A stretch of DNA of 64,000 bases, taken from NCBI RefSeq assembly GCF_013141865.1, contig NZ_RCST01000001.1, positions 3,224,001-3,288,000 on the forward strand, written 5' to 3'. Position 1 is the first letter of the stretch; the number at the start of each line of letters is the position of its first letter. The stretch is from Methylomonas sp. ZR1 (GTDB lineage Bacteria > Pseudomonadota > Gammaproteobacteria > Methylococcales > Methylomonadaceae). The notes beneath the pieces are model-generated. The model was not told where the DNA came from. It saw nothing but the letters and a program-made list of their open reading frames with translations, and did no database searches. The position numbers and the translations under genes were made by a program. Of the stretch, positions 1-64,000 are shown in pieces.

Positions 1-2
1 CG

Positions 3-293
3 AATCAGCCGACCAACGATTTTACCGCCAGAGTGCTTAGTCGAGCGTTGGGCATCAAATTTAGCGACGCCCACCCCGGTGACAGCATAAATCCCTTCGA
101 CTCGCATCAACGCAGCTTTGAAGGCACTAACAGCACGGCCACTAAAAAATACGATGTAGCCGTTTTTAACACCACTAGCCTGAAACTGGCGGAAGTCGTC
201 TACCTCTCACAATCGACGCCGGTGAGCGGCGGCGGCAGATATACAGCGGCTGTTACCGATCACATGGGTATCGGTTTAAGGATAGAAAAATAA
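3..293 (+). CDS. 3' end of an unidentified gene (partial)
   Basis: The frame is open to the left edge, giving the last 96 residues of a longer protein. A GTG at 33 could be read as a start but nothing supports it. The piece ends in a segment containing Thr-Asp-His-Met-Gly-Ile. A C-terminal Asp-His pair is the last catalytic element of the endonuclease/exonuclease/phosphatase fold, and the preceding alternation of polar and hydrophobic strands would fit. That assignment is only a guess from 96 residues. It converges on proA, whose end lies about 50 bases away. Confidence 0.55.
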   Translation, partial: NQPTNDFTARVLSRALGIKFSDAHPGDSINPFDSHQRSFEGTNSTATKKYDVAVFNTTSLKLAEVVYLSQSTPVSGGGRYTAAVTDHMGIGLRIEK

Positions 294-341
294 TCGGCAT
301 TTCCTATAGTTACATCGCGGACAGGTCTCTAGCGTTGCTAC

Positions 342-1595
342 CTAGCCGCGCAAATGTCCATCCCCATACGCCACCCACTTGTAGGTGGTGAGTTCATCTG
401 GTCCAACCGGGCCGCGGACGTGGAGTTTATCGGTGCTGATACCGACCACCGAACCCAAGCCGTAATCGCCACCGCCCGATAATCTGGTCGAGGCGTTAAT
501 CATCACCGACGCCGAATCCACCTGTTCCTCAAACTGCCGAGCCAGGCTTAGGCTTTGCGTGACGATGCCGTCGGTATGGCCGGAACCGTAGCGGTTGATA
601 TGGTCTATGGCTTGTTGAATGCCGTCCACGACCTTCACCGACAGTATCGGCGCCAGGTATTCGCTATGCCAGTCTTCTTCCATCGCTGGAACAACACCGG
701 GCAACAGCTTTTGGGTTTGTTCGCAGCCGCGCAGTTCGATGCGGTTTTCGGCAAATGCGGTGTGCAGCAACGGCAACAGTTGTGCGGCGCATGCACTGTC
801 CACCAGCAAGGTTTCCAGTGCGTTACAGACTTGCACACTTTGGCATTTGGAATTGACCGCCAGCGCGACGGCTTGCTCCGGATCGGCATCGGCGGCGAGA
901 TACAGGTGGCAAATGCCGTCGTAATGCTTGATGACCGGAATCCGCGTGCCTTCGGCGATGCGCTTGATCAAGCCTTTGCCGCCGCGCGGAATCAGCACGT
1001 CGATATATTCGTCCATTTTCAGCAACTCGCCCACCGCTTCGTGGCCGGGGGTGCGGATGATCTGTATCGCATGTTCCGGCAGACCAGCCGCGACCGCGCC
1101 GGCTATCATCGCATCGGTGAGTATCGCGTTGGTTTGCAAGGCTTCCGAACCACCGCGCAAAATCACCGCATTACCGCTTTTGATGCACACCCCGGCGGCA
1201 TCGGTGGTGACGTTGGGGCGCGATTCGTAAATGATGCCGATCACGCCGAGCGGCACCGATTTTTTGTAAACCCGCAGCCCGGCCGGATTGGTATGCCCGG
1301 TCAGTATCCGGTTTAACGGGTCCGGCAATTGCGCCACTTTTTTCAGGCGCGACAGCATGTAATCAAAGGTTTTGTCGTCTATCGTCAGGCGCTTGACCAT
1401 CGCCTCCGACTGCCCTTCGTCGCGGGCTTTGACGATTTCCTGGGCGTTGACCTCCAGCACCTTCTGCCTGACCGAGTCCAGCGCTTCGGCCATTTTCGCC
1501 AGTGCCAGATTGCGCGCCGATTCCGAGGCTGATGCTAATTGGCGCGATGCGACGCGGCTTTGTTGGGCGATGGTTTGGATGGAGCAATTAAACAT
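342..1595 (-). CDS. proA: gamma-glutamyl phosphate reductase
   Basis: Second step of proline synthesis: NADPH-dependent reduction of gamma-glutamyl phosphate to glutamate-5-semialdehyde in the cytosol. The 417-residue length is normal for ProA. The aldehyde-dehydrogenase-like fold is recognisable: a YESRPNVT segment near residues 123-130, the cofactor-binding stretch around 140-155, an IPRGGKGLI loop near 202-210 and the catalytic Cys at about 257 in VCNALETLL. The ATG at 1595 matches the usual ProA N-terminus. No proB lies beside it, so proline genes are not clustered here. It is divergent from the membrane protein gene at 1856, with about 260 bases between them. Confidence 0.95.
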   Translation of the reverse strand: MFNCSIQTIAQQSRVASRQLASASESARNLALAKMAEALDSVRQKVLEVNAQEIVKARDEGQSEAMVKRLTIDDKTFDYMLSRLKKVAQLPDPLNRILTGHTNPAGLRVYKKSVPLGVIGIIYESRPNVTTDAAGVCIKSGNAVILRGGSEALQTNAILTDAMIAGAVAAGLPEHAIQIIRTPGHEAVGELLKMDEYIDVLIPRGGKGLIKRIAEGTRIPVIKHYDGICHLYLAADADPEQAVALAVNSKCQSVQVCNALETLLVDSACAAQLLPLLHTAFAENRIELRGCEQTQKLLPGVVPAMEEDWHSEYLAPILSVKVVDGIQQAIDHINRYGSGHTDGIVTQSLSLARQFEEQVDSASVMINASTRLSGGGDYGLGSVVGISTDKLHVRGPVGPDELTTYKWVAYGDGHLRG

Positions 1596-1855
1596 ATAGT
1601 TTCGGAATGATGGATTTTGAAATACTCGATATTGACTGGATTCATCAGATTTGGGAATAAGCTCGATAGCCCGCTTTTTGATTATCGTCTCTGCCGAATA
1701 AGCCGGATTGTCGATTATATAAGAATCGCAAAACTCCGGTTCGGGTCGACTGCAACGTCAACTGCAAAACACTAGCCCAACCTCATCCAAAACCACTTTA
1801 AAAGCCAAATGCTTTATCATTGGGCCAGGACACGTACGGAACCCGCATAATTACA

Positions 1856-4084
1856 ATGAATAACACTCCGCAACCCACCGCCAAATCTTTGATTTCTCCC
1901 GTTATTTTATTCGCCGCCACCCTGTTTATCAGCGCCACGCTGATGTTCGTGCTGCAACCGATGTTCGGCAAGCTGCTGCTGCCGCTGCTGGGCGGTACTC
2001 CGGCGGTGTGGAATACCTGCATGGTGTTTTACCAAACGCTATTGTTTCTAGGCTATTTGTACGCGCATTGGCTGAGTTCGCGGCTGGGCAGCCAACGGCA
2101 GATTCAGATTCATACCGCTTTGCTGGTGTTCAGCGTGATTGCATTGCCGGTGGCGCTGCCGGAAAATGCCGCACCGCCCACCGATGGCGATCCGACTTTA
2201 TGGCTGGTCTGGACGCTATTTCTGGCGATCGGCTTACCGTTCTTCGTGGTCTCCACTACCGCGCCGCTGCTGCAAAAATGGTTTTCGCATAGCGGCCACC
2301 ACAGCAGCGACGATCCTTATTATTTATATGCCGCCAGCAACGCCGGCAGTTTGCTGGCTTTGTTGAGCTATCCGTTTTTGATCGAGCCGAATCTGGGTTT
2401 AGCTAATCAAAGACTGATCTGGAGCGGGGGATATATTGGTTTGTGTGCGTTGATTTTGGTATGCGGGGTTAGTTTCTGGCGCAGCCAAGCCGATAAGGAA
2501 GACGACGAAGTGTTAAGCGATGCCGGCATCGAGCCGCCATCGACGTTGCAACAATTGCGCTGGCTGGCACTGGCTTTCGTACCGTCCAGCTTGTTGCTGG
2601 GCTTGACCCAATTCATCAGCACCGACATCGCCGCCGTGCCCTTGTTGTGGATCGTGCCGCTGACCCTGTATTTGCTGACCTTCATCCTGGTGTTCAGCAC
2701 CTGGGCCGAGCGTATCCGCCCCTGGATGTTGGCCGCGCAGCCGGCGGTATTGACGGTGTTTATCGCTTATTCCTTCATCAACCCGGCCACCTTGCCTTAT
2801 TGGCTGGATTTGATCCTGCACTTGGTCGCATTCTTTCTGGCGGTGATGGTGTGCCACGGCGAATTGGCCAAAAGCCGGCCGCACCCGCAATATCTGACTC
2901 GCTTTTATCTGGTGATGTCGTTTGCCGGCATGCTGGGCGGTTTGTTCAATACCTTCGTCGCGCCGTTTATCTTTAATGCGGTGTACGAATATCCGATCAT
3001 GATCGCCGCCGCCTTGCTGCTCCGTCCGGGTTTTTTCAACGGCCGTTGGTTTTTGCAACCGATTTTTCCAGTGTTGGTACTGATTACAGGCCTGACGATT
3101 TATTTCACTACCCAGCAGTTGTTCGATTATCTGGACTTGATCGGCGGCGCGCTGATTCTGTTGGCCGGCTTGAGCTATTCGCTACGGCATAGCCCCATCG
3201 GTTTGGGCGCATTGACCGGGGTGATTTTGTTGTTCACGCTGGGCTTGCACAGCATGGCCTCCAACACCATTTACCAGGAGCGCAGCTTCTTCGGCGTGAT
3301 GTCGGTGCGCGACACCGTCATCCCCGATGAAAACCAACGGCCGGAAACCGTCCGCGAGCTTTATCACGGCACCACCAAACACGGCGCGCAACGGCTGACC
3401 GCCGCCAACGTCACTACGCCATTAACCTACTACAGCCGTCCCGGCCCCATCGGCCAGCTGTTTGCGGAATTTGACGGCGAAAACCAACACTGGCACATCG
3501 GCGCGGTAGGTTTAGGCGCCGGCGCGCTGGCGTGTTACACCAAGGAAGGCCAATTGTGGAAATTCTATGAAATCGATCCACTGGTGGTGGAAGTCGCGCA
3601 AAACCCGGCCTGGTTTACCTACCTAAGCCGCTGCAACAAGCAGGCGGAAATGATCGTCGGCGATGCCCGGCAATCCTTGCTGAAGGAAGCCGATGGCAGC
3701 TTCGATTTATTGATCATGGACGCCTTCAGCTCGGATGCCGTACCCACGCATCTGCTGACGCGCGAGGCTTTGCAGCTATACTTTAGCAAGCTGAAAGACA
3801 ACGGTTTACTGGCTTTTCATATCACCAACCGCCATCTGGCCTTGAAAAAAGTCATGGCCGACCATGTCAACCAATTGCATTTGGCGGCCCTGTTGCAGGA
3901 ATTTAAACCGGAAACCGATGTCCCTCTGGTCATCGCTACCGACTGGGTAGTGATTGCGAAACAGCCCGAGCGCCTGCAACGCTTGCAGCAAAGCCGGCTC
4001 GGGCATTGGCAGAAACTGCCGCTGACGTTCGGTCTGCAGCCTTGGACCGACGACTTCACTCATATTATTGGCATTTGGAAATAG
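1856..4084 (+). CDS. polytopic membrane protein fused to a spermidine synthase-like methyltransferase-fold domain
   Basis: A 742-residue protein. About the first 500 residues are strongly hydrophobic, with many membrane segments. The C-terminal part has a Rossmann fold of spermidine-synthase type: a glycine-rich VGLGAGALACY motif near residue 550, an acidic YEIDP strand near 575 and an IMDAFSSDAVP motif near 620. Such fusions are widely annotated as spermidine synthase-like, but polyamine production by membrane-fused forms is not established. The ATG at 1856 is preferred over an upstream in-frame TTG at 1820 because the hydrophobic domain begins just after it. It lies 8 bases before lpxD and may be cotranscribed with it. 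Confidence 0.85.
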   Translation: MNNTPQPTAKSLISPVILFAATLFISATLMFVLQPMFGKLLLPLLGGTPAVWNTCMVFYQTLLFLGYLYAHWLSSRLGSQRQIQIHTALLVFSVIALPVALPENAAPPTDGDPTLWLVWTLFLAIGLPFFVVSTTAPLLQKWFSHSGHHSSDDPYYLYAASNAGSLLALLSYPFLIEPNLGLANQRLIWSGGYIGLCALILVCGVSFWRSQADKEDDEVLSDAGIEPPSTLQQLRWLALAFVPSSLLLGLTQFISTDIAAVPLLWIVPLTLYLLTFILVFSTWAERIRPWMLAAQPAVLTVFIAYSFINPATLPYWLDLILHLVAFFLAVMVCHGELAKSRPHPQYLTRFYLVMSFAGMLGGLFNTFVAPFIFNAVYEYPIMIAAALLLRPGFFNGRWFLQPIFPVLVLITGLTIYFTTQQLFDYLDLIGGALILLAGLSYSLRHSPIGLGALTGVILLFTLGLHSMASNTIYQERSFFGVMSVRDTVIPDENQRPETVRELYHGTTKHGAQRLTAANVTTPLTYYSRPGPIGQLFAEFDGENQHWHIGAVGLGAGALACYTKEGQLWKFYEIDPLVVEVAQNPAWFTYLSRCNKQAEMIVGDARQSLLKEADGSFDLLIMDAFSSDAVPTHLLTREALQLYFSKLKDNGLLAFHITNRHLALKKVMADHVNQLHLAALLQEFKPETDVPLVIATDWVVIAKQPERLQRLQQSRLGHWQKLPLTFGLQPWTDDFTHIIGIWK

Positions 4085-4092
4085 GATAGGAC

Positions 4093-5121
4093 ATGCTCAT
4101 TACGGATCTTGCCCAACGTTGCGGCGCCACCGCCCAGGGCGGCGACTCGACCACTTTTATTAATTCTGCGGCCGACATCATGTCAGCCACCCCTCATCAA
4201 GTCACCGTGCTTAGCGACGGTAAATACAAAAAATATTTGAAAGACTCCAAGGCTTCGGCCTGCTTTATCGCCGAGCAATTGCTTGATGGCGAGATTCCGG
4301 AAAATCTGACCTTGTTGGTCTGCAAAGACCCGGAAATCAGCTTTTTAAATGCGGTAAAACTGCTGCATCCGGAACCGGTTTTTAAACGCCAGGTGTCTGA
4401 GCACGCGGTATTGGCTGAAACATCGACTTTGGGTTTTGACGTACATGTCGGGCCGTTCGCTACCGTGGGCCAACAAAGCAGCATCGGCGACAGCAGCACT
4501 ATCGAGGCCGGCGCCCGCATCGGCAATCATGTGATGATAGGCAAGCACTGCCATATCCACCCCAACGCGGTGATCTACGATCACAGCATCATCGGTAACA
4601 ACGTGATTATTCACGCCGGCGCGGTAATCGGTGCCGACGGCTTTGGCTATAAATTCCGAGACAATCAGCATGTGAAAGTGCCGCATGTCGGTCATGTGGA
4701 AATTGCCGATAACGTCGAAATCGGCGCCAACACCTGCATCGACCGCGGCGCGCTGGGCGCTACCAAAATCGGCTGGGGTAGCAAAATCGACAATCTGGTG
4801 CAACTGGGGCATAACAATATCGTCGGCCGCAACGTGATTATCTGCGGCCAGTCCGGCATCTCCGGCTCTTGCACCATCGAAGACGGCGCGATTCTAGCCG
4901 GCAGCACCGGCGTGGCGGACCACGTGAAGATCGGTGCGCGGGCAGTCGTGATGGCCCGCAGCGGCATCTCCGGCGACATCGACCCCGGCGCGCAGGTGTT
5001 CGGCAGCCCGGCCAAGGATCGTAAGGTGGCCTGGAAAGAATTGGCCGCTTTGGCCAAATTGCCGGAGTTGCTGCAAAAATTTAAGGCGCTGGAAGCTCGG
5101 GTGCTCAAACTGGAAGAGTAA
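4093..5121 (+). CDS. lpxD: UDP-3-O-(3-hydroxyacyl)glucosamine N-acyltransferase
   Basis: Third step of lipid A synthesis: adds the N-linked 3-hydroxyacyl chain from acyl-ACP to UDP-3-O-acylglucosamine. The 342 residues show the family layout: an N-terminal uridine-binding domain of about 100 residues, then a long left-handed beta-helix of hexapeptide repeats, then a C-terminal helix. His240, in QLGHNNIVG, corresponds to the catalytic His of LpxD enzymes. Here lpxD stands apart from its common partners lpxA, fabZ and lpxB; it follows the membrane/spermidine-synthase-like gene and precedes rpiA. Confidence 0.95.
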   Translation: MLITDLAQRCGATAQGGDSTTFINSAADIMSATPHQVTVLSDGKYKKYLKDSKASACFIAEQLLDGEIPENLTLLVCKDPEISFLNAVKLLHPEPVFKRQVSEHAVLAETSTLGFDVHVGPFATVGQQSSIGDSSTIEAGARIGNHVMIGKHCHIHPNAVIYDHSIIGNNVIIHAGAVIGADGFGYKFRDNQHVKVPHVGHVEIADNVEIGANTCIDRGALGATKIGWGSKIDNLVQLGHNNIVGRNVIICGQSGISGSCTIEDGAILAGSTGVADHVKIGARAVVMARSGISGDIDPGAQVFGSPAKDRKVAWKELAALAKLPELLQKFKALEARVLKLEE

Positions 5122-5127
5122 GCAGGT

Positions 5128-5176
5128 TTGTAGGCGCGCTTTAAATCGCCCAAAGCGCATCAATTCGCCCCTACAA
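5128..5176. repeat. REP-like nested palindrome between lpxD and rpiA
   Basis: Outer arms TTGTAGG (5128-5134) and CCTACAA (5170-5176) are perfect complements. Inside them GCGCTTT (5136-5142) pairs with AAAGCGC (5152-5158). Read on the minus strand the element begins TTGTAGGGGCGAATT, which gives the GTAG foot typical of REP sequences. It fills most of the gap between the two genes and could also weaken transcription from lpxD. Confidence 0.5.
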
Positions 5177-5213
5177 CTTGGCATATTTCTATACCACTCA
5201 ACAGGACAGAATC

Positions 5214-5891
5214 ATGAACGACAAACAGCGGGTCGCGGAACACGCGGTACAACATGTCAAACCGGGCATGATAGTGGGACTGGGCACCGGTTCCACCGCC
5301 AATTTTTTCATCGAAGCGCTGGCGCGTCGGCAAAATGAGGAAGGCCTGCAGTTCAAGGTGGTTTCCAGCTCGGTAGTCAGCGCCAATAAAGCCAAACAAC
5401 TGGGCTTGTCCTTACTCGGCATCGAACATATCGACGGCTTGGATTTATATGTGGATGGCGCTGACGAAGTAAGCCCAGACCTGACTTTGCTGAAAGGCCG
5501 CGGTTACGACCTGGTGCGAGAAAAATTGTTGGCCAAGGCTGCCGACCAGTTTCTGGTGTTGATTGATGCCAGCAAGAAAGTCAAACGCATCGGCGAGAAT
5601 TTTCCGATTCCTATCGAAGTCAGCCCATTTGCCTGGCGACTGGTGCAACACAGTGTTGCGGCGATTGGCGGCCACGGTTCGTTGCGGCAAACCGCCAATC
5701 AGGATGGCCTGGTAGTTACCTCGCACGGCAGCCTGGTATTGGACGTGGCGTTCGAACCCAATCCGGACGGTAAAACCCTGAACGAGCAACTGAATGCGAT
5801 TCCGGGCATAATCGAACACGGCATTTTCTGCGGCCTGACCCACGCAGTATTTTGCGGTCAAGACGGCCTGATTGAAGAGCAGTGGGCTTAG
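5214..5891 (+). CDS. rpiA: ribose-5-phosphate isomerase A
   Basis: Interconverts ribose 5-phosphate and ribulose 5-phosphate in the pentose phosphate and ribulose monophosphate pathways; the latter is the formaldehyde-assimilation cycle of type I methanotrophs. The 225 residues carry GLGTGSTA near 22-29, DGADEV near 82 and the catalytic REK triplet. The usual glycine-rich run before REK reads KGRGYDLVREK here, a variation worth noting but common to some relatives. The ATG at 5214 follows an AGGACAG ribosome site; the upstream in-frame start at 5178 would add 12 residues unlike RpiA. Confidence 0.94.
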   Translation: MNDKQRVAEHAVQHVKPGMIVGLGTGSTANFFIEALARRQNEEGLQFKVVSSSVVSANKAKQLGLSLLGIEHIDGLDLYVDGADEVSPDLTLLKGRGYDLVREKLLAKAADQFLVLIDASKKVKRIGENFPIPIEVSPFAWRLVQHSVAAIGGHGSLRQTANQDGLVVTSHGSLVLDVAFEPNPDGKTLNEQLNAIPGIIEHGIFCGLTHAVFCGQDGLIEEQWA

Positions 5892-5926
5892 TGCCTGCGA
5901 GCTGACAACAGCCACCCCAAGCAATC

Positions 5927-5960
5927 CCGCCGAATAGGTAAATTCTCACCCATTCGGCGG
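5927..5960. terminator. hairpin between convergent genes
   Basis: CCGCCGAAT (5927-5935) and ATTCGGCGG (5952-5960) form a perfect 9-bp stem with a 16-base loop, then TTTA. It lies between the ends of rpiA (plus) and the small membrane protein gene (minus) and is placed to act as a shared terminator. It lacks a long T run on either side. Confidence 0.5.
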
Positions 5961-5967
5961 TTTACCC

Positions 5968-6393
5968 TCACGTTACGAAATAAAACGTCAAACTAAAAAC
6001 CCCGGTTGCCGTGGAAATCAGCCGCACTTTATTCAGCAAAGGCAGCGACAGCCAGTAATAATGGCATTCGGTTTTTCGGCGTTCCCAAGTCAACCGCAAA
6101 CACTCGACACACTTCCGGCACAGGCGCGGCATAAGCCGCCATAAGCCGTACAACAACAAACCGGCGATCAATAACAGAATATAGAACGTGACGATCTGGC
6201 TACCGTGCCGGGAGGTATGAAATAGGTGTTCAACCGTGTGCTCTATGCCTAGCTCGAACCATTCGTACAGAAAATGCAGTAGCTCGAAACACAGATGCAG
6301 CACATTCAGAAACAAATCAATCACCATGTCATACATGGCGATAGATAGCGCGATCAGCCCCACGATAACCAAGTCAAGATGCTCTTTAATCAT
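5968..6393 (-). CDS. small uncharacterised membrane protein
   Basis: 141 residues with three hydrophobic stretches, about 7-38, 68-88 and 122-140. A histidine/glutamate-rich amphipathic stretch lies between the first two, and a basic, cysteine-containing loop (residues about 89-112) follows the second. I do not recognise a family. It lies 47 bases downstream of a lipoprotein gene on the same strand and may share its transcript, which suggests an envelope role. Nothing in the sequence shows an activity. Confidence 0.7.
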   Translation of the reverse strand: MIKEHLDLVIVGLIALSIAMYDMVIDLFLNVLHLCFELLHFLYEWFELGIEHTVEHLFHTSRHGSQIVTFYILLLIAGLLLYGLWRLMPRLCRKCVECLRLTWERRKTECHYYWLSLPLLNKVRLISTATGVFSLTFYFVT

Positions 6394-6440
6394 CTCAATT
6401 CTCCAGGATTTAGATTCGAAGACACGTGAAAACAGGCTGG

Positions 6441-6797
6441 TTAGCGCTCTTCCATGGCCATCTGCCTGTGGTATTCCGCCATTTGCCGGCTTTCTTTAGC
6501 TGCCATCTCCAAATCTCTGACCATCGCGTCAGCACGCGCCTTCAAATCCTGAATGCGTTTTCCATACTTCCAGGGTTTGGCTATATATTGATCCAGCATT
6601 TCCCGCTCTTCCTGGGCATCCGCATCCAGCGTTTTAGCCACATCTTCGTAATGATCCGCAAGACGTATATGCGCATCTCGGGTATCAGCGGTCTGTACCG
6701 CTTTTGCCCAACTTTGCGGTTTAGGGCCAGACTCTGTCGCACAGGCAGACAGCAATCCAGCGGCAATCAGTAGCGATGCTAAGTGTTTAGTTTTCAT
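6441..6797 (-). CDS. small lipoprotein
   Basis: 118 residues. A signal peptide ends in the lipobox LSAC with the lipidated Cys at residue 19. The rest is highly charged and mostly helical, ending in an Arg/Glu/Met-rich stretch that could form a coiled coil. An AAGGAG ribosome site precedes the ATG at 6797. No family is recognised; the size and helical body recall DUF4398-type or Lpp-like envelope lipoproteins, but this is not a firm match. It sits between a second lipoprotein gene and a small membrane protein gene on the same strand. Confidence 0.75.
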   Translation of the reverse strand: MKTKHLASLLIAAGLLSACATESGPKPQSWAKAVQTADTRDAHIRLADHYEDVAKTLDADAQEEREMLDQYIAKPWKYGKRIQDLKARADAMVRDLEMAAKESRQMAEYHRQMAMEER

Positions 6798-6913
6798 TGA
6801 TGGTCTCCTTTCTTATTATTTGTGATCACAATGTTTTCTAATGCAATGTGCTGTTTTTACAATCACTCTTCACCAACTCCCTGATTCGGCAAAGGTACGA
6901 GGGAGTAAAAAAG

Positions 6914-7225
6914 TTAGAAACTCCATTCGCCCTTTTGCCGATGCAATTGATCCATCTTCATCGACGCTCGCTCAAAGGATTGCAGCATATCGTCGGAATG
7001 CGGAGTAAGCGTTGCGGCAAGTGCGTTAACTTGCGGCGTCGAAGATGTGCTGTCAGCGGCCGTTGTGGATGACGCCACAGTGGATAAGACAGTCTTCACA
7101 CCAACAGCATGGGGATACTCGGCATCTTCCCTAGTTGCACAAGCGGACATCAGCAAACTAACGCTGATTAAATACGCGGCACTTATCCGTGCAGCGCTTT
7201 TTCCCGAAGCTAATGGAATAAACAT
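6914..7225 (-). CDS. small lipoprotein
   Basis: 103 residues. A hydrophobic signal ends in LMSAC with the lipidated Cys at residue 29, followed by a Thr/Ser/Ala-rich linker and a short helical tail. An AGGAG ribosome site lies upstream of the ATG at 7225. It appears to be first in a minus-strand group with the lipoprotein ending at 6441 and the membrane protein ending at 5968. A perfect 27-bp palindrome lies about 70 bases upstream of its start and may be an operator. Function unknown. Confidence 0.7.
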   Translation of the reverse strand: MFIPLASGKSAARISAAYLISVSLLMSACATREDAEYPHAVGVKTVLSTVASSTTAADSTSSTPQVNALAATLTPHSDDMLQSFERASMKMDQLHRQKGEWSF

Positions 7226-7293
7226 GAATTGCGGCTCCTGTTGTTATCTGGCCTGACCCAGTTTTGATTTTTGAAAATGCCCCTTCACACGTC

Positions 7294-7320
7294 ATTAAGA
7301 TAGCGAATCGCTATCTTAAT
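7294..7320. promoter_or_regulatory. 27-bp perfect palindrome, candidate operator
   Basis: ATTAAGATAGCGA (7294-7306) and TCGCTATCTTAAT (7308-7320) are exact reverse complements around a single A. A palindrome of this length with almost no loop suits a dimeric repressor better than a terminator hairpin. It lies upstream of the lipoprotein gene starting at 7225 and downstream of the carbonic anhydrase end at 7395. The cognate regulator is not identifiable here. Confidence 0.5.
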
Positions 7321-7394
7321 AGCAACACCGTTGCCATTCTTCCTATCAGTTAGCCATTGCAAACGCTGGTTTTTTGTTTAAAAAGCAGCCGTAA

Positions 7395-8021
7395 TCAAGC
7401 CGCGTAACGGTAAATGGGGTTGATTGGGGTGTTATGGTCGAGCTTGATCAGCTCTTCAATCAAGCCATCGTCAAGCCCATACACCCAGCCGCGCAAGGTT
7501 GGTTTATGGCCCTGTTTCCAGGCCGATTGGATGATGGAGGTATGCGCCAGGCGATACACCTGTTCGATAATGTTCAACTCAACCATCCGGTCGAGCTGCT
7601 TCTCCGGATTGATATGATCCAACTCGTCCATATGCAGACGATAGACATCCTTGATGTGCATCAGCCACTTATTGGTGATCGCCAAATCGACATTTTGCGC
7701 TTGCAATGCCGCTTTAACGCCGCCGCAACCGTAATGGCCGCAGACAATCACATGTTTGACCTTCAGCACTTCAATCGCGTACTGCAACACGCTGAGGCAA
7801 TTAAAGTCGGTGGTAACGACTTGGTTGGCGATGTTGCGGTGCACAAAAATTTCTCCCGGCTGGGCGTTGACCACGGTCTCCGCCGGCACCCGGCTGTCGG
7901 CGCAACCTATCCATAAAAACTCGGGACGTTGCTCCTTGGCCAAATTGAGGAAATAGTCCGGATTTCTGCTTACCAGTTGTTGAGACCAAGCTTTGTTTTC
8001 TAAAAGCAGTTTGTTGGGCAT
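7395..8021 (-). CDS. can: beta-class carbonic anhydrase
   Basis: Interconverts CO2 and bicarbonate; in a methanotroph this supplies bicarbonate to carboxylases and balances CO2 from methane oxidation. The 208 residues show the family's zinc site: Cys40 and Asp42 in GCADSR, with His96 and Cys99 in HYGCGG. The ATG at 8021 is chosen because an AAGGA ribosome site lies 11 bases upstream, while the in-frame GTG at 8030 would be only 2 bases from it. No bicarbonate transporter or carboxysome gene is adjacent. Confidence 0.93.
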   Translation of the reverse strand: MPNKLLLENKAWSQQLVSRNPDYFLNLAKEQRPEFLWIGCADSRVPAETVVNAQPGEIFVHRNIANQVVTTDFNCLSVLQYAIEVLKVKHVIVCGHYGCGGVKAALQAQNVDLAITNKWLMHIKDVYRLHMDELDHINPEKQLDRMVELNIIEQVYRLAHTSIIQSAWKQGHKPTLRGWVYGLDDGLIEELIKLDHNTPINPIYRYAA

Positions 8022-8120
8022 GGCACGCACATTCCTTATTGAGTTGATGGTGAGGCTAAATTAAAGGCTTAACCTTTCATCAACCTTTCAAAGAACGGCT
8101 GGCTATCCCAAAAGCATCTG

Positions 8121-9518
8121 CTAACTATTTAATACACTTTCGTCAGCATTAAAAACAATCTCGAAGCGAGTACCCTGCCTACCCTGGCCGCCACTGACTA
8201 CCGTGACCCGTGCCGCATGCAAATCGGCAATTTCTTTGACGATGGCCAGACCCAAACCGCACCCCTCCCCTTGGCTGCCCTGGATTCGATAAAAGCGTTC
8301 GAAAATCTTCTCCTGCTCGATAATCGAAATGCCGGGACCGTCGTCCTCGACAATCAGCGCCACATGCGGCAAGGCCCGAACGCCAACATTGATATGCCCG
8401 CCGCTGTTGCCGTAGCAAATCGCATTGTCCAACAGATTGCTGAGCAATTCGCGCAACAAGACCGCGTCACCGGCGACCATCACGGCGGCATCCGGCGCGT
8501 CGAATCCCAGTTCAATATTCCGATCCAAAGCCCTGGTCACCCAATCCATACACGATTCCCGCGCCAGCTTGACCAAATCGACCGGTTTGAATTCCGGAGC
8601 ACTGTGCGACACCGATTCCGACCGGGCGAGAACCAGCAATTGCGTACTGAGATGAGCAACGCGGTCGGCGGCATTTTTGATATGTCCAAGCGCCGCTTTC
8701 ATCGCTTCCGGGTTGTCGGCACCGAGAGCACGCTCGGCCTGTAATTTTAGACCGGCCAGCGGTGTACGTAATTGATGCGCGGCATTTTCGATGAAACGCT
8801 GTTGGGTGATTAAGGTCGAACCCAGCCGTTGCAATAAATCGTTGATGGTATGCGTCAGCGAGCGTACTTCCAAGGGCACGTCGGCATCCAGAATGGGGTT
8901 GAAGTCTCTTGCCGAACGCTCGGAAAGGTGCGCGGCAAGATCGTTCAAGGACTTAAGTCCGCGATTGACGCCGGTCCAGACATGAAAGCCAGTGATGAAC
9001 AGCAGCAGAAATTGCGGCAAAACCACGGCCAGCAAAATCTCGGTCATCATGCTGCGGCGCTTGTTCAGAGTTTCCGCCACCGACACCAACACGTGCTCCG
9101 AGCTTGGCGTCGGCGTGGTCAGCACCGAAACAATCCGCACTTCGTGGCCGGCTATCTCGCCGTTCGAAAAAAACGGTTCATTACTGGTTAACGTGTTAAT
9201 CGCTGGACTGGGCAAGTCGGCGTCGCCGGCCATGAAGCCCTCTGCTTGCGACTCCACTTTAAAAAAGGTTTTATCGACGTCGTCCCAACGAAATACTTCG
9301 ACAGCGATGGGCGGCAATTCGAAAGTGACGTGGTTTTGTTGGGCATGCACCTCTTGCGTCAACGACTTCACCGAATCCAGCAACCAGCGGTCGTAGGCCA
9401 GATCGGTATAGTGCATCGCCACGAAATAAGAAGCAGCGGCATCCAGCAATACCACGAAAAGCAGGGGCAAAGTCAGCTTGGAAAGCAGCTGGGCCCTAAG
9501 ACTTTGCGGTTTATTCAT
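8121..9518 (-). CDS. sensor histidine kinase (TctE/QseC type)
   Basis: 465 residues. Membrane segments at about 12-34 and 160-182 bracket a periplasmic domain of some 125 residues. A HAMP-like linker follows, then the H-box with phosphorylatable His248 in HQLRTPLAG. The ATPase domain has an N-box (LLDNAICYGN) and glycine motifs DDGPGI and GLGLAIV. The ATG at 9518 is used: it overlaps the end of the response-regulator gene by 8 bases, and the longer frame upstream only overlaps that gene. The short periplasmic sensor recalls TctE, but no tricarboxylate transporter is nearby, so the signal is unknown. Confidence 0.9.
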   Translation of the reverse strand: MNKPQSLRAQLLSKLTLPLLFVVLLDAAASYFVAMHYTDLAYDRWLLDSVKSLTQEVHAQQNHVTFELPPIAVEVFRWDDVDKTFFKVESQAEGFMAGDADLPSPAINTLTSNEPFFSNGEIAGHEVRIVSVLTTPTPSSEHVLVSVAETLNKRRSMMTEILLAVVLPQFLLLFITGFHVWTGVNRGLKSLNDLAAHLSERSARDFNPILDADVPLEVRSLTHTINDLLQRLGSTLITQQRFIENAAHQLRTPLAGLKLQAERALGADNPEAMKAALGHIKNAADRVAHLSTQLLVLARSESVSHSAPEFKPVDLVKLARESCMDWVTRALDRNIELGFDAPDAAVMVAGDAVLLRELLSNLLDNAICYGNSGGHINVGVRALPHVALIVEDDGPGISIIEQEKIFERFYRIQGSQGEGCGLGLAIVKEIADLHAARVTVVSGGQGRQGTRFEIVFNADESVLNS

Positions 9519-10185
9519 CCTGACTTTTCTCCAGCAGATAACCCAGCCCGCGTAGGGTTCTGATATTGATCCCCAAGGGTTCCAGACGCTTGCGCAGCCT
9601 ATGCACATACACTTCGATGGCATTGTCGGCCAGTTCCTCGGCATGGGCCGCCAGCCGTTGCGCAATATTGTCCTTGCTGACCACCCGGCCGCTGCTCAAC
9701 AGCAAGGCCTCCAATACGCCATATTCCCGCGGCGGCAGCGCCATCGGCATGTCGTTGGCGCTGATCTGCTGATTGCGGGTATCCAAAGTCAATGCCCCGA
9801 AACGAATGTCATGATTAAAGCCGCCGTGACTGCGGCGCAACAACGCCCTGACCCTGGCTTCCAACTCCCGCAGTTCGAAGGGTTTGGTCATGTAATCGTC
9901 GGCGCCCAGTTCCAGACCGCTAACCCTATCGTTCAGCGCATCGCGGGCGGTCAATATCAACACCGGGATCACCGATTTGCGCGCCCGTAACTGCCGCAAT
10001 ACCTCCCGTCCGTCGATGTCAGGCAGGCCCAAATCCAGAATCACCAGATCGTAGGGTTGCGTCATCAGCGCGCTACCTGCGTAACTCCCCGTCTTGGCCA
10101 GCGTGGTGTCGAAGCCCCAATCGCTCAGGGTTCGCGACAAGCCGTCCCCCAATGCGGCGTCATCTTCGACTAATAAAATTCGCAT
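9511..10185 (-). CDS. OmpR-family response regulator (TctD/QseB type)
   Basis: 224 residues: a receiver domain with the acidic pair at residues 8-9, phospho-acceptor Asp51 and a conserved Lys near 100 (MTKPF), then a winged-helix DNA-binding domain. It is cotranscribed with the kinase gene, which it overlaps by 8 bases. By family knowledge it is phosphorylated by that kinase and binds promoters as a dimer. The target is not evident; the divergent neighbour 330 bases away is a peroxiredoxin gene. Confidence 0.92.
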   Translation of the reverse strand: MRILLVEDDAALGDGLSRTLSDWGFDTTLAKTGSYAGSALMTQPYDLVILDLGLPDIDGREVLRQLRARKSVIPVLILTARDALNDRVSGLELGADDYMTKPFELRELEARVRALLRRSHGGFNHDIRFGALTLDTRNQQISANDMPMALPPREYGVLEALLLSSGRVVSKDNIAQRLAAHAEELADNAIEVYVHRLRKRLEPLGINIRTLRGLGYLLEKSQDE

Positions 10186-10514
10186 GTTTTTTTCCTAGCT
10201 TGATCGGTTAATGAACACTGGCAGAGCGCTCGCATCAAATTCTACAATCAACGCAGTTTAGCGCCATATCGGAAAAAGCAGCTCGCGGTTGGGCAGTGCT
10301 CAACGCGAATGGCTTAACTGCAAGGATTAAGCTTTATCCCAACACTTTTGTGGTAGATGCCGCCGTGATCCTGGGTCATAATCCGTTCAAGTAGCCTTTT
10401 CTGAGAAAGCCTTTCAGTTTCAACGACCCAGCGTCGTGAAAACCTGGCGCCGCAAAACGCCGCCGACAGCCCAAGTGCCGGAGCTTATTCGGCCGAAATC
10501 AAGAGGAGAATCGC
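10186..10514. other. intergenic region between response regulator and peroxiredoxin genes
   Basis: 329 bases between divergent genes, so promoters for both should lie here. No convincing -35/-10 pair, palindromic operator or conserved small gene was found. A good GAGGAG ribosome site directly precedes the peroxiredoxin start. Confidence 0.5.
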
Positions 10515-11003
10515 ATGTCACAATTACAAAAAAACCAGGAAGCGCCCTTTTTTAGATCCGCCAATCAAGACAACAAACTCATTTACCTGTCCGATTACCA
10601 AGAGGACAAAAATGTGGTGTTGTACTTCTATCCCAAAGACGACACCCCCGGCTGCACCATTGAAGCCAACGACTTTACCGCGCTGGCCGGCGAATTCGAC
10701 GCCCAGGACACCGTGATCATCGGCGTCAGTAAAGACGATTGCCAAAGCCACCGCGACTTCATCGCCAAATACGGCCTGAACGTACAACTGCTGGCCGACA
10801 CCTCCGGCGACCTGTGCGAAGCTTACGGCGTCTGGCAGGAAGTGGAAAAAGACGGGGTGAAAAAATGGAAAATCGTCCGCTCGACCTTCATCATCGGCAA
10901 AGACGGCAAACTGATCGAAGCCATGTATGGCGTCAACCATGAAGGGCATGCACAGGCGGTGTTAGATATTATCAAAGGACTGAACGCGCCGGCTGAGGCA
11001 TAA
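10515..11003 (+). CDS. bcp: thioredoxin-dependent peroxiredoxin, BCP/PrxQ type
   Basis: 162 residues of the AhpC/TSA fold that reduce hydrogen and organic peroxides. The peroxidatic Cys47 sits in DDTPGCTIE. The resolving Cys found five residues later in classical BCP is replaced by Asn52, so this enzyme would use another Cys (in DDCQSH or GDLCEAYG) or an external thiol. GAGGAG lies 7 bases before the ATG. It is monocistronic, followed by a hairpin. Confidence 0.92.
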   Translation: MSQLQKNQEAPFFRSANQDNKLIYLSDYQEDKNVVLYFYPKDDTPGCTIEANDFTALAGEFDAQDTVIIGVSKDDCQSHRDFIAKYGLNVQLLADTSGDLCEAYGVWQEVEKDGVKKWKIVRSTFIIGKDGKLIEAMYGVNHEGHAQAVLDIIKGLNAPAEA

Positions 11004-11011
11004 AAGATGAC

Positions 11012-11046
11012 TAGGTCGGGTTGCGGCTTATGCCTATCCCGACCTA
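11012..11046. terminator. hairpin after the peroxiredoxin gene
   Basis: TAGGTCGGG (11012-11020) and CCCGACCTA (11038-11046) pair perfectly over 9 bp with a 17-base loop. It begins 9 bases after the stop codon. There is no T run, so it may be a REP-type palindrome that stabilises the 3' end rather than a factor-independent terminator. Confidence 0.5.
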
Positions 11047-11167
11047 CCGGAATGAATCCTACCAGCCAAGACGACCAGAAATATCGCTTAGCTCATACCG
11101 AATTTCCAACCCTGAGCAATCACGAACGATGCGCTGCACGCTGTTCAACACATCCACAGCCCTGAAA

Positions 11168-11254
11168 GAGGGCGTCGGCTTACCGACCGCCAAACTCTTG
11201 TTCGCAATTGGGAGGAAATAACCTTCGAAACCTGGATTTCATTGAGGCTACTTG
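11168..11254. repeat. degenerate copy of the REPIN-like element at 11885-11998
   Basis: This 87-base stretch aligns without gaps to 11912-11998: both open with GAGGGCGTCGGCTTACCGACC, share CAATTG and CCTTCGAAACCT, and close with GAGGCTACTTG. The end palindrome is decayed here (two stem mismatches), and the left-hand palindrome is not recognisable. Confidence 0.7.
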
Positions 11255-11309
11255 TTTTAGATAGCAGCCTGGACGGTTACTTTACTGTCACATCCATTTC
11301 GAAGTGATC

Positions 11310-11831
11310 TTAGAGTATCTTTGAGTAAAGAACTTCGTGCAATGGATGTCCCGTCAACGCCGACGATGTGCGCTCTTTATCGGTGAGTGTAAAACCACAA
11401 CCCGCATACGCAGCTTCGGCTGGGGAATTGCCTTTGATGCACCACAGCTCGATGCCGGCAAAACCTAAATTGAATGATTCCGCCACTGAATGATCAACGA
11501 GTTTTCTCCCTAATCCTTGGCGCCAATGGGCAGGCGACACATTGAGCGCCCAAAGTTCAACAGTCAGTTCCTGTGTCGGATAACGAGGTGCGCCGATAAT
11601 TGAAAAGCCAACCGTATTGCCTTCGTCCTCGGCGACGAACACCATGAACTCTCTTGTTGGATTAGTTAACCGTTCTGTTAGTGCGCCCAGGTTTGCGTAA
11701 GGATCTAATGACGCCAAGAAGTCCGGCGGCATGAATGGCTGGTAAGCAGCGCGCCAAGCCGCCACACGAATTTGACCAATGGCTTTTGCATCGGCCGGAA
11801 TAGCAAGACGTATCGATATGTGCGGAATCAC
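11310..11831 (-). CDS. GNAT-family N-acetyltransferase
   Basis: 173 residues with the GNAT core: an N-terminal strand-helix unit, a central strand (residues about 85-95), then the acetyl-CoA pyrophosphate-binding turn in HWRQGLGRKLVDH near residue 105, and a C-terminal half ending GHPLHEVLYSK. The family moves acetyl groups from acetyl-CoA to amines on small molecules or proteins; the acceptor cannot be read from the sequence. It stands alone, flanked by two copies of the same dispersed repeat. Confidence 0.82.
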   Translation of the reverse strand: MIPHISIRLAIPADAKAIGQIRVAAWRAAYQPFMPPDFLASLDPYANLGALTERLTNPTREFMVFVAEDEGNTVGFSIIGAPRYPTQELTVELWALNVSPAHWRQGLGRKLVDHSVAESFNLGFAGIELWCIKGNSPAEAAYAGCGFTLTDKERTSSALTGHPLHEVLYSKIL

Positions 11832-11884
11832 GGATAAGGTTTTTGTTGTTTGTTAGATTAGCTTTTCGTAGCGATGAGCCATTG

Positions 11885-11998
11885 TAGCCTCGATGCAGCG
11901 TCAGCGGAATCGAGGGCGTCGGCTTACCGACCACCAAACACATATTGGCAATTGCAGGATATTGGCCTTCGAAACCTCGATTCCATCGAGGCTACTTG
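11885..11998. repeat. REPIN-like element (two inverted GTAG-footed palindromes)
   Basis: The left unit is GTAG followed by CCTCGAT...ATCGAGG (hairpin, 14-base loop, 11889-11916). The right unit is the inverse: CCTCGAT-TCC-ATCGAGG then CTAC (11975-11995). GTAGCCTCGATG at 11885-11896 is exactly complementary to 11984-11995, and GGAATCGAGG (11906-11915) to CCTCGATTCC (11975-11984). Two inverted GTAG-hairpin units around a short spacer is the architecture of a REPIN mobilised by RAYT transposases. Confidence 0.75.
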
Positions 11999-12678
11999 CT
12001 ATTGAGCCCCAAAACATCACGTATGGATTCATTGTCTGGCCCGCTCCGATGCAAAAGCCACCAAACGCAGGCCTGCCCAATTGCTCGGCTGATAGCACCA
12101 ATGCTTTGGAGATGCATTTCGCATAGAGAGATTGGATCTGAGGCTTCCGTAGACACGTCATGATGGCCATGCGTCTCTAGTGACATGAACCGATAGAAGA
12201 CTGTGTACAAATCCGAAACCTCAGCTTCCCTGGCTAACTCTTTTACGCTCCTCCGTTTGGGAATGTTTTTCATTTGCTCGGTTTCTAGAAACTCTGCGGT
12301 AGCGTCTTCTCCTGTATGCCTGTTCTTGATTTTTGCCGTTCCGGCCTTCAGGTTGATCTTGAGCGCTTTGGCGAGTTCTGCAGTTGCCGAGCTCTGATGT
12401 TCTTGAGCATTTTCAATCGAACGGATAGCCCACAGGACTGTGATCAGTTGCTCAAGTAGACAGCGCCCCATAATGCCTAAGCAAGCAGCATTATGGGTAG
12501 CACCCAATGCAGCCGCTCCGCGCACTAGTTCTGCTGTGCGGCTTAGTTGCTGGCGGGCAATTTCATCCCTCAGGTCCAATTGCCCCGCAGCATCAATTTC
12601 AGATGCAGCAATGAGTCGCGCAACATGCTCATTCAAGAAGCTAATCAATTCGTCCAGTGCTGTTGTGGCAGTTGTCAT
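11992..12678 (-). CDS. uncharacterised protein, DUF5677-like
   Basis: 228 residues, predicted largely helical, no signal peptide or membrane segment. An R-C-L-L-E-Q motif lies near residue 72, and a histidine-rich Y-R-F-M-S-L-E-T-H-G-H segment near 163-173. These two elements and the helical make-up recall DUF5677 proteins, whose function is unknown; the match is by eye. Its 3' end runs a few bases into the REPIN-like element. It belongs to a small accessory patch with the GNAT gene, and the flanking repeats fit an insertion-prone site. Confidence 0.7.
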   Translation of the reverse strand: MTTATTALDELISFLNEHVARLIAASEIDAAGQLDLRDEIARQQLSRTAELVRGAAALGATHNAACLGIMGRCLLEQLITVLWAIRSIENAQEHQSSATAELAKALKINLKAGTAKIKNRHTGEDATAEFLETEQMKNIPKRRSVKELAREAEVSDLYTVFYRFMSLETHGHHDVSTEASDPISLCEMHLQSIGAISRAIGQACVWWLLHRSGPDNESIRDVLGLNSK

Positions 12679-12997
12679 GATGTATGAACGTGATCCCTAA
12701 CGTAGCCTATGACATCAGTTGTCAAATAAACGGGCGCATGTATCGTATAACTCTTACTGTTTGCGCTCAAATGATTGATTTTTTAGTGTGAGTGGAAATT
12801 TAACATTCCAAGTGGCGGTGAAAAATACGACCCCCATAAACTTAGAGAAAACTATACCATCCCTGACACTTGGCTTCTAGGCGCTAAAGCCTTGTAGGTT
12901 GGGCACGCCTTCTGTGCCCACGCGGAACTAACCTCACACCGATGAAACGGTGGACAGAACAGCATAGCCCACCCTTTTGATTTCCAATTTCAATCAA
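12679..12997. other. intergenic region with an inverted REP pair
   Basis: 319 bases upstream of the DUF5677-like gene and downstream of the ABC exporter gene. The half nearest the exporter carries the REP pair at 12894-12977. The rest is AT-rich, as expected for a promoter, without a clear consensus. Confidence 0.55.
12894..12977. repeat. REP pair, GTGGGCAC family
   Basis: The left unit begins GTAG (12894-12897), then TGGGCAC (12900-12906) pairs with GTGCCCA (12914-12920). The right unit (about 12949-12977) is inverted: on the minus strand it reads AGGGTGGGCTATGCTG and pairs GGTGG with CCACC. Further single units of this family occur at 23487-23517 and 24119-24146. Confidence 0.7.
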
Positions 12998-14815
<1,818 letters not shown>

Positions 14816-14906
14816 GACGGCATCAGGTAAGAAAGCGGACGGCCATTATAGCCAATAGCCCGGCGGCCGCGTCGTTGCGGAACGGGCCAAGTGAAGCGGA
14901 GTTATA

Positions 14907-15665
14907 TCAGTAACGAATTCGATACCACCACATACCAACCATCTCGTGGGCCAGCAAGAAGCTGTTGGACCATGCGGTCGGCGACGGCAACCAATCCGGC
15001 CAGCGGGATTTGCCTGCATGGCCGATAAAGGCCGTCGGCGCCGGCAATACCTCAAAACCGGCTTTGCGAAACTCCAAGGCAGCGCGCGGCATGTGGTAGG
15101 CCTGGGTGACCAGGACAATCTTATTAATACCTAACTCATTCAACAGCTCGCGACTGAAACGGGCATTTTCGGCAGTATTGCTGCTGCGCGGCTCCCGCCA
15201 GGCCACTGGAGTTTTAAACTCGCTCTCCAAGGTTTGCGCCATCAAATCCGCTTCGGGAATTTCATCCGGCTCCAGCATACCGCCCCCGGAAGCCAAAATC
15301 GGCAAACCCAGCTCCCCGGCCAACTTGGCAGCATAGCGCACACGCAGCAAGGTTCTGACATGTAAAGTAACCTGCCCAGGATATTCCGGCGCTGACGTTT
15401 CGATGCCGCCTCCTATCACCACCAAGACCTGCGGTTTAAATTGCTGCACGGCTTCGGTAGAAAGAGGCGGAACCCTTTCCCAGAGCATGGCCCAGTGCTT
15501 AACCACAATCGGCAAACTCAATAACCACAACAGTGCCAGACAGACTATCGCCATGTTCTTTCCCCATTTACGCTTGCGCAAAAGCAAGCCAACCAGCGCC
15601 AGCATCGCCAAAGAGGTTGGCGGCAACAACAGCAGCTTGATAACGTAGATAGCGATGATGGACAT
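14907..15665 (-). CDS. YdcF/ElyC family membrane protein (DUF218)
   Basis: 252 residues. Two membrane helices at about 5-25 and 35-55 are followed by the DUF218 domain: VVIGGG near residue 83, ILASGG near 124, an acidic-Asn region SSNTAENARFS near 160 and a VTQAYHMPRA motif near 185. E. coli ElyC of this family supports envelope integrity and peptidoglycan synthesis at low temperature; the biochemical activity is unresolved. It lies downstream of trpS on the same strand, separated by a hairpin, so it is probably transcribed on its own. Confidence 0.85.
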   Translation of the reverse strand: MSIIAIYVIKLLLLPPTSLAMLALVGLLLRKRKWGKNMAIVCLALLWLLSLPIVVKHWAMLWERVPPLSTEAVQQFKPQVLVVIGGGIETSAPEYPGQVTLHVRTLLRVRYAAKLAGELGLPILASGGGMLEPDEIPEADLMAQTLESEFKTPVAWREPRSSNTAENARFSRELLNELGINKIVLVTQAYHMPRAALEFRKAGFEVLPAPTAFIGHAGKSRWPDWLPSPTAWSNSFLLAHEMVGMWWYRIRY

Positions 15666-15733
15666 GGGACACGATCATCCTTGAGCAAGTATTAGTCAAT
15701 ATGGCTATAGACAAACCACATTGGGAGTGAACT

Positions 15734-15758
15734 AGAGACGCAAGGTTTTTGCGTCTCT
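15734..15758. repeat. GAGACGC hairpin, copy 1
   Basis: AGAGACGCAA (15734-15743) pairs perfectly with TTGCGTCTCT (15749-15758) around a 5-base loop. It lies 15 bases beyond the trpS stop. The same palindrome occurs at 27036-27063 and 35646-35667, always just after a gene end, so it is a repeated element that may serve as a terminator. Confidence 0.65.
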
Positions 15759-15773
15759 AAAGGCTTAGCGCGG

Positions 15774-16787
15774 TTATATCGCCAATCTGGAAATCCCCAC
15801 CGCTTCCCGCAAGGTATTGATAAACGGCCGGGTGATGGCACGGGCTTTCTCGGCGCCTTCCTGCAATTGCTGCTCGATATGCTCCGGCGCTTCCATTAAG
15901 GCTTCGTAACGCTCGCGAGCCGGGGCGATTTCATCGTTGATTTTCTCGAACAACACCTGCTTCATCTCGCCCCAGCCTATGCCTTCGGCGTAGCGTTGGC
16001 GGATCGCTTCGACTTCGTGGTGATTGGCAAAGGCCTGATAGATACCAAACAAGGTGCAACCTTCCGTATCCTTGGGTTCGCCCGGTTCCAGCGAGTTGGT
16101 TTTGATCTTGTTGATCAGTTTCCGCAGTTTCTTTTCCGGCTCGAACAACGGGATGGTGTTGTTGTAGCTTTTGCTCATCTTGCGGCCATCCAGGCCTAGC
16201 AAGGTAGCGGCGTTGTCGTCCAGCACCGCTTCCGGCAAGACAAAATGTTCACCGTAAATATGGTTAAAGCGGCTGGCGATGTCGCGGGCCATTTCGATAT
16301 GCTGGATTTGATCCTTGCCCACCGGCACCTTGTTGGCGTTGAACATCAAAATATCGGCGGCCATCAGGATGGGGTAACTGAACAAGCCCATCGTGATGCC
16401 TTTGTCCGGATCGTTGCCTTCGGTTTCTTCGTTTTCGGCGACGGCGGCTTTATAAGCATGGGCGCGATTCATCAAGCCCTTGGCGGTCACGCAAGTCAGC
16501 ATCCAGGTCAGTTCCAGAATTTCCGGCACATCGGACTGGCGGTAAAACACCGCGTTGGAGGTATCCAATCCCAGCGCCAGCCAGGTCGCGGCGATTTCCA
16601 GGCTGGATTGCTTGACCCTGGCAGGCTCGTTGCATTTGATCAGCGCATGGTAGTCGGCCAGAAAATAAAACGGTCTGACCTGCTCGTCTTTGCTGGCATT
16701 GATCGCCGGCCGGATCGCCCCGGCGTAATTGCCAAGATGCGGCGTGCCGGTGGTGGTGATACCGGTAAGGACAATGGATTTACTCAT
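15774..16787 (-). CDS. trpS: tryptophanyl-tRNA synthetase
   Basis: 337 residues, normal for bacterial TrpRS, charging tRNA-Trp. The class I signatures are present: the HIGH equivalent in [10 protein letters not shown] (residues about 13-22) and KMSKSYNN near 201. The long-type spacing and the GKDQIQHIE motif near 154 fit. The ATG at 16787 gives the standard N-terminus. No regulatory T-box or trp attenuator was noticed in the 250 bases upstream. Confidence 0.95.
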
Positions 16788-17036
16788 GCTGCTGCCTGCG
16801 CTGTCTGTAATGAAAAAGTGGCGGAATTTTACACAAATAGCCTGGGATAGTCAGGCAATAAAACCGCCGAACCTGGCAATTGCCTGGATGCCAACTGCGT
16901 CACAGCCCGCCCAAAAAATCCGCTGATTCGGGCGATATGAGCCACTATTTCCTAACCAGAGCCACGGATTTTTATAGTAAACTCCCTGCGACTGATTTTT
17001 TACCCAACCACTGCCAATCCGAATCGGGGGAAGCCA

Positions 17037-17336
17037 ATGCTGAATCATGATGAAAAACGCGATTACATCCGTATGGATGTGGACTGTGACATTACCTATA
17101 AGCTGGCCGATTCCAGCGAGGTCAGTACCGGTAAATGCACAACGCTGAGCGGCGCCGGCGTATCGTTTATTGCCAACCGGCCGTTCGATGTCGGTTTAGC
17201 CATGGAAGTCAGCATCATGCCGAAAACCCAAATCACCCCACCGATGACGGCCTTCATCGAAGTGGTGCGTAGCGTCAAACAAGGCGACGGCAGCTTTGAA
17301 ATAGCCGCATCAATCAAAAGCATTAAAGGCAATTAA
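17037..17336 (+). CDS. PilZ-domain protein with c-di-GMP motif
   Basis: 99 residues, a stand-alone PilZ domain. The N-terminus carries RDYIR, matching the RxxxR motif that contacts cyclic di-GMP. The second motif, usually (D/N)xSxxG, reads TLSGAG, so its first position is altered while Ser and Gly remain. It should be a small cytosolic c-di-GMP receptor; its partner is unknown. It lies 36 bases before the QueD-like gene and may be cotranscribed. Confidence 0.85.
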   Translation: MLNHDEKRDYIRMDVDCDITYKLADSSEVSTGKCTTLSGAGVSFIANRPFDVGLAMEVSIMPKTQITPPMTAFIEVVRSVKQGDGSFEIAASIKSIKGN

Positions 17337-17372
17337 GGACAACACCCGCTCCTGACAAGGACGTAGCACGCT

Positions 17373-17777
17373 ATGTATATCATCACCAAAGAAGTTTATT
17401 TTTGCTACGGCCACCGCCTGATGAACCATCCGGGCAAGTGCCGCAACTTGCACGGCCACAGCGTCAAAGCCAGCATCTCCATCAAACAAAACAGCCTAAA
17501 CGACCAAGGCATGGTCTGCGATTTTTCCGACGTGAAAGACTGCGTGGATGGCTTTATCAATAAAGTGCTGGATCACAACTTTTTACTGCATAAAGACGAC
17601 CCTATCATCCCGGCCCTGGTCGCCAACCACGAACAGTTTTTGGCAATCGACGAACATCCCACCGCCGAAGTACTGAGTAAGATGATTTACCAGCACGTCA
17701 AACAACAAGGCTTTAATGTCGATCAAGTGGTGTTGTGGGAAACCGCCAGCGCCAATGCTTGCTATCGGGAAGACTAA
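17373..17777 (+). CDS. queD: 6-carboxy-tetrahydropterin synthase / 6-pyruvoyl-tetrahydropterin synthase family
   Basis: 134 residues. The zinc site is complete: His14, His27 and His29 in the GHR...LHGHS region, with Cys23 placed as the catalytic thiol and a WETASANACY C-terminal motif containing the pterin-binding Glu. In most bacteria this family makes 6-carboxytetrahydropterin for queuosine; some members have other pterin roles. In methanotrophs a tetrahydromethanopterin-related role is conceivable but not shown. No queC/queE neighbour confirms the queuosine assignment. The next gene starts 2 bases after the stop. Confidence 0.8.
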   Translation: MYIITKEVYFCYGHRLMNHPGKCRNLHGHSVKASISIKQNSLNDQGMVCDFSDVKDCVDGFINKVLDHNFLLHKDDPIIPALVANHEQFLAIDEHPTAEVLSKMIYQHVKQQGFNVDQVVLWETASANACYRED

Positions 17778-17779
17778 GC

Positions 17780-18244
17780 ATGAGCTTGGTGCAACCGGTC
17801 AACACCGCACTCTGCCTGGAAAAGATCTGCGAATCCAATTATCAGAAGTTGTTCAGGCTGATTCCGAATCTGCGCTCTTTTGATAAAACCGCCGTCGGCC
17901 TGACTCAAAACAAACCGGCGCTGTATCTGCGAGTGCTGGAGCGTAACCCCTACACCTTGACGATAGAACTTAGCCATTGCTTCGACCAACAACTGTCAGA
18001 GCACATCGTGCCGGCGGTGAAAATTCGGATTTATCTGGATGCGCAATTGGCGGAAGTGCTGCGCGACATTGACCGGCCGACAGTCGATAAGGTTTACCAA
18101 GATCCCGGCAGTCTAGTGGAAATCAGAAACTACAAATGGCGCTTAAACTATTTCCTGCAAAAGTGGCTGGATCATTGCCTTAAGACTGATTACCGCTTCA
18201 CGCACGACAAACTCAACCAAGCTGCTGCTGTAAAGCCGCTCTGA
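17780..18244 (+). CDS. DUF1249 family protein
   Basis: 154 residues with the family's features: [16 protein letters not shown] near the middle and a Y-x-W-R-L-N-Y-F-L-x-K-W-L-D-H-C block near the C-terminus. DUF1249 is a conserved gammaproteobacterial family of unknown function. The ATG at 17780 immediately follows the QueD-like stop and gives the usual length; a longer start at 17735 would overlap that gene. Its last 32 bases overlap the end of recQ on the other strand. Confidence 0.85.
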
Positions 18245-20345
18245 CACAACGCAACACGCCGTAACTGTAAGCGCCGCCCAGTTGCTCGTAGACCGGCTTC
18301 AAGGCATTGCGTTGTTCTTCCGGCAAGCTTAACAACACCGCTTCGATTTCACTGACTTCCGCCGGCGACAAGCTCAACACATCGCCCAGCGCCACCAGCC
18401 CCAGTTCCAGACTTTTGGCCATGTGATTGTAAATCGTGTCCTCGCTCAGGCCACGCTGTTTCGCCACTTGCTCGACGCTATAGCCCAATCTGAATAAATC
18501 CAGACTTTCCGCAACCGTGTCGGTGGCTGACACCGGCGGCTCGTCGTCGAATTGGGCTAACACCGCCAAAAACTCATCGCCGTATAGCTCCAGCTTGCGC
18601 TGGCCGATGCCGGACAACATGCTCAGTTGCTGATGATCGCGCGGCCGGGCATCGACCATCGCCATCAAAGTCGCATCGTGAAAAATCACATAGGGCGGCA
18701 CGTCCTGCTCGTCGGCCAATTCTTTGCGTTTGGCTCGCAAAGCATTCCACAAGGCGCTGTCCGCCGCGCCACCCGGTTGGCGTTTTTCGGGTTTTTCGCG
18801 GCGGGTCTTGGCGATCTGCGCATCCTTGCGCAACATCAAAGTTTGCTCACCCCGCAACACCGGCCGGCAGGCGTCGGTCAATTTCAAACTACCGTGACCT
18901 TCGAAATCGATTTCCACCAAAGACTTGGCGACCAATTGCCGAAACACCGAGCGCCATTGTTTTTCGTCCAGCGCTTTACCGATCCCGAAGGTGGACTGCT
19001 TGTCATGGCCGAACTGGCGCATCCGGTCGTCGCTTTTGCCCAGCAACACATCAATCAAATAGGTCACGCCAAAACGCTGGCCGGTGCGATAGATGCACGA
19101 CAAGGCTTGCTGCGCGGCAACGCTGCCATCCCAGGTTTCCACCGGCTCCAGGCAAGTATCGCAATTGCCGCAGCCCTGCTCCAGAACGTCACCAAAGTAG
19201 CCAAGCAGCGCCTGCCGCCGGCAACTGACCATTTCGCACAAGGCCAGCATCGCATCCAGTTTGTGCAATTCAATCCGCTTGTGCGCCTCGTCGGCATTGG
19301 ATGAACCGAGCATTTGCCTTAGCGTCAATACGTCCTGCAAGCCGTAAGCCATCCAGGCGTTGGCCGGCAGGCCGTCGCGGCCGGCCCGGCCCGTCTCTTG
19401 ATAATAGGCTTCCACGCTTTTCGGCAAGTCCAGATGCGCCACGAAGCGCACGTTAGGCTTGTCTATGCCCATGCCAAAAGCAATGGTGGCGACGATGATC
19501 AAACCGTCTTCCATCAAAAACTGATGTTGATTCTTCTGCCGCTCTCTATGCTCCATGCCGGCATGATACGGCAGGGCTTTCAAGCCCTTACCGTTCAGCC
19601 ACTCGGCGGTTTCCTCGACTTTTTTACGCGACAAGCAATAAACGATGCCGGTGTCGCCGGGGTGTTCGCTGCGGATAAAGGTCAATAATTGCTGACGGGC
19701 ATTGTCTTTTTGAATGATCCGATAGCGAATATTCGGCCGGTCGAAACCGCTGACGAACACCTGAGCCTGTTCCAGCGCCAGCCGGGTAATGATTTCCTGG
19801 CGGGTACGCTCGTCCGCTGTGGCGGTTAAAGCGATGCGCGGTACTTGCGGAAACTGTTCGTGCAACACCGACAACAACAAATAATCGGCGCGAAAATCGT
19901 GGCCCCATTGCGATACGCAATGCGCCTCGTCGATGGCAAACAAAGCGATCTTGCAGCGGGCGAACAAGGCCTGGGTTCTGGCGTTGGATAAGCGCTCAGG
20001 GGCAATGTACAGCAAATCCAACTCGCCGTTCTGCAACTTCTGTTCGATCTCGCGCACCTGCTCCAGCGCCAGCGTCGAATTTAAATAGGCCGCTCGCACG
20101 CCCACTTGATGCAAGGCGCTGACCTGATCTTGCATCAGCGCAATCAGCGGCGAAATGACGATGCCGACGCCGTCCATCACCAGGGCCGGAATCTGATAGC
20201 ACAAGGACTTGCCGCCGCCGGTCGGCATCAATACCAACACATCCCGGCCGCCGATCAATTGTTCGATAATCTGTTGCTGCTGGCCGCGAAAACTGTCGTA
20301 GCCGAACACGCTACGCAGGGTTTGCAGGGCGGGGTTATTGGTCAT
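18213..20345 (-). CDS. recQ: ATP-dependent DNA helicase RecQ
   Basis: 710 residues. Helicase core: Walker [12 protein letters not shown] near residue 41, DEAH box near 139 and the arginine-finger motif [10 protein letters not shown] near 320. A zinc-binding RQC region follows with Cys ligands including GCGNCDTC near 390, then an HRDC domain (about 530-600). The C-terminal extension carries a helix-turn-helix-like unit ([19 protein letters not shown], about 632-650). RecQ unwinds DNA 3' to 5' during recombination and repair. The convergent overlap with the DUF1249 gene is 32 bases. Confidence 0.95.
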
Positions 20346-20541
20346 AAATCATTACTTGCTAAATCTAAACCGGCAAAAAAGTTGTCGAGGTATTAGACCA
20401 TAGATCAGGCCATCATCCGCAACCGCCCGATCCATGCGAAATCCGCTACGGCCTTCTACGCCTTGAAATAGTCACGCACATCCCCAATCTCCTTGATTCA
20501 CTTTACAGCACGCCGATTTCAACAATTCAAAATCCACCCTA

Positions 20542-20547
20542 TATAAT
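20542..20547 (+). promoter_or_regulatory. candidate -10 box for gshA
   Basis: A perfect TATAAT lies 40 bases before the gshA ATG. About 18 bases upstream the sequence TTCAAC (20518-20523) is only a weak -35 match, so activity at this site is a proposal. Confidence 0.4.
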
Positions 20548-20586
20548 GCCGCGCTTAACCAAGCCGCGGAAGGCGCCTAATTTTCT

Positions 20587-22173
20587 ATGCTCATTACTTA
20601 CTGCCGTTTACCCGACCGTCTTAAATATCTGATCGATAACGATCAACAATACCTGTTAAAGCAAGGCCTGAAAGGCATCGAGAAAGAAAGCCTGCGCATC
20701 ACCGAGCATGGCGAGATAGCGCAAACGCCTCACCCCACGGCGCTGGGTTCGGCATTGACCCACCCTTACATCACCACCGATTATTCGGAAGCGCTACTGG
20801 AATTTATCACCCCGCCGTTTGCCGACATCCGCCAAACCCTTGATTACATGCACCAGCTCCACCAGTTTGTCTATCCGCATCTAGGCGAGGAAATGCTGCT
20901 GGCCACCAGCATGCCCTGCGGTATCGACGGCGACTTGAGCATACCCATCGCCGAATATGGCACGTCCAACATTGGCAAGATGAAGCACGTTTACCGTAAA
21001 GGTTTGTGGCACCGTTACGGCCGCACCATGCAAGCCATCGCCGGCATCCATTTCAATTATTCGGTGCCGGAAGCGTTGTGGCCGGCGCTGTACCAGCAAA
21101 GCGGCTGCACGGTAGGCCTGGAAGACTTTATCTCCAACGCTTATTTCGGTTTGATCCGTAACTTCCACCGCCAAGGCTGGTTGATTTTGTATCTGTTCGG
21201 CGCCTCGCCGGCGATTTGCAAAACTTTTTTCAAAAGCCGCCCGCAATTGATGGAGCAATTCAAGGAGTTTGACGAGCACACCGTGTTCCACCCCTATGCG
21301 ACCTCGCTGCGCATGAGCGACATCGGTTACAAGAGTAAGAACCAGGCGGGTTTGAAGATCGATTACAACTCGCTGGACGGCTACGTGGACAGCCTGAGCG
21401 CAGCCATCAACACCCCTTATCCAGACTACGAAGCCATTGGCGTGAAAGTGGACGGCGAGTATCAACAGCTGAACGCCAACATCCTGCAAATCGAAAACGA
21501 GTTTTACAGCACCATGCGCCCCAAACAAATCGCCAAATCTGGCGAAAAACCGACGCTGGCCCTTAAACGGCGCGGCGTGCTGTATGTAGAAATGCGCTCG
21601 CTGGATTTGAATCTGCTGAATCCTATCGGCATAGACGAGAGTACCGCCCGCTTTATCGAGGCCTTCTTACTGTATTGTTTATTGCAGGACAGCCCCCCGC
21701 AAGGCCCGGACGAATTCCAGGTTAACAACAGCAACCAATTGCTAGTCGCCAATCAAGGCCGGCGCCCCGGTTTGCAGTTAAATCGAGGCGGCGACACCGT
21801 CACCTTACAGCAATGGGCGCACAGCATCTTGTATGCCATGCAACCGATCTGCGCGGTGCTGGACAGAGGCAGTTTGGATCGCCCGTATCAATTGGCTTTG
21901 CAACACCAGTTGGCGGTCGTGGACAACCCGGCCTTGACCCCGTCTGCCCGCATCCTGGCTTGCATGCGCGAAAACGGCCAGGAGTTTGGCTGCTTCGCCA
22001 GCAACACCTCGGCCTTGCATAAACATTATTTCAACGCCGAACCGCTGGACGATGAAACGCAACGGCAGTTCGAAGACATGGCTGCCGCATCGTTACAAAA
22101 ACAAGCCGACATCGAAGCCAACGACAAGTTGGACTTTGACGAGTATTTATCCCGTTACTTTGCCCAGAGCTAA
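20587..22173 (+). CDS. gshA: glutamate-cysteine ligase
   Basis: First and rate-limiting step of glutathione synthesis, joining glutamate and cysteine with ATP. The 528 residues match the proteobacterial GshA class: GIEKESLRI near residue 30 (ATP/metal-binding Glu), a [11 protein letters not shown] strand near 72-82 and [21 protein letters not shown] near 332-352. It precedes the sulfate-assimilation gene cysH by 4 bases, linking thiol supply and use. Glutathione is also used by the GloB enzyme at 48787. Confidence 0.95.
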
Positions 22174-22177
22174 ATCC

Positions 22178-22900
22178 ATGACTGAATTCGACTTAATCAC
22201 CGCCCAAACCGAGTTGCAAGGCAAAAATCCGCGCACCATCTTAAAAGCCGCGCTAGCCCATTTCGATAACATTGCCATCTCCTTCAGTGGTGCGGAAGAC
22301 GTGGTGCTGATCGACATGGCCTTGCAAATCAGAAAAGACATTCAAGTATTCTCGCTGGACACCGGCCGCCTGCATCCGGAAACCTACCGCTTTATCGAAC
22401 AAGTGCGTAAGCATTACGGGATTAGCATCGAGATTTTGAGCCCTGATCGAGAACAGTTGGACGCCTTTGTCAAAGAAAAAGGCCTGTTCAGTTTCTACGA
22501 AGACGGTCACCAACAATGCTGCGGCATCCGCAAGGTTGAGCCTTTAAAACGCAAGCTGGCGACGCTGGACGCCTGGATCACCGGCCAACGCAAAGACCAA
22601 AGCCTGGACACCCGCGGCGACATCCCGGAAGTGCAACTGGACGCCGGCTTCTCCGGCTCCGGCAAGCATTTAGTCAAATTCAACCCGCTACTGAACTGGT
22701 CATCCGCGCAAGTTTGGGATTACATTGAAGCCTATCAGGTGCCGTTTAATGAACTACACCAGCACGGCTATATCAGCATCGGCTGCGAGCCGTGCACCCG
22801 GCCGGTGCTGCCGAACCAGCACGAGCGCGCCGGGCGTTGGTGGTGGGAGGATGCGGCCAAGAAGGAATGTGGGTTGCATGGGGGGAATGTTAAGAAGTAG
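22178..22900 (+). CDS. cysH: adenylyl-sulfate (APS) reductase, assimilatory
   Basis: 240 residues. The PP-loop fold begins with [15 protein letters not shown] near residue 35. Cysteine pairs CC (in QQCCGIRK, near 111) and CxxC (in GCEPCTRP, near 205) are the four [4Fe-4S] ligands that mark APS reductases rather than cluster-free PAPS reductases; a C-terminal ECGLH supplies the catalytic Cys. It reduces adenylyl sulfate to sulfite. The ATG at 22178 is chosen because upstream sequence in this frame only overlaps gshA. Confidence 0.93.
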
Positions 22901-22903
22901 GTC

Positions 22904-23434
22904 ATGGAAATACAACTCTCCCCTCAGGAACGGATGGACGCTGCGTTCGAAAACTACCTCGCGTTGACTGCTATTTTGAATGAAGATCTACTGGCCTTAG
23001 GTAATAGCGAATCTGACGCTCAGCATTGGCGCCGCAACTACATTCGCGTCAGTGCATCGCTCATTGAGGGCTACGCACATTGTCTTCGCGAAATGTGCTC
23101 AATTAGTTTCGAATGCATTGCACCTGACATCAGTCAAAAAGAAGAGAAAGTCATTCGCTCTGAGCGTATCTTCGATGCAAATGATCGAATAAGACTCACT
23201 CTTCGCGCAGCATACAAACTCTTTGAATTGCAGTCCACGCCAAACTTTGGCGGACCTGAATGGCCTCGCGCTCAACGCATACTTGAAAAGCGACATCTTC
23301 TTATGCATCCGAAGAGCCCCTCTGACCTCAATATTCCAGACGATATATGGGAAGAACTCCGTGAGGACGTTACTTGGTTAATCGAACGGTTTTTTAACTT
23401 TATGTCTGCGTTAGAAGAAAAACACGGTGGCTGA
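22904..23434 (+). CDS. uncharacterised helical protein with a HEPN-like R-x4-H motif
   Basis: 176 residues, all-helical appearance, no signal or membrane segment. R130-H-L-L-M-H135 fits the Rx4-6H catalytic motif of HEPN RNases and sits after a long helix, as in that fold. I found no companion nucleotidyltransferase (MNT) or antitoxin frame alongside. It starts 3 bases after cysH but is followed by repeats, not more sulfur genes, so it looks like an accessory gene placed behind the cysH operon. The HEPN assignment rests on one motif. Confidence 0.7.
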   Translation: MEIQLSPQERMDAAFENYLALTAILNEDLLALGNSESDAQHWRRNYIRVSASLIEGYAHCLREMCSISFECIAPDISQKEEKVIRSERIFDANDRIRLTLRAAYKLFELQSTPNFGGPEWPRAQRILEKRHLLMHPKSPSDLNIPDDIWEELREDVTWLIERFFNFMSALEEKHGG

Positions 23435-23486
23435 ACCACCACTTAAAACTATCTTGAACCCGATAGTTTTGCGAGAGAATAGTTTC

Positions 23487-23517
23487 GTAGAGTGGGCACG
23501 GCTTTTTGTGCCCACGC
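23487..23517. repeat. REP unit, GTGGGCAC family
   Basis: GTAG (23487-23490) then GTGGGCAC paired with GTGCCCAC around a GGCTTTTT-type loop, ending CGCAG. It is close in sequence to the units at 12894 and 24119. Confidence 0.75.
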
Positions 23518-23587
23518 AGAGGATTGGGATTTGTGTCGCTATCGCGACGGATATTTTAATGTCGGTTCTCGGACCGACAACCGAGAT

Positions 23588-23756
23588 ACTTTCTTTTGCT
23601 CCGCCAAAAGAAAGTATCCAAAGAAAAGGCGGCCCGGATGCCGCTTATCCCCTGCGTTCCTCGCTTTCGCCGGGGGTTGCCGAAAGGGGCTTCCTGCCCC
23701 TTTCGGCAACGCGATGCATCCCTGCATCGCCCCTTCGGGCTGCCCCCGGCGAAAGC
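23588..23756. repeat. multi-hairpin structured repeat
   Basis: Several perfect stems stand in order. ACTTTCTTTTG (23588-23598) pairs with 23605-23615. A 14-bp outer stem joins 23663-23676 to 23743-23756. Inside it lie a 14-bp hairpin (23677-23690 with 23696-23709), an 8-bp hairpin (23711-23718 with 23723-23730) and a small CCC/GGG hairpin (23731-23739). The fold would be a multi-way junction. The opening palindrome followed by AAAGAAAAGGCG resembles repeats I recall as dispersed in other proteobacteria. Confidence 0.65.
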
Positions 23757-23812
23757 TCCGGTACTCGGCGCGGCATACGGGAGAAAACCCTGCACGATTT
23801 CGGAGTTAAAAC

Positions 23813-24052
23813 ATGTCAAAGATCGCCACAGAAGTCTACGAACTGCTTAAAAATGCTGGCGTCAGCGAGTGTAAAGCAATCAAAGCTGTGGAAGCCATCC
23901 AACAGCACAGCCAGGAAAATCGTCTTCATTTTGTACAGAAACAGATGCTGAAATATCAAATGTACATGGAACAGGAGTTTAAGACGCTCAAGTGGACAAT
24001 CGGGGTTAATTTGGTATTCACCGTGGTCATGCTTTTGAAGCTACTTTCTTGA
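23813..24052 (+). CDS. small coiled-coil protein with C-terminal membrane anchor
   Basis: 79 residues. An N-terminal helical region precedes a glutamine/lysine-rich coiled-coil stretch (about 30-57) and a single membrane segment at 60-78. GGAG lies 7 bases before the ATG. The K-W-T-I-G junction before the membrane helix recalls DUF1640/CCDC90-type proteins, which share this coiled-coil-plus-anchor plan; function unknown. It is enclosed by repeats on both sides, so it probably has its own transcript. Confidence 0.65.
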   Translation: MSKIATEVYELLKNAGVSECKAIKAVEAIQQHSQENRLHFVQKQMLKYQMYMEQEFKTLKWTIGVNLVFTVVMLLKLLS

Positions 24053-24073
24053 ATAGACTAACTTAACTTTAAT

Positions 24074-24112
24074 TTATCGTTCATACGCTCTGCGTCATCC
24101 AACTGTAAAACC
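24074..24112. repeat. dispersed repeat, copy A (left of the DUF4336 gene)
   Basis: It begins TTATCGTTCATACGCTC and ends CCAACTGTAAAACC. A related copy at 24925-24988 begins TTATCGTTCCCACGCTC and ends GCAACCGTAAAACC with about 25 extra bases inside. The two lie in the same orientation on either side of the DUF4336 gene. Confidence 0.55.
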
Positions 24113-24118
24113 AGCTGG

Positions 24119-24146
24119 GTGGGCACGGTTTTTGTGCCCACGCGGA
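24119..24146. repeat. REP unit, GTGGGCAC family
   Basis: GTGGGCAC (24119-24126) pairs with GTGCCCAC (24134-24141) around a 7-base GGTTTTT loop, followed by GCGGA. The GTAG foot is replaced by CTGG here. Confidence 0.7.
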
Positions 24147-24229
24147 CTTAATCTTCTTGTCCATTCAAGGCTTTGACACCGTACTTTTCGTCTTTTAGCA
24201 TATCCAGTTTTACTTAGCCCCAAGACCAA

Positions 24230-24916
24230 GTGCTCCTAAAAACTCTCGTTTCCGGCCAAATCTGGTATGCACAGCAAGCCATTAAATTCGGTCCGTTAAA
24301 TCTAAGCACCAGAGCCACTTTCATCAAACTGCGGGACGGCTTGGTTTGGGTACATTCGCCGATCGAACCGTCGGCCCAACTGGTCGCTGAAATTGCCGAA
24401 ATCGGCCCGGTGCGTTATGTGCTTGCACCGAACAAGAGCCACCACCTGTTTTTTACGCCATTCATAAAGGCGTTCCCGAATGCCGAAGGCTATATCGCGC
24501 CAGGGTTAGCAGAAAAGCGGCCGGACCTCAGCGCTTACCCGGTGCTGCCACCATTGGAAAAGCCGGCCTGGACGACCGAGTTAATCCCCGTATTTGTGGA
24601 AGGCCTGCCCATCATTAACGAGACGGCTTGGTTTCACAGCGCAACCGGTACTTTGATTCTTACCGACCTGCTATTTTGCTTCGGCGCTGAACACTTCGGA
24701 TTGGCGCGCGTGGTAGCGAGGCTGCTCGGCGTCTACGATCAACTGGCAATGTCGCGAACCATGAAACTGCTGGTTAAAGATAAAGCTGCTTTGGCACGCA
24801 CGGTGGATGCGCTGCTGGCACTGGATGTTGAGCGGATTGTGCTGGCTCACGACCGAATCATCGAAAACGACGCCAAGCGCCAATTAAGCGCGGCGTTCAA
24901 CTGGCTGAGAAAATAA
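24230..24916 (+). CDS. DUF4336 family protein (metallo-beta-lactamase-like)
   Basis: 228 residues. The sequence follows DUF4336: an opening LKTLVSGQIWYAQQAIKFGPLN-type strand, N-K-S-H-H where metallo-beta-lactamase enzymes have their metal-binding HxHxDH, a central WFHSATGTLILTDLL strand-Asp and a final VLAHD motif. The metal site looks reduced, so hydrolase activity is uncertain. The GTG at 24230 is used because an in-frame stop lies 15 bases upstream and the family match begins at once. It is flanked by two copies of a dispersed repeat. Confidence 0.75.
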   Translation: MLLKTLVSGQIWYAQQAIKFGPLNLSTRATFIKLRDGLVWVHSPIEPSAQLVAEIAEIGPVRYVLAPNKSHHLFFTPFIKAFPNAEGYIAPGLAEKRPDLSAYPVLPPLEKPAWTTELIPVFVEGLPIINETAWFHSATGTLILTDLLFCFGAEHFGLARVVARLLGVYDQLAMSRTMKLLVKDKAALARTVDALLALDVERIVLAHDRIIENDAKRQLSAAFNWLRK

Positions 24917-24924
24917 GGCGTTTT

Positions 24925-24988
24925 TTATCGTTCCCACGCTCCTCTTAGCAATCCAACCCGGCGTTCTGTTTCATGCAACCGTAAAACC
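24925..24988. repeat. dispersed repeat, copy B (right of the DUF4336 gene)
   Basis: This is the partner of the copy at 24074-24112, in the same orientation, starting 8 bases after the DUF4336 stop codon. It includes a variant middle section, CCCGGCGTTCTGTTTC. Confidence 0.5.
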
Positions 24989-25044
24989 TGACTAGCCAGC
25001 ATTCCTGTTAGAATCGCCGCACACCCCATCAAGGAGCATCGCCC

Positions 25045-25701
25045 ATGAGCGACTTTTACAGCCCGCAGCACCGCCAATTGCAATCTCAACACGACACCGT
25101 CAAGCTCGCGGACCGTCTGGAACAAATGATCGTGGAACAGCAAATTGGTGAGCAGCATCAACCATTTATCGAGAGCCGGGATTTTTTCTTTCTGACGACT
25201 ATCGACCAACGCGGTTATCCGACTTGCTCTTACAAGGGCGGCAATCCCGGCTTGGTGAAAGTGGTTAATCCACGAGAACTGGCCTTCCCCAGTTACGACG
25301 GCAACGGCATGTTTTTGTCGATGGGCAATATCACCGGCAACTCGAAAATCGGCATGTTGTTCATCGATTTTGAAACACCGCATCGAATTCGGGTACATGG
25401 CGATGCCCGCATTGAAGCCAACGATCCGTTGCTGACCGAATATCCGGGCGCGGAGTTGATCGTGCGGGTGGCGATTAGCGAGATATTCATCAACTGTCCG
25501 CGTTATATCCACCGCATGAGCCGGCTTGCCAGCTCGAAATACGTGCCGCAAGCCCATCAAGACACGCCGTTACCGCAATGGAAGCGTATTGATGCGGTGC
25601 AGGATGTGTTGCCGGCTGGCGATAGTCACGTTGCCGCAAGTTTGGGCGGGATCATTACGCCGGAAGAATATGGGGCGATGGTGTTCAGCGGTGACGCTTA
25701 G
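25045..25701 (+). CDS. pyridoxamine 5'-phosphate oxidase-family protein
   Basis: 218 residues with the split-barrel flavin-binding fold: FFLTTIDQRGYPTCSYKGG near residues 49-67, a FPSYDGNGMFLSMGNI strand pair near 90-105 and an R-x-H-G-D-A strand near 118. The C-terminal part has an INCPRYIHRM motif typical of the sub-family that may bind FMN or F420. Such proteins range from oxidases to flavin/heme reductases, and the substrate is unknown. An AAGGAG site precedes the ATG. It lies 48 bases upstream of the Fae-family gene and may be cotranscribed. Confidence 0.8.
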   Translation: MSDFYSPQHRQLQSQHDTVKLADRLEQMIVEQQIGEQHQPFIESRDFFFLTTIDQRGYPTCSYKGGNPGLVKVVNPRELAFPSYDGNGMFLSMGNITGNSKIGMLFIDFETPHRIRVHGDARIEANDPLLTEYPGAELIVRVAISEIFINCPRYIHRMSRLASSKYVPQAHQDTPLPQWKRIDAVQDVLPAGDSHVAASLGGIITPEEYGAMVFSGDA

Positions 25702-25749
25702 CCCCCTCCCAGGAAAATTACTAACCTCAACATACATTTGGAGACCCAC

Positions 25750-26298
25750 ATGAGCGAAAGAATCATTATGCGCACCGGCGAAGCCTTGGTAGCGGGCGGC
25801 CCGGCCGGTACGGCGGCAGAACCGGAAATCATCATCGGCGAACTGGACGGACCGGTCGGCACCGCGATTGCCACTTTAACCGGCGATCAAGTGCAAGGCC
25901 ACACCCGAGTATTCGCGATTTTAAATACCGATATTCAGGTGCGCCCGGTCACGCTGATGGTCAGCAAGGTGACAGTTAAAAATAGCCGTTACACCAATAT
26001 TTTGATGGGCACCGTGCAGGCGGCGATTGCCAATGGCGTATTGGATGCGGTGCGCGCGGGTGATATTCCCAAAGAAAAAGCCAACGATCTGGGCATTATT
26101 TGCTCGGTGTGGCTGAACCCCAGCGTGATTAAGGACGATAATTTGGATCATCAAATTTTGTTCAACATCCACCGCGAGGCCATGGCCAAAGCTATTCATA
26201 AAGCCATGACCAACACGCCGGACATTGATTGGTTGCTGGAAAATCAGGAAAAAATCACCCACAAGTATTTTCAGATGGGATTGGACGGCAAGATTTAA
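25750..26298 (+). CDS. formaldehyde-activating enzyme family protein (Fae paralogue)
   Basis: 182 residues with the Fae fold signatures: an MRTGEALV start, the IIIGELDGPVGTAI loop, a VRPVTLMVSKVTVKN block and a long C-terminal helix. True Fae condenses formaldehyde with tetrahydromethanopterin. In canonical Fae a histidine stands two residues before the D-L-I-I-G strand (A-H-I-D-L); here that place is Glu24-Pro25, and the sequence is well diverged overall. That points to an Fae2/Fae3-type paralogue whose role is not established. The ATG at 25750 follows GGAG; an in-frame ATG at 25738 is less well placed. Confidence 0.85.
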   Translation: MSERIIMRTGEALVAGGPAGTAAEPEIIIGELDGPVGTAIATLTGDQVQGHTRVFAILNTDIQVRPVTLMVSKVTVKNSRYTNILMGTVQAAIANGVLDAVRAGDIPKEKANDLGIICSVWLNPSVIKDDNLDHQILFNIHREAMAKAIHKAMTNTPDIDWLLENQEKITHKYFQMGLDGKI

Positions 26299-26310
26299 TT
26301 ATCGAGTCGC

Positions 26311-26337
26311 TTGGGCTGCGAGCCTTTTGCAGCCCAA
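26311..26337. terminator. hairpin after the Fae-family gene
   Basis: TTGGGCTGC (26311-26319) pairs with GCAGCCCAA (26329-26337) over 9 bp with a 9-base loop, 12 bases after the stop codon. No T run follows, so it may stabilise the mRNA end rather than terminate on its own. Confidence 0.5.
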
Positions 26338-26533
26338 CACCACGCCGTCTTTCCCGCCCCTGCTGTCGTCTTAACCGCCATTACCGCTTAACACCGGACC
26401 TAATGTCCAGCCGCGCCACACAAACTAATAGCGCATCACTATTTGTTTGACAAAATCCGCAAATCCACTTAAAAAGGCCATGTAGTTTCGATTCGAAATT
26501 ATGTATGCATTTACTTTTATGGGGGATACGATC

Positions 26534-27016
26534 ATGAAAAAAAGCATTTCGTTACTGATGGCGGGCCTGCTAAGCACAGTTGCCGTTACCGCGTTCGCCG
26601 CAGATCAGGCCGTACCGTTTCCGGAGGGCTATCGCAATTGGCTGCACGCCAAAAGCATGCTGATTCAACCCGGCCACGCCCTGGAAAATCCGTTTCAAGG
26701 CCTGCATCATGTCTACGCCAATAAACAAGCGGAAGCGGGTTTGAAAACCGGTAAATACGCAGACGGCTCGGTGCTGGTGTTCGACTTACTGCAATATCAG
26801 GAAAAGGATAAAACCATTCAGGAAGGCGAACGCAAGCTGGTGGGCGTGATGTTAAAAGACGCGAAAAAATTTGCTGCAACCGGCGGCTGGGGCTTTGAAG
26901 GCTTTGCCGGCAACAGTAAAACCGAGCGGCTAGTGAAAGACGGCGGCACTTCGTGCTTTGCCTGCCATGCCTCCGAGCAAAAAACCGATTACGTGTTCTC
27001 GCAATATCGGCCTTAG
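26534..27016 (+). CDS. periplasmic cytochrome P460 / c'-beta family protein
   Basis: 160 residues. A signal peptide (about 1-22, ending AFA) sends it to the periplasm. One heme-c motif, CFACH, lies at 141-145 near the C-terminus, as in cytochrome P460 and cytochrome c'-beta. P460 enzymes oxidise hydroxylamine using a heme cross-linked to a Lys; c'-beta proteins lack the link and bind nitric oxide. Several Lys residues are present and I cannot assign the cross-link without a structural alignment. The ATG at 26534 follows GGGGGA and begins the signal peptide. It is convergent with the CvfB-like gene. Confidence 0.85.
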   Translation: MKKSISLLMAGLLSTVAVTAFAADQAVPFPEGYRNWLHAKSMLIQPGHALENPFQGLHHVYANKQAEAGLKTGKYADGSVLVFDLLQYQEKDKTIQEGERKLVGVMLKDAKKFAATGGWGFEGFAGNSKTERLVKDGGTSCFACHASEQKTDYVFSQYRP

Positions 27017-27035
27017 TCTCTAAAGCTGATCCTCG

Positions 27036-27063
27036 GGAGAGACGCAAACTATTGCGTCTCTCC
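27036..27063. repeat. GAGACGC hairpin, copy 2
   Basis: GGAGAGACGCAA (27036-27047) and TTGCGTCTCTCC (27052-27063) form a perfect 12-bp stem with loop ACTA. It lies between the convergent cytochrome P460 and CvfB-like genes, 20 bases after one stop codon and 8 beyond the other, a good position for a bidirectional terminator. Confidence 0.7.
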
Positions 27064-27070
27064 ATTTGCT

Positions 27071-27910
27071 TTAAGCTTGTTCGACCAAACGGATACCGGT
27101 TTCTTCGATGACGATCCGCCGCTGCTTATACAAGCCGCCAATCGCCTGCTTGAAGACTTTTTTGCTGACGCCGAAGGTATCGTAAATAATCTCAGGCGCA
27201 CTTTTGTCGGTTAGCGCCACATAACCGCCGCGCTTTGCCAGTATCGTCAAAATCTTCTCAGACGTGCCATCGACTTTCTGGCCGTATTTTTCCTGGCTCA
27301 GGACCAAATCCAGCTTATTGTCGGGGCGGACTTTTTTGATATAGCCGGTCAATGACTGGCCTTTTTGCAAGGGCTGAAAAGTCTCGCATTTATACAACAC
27401 GCCCCAATATTGATTATCCACCACCGCTTTAAAGCCCAAGTCGGTTTCGTCGGCGATAATGAGTTGCACCGCCTGGCCGTCTTTGTAATAAAACGCCTGA
27501 TCCTGAATAAAATCATCCAGCATCATCGTGGCGGCGATGCGGTTGTTTTCGTCTAAAAACAGACGCACCAGATAAGAACGGCCTTCGACGACTTTCCCCT
27601 TCTGTTCGCTGAACGGCAGCAACAAATCCTTTGGCAATCCCCACCCCAAAAACGCACCGGCATGGCTGAGAGACACGCATTTCAACCAGACCACCTGATC
27701 GACTTGCGCAAGCGGAGTTTGCAAGGTAGCGATGGTTTGATTCTTGCCGTCAATGTAGACAAAGGCGTTTACGGTATCGCCAACCTTTAGATTATCCGCG
27801 GCATCTTTGTCCGCCAAGCCAATCTCGCCAAGCTCCCCACCATCCAGACCATACTGATTATCACGCTGGCTGACGACGGTTAAAATGTTGAATTTGCCTA
27901 GTTCGATCAT
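27071..27910 (-). CDS. CvfB-family S1 RNA-binding protein
   Basis: 279 residues with tandem S1-like domains and a C-terminal winged-helix segment (VSKKVFKQAIGGLYKQRRIVIEETGIRLV), the layout of CvfB/YitL. In Staphylococcus CvfB affects virulence gene expression; in proteobacteria the role is open. The ATG at 27910 starts MIELGKFN, the usual beginning; the longer upstream frame lacks family similarity. It is divergent from the membrane protein gene at 28153. Confidence 0.85.
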   Translation of the reverse strand: MIELGKFNILTVVSQRDNQYGLDGGELGEIGLADKDAADNLKVGDTVNAFVYIDGKNQTIATLQTPLAQVDQVVWLKCVSLSHAGAFLGWGLPKDLLLPFSEQKGKVVEGRSYLVRLFLDENNRIAATMMLDDFIQDQAFYYKDGQAVQLIIADETDLGFKAVVDNQYWGVLYKCETFQPLQKGQSLTGYIKKVRPDNKLDLVLSQEKYGQKVDGTSEKILTILAKRGGYVALTDKSAPEIIYDTFGVSKKVFKQAIGGLYKQRRIVIEETGIRLVEQA

Positions 27911-28092
27911 GAAGATTCCGGAGTTTGATTGGGTGTGAGCGTTGGCACTTGCTAGCCACACGCGGAGAAATGAAGGGCTATTATACAAACGAATCGGTAA
28001 AACCGCAGGCTGCATCGCCTTAAACGGCGGCACCATATACTCCAAATACGCACCTAAAACGAAGTCAAAACCCCGTTATGCTGCCACCCGTC

Positions 28093-28098
28093 TATAAT
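28093..28098 (+). promoter_or_regulatory. candidate -10 box for the membrane protein gene
   Basis: A perfect TATAAT lies 55 bases before the ATG at 28153, inside a small palindrome (CCGTC...GACGG, 28088-28104) that is followed by six T. The same stretch could act as a terminator-like hairpin instead. No good -35 is seen. Confidence 0.35.
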
Positions 28099-28152
28099 GG
28101 ACGGTTTTTTCAATTCGATAAAACCTGCTTTTATCGAATATAAGTGTCGATT

Positions 28153-28665
28153 ATGAATTTACTCCTGAAGTATCTATCCTCTTGCTGGTTTCTGAACAAC
28201 CCGTCCGAGTTAGTCCCGCCCAACTCGTTTATGTGGAAAAACGTGGCGTTCTATCTGATTTCCGGGATGATCGTTGAAGGCTTGATCTCCGATCCGGCGG
28301 ACGGCACCTTGGAAGTTTTAGGTCGCACCACAATGGCTTTCGGCTCGGTGGCGATCTTATTGCTAATAGAAAAAAAATGGGGCTGTTTTAATCAGCTGTA
28401 TACCTCGATTTTCGTCTGCGAGAATTTCATCATGACTTTGGCTGTCGCAGCCGAAGCGCTCGACTATTGGCTGGTATTGCAACACCATATCTACCGCGAA
28501 GAAATTGGCATCGGCATCGCGGTGTTTCTGGTGATTTGGTATATCTCCATCGTCAGCTATATCTTTCGGGCTTTCTTCAGTTACCCAACCAGCGTCAGCG
28601 TAGTTTACGCATTTAGTTACTTCATACTGACCTACGGCATCCCAATGCTGTTGATGGATATTTGA
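28153..28665 (+). CDS. uncharacterised membrane protein
   Basis: 170 residues with four or five hydrophobic segments (about 30-45, 57-72, 82-100, 118-140 and 150-166) and short loops. No family was recognised and there are no obvious catalytic residues. The ATG at 28153 is preferred to the in-frame GTG three codons earlier. It converges on parE, with 44 bases between stops, and is monocistronic. Confidence 0.7.
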   Translation: MNLLLKYLSSCWFLNNPSELVPPNSFMWKNVAFYLISGMIVEGLISDPADGTLEVLGRTTMAFGSVAILLLIEKKWGCFNQLYTSIFVCENFIMTLAVAAEALDYWLVLQHHIYREEIGIGIAVFLVIWYISIVSYIFRAFFSYPTSVSVVYAFSYFILTYGIPMLLMDI

Positions 28666-28709
28666 CGGTCAAGCCAGCCGGAGCCCTCTAACCCCGGCCA
28701 GAGTGTCGC

Positions 28710-30599
28710 TTATATTTGCGCTAAGTTGCCCCGATCTTCCAGCCAGCTTTTCCTATCGCCGGCACGCTTCTTCGCCAATAATAGATCCATCTGTTCGCGG
28801 GTATCGTCATTTTCCGCGATGGTCAATTGCACCAAACGGCGCGTGTCCGGATTCATCGTTGTTTCCCGCAATTGCGAGGGATTCATCTCTCCCAAACCTT
28901 TAAAGCGCTGGATGTTGATCTTGCCGGTGAGTTTTTCGGCTTCGATGCGCGCCAACACGCCCAAGCGTTCCGACTCGTCCAGTGCATAAAACACCTTCTT
29001 GCCGACGTCGATTCGGTACAACGGCGGCATCGCCACGAACACATGCCCTGCCCTGACCAAGGCATTGAAATGCTGGTAAAACAACGCGCAAATCAAAGTC
29101 GCGATGTGGTTGCCGTCGGAATCGGCATCGGCCAGGATGCAGATTTTGCCGTAACGCAGATTTTGCAGGTCGTTGCTGTCCGGCTCTATACCCAGCGCCA
29201 CCGCGATGTCGTGTACCTCCTGCGAAGCCATCACCTCGCCGGAATCAACTTCCCAAGTATTCAGAATTTTACCGCGCAACGGCATGATGGCCTGGAATTC
29301 GCGGTCCCGCGCCTGCTTGGCCGAGCCACCGGCCGAATCGCCCTCGACCAGGAACAGCTCTGTCCGGCTCAGATCCTGACCGGAACAATCCGCCAACTTG
29401 CCGGGCAAAGCCGGGCCGCTGGTGATTTTTTTGCGGACGATTTTCTTGCCGGCGCGCAGCCGTTTTTGGGCACTGGCCAGGATGATTTCAGCGATCTTTT
29501 CGCCTTCCTGCGGATGCTGATTCAGCCACAGGCTGAACGTATCTTTGGCGACGCCGGATACAAAGGTCACGCATTCGCGCGAGCTTAGCCTTTCCTTGGT
29601 TTGCCCGGAAAATTGAGGATCTTCCAGTTTTACCGACAATACAAAATGGCAGCTTTCCCAGACATCTTCCGGGGCGATTTTCACGCCGCGCGGCAATAGA
29701 TTGCGAAAATCCAGAAATTCGCGCATCGCTTCGGTCAAGCCGGCGCGTAAGCCGTTGACATGAGTACCGCCTTGGGCAGTCGGCACCAGATTCACATAAC
29801 TTTCGGCGATGGTTTCCGGCAAACTGTCCGGCGTCCAGACTATGCCCCATTCCACCGCTTCGTTGCTGGCCGCCATGTTGGCCATGAACGGCGGCTGCGG
29901 AAAAATTTCGGCATCGCCCACCCTATCCAGCAGATATTCCTGCAAGCCGTTTTGATAACACCATTCGAACTGCTCATCGCTGAGTTCGGAGTTTAAAGTA
30001 ATTTTCAAGCCCGGACACAGTACCGCCTTGGCTCGCAACACATGTTTGAGCTTGCTGACAGATACCCGATTGGAATCGAAATATTTGCCATCCGGCCAAA
30101 AATGCACGCTAGTACCGGTGTTGTTTTTACCGACCGTACCGCTCTGCTGTAATTCGCCAACCTTGTCGCCGCCGGCAAATTCCATTTGATAGACACCGCC
30201 GCCACGCTTAATCTCCACCAGCAGTTTTTCCGACAGGGCATTCACTACCGACACGCCGACACCGTGCAGACCACCGGAAAATTGATAGTTTTTGTTGGAG
30301 AATTTACCGCCGGCATGCAACTGCGTCAGGATCACTTCCACACCAGGGATGCCCTGCTCGGGATGTATGTCCACCGGCATGCCCCGGCCGTTATCATCCA
30401 CCCGCACCGAGCCGTCTTTATACAGTACAACATTGATGGTATCGGCGTGGCCGGCCAAGGCTTCGTCCACGCTGTTGTCCACCACTTCCTGCACCAAATG
30501 GTTGGGGCGGGTGGTATCGGTATACATACCGGGGCGCTTGCGCACCGGGTCCAGGCCGCTCAGTACTTCTATAGCGGCCGCGTTATATTCTTGGGTCAT
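28710..30599 (-). CDS. parE: DNA topoisomerase IV subunit B
   Basis: 629 residues. GHKL ATPase domain: VVDNSVDEALAGH near residue 41 and a GRGMPVD loop near 74, with GGLHGVGVSVVNALS near 112. The TOPRIM region follows with EGDSAGG near 410. The length and the lack of a large GyrB insertion fit ParE rather than GyrB. With ParC it unlinks daughter chromosomes. The ATG at 30599 starts at MTQEYNAAAIEVLSGL; upstream in-frame sequence is not ParE-like. parC is not in this window. Confidence 0.95.
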   Translation of the reverse strand: MTQEYNAAAIEVLSGLDPVRKRPGMYTDTTRPNHLVQEVVDNSVDEALAGHADTINVVLYKDGSVRVDDNGRGMPVDIHPEQGIPGVEVILTQLHAGGKFSNKNYQFSGGLHGVGVSVVNALSEKLLVEIKRGGGVYQMEFAGGDKVGELQQSGTVGKNNTGTSVHFWPDGKYFDSNRVSVSKLKHVLRAKAVLCPGLKITLNSELSDEQFEWCYQNGLQEYLLDRVGDAEIFPQPPFMANMAASNEAVEWGIVWTPDSLPETIAESYVNLVPTAQGGTHVNGLRAGLTEAMREFLDFRNLLPRGVKIAPEDVWESCHFVLSVKLEDPQFSGQTKERLSSRECVTFVSGVAKDTFSLWLNQHPQEGEKIAEIILASAQKRLRAGKKIVRKKITSGPALPGKLADCSGQDLSRTELFLVEGDSAGGSAKQARDREFQAIMPLRGKILNTWEVDSGEVMASQEVHDIAVALGIEPDSNDLQNLRYGKICILADADSDGNHIATLICALFYQHFNALVRAGHVFVAMPPLYRIDVGKKVFYALDESERLGVLARIEAEKLTGKINIQRFKGLGEMNPSQLRETTMNPDTRRLVQLTIAENDDTREQMDLLLAKKRAGDRKSWLEDRGNLAQI

Positions 30600-30833
30600 G
30601 ATGTCTCGTAATAGGTAATAACAGAGTGTCGGCTGACCATTATATGTCAGCAACGCGCGCCAGGGAGGCTCCGGAAAGCCGGTCTTCATCCCCGGGCTCA
30701 CCATGTCCCAACTTCCGCAAGCGCCATCTGAAATTATCTAAGTGCAGGAAAAGCCGGACCCACGGCGTTTTCCAGGGCGCCGCCACCGATTTTTGACGAC
30801 AAGCCAACTGTTTGGCGCCAGCCCCGGTTTCGA

Positions 30834-31331
30834 TCAGCGCATACGTAGAACTTGGTCGACGGCGAACACAATGGTTTCTTTGCCGGGCGTTGTTTCGTTG
30901 AAATCGATAGCAGCAGGCCACAAGCCATTGAAGCTCCACTCCGCGATGGGCGTCATCGCCTGGTCATAGGCTATCAGCGTCGCATCGACCCGCGACCGGC
31001 CTGACCTACCGCTGACAAACTGTTGTCGCCAAGTCCAGAGATCCATCGACTTGGTCAAACCTTTACTGCAGGTAATATTTTTAGCCGATAAGCGTCCGGG
31101 TATCTTAACTGTAAGGTTCTCTCCCCGCGCACTAACCCTGGTTTGCTCCACTTCGTTCTGCGAACCCATGCCTTTGCAATCGGTGAAATAAGTGGTGACT
31201 CCTCCGGCGCTGAATTCGTAATAGACCAACGGGGCGGAATTGTCTATGACATTCTCAACGGCTCCGCCGCTGGCTGACGAGACCACGACTGCACCGAATA
31301 AAACGCTGATAAAACGGCTGGTTGTTTTCAT
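30834..31331 (-). CDS. exported protein resembling the phage tail-tube protein gp19
   Basis: 165 residues. A signal peptide spans about 1-22. The rest follows the order of elements in T4 gp19-like tail-tube proteins: F-x-A-G-G near 40, F-x-D-C-K-G-M near 49-55, a K-I-P-G turn at 76-79, an N-x-T-x-S-K-G-L strand near 85-92, an L-W-x-W helix near 98-101, then D-A-T-L-I-A-Y-D, E-W-S-F and the hallmark W-P at 138-139. Two cysteines (52 and 88) could form a disulfide, fitting export. No sheath, baseplate or other tail genes are nearby. The similarity was judged by eye. Confidence 0.7.
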   Translation of the reverse strand: MKTTSRFISVLFGAVVVSSASGGAVENVIDNSAPLVYYEFSAGGVTTYFTDCKGMGSQNEVEQTRVSARGENLTVKIPGRLSAKNITCSKGLTKSMDLWTWRQQFVSGRSGRSRVDATLIAYDQAMTPIAEWSFNGLWPAAIDFNETTPGKETIVFAVDQVLRMR

Positions 31332-32006
31332 GATATATCCTCAAAAAGTTTGATTCGGTGCGCCTAAACGGCGGCCGAACGGTTCGATAATTTGGTTTAG
31401 AAGAAAGCCACCGATCCGATGTTTAAACAATCTGTCGTAAAAATCGATGAACTTCGACTTGTAATGGCAAATGGAATGCCACTTTCCAAAAACCCAAGTA
31501 ACAACAAAATAAATCATTGAATAAAAACAATTATTTTTAAACCGCCATCGACAAACAGGACCGCTAATACAGCCTATCGCCCACGGCATATCGTTTTTTG
31601 CACGAAATATCGTAAAACTTCGAAAGGTTAATTGGTCTGGCTTGCGAACGGTTCGTACCGAGCGGCGTAATAGCTATCGCATAATGGCGTAAGCGGAGAG
31701 CGGTTCCGGCGGAAACGGGATAGGGATAATTGCAACGTGACATTTCGGATGCCCCCCGCTGAGTGTTTAGGTTCGGAGCACGTGAATGGCTCGGGAAGCT
31801 GGAGCCTTGGAATCCAGGCAAACCTGGGCAACCTCAAAAATGTCACTGTAACTGCAGCCGCTGACGCCTCAGTGTTAGCGAACAACTGAACGAACCGAAT
31901 TGCTGCCACTAAATCGAAAACAACAGATGCAATCCAAACTCAATGGCAGAGCAATTCATACTATAATGCTTGGTCATTTTTTGAGCACCGCAAGCCACTT
32001 TATAAT
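31332..32006. other. 675-base region without a confident gene
   Basis: Divergent spacer between the gp19-like gene and xseB. The part nearest the gp19-like gene is AT-rich. Minus-strand frames here are low in coding character. A plus-strand frame at 31749-31889 (46 residues, ending in a Thr/Ala-rich strand-like stretch) reads more like protein, but has no upstream extension and no known relative; it may be a gene remnant. Confidence 0.45.
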
Positions 32007-32240
32007 ATGTCGAGACGTAAAAGCGCATCCCAATTTGAGGAAGCGATGGAAGAACTGGAGAAATTGGTCGAGCTGATGGAACGCGGCGATATTTCCCTGG
32101 AAGAATCCTTAAAATCCTTCGAACGCGGCATCAGACTAACTCGTACCTGCCAGCAAGCACTGCAAGACGCCGAGCAGAAAGTCCAAATTTTATTAGAAAA
32201 AAACGGCCAGCAAACTTTGGAGCCATTCACCGATGAGTAA
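32007..32240 (+). CDS. xseB: exodeoxyribonuclease VII small subunit
   Basis: 77 residues, the normal size. The two-helix subunit is recognised by FEEAMEELEKLVELMERGDISLEESLKSFERGI and the following L-x-x-A-E-Q-K-V. It binds the large subunit XseA, encoded elsewhere, to form the single-strand-specific nuclease. The stop codon overlaps the ispA start by 8 bases, the familiar xseB-ispA-dxs arrangement of gammaproteobacteria. Confidence 0.95.
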   Translation: MSRRKSASQFEEAMEELEKLVELMERGDISLEESLKSFERGIRLTRTCQQALQDAEQKVQILLEKNGQQTLEPFTDE

Positions 32241-33126
32241 CTTAAAAGCCTACCTTTCCGCCTGCCAGAACCGCGTCGAACGGGCGTTGGACGCCCGGCT
32301 ACCCGGCGAGAACATTCTGCCGCAAACCTTGCATCAAGCCATGCGTTACAGCGTACTGGACGGCGGCAAACGCACTCGCCCATTACTGACTTATGCCACC
32401 GGCCAAGCCTTGGGCTTGAGTGAAGACCTGCTGGACGCTCAGGCTTGTGCGGTGGAATTTATCCATGTTTACTCCTTAATTCATGACGATTTGCCGGCGA
32501 TGGACAACGACGACTTACGCCGCGGCAAACCGACCTGCCATAAGGCTTACGACGAAGCGACGGCGATTTTGGCAGGCGATGCATTGCAAGCACTGGCTTT
32601 TGACATATTAGCCAACGACCCAGCCATTCAAGCCGGCGCGGAAGCCCGAGTCAAAATGATCGCGGCATTGACCCGCGCCAGCGGCTCGCAAGGCATGGTT
32701 GGCGGCCAAGCCATCGACTTGGGCTCTGTCGGCCGCAAGCTGACTCTGCCGGAACTGGAAAACATGCACATCCACAAGACCGGCGCGTTGATTCGCGCCA
32801 GCGTCAATCTGGCTTCGCTATCCAAACCGGATCTCGATGCCGAAGTCGCTAAAAAACTGGATCACTACGCCAAATGCATAGGCCTGTCCTTCCAAGTCAA
32901 AGACGACATTCTGGATGTAGAAAGCGATACCGCTACACTGGGTAAAACCCAAGGGAAAGATGTCGATAACGACAAACCGACTTACCCGGCACTACTGGGA
33001 ATGGCCGGCGCCAAGGAAAAAGCTCAGGAGCTGCATGAACAAGCCGTCGCCAGCCTAGCCGGCTTTGGCAGCGAAGCGGATTTGTTACGCGATTTGTCGC
33101 TGTATATCATCGAACGTACGCACTAA
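32233..33126 (+). CDS. ispA: (2E,6E)-farnesyl diphosphate synthase
   Basis: 297 residues. The first aspartate-rich motif is DDLPAMDNDD near residue 85 and the second DDILD near 224, with a GGKRTRP motif near 45. It condenses dimethylallyl and isopentenyl diphosphates to C15 farnesyl diphosphate. That product feeds the squalene synthase-type enzyme at 38914, and so hopanoids, as well as quinones and undecaprenyl phosphate. It is translationally coupled to xseB by an 8-base overlap and followed by dxs copy 1. Confidence 0.95.
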   Translation: MSNLKAYLSACQNRVERALDARLPGENILPQTLHQAMRYSVLDGGKRTRPLLTYATGQALGLSEDLLDAQACAVEFIHVYSLIHDDLPAMDNDDLRRGKPTCHKAYDEATAILAGDALQALAFDILANDPAIQAGAEARVKMIAALTRASGSQGMVGGQAIDLGSVGRKLTLPELENMHIHKTGALIRASVNLASLSKPDLDAEVAKKLDHYAKCIGLSFQVKDDILDVESDTATLGKTQGKDVDNDKPTYPALLGMAGAKEKAQELHEQAVASLAGFGSEADLLRDLSLYIIERTH

Positions 33127-33244
33127 GCGTAGCGAACTGCACGATTTATACTTCTTGCGCCAAAATCCTTCCGGTTTTCCGCTTGCGTCTACTGGGCTGG
33201 CGCGGAATATTGTGGCGCAAACATATAAAGGAATTTTTTAACCC

Positions 33245-35104
33245 ATGACAGCCTCTGATTTCCCGCTCCTCAATACCATCCAGACCCCCGCCGACGTTCG
33301 GGCCCTGAAGCCTGAACAACTGGAGCCGCTGGCCGATGAGTTGCGTCGCTATCTGACCCATACCGTCAGTATCTCCGGCGGCCATTTCTCGGCAGGCCTG
33401 GGCACGGTGGAGCTGACGGTGGCGCTGCATTATGTGTTCGATACGCCTTCGGATCAGTTGGTGTGGGATGTGGGACATCAGGCTTATCCGCATAAGATTT
33501 TGACGGGGCGGAAAGAGCGGATGCCGACGATTCGCACCTTGGGCGGGGTGTCGGCGTTTCCGTGCCGGACGGAGAGCGAGTACGATGCGTTTGGGGTCGG
33601 TCATTCGTCAACGTCGATCAGCGCGGCGCTGGGCATGGCGATTGCCTCGCAGTTGCGCGGGGAAGATAAGAAGATGGTGGCGATCATCGGTGACGGTTCG
33701 ATCACCGGCGGCATGGCCTATGAAGCGATGAATCATGCCGGCGATGTCAATGCCAATCTGTTGGTGATTCTGAACGATAACGATATGTCGATTTCGCCCC
33801 CAGTAGGCGCGATGAATAATTATCTGACCAAGGTGTTGTCGAGCAAGTTTTATTCGTCGGTACGGGAAGAAAGTAAGAAGGCTTTAGCCAGTATGCCGTC
33901 GGTGTGGGAACTGGCCCGGAAGACGGAAGAGCATGTGAAGGGCATGATTGTGCCGGGCACGCTGTTCGAGGAGTTGGGCTTTAATTATTTCGGGCCGATC
34001 GACGGCCACGATGTGGAGATGCTGGTTTCGACTTTAGAAAAGTTGAAGGATTTATCCGGGCCGGTGTTTTTGCATGTGGTCACCAAGAAAGGCAAAGGCT
34101 ATGCACCGGCGGAGAAAGATCCCTTGGCCTATCACGGGGTGCCGGCTTTCGATCCGAGCAAGGATTATTTACCCAAAGCCGCACCGTCGCCGCATCCGAC
34201 CTATACAGAAGTATTCGGGACTTGGCTGTGCGATATGGCCAAACAGGATGAGCGGCTGCTGGGGATTACCCCGGCGATGCGCGAAGGGTCGGGCTTGGTG
34301 GCGTTTTCCCAGCAGTTTCCGAAACGCTATTTCGATGTAGCGATTGCCGAGCAGCACGCGGTGACCTTGGCGGCTGGTCAAGCTTGTCAGGGGGCCAAGC
34401 CGGTGGTGGCGATTTATTCGACCTTTTTGCAACGGGCTTACGATCAGTTGATTCATGATGTGGCTTTGCAGAATCTGGATGTGTTGTTTGCTCTAGATCG
34501 AGCGGGCTTGGTGGGACCGGACGGCCCAACCCACGCGGGGGCGTTTGATTACAGTTATATGCGCTGTATTCCGAATATGCTGGTGATGGCACCCGCCGAC
34601 GAGAACGAGTGCCGGCAGATGCTGACCACCGGTTTCAAACACCATGGTCCGGCCTCGGTGCGCTATCCGCGCGGCAAGGGGCCGGGGGCCACGGTTGACA
34701 AGGCCTTGACCGAACTCCCCATTGGCAAAGGCGAAATCCGCCATCAAGGCAGCCGGATTGCGATTCTGGCCTGGGGCAGTATGGTGACACCGTCGGTGGA
34801 AGCCGGCAAACAACTGGGCGCCACGGTGGCGAATATGCGCTTTGTGAAACCGCTGGATGAAGCCTTGATTTTGGAGTTGGCGAAAAGTCACGATGTGATC
34901 GTCACGGTTGAAGAGAACGTGATTGCCGGCGGTGCCGGCAGTGCGGTGAACGAGTTCTTGCAGGCGCAAAACATTCTGATGCCGGTGTTGAACATCGGCC
35001 TGCCGGATCGCTTCGTCGAGCAAGGTAGTCGCGAGGAGTTGCTGGCATTATGCGGCCTGGATACTAAGGGTATCTTGGCTAAGATTCAGGCGGTGTGTGC
35101 GTAA
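33245..35104 (+). CDS. dxs: 1-deoxy-D-xylulose-5-phosphate synthase, copy 1
   Basis: 619 residues. The thiamine diphosphate motif begins [18 protein letters not shown] near residue 150 and closes with LNDNDMS. The transketolase pyrimidine domain contains [11 protein letters not shown] near 366 and the C-terminal domain VEENVIAGG near 558. It starts the MEP isoprenoid pathway from pyruvate and glyceraldehyde 3-phosphate. It stands in the standard xseB-ispA-dxs order, so this is the ancestral position. Copy 2 at 46150 differs at the N-terminus and at two internal residues. Confidence 0.96.
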
Positions 35105-35119
35105 ATCTGGAGGACAGAA

Positions 35120-35635
35120 ATGGATAGATTGAGAAACAAGATTCGGGATATTCCGGATTTTCCAAAACCCGGCATTATCTTCAAAGATATAACACCGCTG
35201 GTCAAAGACCCCGCCACATTACGTCTAGCGGTCCATCAACTGCTACATCCTTTCTTAGGCCGCGACATCACCGCAGTGGCCGGCATGGAAGCACGCGGCT
35301 TTATTTTCGGTTCGCTGGTGGCATGGGAACTGGGCATTCCGTTTATCCCACTCCGCAAACCCGGCAAACTACCTTATGGTGTACAAAGCGTTTCTTACGA
35401 CCTGGAATACGGCTCGGCTGAACTGGAAGTGCATATCGATGCAGTGGACAGTAACGACAAAGTGTTGTTGATCGACGATCTATTGGCCACTGGCGGGACC
35501 GCCAAGGCTAGTTGCGAACTGATCGAAAAGCTGGGCGCTACCGTGGTAGCCTGTGCTTTTGTGGTGGAACTGGACTTCTTACAAGGGCGGGAAAAACTGG
35601 GTAACTACGAAGTGCATGCCTTGCTACATTACTGA
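35120..35635 (+). CDS. apt: adenine phosphoribosyltransferase
   Basis: 171 residues, typical for Apt, which salvages adenine to AMP with PRPP. It has the N-terminal IRDIPDFPKPGIIFKDITPL block, a MEARGF motif near residue 55 and the PRPP-binding VLLIDDLLATGGTAKA near 116-131. It begins 15 bases after dxs copy 1 with a GGAGGA site, so it may be cotranscribed with the xseB-ispA-dxs unit. Confidence 0.94.
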   Translation: MDRLRNKIRDIPDFPKPGIIFKDITPLVKDPATLRLAVHQLLHPFLGRDITAVAGMEARGFIFGSLVAWELGIPFIPLRKPGKLPYGVQSVSYDLEYGSAELEVHIDAVDSNDKVLLIDDLLATGGTAKASCELIEKLGATVVACAFVVELDFLQGREKLGNYEVHALLHY

Positions 35636-35645
35636 GAAATACTAC

Positions 35646-35667
35646 AGAGACGCCTCCCTGCGTCTCT
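35646..35667. repeat. GAGACGC hairpin, copy 3
   Basis: AGAGACGC (35646-35653) pairs with GCGTCTCT (35660-35667) around a 6-base loop. It lies 11 bases after the apt stop and 10 before the mlaA end, between convergent genes. Confidence 0.6.
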
Positions 35668-35677
35668 TCAAACAAAT

Positions 35678-36697
35678 TTAACGGCGATTAAGCGGTCTTT
35701 TTTTTTTACTCATTTGGTCCATTTTGTCCGAGGCTTTTTCAAATTCCAAAGCAGCATTATCGAACGATTTGGACATGCTATCGAACGCCGCACCACTGGG
35801 CTTTATGTTGCCAGGAACTACCTCAATGCCATTTTGCACGTGACCGGGTAGTTTTTTGGCTGTATCGGCTTTTGGTTTTTGCGTCGCACTAGTTTCTTTA
35901 GGCTTTGCTGAAGAAATTTCGCCAACATCAACATCCGCATCTATATCGAGATCATAGTCAGTCGAATTACTCTTGCCGTCATTAATCAAGTTCTTGCGAT
36001 ATTGCAAAAATGACTCACGGGTAAACACATAAGGATCCAAGGCTGCTTCGTCGATAAAATTCAACGCGCCTTCGGCATTCGCCCTATCGTTAATCCCTTC
36101 TACAATGCCGGTACCCGGCACGTAAGTTCCTGGATTGGCGGCTTTATCCACCACAATTGCCGCGCCGTCACGCACAGTAGTCGGCCCCAAAACCGGCAGC
36201 ACCAAATAAGGGCCCTGATCGACTCCCCAGACCGCGAGCGTTTGCCCAAAATCCTCAACATTATTTTGCAAGCCTAGATCGCTGGCCACATCAAACAAGC
36301 CGAGCAGACCCACCGTGGAATTGGTCAGGAACCGCCCAGTATCGGAAGCCCCTTGTTCAAACTTACCTTGCAGAACATCGTTCAAAACAACATTGATACC
36401 TTTAAGATTGGTAAAAAAATTGCTAACTCCAGTTTGCATGAAATTGGGCGTTACAGTCTTATACCCATTAGCGATGGGCTTCAGCAAATGCTTATCCAAG
36501 CCCATGTTAAAACCGTACATGGAGCGATTGAAACCCTCGTAAGGATCCGCTGCGTCTGACTTAGCTTTAGACGCTCTGTTAGCATCGACCGGATGCTTAT
36601 CCGTGGTAGCACACCCGGTTACCGATAATGCGCTTGAAAATAACACCACCCAAAACAGGGATGCCTGGCTGCTGCCTTGATAACGAGGGCTATACAT
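35678..36697 (-). CDS. mlaA: outer-membrane lipoprotein MlaA (VacJ)
   Basis: 339 residues. The signal ends in the lipobox VTGC with the lipidated Cys at 29. The VacJ domain follows (DPYEGFNRSMYGFN near 50, a PYLVLPVLGPTTVRDG motif near 170). A Ser/Lys/Ala-rich C-terminal extension after about 255 is longer than in E. coli MlaA. MlaA removes phospholipid from the outer leaflet of the outer membrane. Its place downstream of hpnM and hpnH suggests a role in placing or retrieving hopanoids, which is inference. Confidence 0.9.
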   Translation of the reverse strand: MYSPRYQGSSQASLFWVVLFSSALSVTGCATTDKHPVDANRASKAKSDAADPYEGFNRSMYGFNMGLDKHLLKPIANGYKTVTPNFMQTGVSNFFTNLKGINVVLNDVLQGKFEQGASDTGRFLTNSTVGLLGLFDVASDLGLQNNVEDFGQTLAVWGVDQGPYLVLPVLGPTTVRDGAAIVVDKAANPGTYVPGTGIVEGINDRANAEGALNFIDEAALDPYVFTRESFLQYRKNLINDGKSNSTDYDLDIDADVDVGEISSAKPKETSATQKPKADTAKKLPGHVQNGIEVVPGNIKPSGAAFDSMSKSFDNAALEFEKASDKMDQMSKKKRPLNRR

Positions 36698-36718
36698 TAC
36701 TGACGATTCCTAACAAAC

Positions 36719-37324
36719 TTATTGCTTTGCGTAACTTTCAATTTTCTCAGTGATTTTAACGATCAAGGCATCAAAGCCATCACGGCTTAATACACTAGTG
36801 TAATCCGATCTTTTCAATGCCAAATCACTGACGCCATCGGCTATTATATTGATAATTTGCCAGCCATCGTCTTTTTTCTTCATCATATAATCGAACTTGA
36901 CATCCTTTTCGCCGGGAATATGCAAGTTGGTATGAATCACCACGCCCCCCCTACCGGTCTCCTCTTCAGAAGCAAAGGTAAACGATTCGCCCGAATAGTC
37001 TTTAAAGTTATGAGCATATGCCGACACACTAAGCTTGCTGAATACGCTTTCCAGTTTATTCTGCTGCTCCGTTGTCAACTCTTCCCATTGCTTGCCCACC
37101 ACGATTCTGGCGATTTTAGGCAAATCATGGCTCTTTTTTACCGCCACATCCAGCTTGTCGTAGCGCCCTTGAAAGCCAAGCTCTTTGCCCGCCTTCATTA
37201 CGCTCAGCAGCTGATTTTGAAACTCTTCGACAACCTGACGAGCAGAAATCTCTTCAGCATTAGCCAAGGACGACAGGCAGACAAGCACTAGCAAACTAAG
37301 ACCGAAATACAATTTTTTAAACAT
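36719..37324 (-). CDS. hpnM: MlaC/Ttg2D-type periplasmic lipid carrier (HpnM)
   Basis: 201 residues with a signal peptide (about 1-23, ending ANA) and an MlaC fold: the VGKQWEELTTEQQNKLESVFSKLSVSAYA helix pair near 78-108 and a WQIINIIADGVS motif near 150-162. MlaC ferries phospholipid between the Mla complexes. Members encoded with hopanoid genes are named HpnM, and its place between hpnH and mlaA supports that name. The hpnH-hpnM and hpnM-mlaA gaps are 46 and 21 bases, so one operon is likely. Confidence 0.88.
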   Translation of the reverse strand: MFKKLYFGLSLLVLVCLSSLANAEEISARQVVEEFQNQLLSVMKAGKELGFQGRYDKLDVAVKKSHDLPKIARIVVGKQWEELTTEQQNKLESVFSKLSVSAYAHNFKDYSGESFTFASEEETGRGGVVIHTNLHIPGEKDVKFDYMMKKKDDGWQIINIIADGVSDLALKRSDYTSVLSRDGFDALIVKITEKIESYAKQ

Positions 37325-37370
37325 AATCGTTATAAAAACCTGTTAATGAGGATGACTTCCTGGGTTAGTC

Positions 37371-38489
37371 TTAAGACTCTACTTTTACCGGAATCTCGGA
37401 AATTGCCGATTTTTTGAAAGAAGCAACAAACTCAGGCTGCTTTTCGGCAACCATTTCACCTGAAGTTTTGGGACCGCGCACCGCCGCCCACAATGCTTTC
37501 AATGGATGCGCCAAGGTATCCTCAACCGCTGTTGCTTCGTAGCCGCAATGCGCCATGCAATTAGCGCATTTAGGATTTTTCACTGTACCGTATTTGTCCC
37601 AAGGCGTGTCATTCAGCAACTCTTGAAAAGAATTGGCATTACCTTCGTCAGCCAACAAATAGCAAGGTTTTTGCCAGCCGAATACGTTGCGCGTTGGATT
37701 ACCCCATGGCGTACAGTCGTAATTCTGATTGCCGGCCAGATAATCCAAATACAGCGACGAATGGTTCAATTTCCACTTACGGTTCTTGCCGATTTTGAAA
37801 ATACCGCGAAACAGGTTTTTAACGTCAAGGCCTTTAATAAACACGTCCTGCTTAGGCGCGCGCTCGTAGCTGAATCCAGGCGCAATAGTGACGCCCTCTA
37901 CACCCAACTCCATCGCGTAATCCAAAAACTCCGCCACTTCTTCCGGGGTTTCACCTTGGAACAGGGTGCAGTTGACGGTAACCCTGAAACCTTTACTCAA
38001 GGCTAATTTGATCGCTTCGACAGCGATGTCGAAAACGCCTTCCTGGCAAACGGAAGTATCATGCCGCTCTTTTAAACCATCCAGATGCACGGAAAAGGTC
38101 AAATAAGGCGATGGCGTGTAATCGTTAATTCGTTTTCTTAACAGCAAGGCATTGGTGCAAAGATAAACAAACTTCTTTCTAGCAACGATACCGGCCACAA
38201 TCTGCGGCATTTCTTTATGAATCAAGGGTTCGCCGCCTGGAATGGACACCATCGGTGCGCCGCATTCATCAACCGCAGCCAAACACTCCTCAACAGAAAG
38301 CCGCTTGTCGAGAATATCATCGGGATAATCGATTTTACCGCAGCCCGCGCATGCTAAATTGCATCTGAACAGGGGCTCCAGCATCAAAACCAAAGGATAC
38401 TTTTTTACACCTTTGATCTTTTGCTTGATCAGATAACTACCTACAGCCAATTGCTGACGTAAAGGAACACTCACAGCATTATTCTCCAA
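37371..38489 (-). CDS. hpnH: hopanoid biosynthesis radical SAM protein HpnH
   Basis: 372 residues. The radical SAM cluster motif is Cys43-x3-Cys47-x2-Cys50 in RCNLACAGCGK, followed by the SIPGGEPL glycine motif near 83. A C-terminal cysteine group (PKCANCMAHCGYEA, near 310) completes the HpnH type. HpnH joins the 5'-deoxyadenosyl radical to diploptene, giving adenosylhopane, the first extended hopanoid; HpnG acts next. It is divergent from the squalene synthase/shc operon across a 424-base gap. Confidence 0.95.
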   Translation of the reverse strand: MENNAVSVPLRQQLAVGSYLIKQKIKGVKKYPLVLMLEPLFRCNLACAGCGKIDYPDDILDKRLSVEECLAAVDECGAPMVSIPGGEPLIHKEMPQIVAGIVARKKFVYLCTNALLLRKRINDYTPSPYLTFSVHLDGLKERHDTSVCQEGVFDIAVEAIKLALSKGFRVTVNCTLFQGETPEEVAEFLDYAMELGVEGVTIAPGFSYERAPKQDVFIKGLDVKNLFRGIFKIGKNRKWKLNHSSLYLDYLAGNQNYDCTPWGNPTRNVFGWQKPCYLLADEGNANSFQELLNDTPWDKYGTVKNPKCANCMAHCGYEATAVEDTLAHPLKALWAAVRGPKTSGEMVAEKQPEFVASFKKSAISEIPVKVES

Positions 38490-38913
38490 AAACTATCACG
38501 ACATCCAGCGACCACAGCTGTTACAAAAAAACAACAGCCGCAAACCGATAACCATCTTAGAAGTGACACCTGCTGCGGCCAATTTAGACCATCAATTAGG
38601 CTCGAGGCGCACAATTAGATGTGGTCAGAATACCACTTTCCAACAACATACTCCAGATAAAATACGCAAAAAACAACAAGAACATGCGCACATTTCCTGA
38701 AAGCCACACAAAGCCGCTTAGCAACCACAAAAAAGCCTAACCCCTAAAAAACCATAATTATTTTTCTAAAACAACAACAAAGATCAGAAACATGAACTCA
38801 TATATTGCTTTTGCCAGCACCATTTCGACAAATTTGCCATAAAGCAACATCACTTTGCAAAACACCAACAAACAGTCTATCATTTGGGCAACTAATAGTT
38901 AGCCTTGATACAG
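38490..38913. other. divergent promoter region of the hopanoid genes
   Basis: 424 AT-rich bases between hpnH (minus) and the squalene synthase gene (plus). Promoters for both arms of the hopanoid cluster should lie here. No consensus sigma-70 pair or long palindrome stood out; only a weak GCTGTT...AACAGC inverted pair at 38517-38538. Confidence 0.5.
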
Positions 38914-40005
38914 ATGAACGGATCTCAAACACTAATCAATAATCCGGAGTTGCTCAGACAACTAACCGACGCCGAACTGCAAGCCACCTTGCTTGAAGGC
39001 GTGTCGCGCACGTTTGCGCTAACTATCCCGCAACTCCCGGATGAACTGTATCCGGCTGTGGCGAATGCTTATTTGCTATGCCGGATTGTCGACACCATAG
39101 AAGACGAAATATCCCTTAGCGCCGAACAAAAGAAATACTTTTGCAGCGCTTTTATAGACATAGTCAAGACCGGCAATAACGCAGATGTATTCAGCGCCGA
39201 GCTGGCTCCACTGCTCTCGGAGCAAACCATTCCGGCCGAACATAGCCTGATCCAGCTGGTGCCTCGCGTGATTGCCATAACCCGCTCACTGGACGCTCCG
39301 CAAATAGAAGCCCTGGCGTGTTGCGTGGAAACCATGGCGAACGGCATGCTGGTCTATCAGGCGTTGGATTTACATGCCGGCTTGAAAACCCTGAAAGACA
39401 TGGACGACTACTGCTACTACGTAGCCGGCTGCGTCGGTGAGATGCTGGCAAAATTGTTCTGCCATTATTCCCCGGAAATCGCCGCACATCGCGAAGAACT
39501 ATTAAGACTCTCAGTCTCCTTTGGTCAAGGTCTGCAAATGACCAATATCCTGAAAGATATTTGGGACGACGCCAAACGCGGCGTATGCTGGTTACCGCAA
39601 GACATTTTCACCGAAACCGGCTTCAATCTGGCCGAGCTGACGCCGGAAACCGACGACGAGCGTTTCCGCCTCGGCCTGAGCCATCTGGTGGCTATCGCTC
39701 ACGGGCACTTGCAAAATGCATTAACTTACACCCAGCTCCTGCCCAGCCACGAAACCGGCATCCGCAACTTTTGCCTTTGGGCGCTGGGCATGGCCGTACT
39801 GACCTTGAAGAAAATCAAGGCAAACCTTAATTTCAACGAATCGAATCAGGTCAAAATCAGCCGTAATAGTGTGAAAGCCACTATTGTCGCGACCAAATTG
39901 ACCGTGCGCAGCAATTTGCTGCTATCCCTACTGTTTAACCTGACCAGCCGTAATTTGAAATCGCCGGATTGGCACTATTCACCTATATCGCACACTGGAC
40001 AATAA
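38914..40005 (+). CDS. squalene synthase-type (squalene/phytoene synthase family) enzyme
   Basis: 363 residues. The first Asp-rich motif is D60-T-I-E-D64 after LLCRIV, the second NILKDIWDDAKRGVCWLP near 215-232, with YCYYVAGCVGEML near 165 between them. It would couple two farnesyl diphosphates to squalene. The single long enzyme directly upstream of shc, without hpnC/D/E, suggests the one-enzyme squalene synthase route, as I recall for Methylococcus, rather than the three-gene Hpn route. The ATG at 38914 is preferred to a TTG at 38905. Confidence 0.88.
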   Translation: MNGSQTLINNPELLRQLTDAELQATLLEGVSRTFALTIPQLPDELYPAVANAYLLCRIVDTIEDEISLSAEQKKYFCSAFIDIVKTGNNADVFSAELAPLLSEQTIPAEHSLIQLVPRVIAITRSLDAPQIEALACCVETMANGMLVYQALDLHAGLKTLKDMDDYCYYVAGCVGEMLAKLFCHYSPEIAAHREELLRLSVSFGQGLQMTNILKDIWDDAKRGVCWLPQDIFTETGFNLAELTPETDDERFRLGLSHLVAIAHGHLQNALTYTQLLPSHETGIRNFCLWALGMAVLTLKKIKANLNFNESNQVKISRNSVKATIVATKLTVRSNLLLSLLFNLTSRNLKSPDWHYSPISHTGQ

Positions 40006-40014
40006 GGAATCACT

Positions 40015-41970
40015 ATGTTTACTGAAGCCCATATAGATACCAGCAGCCACGACACGAACAATACCAGCAGCAGTAAAAGCGGCCTTGGCTTACTGAATGC
40101 CGCTATCGCACGCGCCCAGGAAAAATTACTTAGCCTGCAAAGCCCGGAAGGTTATTGGGTATTTGAGCTGGAAGCCGACTGCACTATCCCGTCCGAATAC
40201 ATCATGATGATGCACTACCTGGACGACATCGATGAAGAATTGCAGCGCAAAATGGCCGTTTACCTGCGCAGCCGCCAGGCCGAAGACGGCAGCTATCCGC
40301 TATTTACCGGCGGCCCCGGCGACATCAGCGGTAGCGTCAAAGCTTATTACGCCTTAAAAATGGCCGGCGACGCCATCGATGCGACGCATATGGTCAAATT
40401 ACGCGACTGGATACTCAGCCAAGGCGGTGCGGCGCGCGCCAACGTCTTCACCCGAATCGCACTGGCGATATTCGAACAATTACCCTGGCGCGGGGTGCCG
40501 TATATTCCTGTGGAAATTATGCTGCTACCCAGCTGGTTTCCGTTTCATCTGGACAAAGTATCCTATTGGTCGCGCACCGTGATGGTACCGCTGTTCATCA
40601 TGTGCACCCTAAAGGCTAAAGCCAAAAATCCGCACAAGGTCAACGTCTTGGAATTGTTTGTCGTTCATCCGGACGAGGAAAAACATTACTTTCCAGAACG
40701 GACTTTACTGAATAAGTTCTTCCTAGGCCTGGATAAACTGGGCCGCGTCACCGAGCCGTTGATTCCACAACGCATGCGCGAACACGCCATTCAAAAAGCC
40801 GTTGATTGGTTTACCGAACGCCTGAATGGCGAGGATGGTTTGGGCGGCATATTCCCCGCCATGGTTAACGCCTACCAAGCCATGTTGTTACTAGGCTTTC
40901 CAGCCGACCACCCCAACGTGGTGATCGCTCGCCAATCAATCGATAAACTGCTGGTTATCAAAGATGACTACGCCTATTGCCAACCCTGCTTATCGCCAGT
41001 TTGGGATACGGCATTGGCGGCATTGGCTCTGCAGGAATCCGACAAAACCGCTAACGCGCCGCAGCTAAGCAAAGCTTACGAATGGCTCAAGAGCGTACAA
41101 CTGTCTGACGAACCGGGCGATTGGCGCGTTCGCCGCCCTAATCTGGCTGGTGGCGGCTGGGCGTTTCAATTCGCCAACCCGCATTACCCGGATGTCGACG
41201 ACACAGCAGTAGTGGGCTTTGCGATGGCAGACTCCAATCTGCCTGAATTGGACGAGTCCATTCACAGAGCGACACGCTGGATTGTCGGTATGCAATCGCA
41301 AAACGGCGGCTACGGCGCGTTCGATGTCGACAACACCTATTACTATCTGAACGAAATTCCATTCGCCGACCACGGCGCCCTGCTCGACCCACCGACTGTC
41401 GACGTCAGCGCCCGCTGCGCGATGCTGATGGCCCGAGTGGCGAAGGATCACGACGAATATTTACCAGCCCTGAAACGCACTATCGAATACATCCGCGGCG
41501 ATCAAGAAGCCGACGGTTCGTGGTTCGGCCGCTGGGGCACCAATTATATTTACGGCACCTGGTCGGCCTTGCTGGGCCTGGAACAAACCGATGTACCGAA
41601 AACCGACCCGATGTACACCAAAGCTGCGGCGTGGCTGAAAAGCGTCCAACGCGAAGACGGCGGCTGGGGTGAAGACAACTTGAGTTATCACGACGATAAG
41701 AAATTTCGCGGCCGCTACCATTTCAGCACCGCCTTCCAAACCGCTTGGGCCGTGTTGGGCTTGATCGCTGCCGGCGAAGTCCACAGCCAGGAAGTCAAAG
41801 CCGGCATCGACTTCTTGCTGCGCAGCCAGCAGGCGGACGGGGTTTGGAATGACCCCTGCTTTACCGCACCGGGCTTTCCAAAGGTGTTTTATTTGAAGTA
41901 TCACGGCTATGACAAGTTCTTCCCATTATGGGCATTGGCTAGATACCGTAACGAATTAGCCAAACAGTGA
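40015..41970 (+). CDS. shc: squalene-hopene cyclase
   Basis: 651 residues. The catalytic acid motif DVDD lies at 393-396, and several QW repeats can be read (for example QEADGSWFGRWG near 497 and QREDGGWGEDN near 543). It cyclises squalene to hopene and hopanol at the inner membrane. It starts 9 bases after the squalene synthase stop and its TGA overlaps the GTG start of hpnG, so the operon is tightly coupled. Confidence 0.96.
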   Translation: MFTEAHIDTSSHDTNNTSSSKSGLGLLNAAIARAQEKLLSLQSPEGYWVFELEADCTIPSEYIMMMHYLDDIDEELQRKMAVYLRSRQAEDGSYPLFTGGPGDISGSVKAYYALKMAGDAIDATHMVKLRDWILSQGGAARANVFTRIALAIFEQLPWRGVPYIPVEIMLLPSWFPFHLDKVSYWSRTVMVPLFIMCTLKAKAKNPHKVNVLELFVVHPDEEKHYFPERTLLNKFFLGLDKLGRVTEPLIPQRMREHAIQKAVDWFTERLNGEDGLGGIFPAMVNAYQAMLLLGFPADHPNVVIARQSIDKLLVIKDDYAYCQPCLSPVWDTALAALALQESDKTANAPQLSKAYEWLKSVQLSDEPGDWRVRRPNLAGGGWAFQFANPHYPDVDDTAVVGFAMADSNLPELDESIHRATRWIVGMQSQNGGYGAFDVDNTYYYLNEIPFADHGALLDPPTVDVSARCAMLMARVAKDHDEYLPALKRTIEYIRGDQEADGSWFGRWGTNYIYGTWSALLGLEQTDVPKTDPMYTKAAAWLKSVQREDGGWGEDNLSYHDDKKFRGRYHFSTAFQTAWAVLGLIAAGEVHSQEVKAGIDFLLRSQQADGVWNDPCFTAPGFPKVFYLKYHGYDKFFPLWALARYRNELAKQ

Positions 41971-42671
41971 CCATAGGAATTCTTGTTGCCTTACCGGAAG
42001 AGCTCTCCACCCTGACCCGCCTAAAGTTGGTTCAGGGTGATTGCGTCAGAATCGCCGACAACATTCTCCTGGCATTTGCCGGCGCCGGACCGGTCAATGC
42101 GGAGCGGGCCACGCGCCTGTTAATCGCCAAAGGCGCTAAAAAACTGATCAGTTGGGGCTGCGCAGCCGCATTGTCGCCACAATTGAAACCGGGCGATCTG
42201 ATGCTGGCCGAGCAGTTGTTATCGGAGCAACAACAGGTGTTCGATACCGATCCGCGCTGGCGTAAGCGTCTGCATGAGTTGCTGGATAAGCAGTTTCCGA
42301 TTTCCAATGGTAAGTTGGCTGAAAGCAGCCATATCGTCAGCAACAGTAGCGATAAGCACAAACTATACCGACAAACCGGTGCGATTGCCTTGGACATGGA
42401 AAGCTGCGCCATGGCCAAAATTGCCGAGCAATCAAACTTACCTTGCTTAGCAATTCGTACGATTGCCGATCCGGTAAGCATGAGCCTACCCCAAGCGGTT
42501 ACTCAAGCCTTAAATGGCCAGGGGCAGGTAGAAACCAGCAAACTCTTGCGTTTTTTGGCAACCCACCCATGGGAAGCGCCCAGCCTCATCAAGTTGGGCT
42601 TACATTTTCATGCCGCGCAAAAAACCTTGAAAATCATTGCCAAACAACTAAACGAAATCATCGTTTTTTAG
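41967..42671 (+). CDS. hpnG: adenosylhopane nucleosidase/phosphorylase HpnG
   Basis: 234 residues of the purine nucleoside phosphorylase fold: GILVALPEE at the start, FAGAGPVNA near 33, and the substrate-binding LDMESCAMAK near 141. HpnG removes adenine from adenosylhopane to give ribosylhopane, following HpnH. The GTG start is fixed by the 4-base overlap with shc. Confidence 0.9.
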   Translation: MTIGILVALPEELSTLTRLKLVQGDCVRIADNILLAFAGAGPVNAERATRLLIAKGAKKLISWGCAAALSPQLKPGDLMLAEQLLSEQQQVFDTDPRWRKRLHELLDKQFPISNGKLAESSHIVSNSSDKHKLYRQTGAIALDMESCAMAKIAEQSNLPCLAIRTIADPVSMSLPQAVTQALNGQGQVETSKLLRFLATHPWEAPSLIKLGLHFHAAQKTLKIIAKQLNEIIVF

Positions 42672-42754
42672 CAGAAAACCGTGAATTATTGAAGGGTTAA
42701 GCAGCGGGAACATAGCGTAATCCGGAAATAAACCAAGCACTTACGAGGTATTAC

Positions 42755-44140
42755 ATGTCTTTTAGCATTGCCGATCTTTTTACTCAGCATTTCGACGAGA
42801 AATTCGACCTGCATGAGCATTATCTTAACAACCAGATGGTGCGCGTCTTACGTACCATTGGTTACGACAGAAACTATAAAAAAGCGATCGGCCAATATCT
42901 TTACGACGAAGACGGTAACGAATACCTGGACTTGCTAAGTGGTTTCGGCGTGTTTGCGATGGGACGCAACCATCCGACCATCATCAAAGCCCTACAAGAA
43001 ACCCTAACGCTGGAATTACCCAGCCTGGTACAGATGGATGTGTCCTTGCTCAGCGGTCTGTTGGCGAAGGAAATTCTGGCGACCTGCCCGGACAATCTGG
43101 AAAAAATGTTTTTCTGCAATTCCGGCACCGAAGCCGTCGAAGCGGCGATCAAATTCGCCCGCTACACCACCAAGCGTTCGCGCATCGTCCATTGCGACCA
43201 CGGCTATCACGGCCTGACGATGGGCTCATTGTCACTGACCGGCGAACACATCTTCCGCGAGGGCTTCGGCCCGCTGTTACCGGAATGCACTTCGGTGCCG
43301 TTCAATGACTTGGCCGCACTGGAACAAGCCTTGAGCAGCAAAGATGTGGCGGCCTTCATCGTCGAGCCCATCCAAGGCAAAGGCGTCAACATTCCGGACG
43401 ATAACTACCTGCCGGAAGTGGAACGCTTGTGCAAAAAATACGGCACCCTGTTCGTTGCCGACGAAATTCAGACCGGCATAGGCCGTACCGGCAAGTTCTG
43501 GGCTATCGAGCACTGGGGTGTTAAACCGGACATGATTTTGATGGCAAAAGCCTTGTCCGGCGGCTTCATACCCGTCGGCGGCGTCGCAATGACCACTCAC
43601 ATCATGGACACCGTGTTCAACCGCATGGACCGAGCCGTCGTGCATGGTTCAACCTTCTCGAAAAACAATATGGCCATGGCCGCCGGTCTGTCCGCATTGC
43701 ATGTCGTCCACGAAGAAAAACTGGTTGAAAACAGCGCTAAAGTCGGTGAAGACATCATCGCCACTATCAATGCGATGGCGCCGAAATACGAATTCCTGAA
43801 AGAAGCGCGCGGCAAAGGTTCAATGATTGCCATCGAATTCCATGCCCCGAAAAGCTTGGGATTGAAAGCCGCTTGGGCCATGCTGGAAGCAGCCAACAAA
43901 GGCCTGTTCTGCCAGATGATCCTGATCCCGCTGTTCAAGGAACATCGGGTACTAGCGCAGGTGGCCGGCCACGGCATGAACGTGGTGAAATTTTTACCGC
44001 CGCTAACGCTGACTCAAAAAGACCGCGATTGGATTGTCAATTCCGTGGAAAAAACCATTGCCGATACGCACAACGTCACCGGTTCGATCTGGACGCTGGG
44101 TAAAAACCTGGCCGGCCATGCTCTGAAAAACAAAAAATAA
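42755..44140 (+). CDS. hpnO: aminotransferase HpnO (aminobacteriohopanetriol synthesis)
   Basis: 461 residues, class III PLP-dependent aminotransferase: FCNSGTEAVEAAIKFAR near 120, VADEIQTGIGRTG near 233 and the PLP lysine Lys265 in MAKALSGG. It converts ribosylhopane to 35-aminobacteriohopanetriol. Similarity to ornithine-type aminotransferases is strong, but the hopanoid context decides. It follows hpnG by 83 bases, enough for a separate promoter, though none is clear. Confidence 0.9.
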   Translation: MSFSIADLFTQHFDEKFDLHEHYLNNQMVRVLRTIGYDRNYKKAIGQYLYDEDGNEYLDLLSGFGVFAMGRNHPTIIKALQETLTLELPSLVQMDVSLLSGLLAKEILATCPDNLEKMFFCNSGTEAVEAAIKFARYTTKRSRIVHCDHGYHGLTMGSLSLTGEHIFREGFGPLLPECTSVPFNDLAALEQALSSKDVAAFIVEPIQGKGVNIPDDNYLPEVERLCKKYGTLFVADEIQTGIGRTGKFWAIEHWGVKPDMILMAKALSGGFIPVGGVAMTTHIMDTVFNRMDRAVVHGSTFSKNNMAMAAGLSALHVVHEEKLVENSAKVGEDIIATINAMAPKYEFLKEARGKGSMIAIEFHAPKSLGLKAAWAMLEAANKGLFCQMILIPLFKEHRVLAQVAGHGMNVVKFLPPLTLTQKDRDWIVNSVEKTIADTHNVTGSIWTLGKNLAGHALKNKK

Positions 44141-44150
44141 GGTGCCCTAC

Positions 44151-44510
44151 ATGAATTTTTTCAAACCTGCTTTGTTAGCCTTGGCACTGGTCGCCAGTAA
44201 CAGCGCTTTCGGCCACGCCGTTGTCACGCATAATTCTTTAAAACTCAAACCGGTACCGGTCAATTTGGCCAGTGACGTGGAGCTATCGTTCAATTCCAAA
44301 GTGGAATTGGATTTATCGGAAGTATTCCTGGTCAGTGCCGGGGATAAAATGCAAACCATTACGGCCACGCCGGGCGAAAAACCCGGCCAAGTCTTGCTGC
44401 ATCTACCAGCTTTGGAACCCGGCGAATATGCCATCAAATTAAAAATATTCGCCGCCGACGGTCATCTCAGCGAAGACCTGCTGCGTTTTTTTGTCAAACA
44501 GGCTAAGTGA
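44151..44510 (+). CDS. copC: periplasmic copper-binding protein CopC
   Basis: 119 residues. The signal peptide ends at SAFG and the mature protein would start HAVVTHN, giving the N-terminal His that binds Cu(II) in CopC. The C-terminal FAADGHLSEDLLRFFV is the family's second signature. It probably binds copper in the periplasm and passes it to CopD. The ATG at 44151 starts the signal peptide; the GTG at 44142 is less likely. Copper uptake matters here because particulate methane monooxygenase is a copper enzyme. Confidence 0.88.
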   Translation: MNFFKPALLALALVASNSAFGHAVVTHNSLKLKPVPVNLASDVELSFNSKVELDLSEVFLVSAGDKMQTITATPGEKPGQVLLHLPALEPGEYAIKLKIFAADGHLSEDLLRFFVKQAK

Positions 44511-44515
44511 TCCGC

Positions 44516-46147
44516 ATGGAAGGCATTGCAAATTATTTAGACTCATTGATAGGCGGCGTCGATCTCACGTTTTATTCAATCACCATCGGTGGCTTACTGT
44601 GGGGCCTGTTAGTCCTGCGCCCCTGGCATGAAGAAGCGCTGTATAACTCGGCCTTACTGAGCAAAACCGTCAACCTGATTCATTTCGGCAGCAAAGCCCT
44701 GGTCATCACCCAATTGTCGAAAATTGGCCTGAAAATATGGCTGATGGCCGTGACCTTAGGCAAATCGCCGTTCCCGGCGTTTTTCCAAACCGTGCAATTC
44801 CAGGCCGGTTTAGCGCGCGCTACCTGCGCTTTTATTTTGGCGGTGTTCATCCGGCAAGCGTTAAAAAGCAATCCACGCTCCAAACAATTCTGGGTGCTGT
44901 CCACGGCGATTATTGTGCCGCTGGTCATTTCCGCAGCTTGGCTGGTACACGGCGCGAGTCGTTTGGAGGATCGCGGCCTGTTAATGACGTTAACTGTCAC
45001 GCATCAGATCGCTGCGGCCACTTGGGTGGGCGGCATATTTCAAATTCTGACGTTATGGGGCTTGAAAAAACGTAATGCCATAGCCGTTGAAGTTTGGCCT
45101 TTGTTATTAAAACGCTTCTCGGCAGTGGGCATCGGCTCAGTCGTCATATTGCTGGTCACCGGCACGCCGCTAGCCTGGTATTACATCCGCACTTTCCAAG
45201 GCTTCATCGGCGCCGGTTACGGCAATCTGTTGTTGGTAAAAATTATCATGCTGGGTCTGGCATTAGGCTTTGCCTGGTTGAATAGGCAAGCCGTGAATGC
45301 CTATTTCACCAGCCGCAGCCTGTATGCCCTGACCGCGCGCGTGCCCTACTATATCGAAGCGGAAACCCTGATACTGCTGACTATCCTGTTCACTGCCGCC
45401 AGTTTGGCCTCGCAACCGCCAGCTGTCGACATTCCGCATTTGACTGCGAGTTTCGAAGAAGTCTTGAACATGTTCCATCCGCGCGTACCGCGCTGGGAAT
45501 CGCCGACTCACGAAGCCTTGATCGCCGGCGAAGCCGGACGGGTAGCCATCGTCGGTCAGATTCCGTCGGAAGCTGCTACTGCCTGGTCCGATTACAACCA
45601 CAACATTTCCGGCATCTTCCTGGCGACCATGAGCTTCTTCGCGATGTTGTCGTTCTCCAACCGCTTCCATCGTTGGGCGCGCTTCTGGCCGGTTGGTTTC
45701 ATGGCATTGGGCGTGTTCCTGTTTTTCCGTAGCGACGCCGAAAGCTGGCCGCTGGGTCCTATCGGTTTCTGGGAAAGTACCTTTAACAATGGCGAAATTC
45801 TGCAACATCGGATCGCCACGCTATTGGTGTTTGTACTGGGTTTGATCGAAGTGCGAGCACGGCTGAACAACAACAGTGGCTTTATGCCCTACATGTTTCC
45901 GTTGCTGGCGGCATTTGGCGGCATGATGCTGTTGGCGCATTCGCATGTCGGTTTCGAGGCAAAAACTGCCTTCCTGATTCAGGTCGGTCATACCATGATG
46001 GGCGTATTCTCGCTGATCCTGGCTTGCGGCCGCTGGCTGGAACTCAAACTAGATTCGCCCGGTAAAAACGTAGCCGGATTTATTTCAGTGTTCGCTTTAT
46101 TCCAGATAGGCGTCATCCTGATGTTCTATCGTGAACCCCTGTACTGA
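44516..46147 (+). CDS. copD: copper transport membrane protein CopD
   Basis: 543 residues with about twelve membrane segments. The CopD core has a [17 protein letters not shown] helix near 162-178 with the conserved His and Trp-Gly-Gly. It is thought to import copper together with CopC. A long periplasmic loop follows (near 300-360), then a second hydrophobic half, so it is longer than many CopD proteins. An alternative GTG at 44507 overlaps the copC stop. It ends 2 bases before dxs copy 2. Confidence 0.87.
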
Positions 46148-46149
46148 TC

Positions 46150-48012
46150 ATGAAACAGACTAACGAATTTCCGTTACTAGACACCATCCAGACCCCCGCC
46201 GACGTTCGGGCCCTGAAGCCTGAACAACTCGAACCGCTGGCCGATGAGTTGCGTCGCTATCTGACCCATACCGTCAGTATCTCCGGCGGCCATTTCTCGG
46301 CTGGCCTGGGCACGGTGGAACTGACGGTGGCGCTGCATTATGTGTTCGATACGCCTTCGGATCAGTTGGTGTGGGATGTGGGCCATCAGGCTTATCCGCA
46401 TAAGATTTTGACGGGGCGGAAAGATAGGATGCCGACGATTCGCACCTTGGGCGGGGTGTCGGCGTTTCCGTGCCGGACGGAGAGCGAGTACGATGCCTTT
46501 GGGGTCGGTCATTCGTCGACGTCGATCAGCGCGGCCCTGGGCATGGCGATTGCTTCGCAGTTGCGCGGGGAAGATAAGAAGATGGTGGCGATCATCGGTG
46601 ACGGTTCGATTACCGGCGGCATGGCTTATGAGGCGATGAATCATGCCGGCGATGTGAACGCGAATCTGTTGGTGATTTTGAACGATAACGATATGTCGAT
46701 TTCGCCGCCGGTCGGGGCGATGAATAATTATCTGACCAAGGTGTTGTCGAGCAAGTTTTATTCGTCGGTACGGGAAGAAAGTAAGAAGGCTTTAGCCAGT
46801 ATGCCGTCGGTGTGGGAACTGGCCCGGAAGACGGAAGAGCATGTGAAGGGCATGATTGTGCCGGGCACGCTGTTCGAGGAGTTGGGCTTTAATTATTTCG
46901 GGCCGATCGACGGCCACGATGTGGCGATGCTGGTTTCGACTTTAGAAAAGTTGAAGGATTTATCCGGGCCGGTGTTTTTGCATGTGGTCACCAAGAAAGG
47001 CAAAGGCTATGCACCGGCGGAGAAAGATCCCTTGGCCTATCACGGGGTGCCGGCTTTCGATCCGAGCAAGGATTATTTACCCAAAGCCGCACCGTCGCCG
47101 CATCCGACCTATACAGAAGTATTCGGGACTTGGCTGTGCGATATGGCCAAACAGGATGAGCGGCTGCTGGGGATTACCCCGGCGATGCGCGAAGGGTCGG
47201 GCTTGGTGGCGTTTTCCCAGCAGTTTCCGAAACGCTATTTCGATGTAGCGATTGCCGAGCAGCACGCGGTGACCTTGGCGGCTGGTCAAGCTTGTCAGGG
47301 GGCCAAGCCGGTGGTGGCGATTTATTCGACCTTCTTGCAACGCGCTTACGATCAGTTAATCCACGATGTCGCTTTGCAGAATCTGGATGTGTTGTTTGCC
47401 CTGGATCGAGCGGGTCTCGTGGGGCCGGACGGTCCCACCCATGCCGGTGCGTTTGATTACAGTTATATGCGCTGTATTCCGAATATGCTGGTGATGGCTC
47501 CCGCCGACGAGAACGAGTGCCGGCAGATGCTGACCACCGGTTTCAAACACCATGGCCCGGCCTCGGTGCGCTATCCGCGCGGCAAGGGGCCGGGGGCCAC
47601 GGTCGATAAGGCCTTGACCGAACTCCCCATCGGCAAGGGCGAAATCCGCCATCAAGGCAGCCGGATTGCGATTCTGGCCTGGGGCAGTATGGTGACACCG
47701 TCGGTGGAAGCCGGCAAACAACTGGGCGCCACGGTGGCGAATATGCGCTTTGTGAAACCGCTGGATGAAGCCTTGATTTTGGAGTTGGCGAAAAGTCACG
47801 ATGTGATCGTCACGGTTGAAGAGAACGTGATTGCCGGCGGTGCCGGCAGTGCGGTGAACGAGTTCTTGCAGGCGCAAAACATTCTGATGCCGGTGTTGAA
47901 CATCGGCCTGCCGGATCGCTTCGTCGAGCAAGGTAGTCGCGAGGAGTTGCTGGCATTATGCGGCCTGGATACTAAGGGTATCTTGGCTAAGATTCAGGCG
48001 GTTTGTGCGTAA
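46150..48012 (+). CDS. dxs: 1-deoxy-D-xylulose-5-phosphate synthase, copy 2
   Basis: 620 residues. It is collinear with copy 1 at an offset of 12908 bases. Protein differences are a new N-terminus (MKQTNEF in place of MTASDF), Asn to Asp just after it, Glu to Asp in RKDRM and Glu to Ala in HDVAML; all thiamine-diphosphate and catalytic motifs are intact. It closes the hopanoid operon and starts 2 bases after copD, so it is probably transcribed with it. It would raise flux into the MEP pathway for hopanoids and carotenoids. Confidence 0.96.
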
Positions 48013-48020
48013 ACAGCCCG

Positions 48021-48758
48021 ATGTTACAGAGCTATTTCAAGTCCTTGTACCAACGCACGATGTCGGAAGCGTATGCGTTGGCGGCCAGGGAAATAGTATC
48101 GGCACTAAAAGAGAATGGCGGAGCATGTCTTGACTGTGGTGCCAACAGCGGCTATTGGTTTGATCGCCTTGCTACCGAAATAGGTTTAACCCACGCTCAA
48201 TATCACGGCATCGAGTGGGATAGTGACAGCGTCAATGCGGCCCGGTTAAAGCAGCTTAATGTTCAGCAGGGCGATTTGAATAAAAAGCTGCCTTTTGAAA
48301 ACGATCAGTTCAGTTGTGTGTTTGCGCTGTCTGTTTTGGAACATTTACTAAATGGCTGTCATTTTCTGAAGGAGACGCACAGAACATTAAAGCCTGGGGG
48401 CAAACTGGTGCTTTTAACCCCAAACATCAGCACTTATTTCACCGCCGCACTGATTCTTGCCGGAAAAATGCCCTCTAGCGGCCCTCACCCCGACTCGGAT
48501 ATCTTGATGAAATCAGAGGAAGTTTTTAAGGTCAGCACAGATGAACTTCACTGGGATACCGAGTCCGATACACCTGTTCACCGCCATTTAGTGGTATTCA
48601 GTTACTTGACGCTGAAAAAATATCTAAACACTATTGGTTTCTCACAAGTCACGGGGTATGGCTTTGGCTTATATCCGCTGCCAAACTTCATTCAGCCTGT
48701 TTTTGAAAAAATCGATCCTTACCATTGTCACCAAATGGTCTTCATTGCCAGAAAATAA
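48021..48758 (+). CDS. class I SAM-dependent methyltransferase
   Basis: 245 residues of the Methyltransf_11/23 type: LDCGANSGYWFDRLA motif I near 33, an acidic IEWDSD strand near 63, FALSVLEHLLN near 103 and LKPGGKLVLLTPN near 122-134. The acceptor is unknown. It begins 8 bases after dxs copy 2 and may be the last gene of the hopanoid operon. A role in modifying hopanoids or another isoprenoid is possible but not shown. Base composition is more AT-rich than dxs. Confidence 0.82.
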   Translation: MLQSYFKSLYQRTMSEAYALAAREIVSALKENGGACLDCGANSGYWFDRLATEIGLTHAQYHGIEWDSDSVNAARLKQLNVQQGDLNKKLPFENDQFSCVFALSVLEHLLNGCHFLKETHRTLKPGGKLVLLTPNISTYFTAALILAGKMPSSGPHPDSDILMKSEEVFKVSTDELHWDTESDTPVHRHLVVFSYLTLKKYLNTIGFSQVTGYGFGLYPLPNFIQPVFEKIDPYHCHQMVFIARK

Positions 48759-48786
48759 GTATTGATTAACTATTGCACATAGATAA

Positions 48787-49554
48787 ATGTTAGAAATCCT
48801 GCAAATACCGGTTCTACAAGACAATTACATTTATCTATTACAAGACACGTATTCCGGATTGACCGCCGTGATTGACCCCGCCGTTGCCGATCCGGTTATC
48901 GATGTTTTAGTCGAAAAATCCTGGCAACTTGATTACATTTTTAATACCCATCATCACAGCGACCATATAGGCGCCAATTTACAACTCAAGCAGCAAACCG
49001 GCTGCAAGATCGTTGGCTCGGCAGCCGACCAGGCGCGTATCCCCGGCATTGACATACTGCTCGGCGACGGGGATGTAGTTAAACTCGGCAATCAGTGCTT
49101 TCAGGTCATCGACACACCCGGCCATACCGTAGGGCATATCGTTTATTACAGCGCCGATAGCCAGGCTTTGTTTTGCGGCGACACTTTGTTTTCGCTAGGC
49201 TGCGGTCGGTTGTTCGAAGGCAGCGCCGAACAGATGTGGCATTCGTTGGGAAAACTGAAAGCCTTGCCGGCCGAAACCCGCATCTACTGCGCCCACGAAT
49301 ATACCGCCGCGAATGGCCGCTTTGCGTTGTCGGTTGATCCGGACAATCCGCAGCTGCTGCAGCGGATCGATCAAGTCGCCGAACTTCGCCAACAAAACCG
49401 CCCCACCCTTCCCTCGACTATCGGCCTGGAACTGGCAACCAACCCCTTTTTTAGGGCGCACGACCTCGGTATTCGCAGCACTATCGGCATGACAGACCAA
49501 TCCGACTTGGCGGTTTTCAGGCAATTACGCCTATTGAAAGACCAGTTTCGATAA
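48787..49554 (+). CDS. gloB: hydroxyacylglutathione hydrolase (glyoxalase II)
   Basis: 255 residues with the metallo-beta-lactamase metal motif THHHSDHIG near 54-62, further ligands in DTPGHTVGH near 108 and GDTLFSLGCGRLFEG near 130-144, and the CAHEYT motif near 165. It hydrolyses lactoylglutathione to lactate and glutathione, completing methylglyoxal detoxification. A usual C-terminal domain is present (NPFFRAHD). Glyoxalase I is not in the window. Confidence 0.94.
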   Translation: MLEILQIPVLQDNYIYLLQDTYSGLTAVIDPAVADPVIDVLVEKSWQLDYIFNTHHHSDHIGANLQLKQQTGCKIVGSAADQARIPGIDILLGDGDVVKLGNQCFQVIDTPGHTVGHIVYYSADSQALFCGDTLFSLGCGRLFEGSAEQMWHSLGKLKALPAETRIYCAHEYTAANGRFALSVDPDNPQLLQRIDQVAELRQQNRPTLPSTIGLELATNPFFRAHDLGIRSTIGMTDQSDLAVFRQLRLLKDQFR

Positions 49555-49639
49555 ATCGACCCCAGCTGTCGATACCCTTTAATTCTGCTAGACTGTTGTT
49601 CACATTTCGGCATGTTTCCTTGCCAACCTTTGGATTTTC

Positions 49640-50503
49640 ATGAATAACATCCCCTCGATCAGCATCGTCATCCCCGCGAAAAACGAGTCTAGAAATCTGC
49701 CGTCCTTTTTACCGATGTTACATCTGCTGTACCCTGATGCGGAGATTCTGCTGATAAACGATGGCTCGACGGACGATACTGCCGCCATCGCTCGCGCGGC
49801 CGGCGTCACGGTGATTGATCATCCTTACAGCATGGGCAACGGTGCGGCTATCAAGACCGGCGCCAGACATGCAAAAAACGATATTTTGGTGTTTATGGAT
49901 GCCGACGGCCAACACGACCCCGGCGACATTCCGGCGTTGCTTAACAAACTGAACGACGGCTACGATATGGTGGTCGGTGCCCGAAACGCCGGTAGCCATG
50001 CCTCATTATTCCGACGTCTGGCGAATAAGTTCTACAATAAGCTGGCATCAGTGATGACTGGGCACAAAATAGAAGATCTTACGTCCGGATTTCGTGCGGC
50101 CCGAGCCAACAAATTCCGCAAATTTCTTTACCTCTTACCCAACGGTTTTTCTTATCCGACCACCAGCACAATGGCGTTTTTTCGTTCCGGCTTCCCGGTA
50201 GCCTACATTCCTATCCACGCCGGCAAACGCAGCGGCAAAAGCCATATCCGGCTGATGCATGACGGTTTTCGATTTTTTATTATTATCTTACGGATTGGGG
50301 TGCTGTTCTCACCCATGCGGCTGTTTTTACCCATCAGCAGCATAGTATTTAGCTTGGGCGCCGGCTATTACGGCTACACTTATTTTACCGAAAACCGATT
50401 TACCAATATGAGCGCGGTACTGTTTTTGTCGTCCTTGTTTATCTTTCTGATCGGCATCGTTTCCGAACAGATTTCATCCTTACATTATAAAAATATCGAA
50501 TAG
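49640..50503 (+). CDS. family 2 glycosyltransferase with C-terminal membrane helices
   Basis: 287 residues. The GT-A domain begins SIVIPAKNESRNL and has DGSTDDT near 40 and the metal-binding DADGQHDPGDI near 90. Two membrane helices at about 225-245 and 260-280 anchor it. The layout is that of DPM1/ArnC-like enzymes that load a sugar onto polyprenyl phosphate. The sugar and acceptor are unknown. It is convergent with rlmG, the stops lying one base apart. Confidence 0.85.
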   Translation: MNNIPSISIVIPAKNESRNLPSFLPMLHLLYPDAEILLINDGSTDDTAAIARAAGVTVIDHPYSMGNGAAIKTGARHAKNDILVFMDADGQHDPGDIPALLNKLNDGYDMVVGARNAGSHASLFRRLANKFYNKLASVMTGHKIEDLTSGFRAARANKFRKFLYLLPNGFSYPTTSTMAFFRSGFPVAYIPIHAGKRSGKSHIRLMHDGFRFFIIILRIGVLFSPMRLFLPISSIVFSLGAGYYGYTYFTENRFTNMSAVLFLSSLFIFLIGIVSEQISSLHYKNIE

Positions 50504-50504
50504 C

Positions 50505-51638
50505 TCAAACCTTCTCGCTGCTGAAAATCACGAACTTGGCATTAGCCGCCACTTGTCGGCAATTGCCGAATAATTTCTTCAGCGCCAGATGATAGTTCAA
50601 ATGGCGATTACCGATTACCCGTAACTCACCGCCCTTACGCAAGACCTTATGTGACTGCCGGAACATCTGCCAGGCAATATGATCGCCTATGGTGTGCTGT
50701 TGATGGAACGGCGGGTTACAGACTATGCAGTCTGCACTGTTCTCCGGGTAATCGCTCAAACAGTCGGCAACTAAAAAATTGGCCTGCCGACTATCGGCAA
50801 AAGCCGCCGCAAAATTTTCTTTGGCCGAGGCGATAGCCATAAACGATTCGTCGATAAACCCTATTCGCGCATTTGGGTTTTGTTTTGCCAACATCACGCC
50901 GACGATGCCGTTACCACAACCCAAATCGATAAAATCATAATATTCGGGATTTTGCGGCAGATGCTCCAATAAAAAACGAGTGCCTATGTCTAGGCTATCG
51001 CGAGAAAATACGTTGGCGTGATTGCAGACCGAAAGATCGCTATTCTCCAACTGATAGCGCGTGGGATAAGGGTTTTCCGGCAGTTGCAGATTTGGGTCCA
51101 CCTGGGCAAAAATCAGCCGGGCTTTTTTTACCGCCAAGGAAGGCTGCGTGGGCCCGACCAAGCGCTCCAGCAATTTCCAGGCGTTTGGCGGCAAGGTCTT
51201 TACCATACCGGCAGCGATTACCCGACAATCAGCCTTCAACAACGGTTTAAGCCTATGCAATTGATATTCCAGCAAAGCCATGGTCTTGGGGATTTTAATC
51301 AGTAGGTAATCAATGTCCGCTTCCGGTAGCGACAAGCTATCCAACAAGCGCACTCGCTCGTGGTCTATGCGATTCAATGCCAGATTAATACGTGTCGCCT
51401 GCTGCGAAAGCCAGGAATCGGACATAGCGGTTGGCCGGTAAGCGCTGAGCGAAACTGCCAACGCACCGAAGCTGTCATTGAGGATAACGATACTGCCATG
51501 CTCGGCAATGCCTGCGGCAGCCAGGTGATTTAACAGATATTCGTCAGCAGCATCCCAAGCCCGTAGCAGTTCATTTTTGCGAAAGGGTAAGCGCTGGAGT
51601 TGAAAAACTCCTAGCGGACTAGCTAATTCCAGATCCAT
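50505..51638 (-). CDS. rlmG: 23S rRNA (guanine-N2)-methyltransferase RlmG
   Basis: 377 residues in the RsmC/RlmG layout: a degenerate N-terminal methyltransferase domain, then a catalytic one with DLGCGNGIVGVMLA near 240 and the IVCNPPFHQQHTIGDHIAWQMF motif near 310, whose NPPF is the exocyclic-amine methyltransferase signature. The C-terminal GNRHLNYHLALKKLFGN separates it from RsmC. It should methylate a guanine of 23S rRNA (G1835 in E. coli). Confidence 0.88.
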   Translation of the reverse strand: MDLELASPLGVFQLQRLPFRKNELLRAWDAADEYLLNHLAAAGIAEHGSIVILNDSFGALAVSLSAYRPTAMSDSWLSQQATRINLALNRIDHERVRLLDSLSLPEADIDYLLIKIPKTMALLEYQLHRLKPLLKADCRVIAAGMVKTLPPNAWKLLERLVGPTQPSLAVKKARLIFAQVDPNLQLPENPYPTRYQLENSDLSVCNHANVFSRDSLDIGTRFLLEHLPQNPEYYDFIDLGCGNGIVGVMLAKQNPNARIGFIDESFMAIASAKENFAAAFADSRQANFLVADCLSDYPENSADCIVCNPPFHQQHTIGDHIAWQMFRQSHKVLRKGGELRVIGNRHLNYHLALKKLFGNCRQVAANAKFVIFSSEKV

Positions 51639-51888
51639 ATTCCGAGAAAAATAAAGTTGCTATACCCCAGGGCATAAAAGGTAGATTGATGTCATGACGG
51701 CATTTCAAGGAATTAGGTTAACCACCAGGGCAGCGACAATTTGCCACGCGGCAAAATGCCACATTTTCAGGACAGTGCCGCTTCAGTAAACTGCAAGCAA
51801 CTCTTGTATGCGCCCCTATGGGGAATGAGAGTTATACCCCACCTCTCCGAACGGCCGGTCCATCGCAACATGGACCCGGTCGTTTTTT

Positions 51889-52689
51889 TTAGCTGGCCCG
51901 GCGTAGCTTATCGGCCGAAGAGCCGGAAAACAGGCGATAAAAGTTCTCGGTCGATTGCTCGGCAATGGCTTCGACAGAGGTCCCGCGCAAATCCGCAATA
52001 TGTTCCGCAACATAGCGGACATAGGTCGGATAATTCGGTTTACCGCGATACGGAACCGGCGCCAGATACGGTGAGTCGGTTTCAATCAGAAAACGGTCGG
52101 CTGGTATTTTACGCGCCACATCCTTGATGGCTTCCGCGTTTTTGAAGGTCACGATGCCGGAAAAAGAGATATAGAAATTCAAATCCAACGCCTTTTCCGC
52201 ATAAGCCCAATCCTCGGTAAAACAGTGGATAATCCCGCCCACTTGGTCCGCGCCTTCTTGCCGCAACACATCCAAGGAATCCTGCCCAGCCTCGCGAGTA
52301 TGGATAATTAAAGGCTTGTTGAGTGTCTTGGCGGCGGCGATATGGGTGCGAAACCGTTGAAACTGCCATTCCAAATCGCCCTCGCTACGAAAATAGTCTA
52401 AGCCCGTCTCACCAATGGCGATCACTTTTTCGTTATCGGCCAACTGCAGCAAGTCATCCAGCGTGGGCTCGCGTCCGTCGTTAACATTGGGATGCACGCC
52501 CACCGACAAGGAGATGTCCGAATACGGCATGACTTGCTCCAGCATAGCCGGATAGGCTTCCATATCGATAGCAATACACAGCATATGCCTGATCTGGGCC
52601 GCGCGTGCCGCTTGCACAAAGGTATTGAAATCATTAGCGTAAGGCGCCAAGTCGATACGATCAAGATGGCAGTGTGAGTCGATAAACAT
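51889..52689 (-). CDS. tatD: TatD-family metal-dependent deoxyribonuclease
   Basis: 266 residues. Metal ligands of the amidohydrolase-type fold: DSHCHLDRIDL at the start, GETGLDYFR near 92, IHTREA near 128, HCFTE near 154 and ETDSPYLAPVPYRGKPN near 203-219. The place next to holB/pilZ matches YcfH, the common TatD paralogue of this operon. The ATG at 52689 gives the standard start MFIDSHCH; the upstream frame adds 14 residues without similarity. Confidence 0.9.
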   Translation of the reverse strand: MFIDSHCHLDRIDLAPYANDFNTFVQAARAAQIRHMLCIAIDMEAYPAMLEQVMPYSDISLSVGVHPNVNDGREPTLDDLLQLADNEKVIAIGETGLDYFRSEGDLEWQFQRFRTHIAAAKTLNKPLIIHTREAGQDSLDVLRQEGADQVGGIIHCFTEDWAYAEKALDLNFYISFSGIVTFKNAEAIKDVARKIPADRFLIETDSPYLAPVPYRGKPNYPTYVRYVAEHIADLRGTSVEAIAEQSTENFYRLFSGSSADKLRRAS

Positions 52690-52737
52690 GAGTTTAGAAA
52701 AGTAAAGACAAGCGGCAAAGTCCGCCCGCAAAAGTGT

Positions 52738-53091
52738 TTACATGGTGTGCGTGGAGCGATCAGATTCTAATGCGCCGGCCAGATAGGTTTCGATTTTATT
52801 GCGCGCCGCACCACCATCCTGATCACTGAATTGCACGCCAATACCTGCGGCGCGGTAGCCTTCCGCGCCGGACGGCGTTTTCCAGATAATTTTACCGGCA
52901 ATCGGCAAGCGTTCAGTTTCGTCCATTAAATTCAGCAACATGAACACTTCCTCACCCATCTCGTATTCGCGTTTGGTCGGGATGAACAAGCCGCCATTTT
53001 TCACGAAGGGCATGTACGCCGCATACAGCGCGTTTTTATCCTTGATCGATAAGGACAGGATACCTTGTCTGGGTGCTGCTGATTCTGCCAT
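52738..53091 (-). CDS. pilZ: type IV pilus assembly protein PilZ
   Basis: 117 residues. It matches the founding PilZ: GILSLSIKDKNALYAAYMPFVKNGGLFIPT near 10-40, MLLNLMDE near 50 and an AGIGVQF strand near 90. Like Pseudomonas PilZ it lacks the RxxxR motif, so it should not bind c-di-GMP itself but help type IV pilus assembly. It lies between holB and tatD, its conserved neighbourhood. Compare the RxxxR-containing protein at 17037. Confidence 0.92.
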   Translation of the reverse strand: MAESAAPRQGILSLSIKDKNALYAAYMPFVKNGGLFIPTKREYEMGEEVFMLLNLMDETERLPIAGKIIWKTPSGAEGYRAAGIGVQFSDQDGGAARNKIETYLAGALESDRSTHTM

Positions 53092-53095
53092 ACGC

Positions 53096-54099
53096 TCAGT
53101 GTCTGTTCAGTTGCGACCAGCTAATCAATAGCTGCTCGACCATCAATTGTTTATTAAGTTGCGTGTTCAATTGCGACTTGGTGGTAAGCACATTATCGTA
53201 AAACCGATAGAGGCTTTTCAATTCTAGCCGCTCGGCGAGGGCTTGCAAGGCATTTTTCAGATCCGGATTGCTAAGCGCCGGCGATTCCGCCCGGTAAGCA
53301 CATTTAACAATGTCAGCAATCCAGCTTGCCATCCAGCGTAACACCACGGCCAAATCAATCTTTTCCTGCTTTTGCCAGAGTTCGGCGACGGTTAACAGAT
53401 TCTCTTTGCCTTGTGCCACTTGCAACCAGGCGTCGAAATACTGCTGCCGGAGCTGAATCATATTAAGCTCGGCGTATTGCTGGGCCAATAGCGGCGAGCC
53501 TTGGGCCAGCGTTAAGAGCAGATCGGCCTGCTCTCCGACACTGCGCTGCTGCCGCAACCAAGTCATTGCCAGTTCGTGAGCGGGGGTTACGCAATCGATT
53601 TTCTGACAACGACTGCGAATCGTCGCCGGCAAACGGCTCGGTTGCTCGCTGATCAACAATAAGCACGTGCGTTCGGTCGGCTCTTCCAGACATTTCAAAA
53701 ACGCATTCGCCGAAGCCGTGTTCAAGGCGTCTGCCGGCTGAATAATCACCACGCGGTAGGCATGGTCGTACTGCGGCTTCAAAGCCAGCTTGACGATTAA
53801 CTGTCTGATTTTGTCAATACCAATGGCCTTGCCCGGTTCGTCGGGTTCTATCGTCAGAAAATCGGGATGGGTTTGCGCATCGAATAATTTACAAGCCACG
53901 CAATGACCACATGCACTCGCATCGGTTCGCGGTGTATGGCACAACAGGGTTCGAGCGTAGTATCCGGCCAAATGCCGCTTGCCTTGACCGGCGGCCCCGG
54001 AAAACAGCAAGGCTTGCGGGATGCGCTGCTGCTCGATATAACCGCGCAACTGCCGCCAATTATCCTGTTGCCAAGGATAAACCTGCATTTGGGTAGGCA

Positions 54100-54100
<1 letters not shown>
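53096..54100 (-). CDS. holB: DNA polymerase III delta' subunit
   Basis: 334 residues: an AAA+ clamp-loader subunit with FSGAAGQGKRHLA near 35, zinc-binding cysteines (CHTPRTDASACGHCVAC, near 52-68) and the sensor region ALNTASANAFLKCLEEP near 122-138. It is part of the complex that loads the sliding clamp. The ATG at 54100 overlaps the tmk stop by one base (TGATG), which decides the start over a GTG four codons earlier. Confidence 0.92.
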
Positions 54101-55712
<1,612 letters not shown>

Positions 55713-55714
55713 TG

Positions 55715-56536
55715 CTATACCTCTGCCATGCGGGCTGTGTTGAGCAGGTCTTGCAAACGCCGAGTGATGGCACCGACATTAAAAACCTGCGCTTCCAGCC
55801 GTTTAATCGGCCAGATACCGATTACCGAGTTGCTGACAAATAGCTCGTCAGCGCGCAAAACGGCAGTTTGATCGATTGCTTGCTCAAATAACGGTAGCTT
55901 GCTGTGCTGCGCGAACTCCGTAATCAACTGCCGCACAATACCCGCAACGCCACATTGCCCTAGCGGCGGCGTGTATAAACTGCCTGACTTGACGATGAAT
56001 AGATTACTCATCGTGCCTTCCACGACCTGGTCTTGAGTATCCAACATCAAACCCTCTTGAATCGAATCATCTTGCCATTCCGCTCTGGCTAAAATCTGCT
56101 CGAGTCGATTCATGTGTTTGATACCGGCCAAGCTCGGATTCAAAGACAAACGCTGTTCGCAAAAACGCGCGGCGATGCCGTCTGTTTGAAGTTGCAGGGG
56201 ATAATCGGGGTAAGGATGCAGGCTGAACAGCCTGGTAGGGATAACTTGCTCTGGCTGCCGGTAACCTCGGCCACCGCTGCCGCGCGTCACTATCAACTTC
56301 AGCACGGCCCGCTCGCTGGATTTGCTCAATTGTCGGGCTTCAGCATCGAGCAAGGCGCTATCCGGCATCGGGATCAGCAATCGCCGACAACCTTCGGCCA
56401 AGCGTTTTAGGTGCCGGTCAAAAAACAGCGGCTTGCCCTGCAAGACTTCGATGGTCTCAAACAGACCGTCGCCGTATTGAAAACCTCGGTCAGAAACATC
56501 GACACAGTGTCTGTGCTCGCCGTTTAATAAAAACAT
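55715..56536 (-). CDS. pabC: aminodeoxychorismate lyase
   Basis: 273 residues, fold type IV PLP enzyme: RGFQYGDGLFETI near 17-29, the PLP lysine in GIKHMNRLEQ near 141, and EGTMSNLFIV near 172-181. It makes 4-aminobenzoate from aminodeoxychorismate for folate, and possibly for methanopterin-type cofactors in methylotrophs (inference). Its stop is 2 bases before the mltG start. Confidence 0.9.
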   Translation of the reverse strand: MFLLNGEHRHCVDVSDRGFQYGDGLFETIEVLQGKPLFFDRHLKRLAEGCRRLLIPMPDSALLDAEARQLSKSSERAVLKLIVTRGSGGRGYRQPEQVIPTRLFSLHPYPDYPLQLQTDGIAARFCEQRLSLNPSLAGIKHMNRLEQILARAEWQDDSIQEGLMLDTQDQVVEGTMSNLFIVKSGSLYTPPLGQCGVAGIVRQLITEFAQHSKLPLFEQAIDQTAVLRADELFVSNSVIGIWPIKRLEAQVFNVGAITRRLQDLLNTARMAEV

Positions 56537-56563
56537 AGCCAGACACTGCGGAAGCGGAAGCGC

Positions 56564-57808
56564 TTATTGGTAACGTTTGAAAACCAGAGAGCCATTGGTA
56601 CCGCCAAAGCCAAACGAGTTGGAAATAGCGACGTCGATGTGCATGTTTCTGGCGATATTCGGGACGTAATCCAGATCGCACTCGGGATCCGGATTTTCCA
56701 AATTGATGGTGGGTGGCGCGATTTGATGCTGAATAGCCAGGGCCGTCAATACTGCTTCGATACCCCCGGCAGCACCCAACAAATGACCGATCATCGACTT
56801 GGTGGAACTAACGGCCAATTTATAAGCGTGATCGCCCAGCGCCAATTTCATCGCATGCGTTTCGCCAATATCGCCGGCCGGTGTTGAAGTACCGTGGGCG
56901 TTGATATATTGCACGTCTTGCGGATTAACTTTAGCGTCACGCATCGCATTACGCATGCAGCGTGCCGCGCCTTCGCCTCCCTCGGATGGCGAGGTGATGT
57001 GATAAGCATCGCCGCTCATGCCGTAACCGACCAGTTCCGCGTAGATTTTCGCCCCGCGCGCCTTGGCATGTTCCAGTTCTTCCAGGACTACTACGCCGGC
57101 GCCGTCGCTGAGTACGAAACCGTCGCGGTCGCGGTCCCAGGGGCGGCTAGCGGTGGTAGGGCTGTCATTACGGCGCGACAAGGCTTTTGCCGAAGCAAAT
57201 CCACCCATCGCGGTCGGCGAAGTCGTGCAGCGCTCTGCACCACCGGCCACCATCACATCGGCATCGCCGTATTTGATCAGTCGCGCAGCGTCGCCAATAT
57301 TATGCGTACCCGTCGAACAGGCGGTGACGATGGCAAAGTTGGGGCCTTTCAAACCATATTTGATCGACAGATTACCGGAAATCATATTAATGATGTTGCC
57401 CGGCACAAAGAAAGGCGAAATCCGTCTTGGTCCGCCGGCCACGTAGGTGGCATAGCATTCTTCAATACCGGTAATGCCGCCGATGCCGGCGCCGATAGCC
57501 ACACCGATCCGCTCGGCATTTTCTTCGGTGACTTCAAAACCGGAATCCTCAATCGCCTGGCAACCCGCTGCAATGCCGTAATGCACGAAACCGTCCATGC
57601 GTTTGGCATCCTTCTCGGCAATATAGTCGCCGATATTGAAATTTCTGATGACACCGCCGAACGTCGTTGCAAAAGGGGATATGTCAAATGAATCGATCGG
57701 ACTAATGCCGCTCTTCCCGTTGACAATGCCATCCCAGGTATCGGCAACATTATTGGCTAACGGCGTAATGGCGCCTAAGCCCGTTATAACAACTCGACGT
57801 GTGCTCAC
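56564..57808 (-). CDS. fabF: 3-oxoacyl-ACP synthase II
   Basis: 414 residues, thiolase fold with the KAS II triad: Cys in [14 protein letters not shown] near 165, His in [11 protein letters not shown] near 305 and His in [12 protein letters not shown] near 342. It elongates acyl-ACP in fatty-acid synthesis. It follows acpP by 90 bases on the same strand, the normal fabF neighbourhood. Confidence 0.95.
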
Positions 57809-57898
57809 AGTAAACTACCGGTAAAAAAAGAAGACAACCAGAGAAGGGAGATAAACCGGCTAGTGGATGGCAAGCACCCACTAACTTTTGGAAACAAC

Positions 57899-58132
57899 TT
57901 ACTGCAGATTGGCGTTGATGTAATCGATAGCCAATTGGACTGTGGTGATTTTTTCAGCTTCTTCGTCTGGAATTTCGCATTCGAATTCTTCTTCCAGAGC
58001 CATGACGAGTTCAACTGTGTCTAAAGAATCAGCACCAAGATCGTCAACAAAAGACGCATCGTTCGCGATTTCTTCTTTTACGCCTAATTGTTCTGCGACA
58101 ATCTTTTTTACTCGTTCTTCGATATTACTCAT
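57899..58132 (-). CDS. acpP: acyl carrier protein
   Basis: 77 residues, acidic, with the phosphopantetheine serine Ser36 in [12 protein letters not shown]. It carries growing acyl chains for fatty-acid and lipid A synthesis. The ATG at 58132 gives the usual MSNIEERV start; an in-frame ATG six codons earlier is less likely. Divergent sequence beyond holds its probable promoter. fabG and fabD are not next to it in this window. Confidence 0.95.
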
Positions 58133-58244
58133 ATTTTTTTCCTCGAACAATGCAAATGCCTGACTGCGAGCACTTACCTTATCTTTAGTGTTGTATTAAT
58201 TGAATTTGCAATCTCGTCACTGGCCTTGCCTAACGACAGCGCGG

Positions 58245-58274
58245 ATTATACTTTATGTTCCAAAAAATTCACAA
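58245..58274 (-). promoter_or_regulatory. candidate sigma-70 promoter for acpP
   Basis: On the minus strand TATAAT (58250-58245) is preceded, with an 18-base spacer, by TTGTGA (58274-58269), a four-of-six match to the -35 consensus. The start of transcription would be about 105 bases before the acpP ATG. Confidence 0.5.
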
Positions 58275-58309
58275 CATTCGCCCGCGACTAGGCGATTCGC
58301 GGCCTGAGG

Positions 58310-59242
58310 CTATGTTTTCCCGCTCAAATTTTTAATAATTTCTTCCAACGGCACCAAATTCAGTTTGATCCGGAACAAAACCGCCTGGTTCTCCAACACG
58401 CCAAAACATTCGTAGGTACGCAGCATGATACTGGTGTGATTCAGGGTTTTATCCGGGGACTCCGGCAGTTGTTTGACCAGAATATGCAACTTATCGTTGT
58501 TTTTCAACGTCGCCAGATGTACGCGATCCACTGAAATGTCGTGCGAGGTGTATACCATCGGATTGCGTTTGAAGTCGTGGTTTTCCAACTGCGCCTTCTC
58601 CAACAACGCGCCGGACGTCAAACTGCAGGGAAACACTTCCGGATACTGCGCCACCTGCAACAACTCGTCGAAATAATCCGACTGTTCCGCAAACGAACCC
58701 GACAGAAAGTTCTTGACGTTGCCGTTATTCATCCACTTGCGCTTTAAAAAAAACTCGGTGCCGGGCACCACAGTTTTATCGGGTAACGCATTCAAATCCG
58801 GCAGGCCGCTTAAATCAGTATCCGCTAAAAACAAAGGCTGTTTGGTTTCTTTTTTATACCCCAGCAAAATGGTTTTGCCTTGCGACTTGATCGCGATGCG
58901 ATTGGTCAAAGTCAGCTCGGGTATTGTCGCAATCAAGGTCTTTTTAATATCCAGCGTCATCTCTTGCCGCGGCCGCAAGGCATTAACAAAGATGATCTGA
59001 TAATTACTAAAACGCAGCTGATTGTCGGCGATAATCTGGTCTTCGTGATGCGCCTCCCGGTATAAGCGCATCTGATATTCGATCAAAGTATTTAACTGAA
59101 AGCCCAACACGATCGGGCCTTTAAACGGGTTGTGCGTGACCTGCAGCCATTTATGCTTGTCGTGAAACAAGTTGAAATCGTCAGATGCGTTGCGGGCGAC
59201 TTCGATATGAATTTGTTCGAAAGTAAACGATTTATCTTTCAT
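58310..59242 (-). CDS. uncharacterised protein, probable double hotdog fold
   Basis: 310 residues without signal or membrane segment. The N-terminal part resembles MaoC-type dehydratases: ARNASDDFNLFHDKHKW near 15-31 and NPFKGPIVLGFQL near 38-50 match the D-x-N-x-x-H...G-x-x-V/I-x-G pattern. A second, weaker half has matching length. MaoC proteins act on 3-hydroxyacyl/enoyl thioesters, and proximity to acpP and fabF fits a lipid role, but no activity is proven. It reads as a single gene. Confidence 0.75.
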   Translation of the reverse strand: MKDKSFTFEQIHIEVARNASDDFNLFHDKHKWLQVTHNPFKGPIVLGFQLNTLIEYQMRLYREAHHEDQIIADNQLRFSNYQIIFVNALRPRQEMTLDIKKTLIATIPELTLTNRIAIKSQGKTILLGYKKETKQPLFLADTDLSGLPDLNALPDKTVVPGTEFFLKRKWMNNGNVKNFLSGSFAEQSDYFDELLQVAQYPEVFPCSLTSGALLEKAQLENHDFKRNPMVYTSHDISVDRVHLATLKNNDKLHILVKQLPESPDKTLNHTSIMLRTYECFGVLENQAVLFRIKLNLVPLEEIIKNLSGKT

Positions 59243-59448
59243 CGATGACCAATGACAGTAGATATGAGCCGGCTATTCTAGGCTGATTGCGGTAAATCAG
59301 GAAATAACGCACCCAACCAGCTTGTTCTGAGCCGACAACAATCCCCGGCCTGGACCGGAAATCAGCTTACTATCGACATAGCCTTACTAACTTGATTAAC
59401 GACAAGCCATCTGCATATTTAATGACACAAAAACCGCCGGTGTGCTTA

Positions 59449-60324
59449 TCAGTTATTCATATTGATAAGTGCCGCTACCTGCCCGCGTATTTCTGCACCC
59501 ACCCGACTATCCAATTGACCCAACCACCGTCCCGGAATCTGCGCCAATCCATATTTGGCCCCTGCCAACATCCCGGCCAAGGCCCCCGTCGTATCCGCAT
59601 CGCCGCCCTGATTCACGGTAGCAATCAGGCAGGATTCGAAATTATCGGTATCGAAGAAATAATGCAGCACCGTCTGTGTGGTATCGACGATGTAGGCCGA
59701 GGCTTTACTCGGATAAGGGTGGTAGGCAAATTCGCTGTATTGGTTGATCAAGCGTTTGGCCTCCAGTAAACAGGCTTCAACAGGTTGTCCATGAATCAAC
59801 CGGTTAGTCATTCGACCCAATGCCAGCGTAGCAGCGTCGGAGAATGGATTATGGTGGGTGATGTGGCTCTGCTCCAGACTCCATAATTCGAAATCATCCG
59901 GCCGATTTAGCGTCGCCAACACCACCGGCAAATTACGCATACAGGCGCCGTTACCGGCGTCATCTTCACGCGGCAACCCCATCAATACACCTTCATCACG
60001 ATACCGCACGAGGCCGCGTCGGCACGTATTGCCCACATCCGGCGGATCGCTTTCCAACCAGGCGAGAAAATTGTCGGCCACAGACTTCAAATTCCAACCT
60101 TGATGCTCAATGATGGCTCGCCCCAAGGCCTGCGACATTTGCGTATCGTCTGTCACCTGCCCCGGCTCCAAACCCAGCCAGCCGCCGCCTATCATTTCGG
60201 TATGCACGCCGTAACGACTCTGAATTTGCTTCGGCGACATGAATTCCACCGTCGCCCCCAGCGCGTCACCACAAGCAAAACCCAGGTAAGCACCCAGGGC
60301 CCGATCCATTAATTGCTCATTCAT
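59449..60324 (-). CDS. draG: ADP-ribosyl-[dinitrogenase reductase] glycohydrolase
   Basis: 291 residues of the ADP-ribosylglycohydrolase fold: GFACGDALGATVEF near 14-27, the metal-binding VTDDTQM near 56-62 and the second metal motif QGGDADTTGALAGMLAGA near 243-260. DraG removes ADP-ribose from NifH and so reactivates nitrogenase. It overlaps draT by 4 bases (ATGA). The pairing with draT identifies it among related hydrolases. Confidence 0.93.
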   Translation of the reverse strand: MNEQLMDRALGAYLGFACGDALGATVEFMSPKQIQSRYGVHTEMIGGGWLGLEPGQVTDDTQMSQALGRAIIEHQGWNLKSVADNFLAWLESDPPDVGNTCRRGLVRYRDEGVLMGLPREDDAGNGACMRNLPVVLATLNRPDDFELWSLEQSHITHHNPFSDAATLALGRMTNRLIHGQPVEACLLEAKRLINQYSEFAYHPYPSKASAYIVDTTQTVLHYFFDTDNFESCLIATVNQGGDADTTGALAGMLAGAKYGLAQIPGRWLGQLDSRVGAEIRGQVAALINMNN

Positions 60325-61112
60325 CGCAACACCTTCACTCGATAATCGCCGCCAATCACCAAATATTCGGCCTCGCCGCGCAAGGCGTGATGCGGCAACA
60401 AATCGTTAAAAAACACCAGCTTCACCATCGGCACCTCAACCTCCAAAACATAGCTGCCAAATTCGCTGGCGATACTGTAGCGGTCGGTAAACGACACAAT
60501 GCTGTTGAAATGCACAATCTTGTGCTCGCGGCTCCAATCGCCCAAGGCATTGACCCCTCGATAAAGGGTTTTGTGGGTTGCAGCCGGCACCTGAAAGCGC
60601 TCGATCACCCACTGGCAAAACTCATATAACAAATCCAACTGCATGTAGATGCAATTATTGTGGTAGCGGCTGTTCATCTTTTCTTCGATGTAAGTTACCC
60701 AGTCCTTACTCATGAAACTGCTGATTTGTTGTTTATGGTAATTGGGGAACAGGCCAAAGCGGCTTTCCACCCAACCCTTCAGTACCGCACCTTGAGCGTT
60801 ATTGGAATCCAGACCCCAATCTTGAATCAGGCGCAGATAGCTGTTGCGGTAACGCCGCCGGCCGTCGGCATCGTCGCGTAAACGCTGCTCGGTTTCGAAG
60901 CCGAATACCACGCACATGTAGTCTTGAAATATCCGCCCGCAATCCGCCAACGAGGCTTGTCCGGCCAACTGCTCAAACAGTCCGGGCGCGGACTCCCGGG
61001 TTCCGGCGATATGCAAGGGCTTGGGGTATTCGTTAAATAGGTGACTGGCCAAACACGCCGTCGCCATGCCGATCAAATTGGTACTGTGGCCGTGCTGGGA
61101 AATATCGGGCAT
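60321..61112 (-). CDS. draT: NAD-dinitrogenase reductase ADP-ribosyltransferase
   Basis: 263 residues. DraT attaches ADP-ribose from NAD to an Arg of NifH, switching off nitrogenase when ammonium is added or energy falls. Family features visible are the TNLIGMATACLASHLFNEYPKPLHIAG start, the YRGVNAL NAD-site Arg near 204 and the GEAEYLVIGG strand near the C-terminus with the catalytic-type Glu. The draT-draG pair implies a nitrogen-fixing host, although no nif gene lies in this window. Confidence 0.93.
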   Translation of the reverse strand: MPDISQHGHSTNLIGMATACLASHLFNEYPKPLHIAGTRESAPGLFEQLAGQASLADCGRIFQDYMCVVFGFETEQRLRDDADGRRRYRNSYLRLIQDWGLDSNNAQGAVLKGWVESRFGLFPNYHKQQISSFMSKDWVTYIEEKMNSRYHNNCIYMQLDLLYEFCQWVIERFQVPAATHKTLYRGVNALGDWSREHKIVHFNSIVSFTDRYSIASEFGSYVLEVEVPMVKLVFFNDLLPHHALRGEAEYLVIGGDYRVKVLR

Positions 61113-61418
61113 GGGGGCTAACTGAGAAGAATGTCGGACACTGATTAGCCCTAATTCTCACATCGAATAGGGAAATTAGCCATACGAAATAAACTTTCCC
61201 GAACTATTCTTCCGGAATTCCCGGTACCACAAAACACTCTCGATTCCGCGCAACCGGCTAGCTAGCTGGAAATAGCAAGCACCAAGCAAGAACCTAGCCG
61301 TTTTTTGTGATTGACATCACACAAAGACAGAGAATACAGTGCGCTAGCCAATTGATTATTAAACAAAAAACAAGCGATCAATAACAGGCAAAACAATAAC
61401 AACACACAGGAGAGTCAT
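61113..61418. other. divergent promoter region between draT and aqpZ
   Basis: 306 bases. The aqpZ-proximal part carries a CRP-type palindrome and a consensus -35. No sigma-54 (-24/-12) signature was spotted for draT. No coding frame is credible. Confidence 0.55.
61306..61340 (+). promoter_or_regulatory. CRP/FNR-type site overlapping a promoter upstream of aqpZ
   Basis: TGTGA-TTGACA-TCACA at 61306-61321 is a perfect TGTGA-N6-TCACA palindrome. Its central six bases are the exact -35 consensus TTGACA, and TACAGT (61335-61340) is a partial -10 at an 18-base spacing. A regulator bound here would cover the -35, so repression is more likely than classical activation. Confidence 0.55.
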
Positions 61419-62108
61419 ATGAAAAAGTATGTAGCCGAGTCCTTCGGGACATTTTGGTTGGTTCTTGGTGGCTGCGGTAGTGCGGTATTAGCCGCCGCAT
61501 TTCCGAATGTGGGCATCGGCTTGCTCGGCGTTTCGCTGGCGTTCGGTTTGACAGTACTGACCATGGCCTATGCCATCGGCCATATTTCCGGCTGCCACCT
61601 CAATCCGGCTGTATCGGTTGGCTTGTGGATGGGCGGCCGCTTTCCGGCCAACCAATTGTTGCCTTACATCGTCTCTCAAGTGGTCGGCGCGATTGCGGCC
61701 GGCGGCGTGTTGTATCTGATCGCCAGCGGCAAAGCCGGATTCGACGTAGCCGCCGGCTTCGCCTCCAACGGTTACGGAGAACATTCGCCGGGCGGCTACT
61801 CCCTATTGTCCGCATTAGTTACAGAAGTGGTGATGACCATGATGTTTTTACTGATCATCCTCGGCGCCACCGACGCCCGCGCCCCTGCCGGCCTGGCGCC
61901 TATCGCGATTGGCTTGGGATTAACCTTGATTCACTTGATCAGCATCCCGGTCACCAACACCTCGGTAAATCCGGCTCGCAGCCTGGGTGTAGCGGTTTAT
62001 GTCGGCGATTGGGCCTTGGCACAACTTTGGCTGTTCTGGCTGGCGCCGATTATTGGCGCGGTTTTGGGCGCATTGATTTATCGCTTTATCGGCAGCCCGG
62101 ACGAGTAA
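61419..62108 (+). CDS. aqpZ: aquaporin Z
   Basis: 229 residues with six membrane helices and both pore motifs: [11 protein letters not shown] near 67 and [11 protein letters not shown] near 186. The aromatic/arginine filter region (His in [20 protein letters not shown]) is of the water-selective AqpZ type. GGAG precedes the ATG. It is monocistronic, under the CRP-type site described above. Confidence 0.95.
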
Positions 62109-62148
62109 CCCCCGAGCTTACTTCAGCGCGGTTCAGCAAGCCTTCGTC

Positions 62149-62168
62149 ATTCCCGCGAATGCGGGAAT
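62149..62168. repeat. 20-bp inverted repeat ATTCCC-N8-GGGAAT
   Basis: ATTCCCGC-GAAT-GCGGGAAT, a perfect 8-bp stem, 40 bases after the aqpZ stop. It fits the ATTCCC-N8-GGGAAT pattern of Neisseria dRS3 repeats. Only one copy is in this window. It could also act as a weak terminator. Confidence 0.6.
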
Positions 62169-62312
62169 CCATTTTGGCAACATGGCTACCTGCTGCGCGT
62201 CAGCGACAATATTAGGGCCGGATTAATTCAGGCATCGCCAGCCGGCCAGCTATCTTGAAATCAACATTTCGCCAGCGATTCTGATATGGATATAAAAACC
62301 TACCAGGGCTGA

Positions 62313-62540
62313 TCGAATGTATCCGGCGCAATAGCCCTAAATGACCGTTACTCCATCACTGCGGACGACGAAGACAACGAACTAAGCGTGCTCGACCATC
62401 TGACGCAAAATCCCGCCGATCTCGAGGAGCTGAATATCCAAGCCGCGTTCTTTTTTCCGAATAATGAAAACCAGATCGCACTGCTAAGCGACGAGAGCAA
62501 GGACAAGAAAAACTTTCAATGCGTTTCTGTGGGGCTTTAA
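62313..62540 (+). pseudogene. possible 3' remnant of a gene
   Basis: After an in-frame TGA at 62310, 75 codons stay open to a TAA at 62538, but there is no ATG or well-placed alternative start. The translation is acidic and protein-like (Asp/Glu/Asn-rich, with an F-F-F-P-N-N-E-N-Q stretch). It may be the tail of a truncated gene, the front having been lost when neighbouring DNA came in. No family was recognised. Confidence 0.3.
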
Positions 62541-62763
62541 GGGAAATACCCGGTTTTTAGATTCGAATTAAATAAGGTAAAAAACGCCCCGCTTTGAATA
62601 TTTCTACTTCCATCCGGAAGCGCTTCAATAACAAAGCGTATTTGAGCAGGCGACTCGAACCCGCCTTGTATATCACCCTGGTTAGGGCGATGCACAGACA
62701 CCGCATCATTACTTGCTACATACACTTCACAAAATAACACTCAAATAATATTGGAAAATTAAA

Positions 62764-63534
62764 ATGGAAAACTTTGTTATATTGATTGGCGGCCCAGGTT
62801 TATTTATGGGTTGTGATAAAGCTCATGACCAGCGTTGGTCAAATTATATTGTGCCATTGCAGTTGGCTGCGATGAAGAACTTATACAATAAACAACCCAA
62901 GGAGTTGATTCATTGGGTATTATACGAGCCGCCTTATAAAAAAAGATGGGATGCTGACTCAGTTATCACCAAAGCCGAAGAAAAGGAAGATGACGGATAT
63001 AACCTACACAGTATCCGAAAAATGGCAACAGATAAATTAATAGCAGCGGGCGGCACCAGCTATATAAATAAAATTCAAACTATTGCTAAAACCTACAGCA
63101 TTCAATACAAAGGAATTAATCAACCAGAAGACTTTTGGAGCTATCTGCTATCACTGAGCGATAACTCTATTAGCCGGGTTTGGTATAGCGGACATGCTAG
63201 CGGGGATGGATTAATGCTAGCGCTTACTCATAATTCGGCATGTCAAGCGGCTGCCTTTGCTACTGATATGATATATAAAGCAGATATTTTAAAAAATAGC
63301 GCCCTAGTTAAGAAGTTCATCAAAAAACCCAAGCAGGTTTCAAAATTTTATGGATGCTATACCGAAGGCTTCGCAAAAACCTGGAATGGAGTTTTCGGCG
63401 TAGCTAGCGCGGGGGCAAAAAATAAAATCGATTTTGGCGTTGTCGATACTCCATCTAACATAACAAATATAATGGAACGGATTGAAAAAACACCCACTTC
63501 ACTCGGTAATCCCGACTGGACGGAATACAAATAA
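62764..63534 (+). CDS. uncharacterised protein with caspase-like His/Cys arrangement
   Basis: 256 residues, no signal peptide. A hydrophobic first strand (NFVILIGGPG) is followed much later by W-Y-S-G-H144-A-S-G-D-G and then K-F-Y-G-C198-Y-T-E-G. A strand ending G-H and a later strand ending in Cys are how clan CD (caspase-like) peptidases place their catalytic dyad. The spacing of 54 residues is plausible for that fold. The gene is AT-rich compared with its neighbours, suggesting transfer. GGA lies 8 bases before the ATG. The assignment rests on pattern only; no tested relative is known to me. Confidence 0.65.
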   Translation: MENFVILIGGPGLFMGCDKAHDQRWSNYIVPLQLAAMKNLYNKQPKELIHWVLYEPPYKKRWDADSVITKAEEKEDDGYNLHSIRKMATDKLIAAGGTSYINKIQTIAKTYSIQYKGINQPEDFWSYLLSLSDNSISRVWYSGHASGDGLMLALTHNSACQAAAFATDMIYKADILKNSALVKKFIKKPKQVSKFYGCYTEGFAKTWNGVFGVASAGAKNKIDFGVVDTPSNITNIMERIEKTPTSLGNPDWTEYK

Positions 63535-64000
63535 TGTATATAACAGTCCTTGTGAAAACCATCATTTTCGCGCTGCTTTTAATACTTAGCTTCAGCTGCG
63601 ATGCTGTAAATACCGAACAAAAAAATCTTGAACTTCTTTTACCAAAATCCTTTGAGCAAATATATCTCGCCAAATTTGGCCTGGACTTTCCTAAAACATT
63701 AGACATTTTAAATAGATGCATTCAATATAATGACACGCAATGTTTGAAAGCTTATAACGAGGTTATGGAAGGAAAAAAAACACTCCAATCCATTTCCTCC
63801 TCTCATGTCTTAGAAACAACACTAAATATTATTGAAAAAGCCTGTCTTTCCAAAGATGAAAACCTGGCAAATTTTACTTGCTATGGCGGCATTATATCCT
63901 TGTATTTTTATAACTCTCCGGAACAGGATGCCAAAATTCTTCAGCGAATTAAAATCTATCCAAAGAAGATTCAAAACATGATCTTTGATAATGAATTCCA
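63534..64000 (+). CDS. lipoprotein of unknown function (partial, runs off the window)
   Basis: The ATG at 63534 overlaps the previous stop (TAATG), so translation is coupled. The 155 visible codons begin with a hydrophobic signal ending L-S-F-S-C, with the lipidated Cys at residue 22. The mature part is helical and contains several cysteines (in NRCIQ, QCLKA, KACLS and FTCYG). Periplasmic lipoproteins coupled to a putative effector gene are often immunity proteins; that role is only suggested by the arrangement. Base use is as AT-rich as the gene before it. Confidence 0.7.
   Translation, partial: MYITVLVKTIIFALLLILSFSCDAVNTEQKNLELLLPKSFEQIYLAKFGLDFPKTLDILNRCIQYNDTQCLKAYNEVMEGKKTLQSISSSHVLETTLNIIEKACLSKDENLANFTCYGGIISLYFYNSPEQDAKILQRIKIYPKKIQNMIFDNEF

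Follow-up and report, generated by a model that had tools for sequence, protein, structure and literature searches.

A pair of overlapping genes, A and B, at the end of a 64,000-nucleotide stretch of Methylomonas DNA (hereafter the window; bases 3224001–3288000 of a 5.1-Mb contig) forms a mobile unit whose two members, though rare, are inseparable in the genomes searched. On balance, we think it probable that this unit is a mobile two-gene effector-immunity cassette, with a type VI secretion system (T6SS) as its likeliest carrier. The features of the locus, all on the + strand, are as follows.

61419..62108, +: aquaporin-like gene (a name we presume from its sequence), the conserved left neighbour of the insertion site (ORF and relatives)
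62286..62540, +: DUF3616 pseudogene, a resident gene of the site and outside the A/B pair (comparison with relatives)
62764..63534, +: gene for protein A, an ORF with an ATG start, 256 aa, predicted clan CD cysteine peptidase
63184..63195, +: YSGH codons with the predicted catalytic His144 (structure model and conservation)
63346..63357, +: FYGC codons with the predicted catalytic Cys198 (structure model and conservation)
63532..63536, +: TAATG overlap of the A stop and the B start, the ATG of B being at 63534 (ORF list)
63534..64000 (in-window part), +: gene for protein B, 206 aa, with its last 154 bases beyond the window (L002:3535–4155)

The start of B indeed lies inside the TAATG overlap, as the first-pass annotation had it, and this arrangement suggests that A and B are translationally coupled. 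The departure in composition that it had noticed is likewise borne out, with GC contents of 40.0% in A and 34.0% in B as compared with 52.0% for the whole window.

Predicted fold and catalytic dyad of protein A

Protein A had been read as a clan CD peptidase with His144 and Cys198 as its catalytic residues, and these lie at the positions first given, within WYSGHA and KFYGC respectively. A single fold was modelled for its 256 residues (mean pLDDT 69.8, with 65/256 residues below 50; four other models gave 53.7–62.5), in which strands 136–142 and 193–196 come just before His144 and Cys198, such that the dyad follows the order His then Cys, each after a core strand. By VIA-align this model has the clan CD alpha/beta fold, with GPI transamidase and legumain-type enzymes, including peptide ligases, as the best rows and SAVED-CHAT in row 4. 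Foldseek alone has SAVED-CHAT in its top row; none of its hits falls below an E-value of 0.001, and they comprise clan CD as well as unrelated folds. Both dyad residues are conserved among the A copies (His in 8/8, Cys in 9/9). The earlier reading is thus upheld: the model resembles clan CD, weakly so by Foldseek alone, rather than an unrelated fold, and A is predicted to be a clan CD cysteine peptidase with a His144/Cys198 dyad, presumably with enzyme activity. The identity of the best structural rows also speaks for another possibility, namely that A is a clan CD transamidase, peptide ligase or cell-wall-peptide enzyme instead of a protease toxin, with B as its exported partner or substrate, which we regard as very improbable.

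At the sequence level, A had no matches in Pfam (up to E 10), NCBIfam or PADLOC and nothing below E 0.7 among PDB sequences, and no match connected it to a named clan CD family (C13, C14, C25, C80 or CHAT). The A proteins of two relatives gave either nothing or a single chance match at E 0.16 against Pfam and NCBIfam. No signal peptide is evident in A, and no delivery domain was matched in Pfam. A motif near its N-terminus (62764–62860), GGPG.F.GCDKAHDQ.W.NY, ranks with the most conserved parts of the protein, yet the model renders it poorly; Cys17, Asp18 and His21/Asp22 might serve some separate function.

Export of protein B

Protein B looks exported from its sequence: the N-terminus of all nine copies carries K or R and then a hydrophobic stretch, and the best 12-residue hydropathy is 2.2–3.6 in the B copies as compared with 1.1–2.1 in five A proteins. 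To this extent the first-pass annotation of B as a lipoprotein holds, but the lipid anchor is less secure. The strict lipobox pattern fits two of the nine copies and fails in the window copy (SFSC), and a lipoprotein is therefore possible rather than sure there; in the G621 copy the cysteine is absent at the lipobox site. A looser pattern fits seven of the nine B copies, but is uninformative because all five A proteins tested fit it too. Mature B has four cysteines in every one of the nine copies, and is modelled as helical.

Pairing and rarity of A and B

The pair, or B with a remnant of A, was found at nine loci: four in Methylomonas (the window, Methylomonas sp. LW13, M. fluvii and genome G484), one on a Hahella-labelled MAG contig, two in G612, and one each in G621 and G301, with the last three genomes belonging to one other order of the same class. 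LW13 (G495), an environmental strain that is given as the same species as the host, has the same locus at 98% DNA identity. In counts that include the window's own genome where it was searched, the pair occurs in 4/237 genomes of the family (two of them of the same species), 3/24 genomes of the order of G301, 2/369 genomes of a class sample and 1/398 genomes of a phylum sample, the last being the window itself; a scan of genome contigs recovered 3 loci out of 131 stretches. A shares 50–58% identity with the window copy in the five copies, full or partial, that are more distant, and 37% in the remnant of G301; for B, identity to the window copy is 19–36% in the six more distant loci.

It had been proposed that co-occurrence of the two genes be surveyed in other genomes, and at each of the nine loci A, or what remains of it, is followed by B on the same strand. 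A profile of B searched against the 237, 24 and 369 genomes matched the same genomes (4, 3 and 2, respectively) and found no B lacking A or an A remnant. The junction between the genes is TAATG in three of the nine loci (window, LW13 and M. fluvii), TAGTG in G301 and ATGA in G621 (in its shifted frame), with gaps of 3 bases in the Hahella MAG and of about 5 and about 20 bases in the two G612 copies; the start of B in G484 is ambiguous.

Insertion site and mobility

The A/B unit is mobile. Four relatives (G471, G489, G491 and G501) carry the aquaporin-like gene, an open DUF3616 gene and a 181-aa gene in that order without the pair, while in the window the pair occupies the space between a shortened DUF3616 gene and the 181-aa gene. 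The open versions, at the same place in these relatives, are 296–307 aa in length, and that of G471 matches DUF3616; the window version has suffered an internal loss of about 670 bp. The gene remnant suspected upstream of the pair is therefore real, but is a pseudogene of the resident DUF3616 gene, and a link between it and the pair is not supported. The left boundary of the insert falls within 62541–62763 and the right, by comparison with G471, within 64155–64287, and therefore about 1.4–1.7 kb was inserted. The spot lies near three tRNA genes. Between DUF3616 and the 181-aa gene, G490 and G491 hold other small ORFs, of 113 aa (membrane-like), 133 aa and 109 aa, and the spot therefore accepts varied cargo:

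L064:2074–3307 and L065:2753–3986: alternative cargo in G490 and G491 (comparison with relatives)

Elsewhere the surroundings differ. The G484 pair is surrounded by genes that, by eye, resemble those for sigma factors, FecR and TonB receptors, and the 181-aa gene of that genome has no pair adjoining. Altogether the nine loci represent seven different neighbourhoods, and no third gene common to them was seen when the loci were inspected by eye; thus the two genes seem to move together and alone.

Damage to A and rates of change

Five of the loci have an open A and four a broken A; B is open in all nine. In M. fluvii a transposase-like gene (by eye) and its flanks have been inserted after about codon 14 of A, with B intact; the second G612 copy has two stop codons in A; A of G621 has a stop near its start as well as a frameshift; and in G301 the first half of A has been swapped for a piece of a seemingly duplicated ATPase gene.

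L006:4485–6001: insertion splitting A in M. fluvii, 448-aa transposase-like gene

With gene length as the only factor, the chance that all four hits fall in A is 0.09, and the pattern points toward, though it does not prove, retention of an antidote after loss of its toxin. The four broken copies come from draft assemblies of 4, 310, 100 and 60 contigs, and the stops seen in G612 and in G621 could be errors of assembly. For A, dN/dS is 0.05–0.11 in comparisons among the window, LW13 and M. fluvii, and for B it is 0.39–0.73, both on few changes; the two G612 copies give 0.10 for a piece of A and 0.16 for B, and pairs further apart are saturated or nearly so. The faster change of B would also fit a plain exported protein.

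Proposed function and comparison with known systems

The first-pass annotation had offered two readings, an effector/immunity pair or a signalling or defence module. We favour the former because B looks exported, A is without a signal, the unit travels together and only A is broken in the copies seen. In the less favoured case, A would be a caspase-like protease acting inside the cell as part of a defence or signalling module, and B a non-inhibiting sensor or output in the envelope. SAVED-CHAT, so prominent in both structural searches, is a defence protease, and a patchy, mobile distribution is like that of defence genes; but no sensor domain is recognised on A, no third gene was seen to be kept in the loci read by eye, PADLOC has no match, a signal-less A and a periplasmic B should not meet within one cell, and A has been lost while B remains in four of the nine loci. 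We therefore hold a defence or signalling role to be unlikely.

As an effector-immunity cassette, the pair might work as follows. A, without an export signal, would be synthesised in the cytoplasm and passed to a delivery machine, most likely a T6SS, which would place it in the periplasm of a neighbouring cell, where A would cut an envelope or periplasmic protein of the target. B, translated from the overlapping start codon, would be exported and kept in the periplasm, and there would bind and block A injected by sister cells, thereby protecting kin. The delivery route, the toxicity of A, its periplasmic target and its inhibition by B are all parts of this scheme that we infer.

Known systems resemble the pair in different respects. 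With clan CD peptidases (legumain C13, caspase C14, gingipain C25 and CHAT) A shares, by its model, the alpha/beta fold and the His-then-Cys order; A differs from them in having no Pfam or PDB sequence match, in being small and single-domain with no activation or sensor parts recognised, and in having an exported partner gene. The predicted likeness to SAVED-CHAT concerns the fold of its protease part; in contrast to that system, A has no recognised SAVED or other sensor and its partner is exported, and no sensor domain or gene was recognised with the protease: A is modelled as one fold, PADLOC gave no match and no shared third gene was seen in the loci read by eye. T6SS pairs with periplasmic immunity (for example, Tae/Tai) likewise have a small, signal-less, patchy and mobile effector and an exported, cysteine-bearing helical partner directly downstream, and what is expected of such pairs is seen here in adjacent, co-occurring genes (9/9), an export-like B and a T6SS in the genome (7/8). 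Unlike their amidase, lipase or nuclease effectors, A is caspase-like, and A/B does not adjoin recognised T6SS genes; the pair gave no match to Pfam or NCBIfam models of effectors or immunity proteins.

More tentatively, and as something we consider possible rather than probable, A/B may represent an interbacterial toxin family in which a caspase/legumain-type protease acts in the target periplasm as a T6SS payload, with a disulphide-bonded helical inhibitor as the antidote. A clan CD protease is not known to us as a type VI payload, as distinct from a self-processing part, and few protease toxins are known to act in the periplasm. If true, the weapons used between bacteria would gain a class of protease familiar from cell death and from the virulence of gingipains, B would offer a naturally occurring inhibitor, itself a protein, of caspase-type enzymes, and the pair would be a small mobile cassette invisible to the family and defence libraries used here.

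Route of delivery

VipB was found in seven of the eight carrier genomes, which is weak evidence because T6SSs are common anyway (54/121 genomes of the family, 9/24 in the other order); it was not found in G621 (86% complete, A broken). The suggestion that the pair might lie near secretion-system genes was not supported: the stretches read around the copies, about 6–19 kb each and mostly by eye, showed no recognisable VgrG, PAAR, Hcp or other gene of a secretion system next to the pair. Orphan effectors exist away from secretion genes, and the missing vgrG/PAAR/hcp linkage lowers the T6SS effector reading without excluding it; T6SS delivery is therefore a best guess only. An effector-immunity pair delivered by some other machine (an extracellular contractile, type I or type IV system) would accord with the lack of recognised T6SS genes near any copy, with G621, and with G301, where four large genes precede the pair and one of them carries M23 and peptidoglycan-binding domains. 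Pfam and NCBIfam, however, did not identify these four genes as an injection system, and the T6SS, the sole machine searched for, is present in all carriers but one, such that we judge another machine to be quite unlikely.

In G301 (L008:10892–18530) the large genes preceding the remnant pair encode 777, 427, 370 and 791 aa, two of them with an SPFLD motif near the start, and are possibly a toxin or injection cluster. The T6SS of the host itself comprises VasE, DotU, IcmF, VipA, Hcp, gp25-like, TssF, TssG, VgrG-type and Rhs proteins within 32 kb. Within it, the region L072:4060–11791, with a VgrG-type protein, a 1460-aa Rhs protein bearing a peptidoglycan-binding domain and small downstream genes, is a candidate for another effector set.
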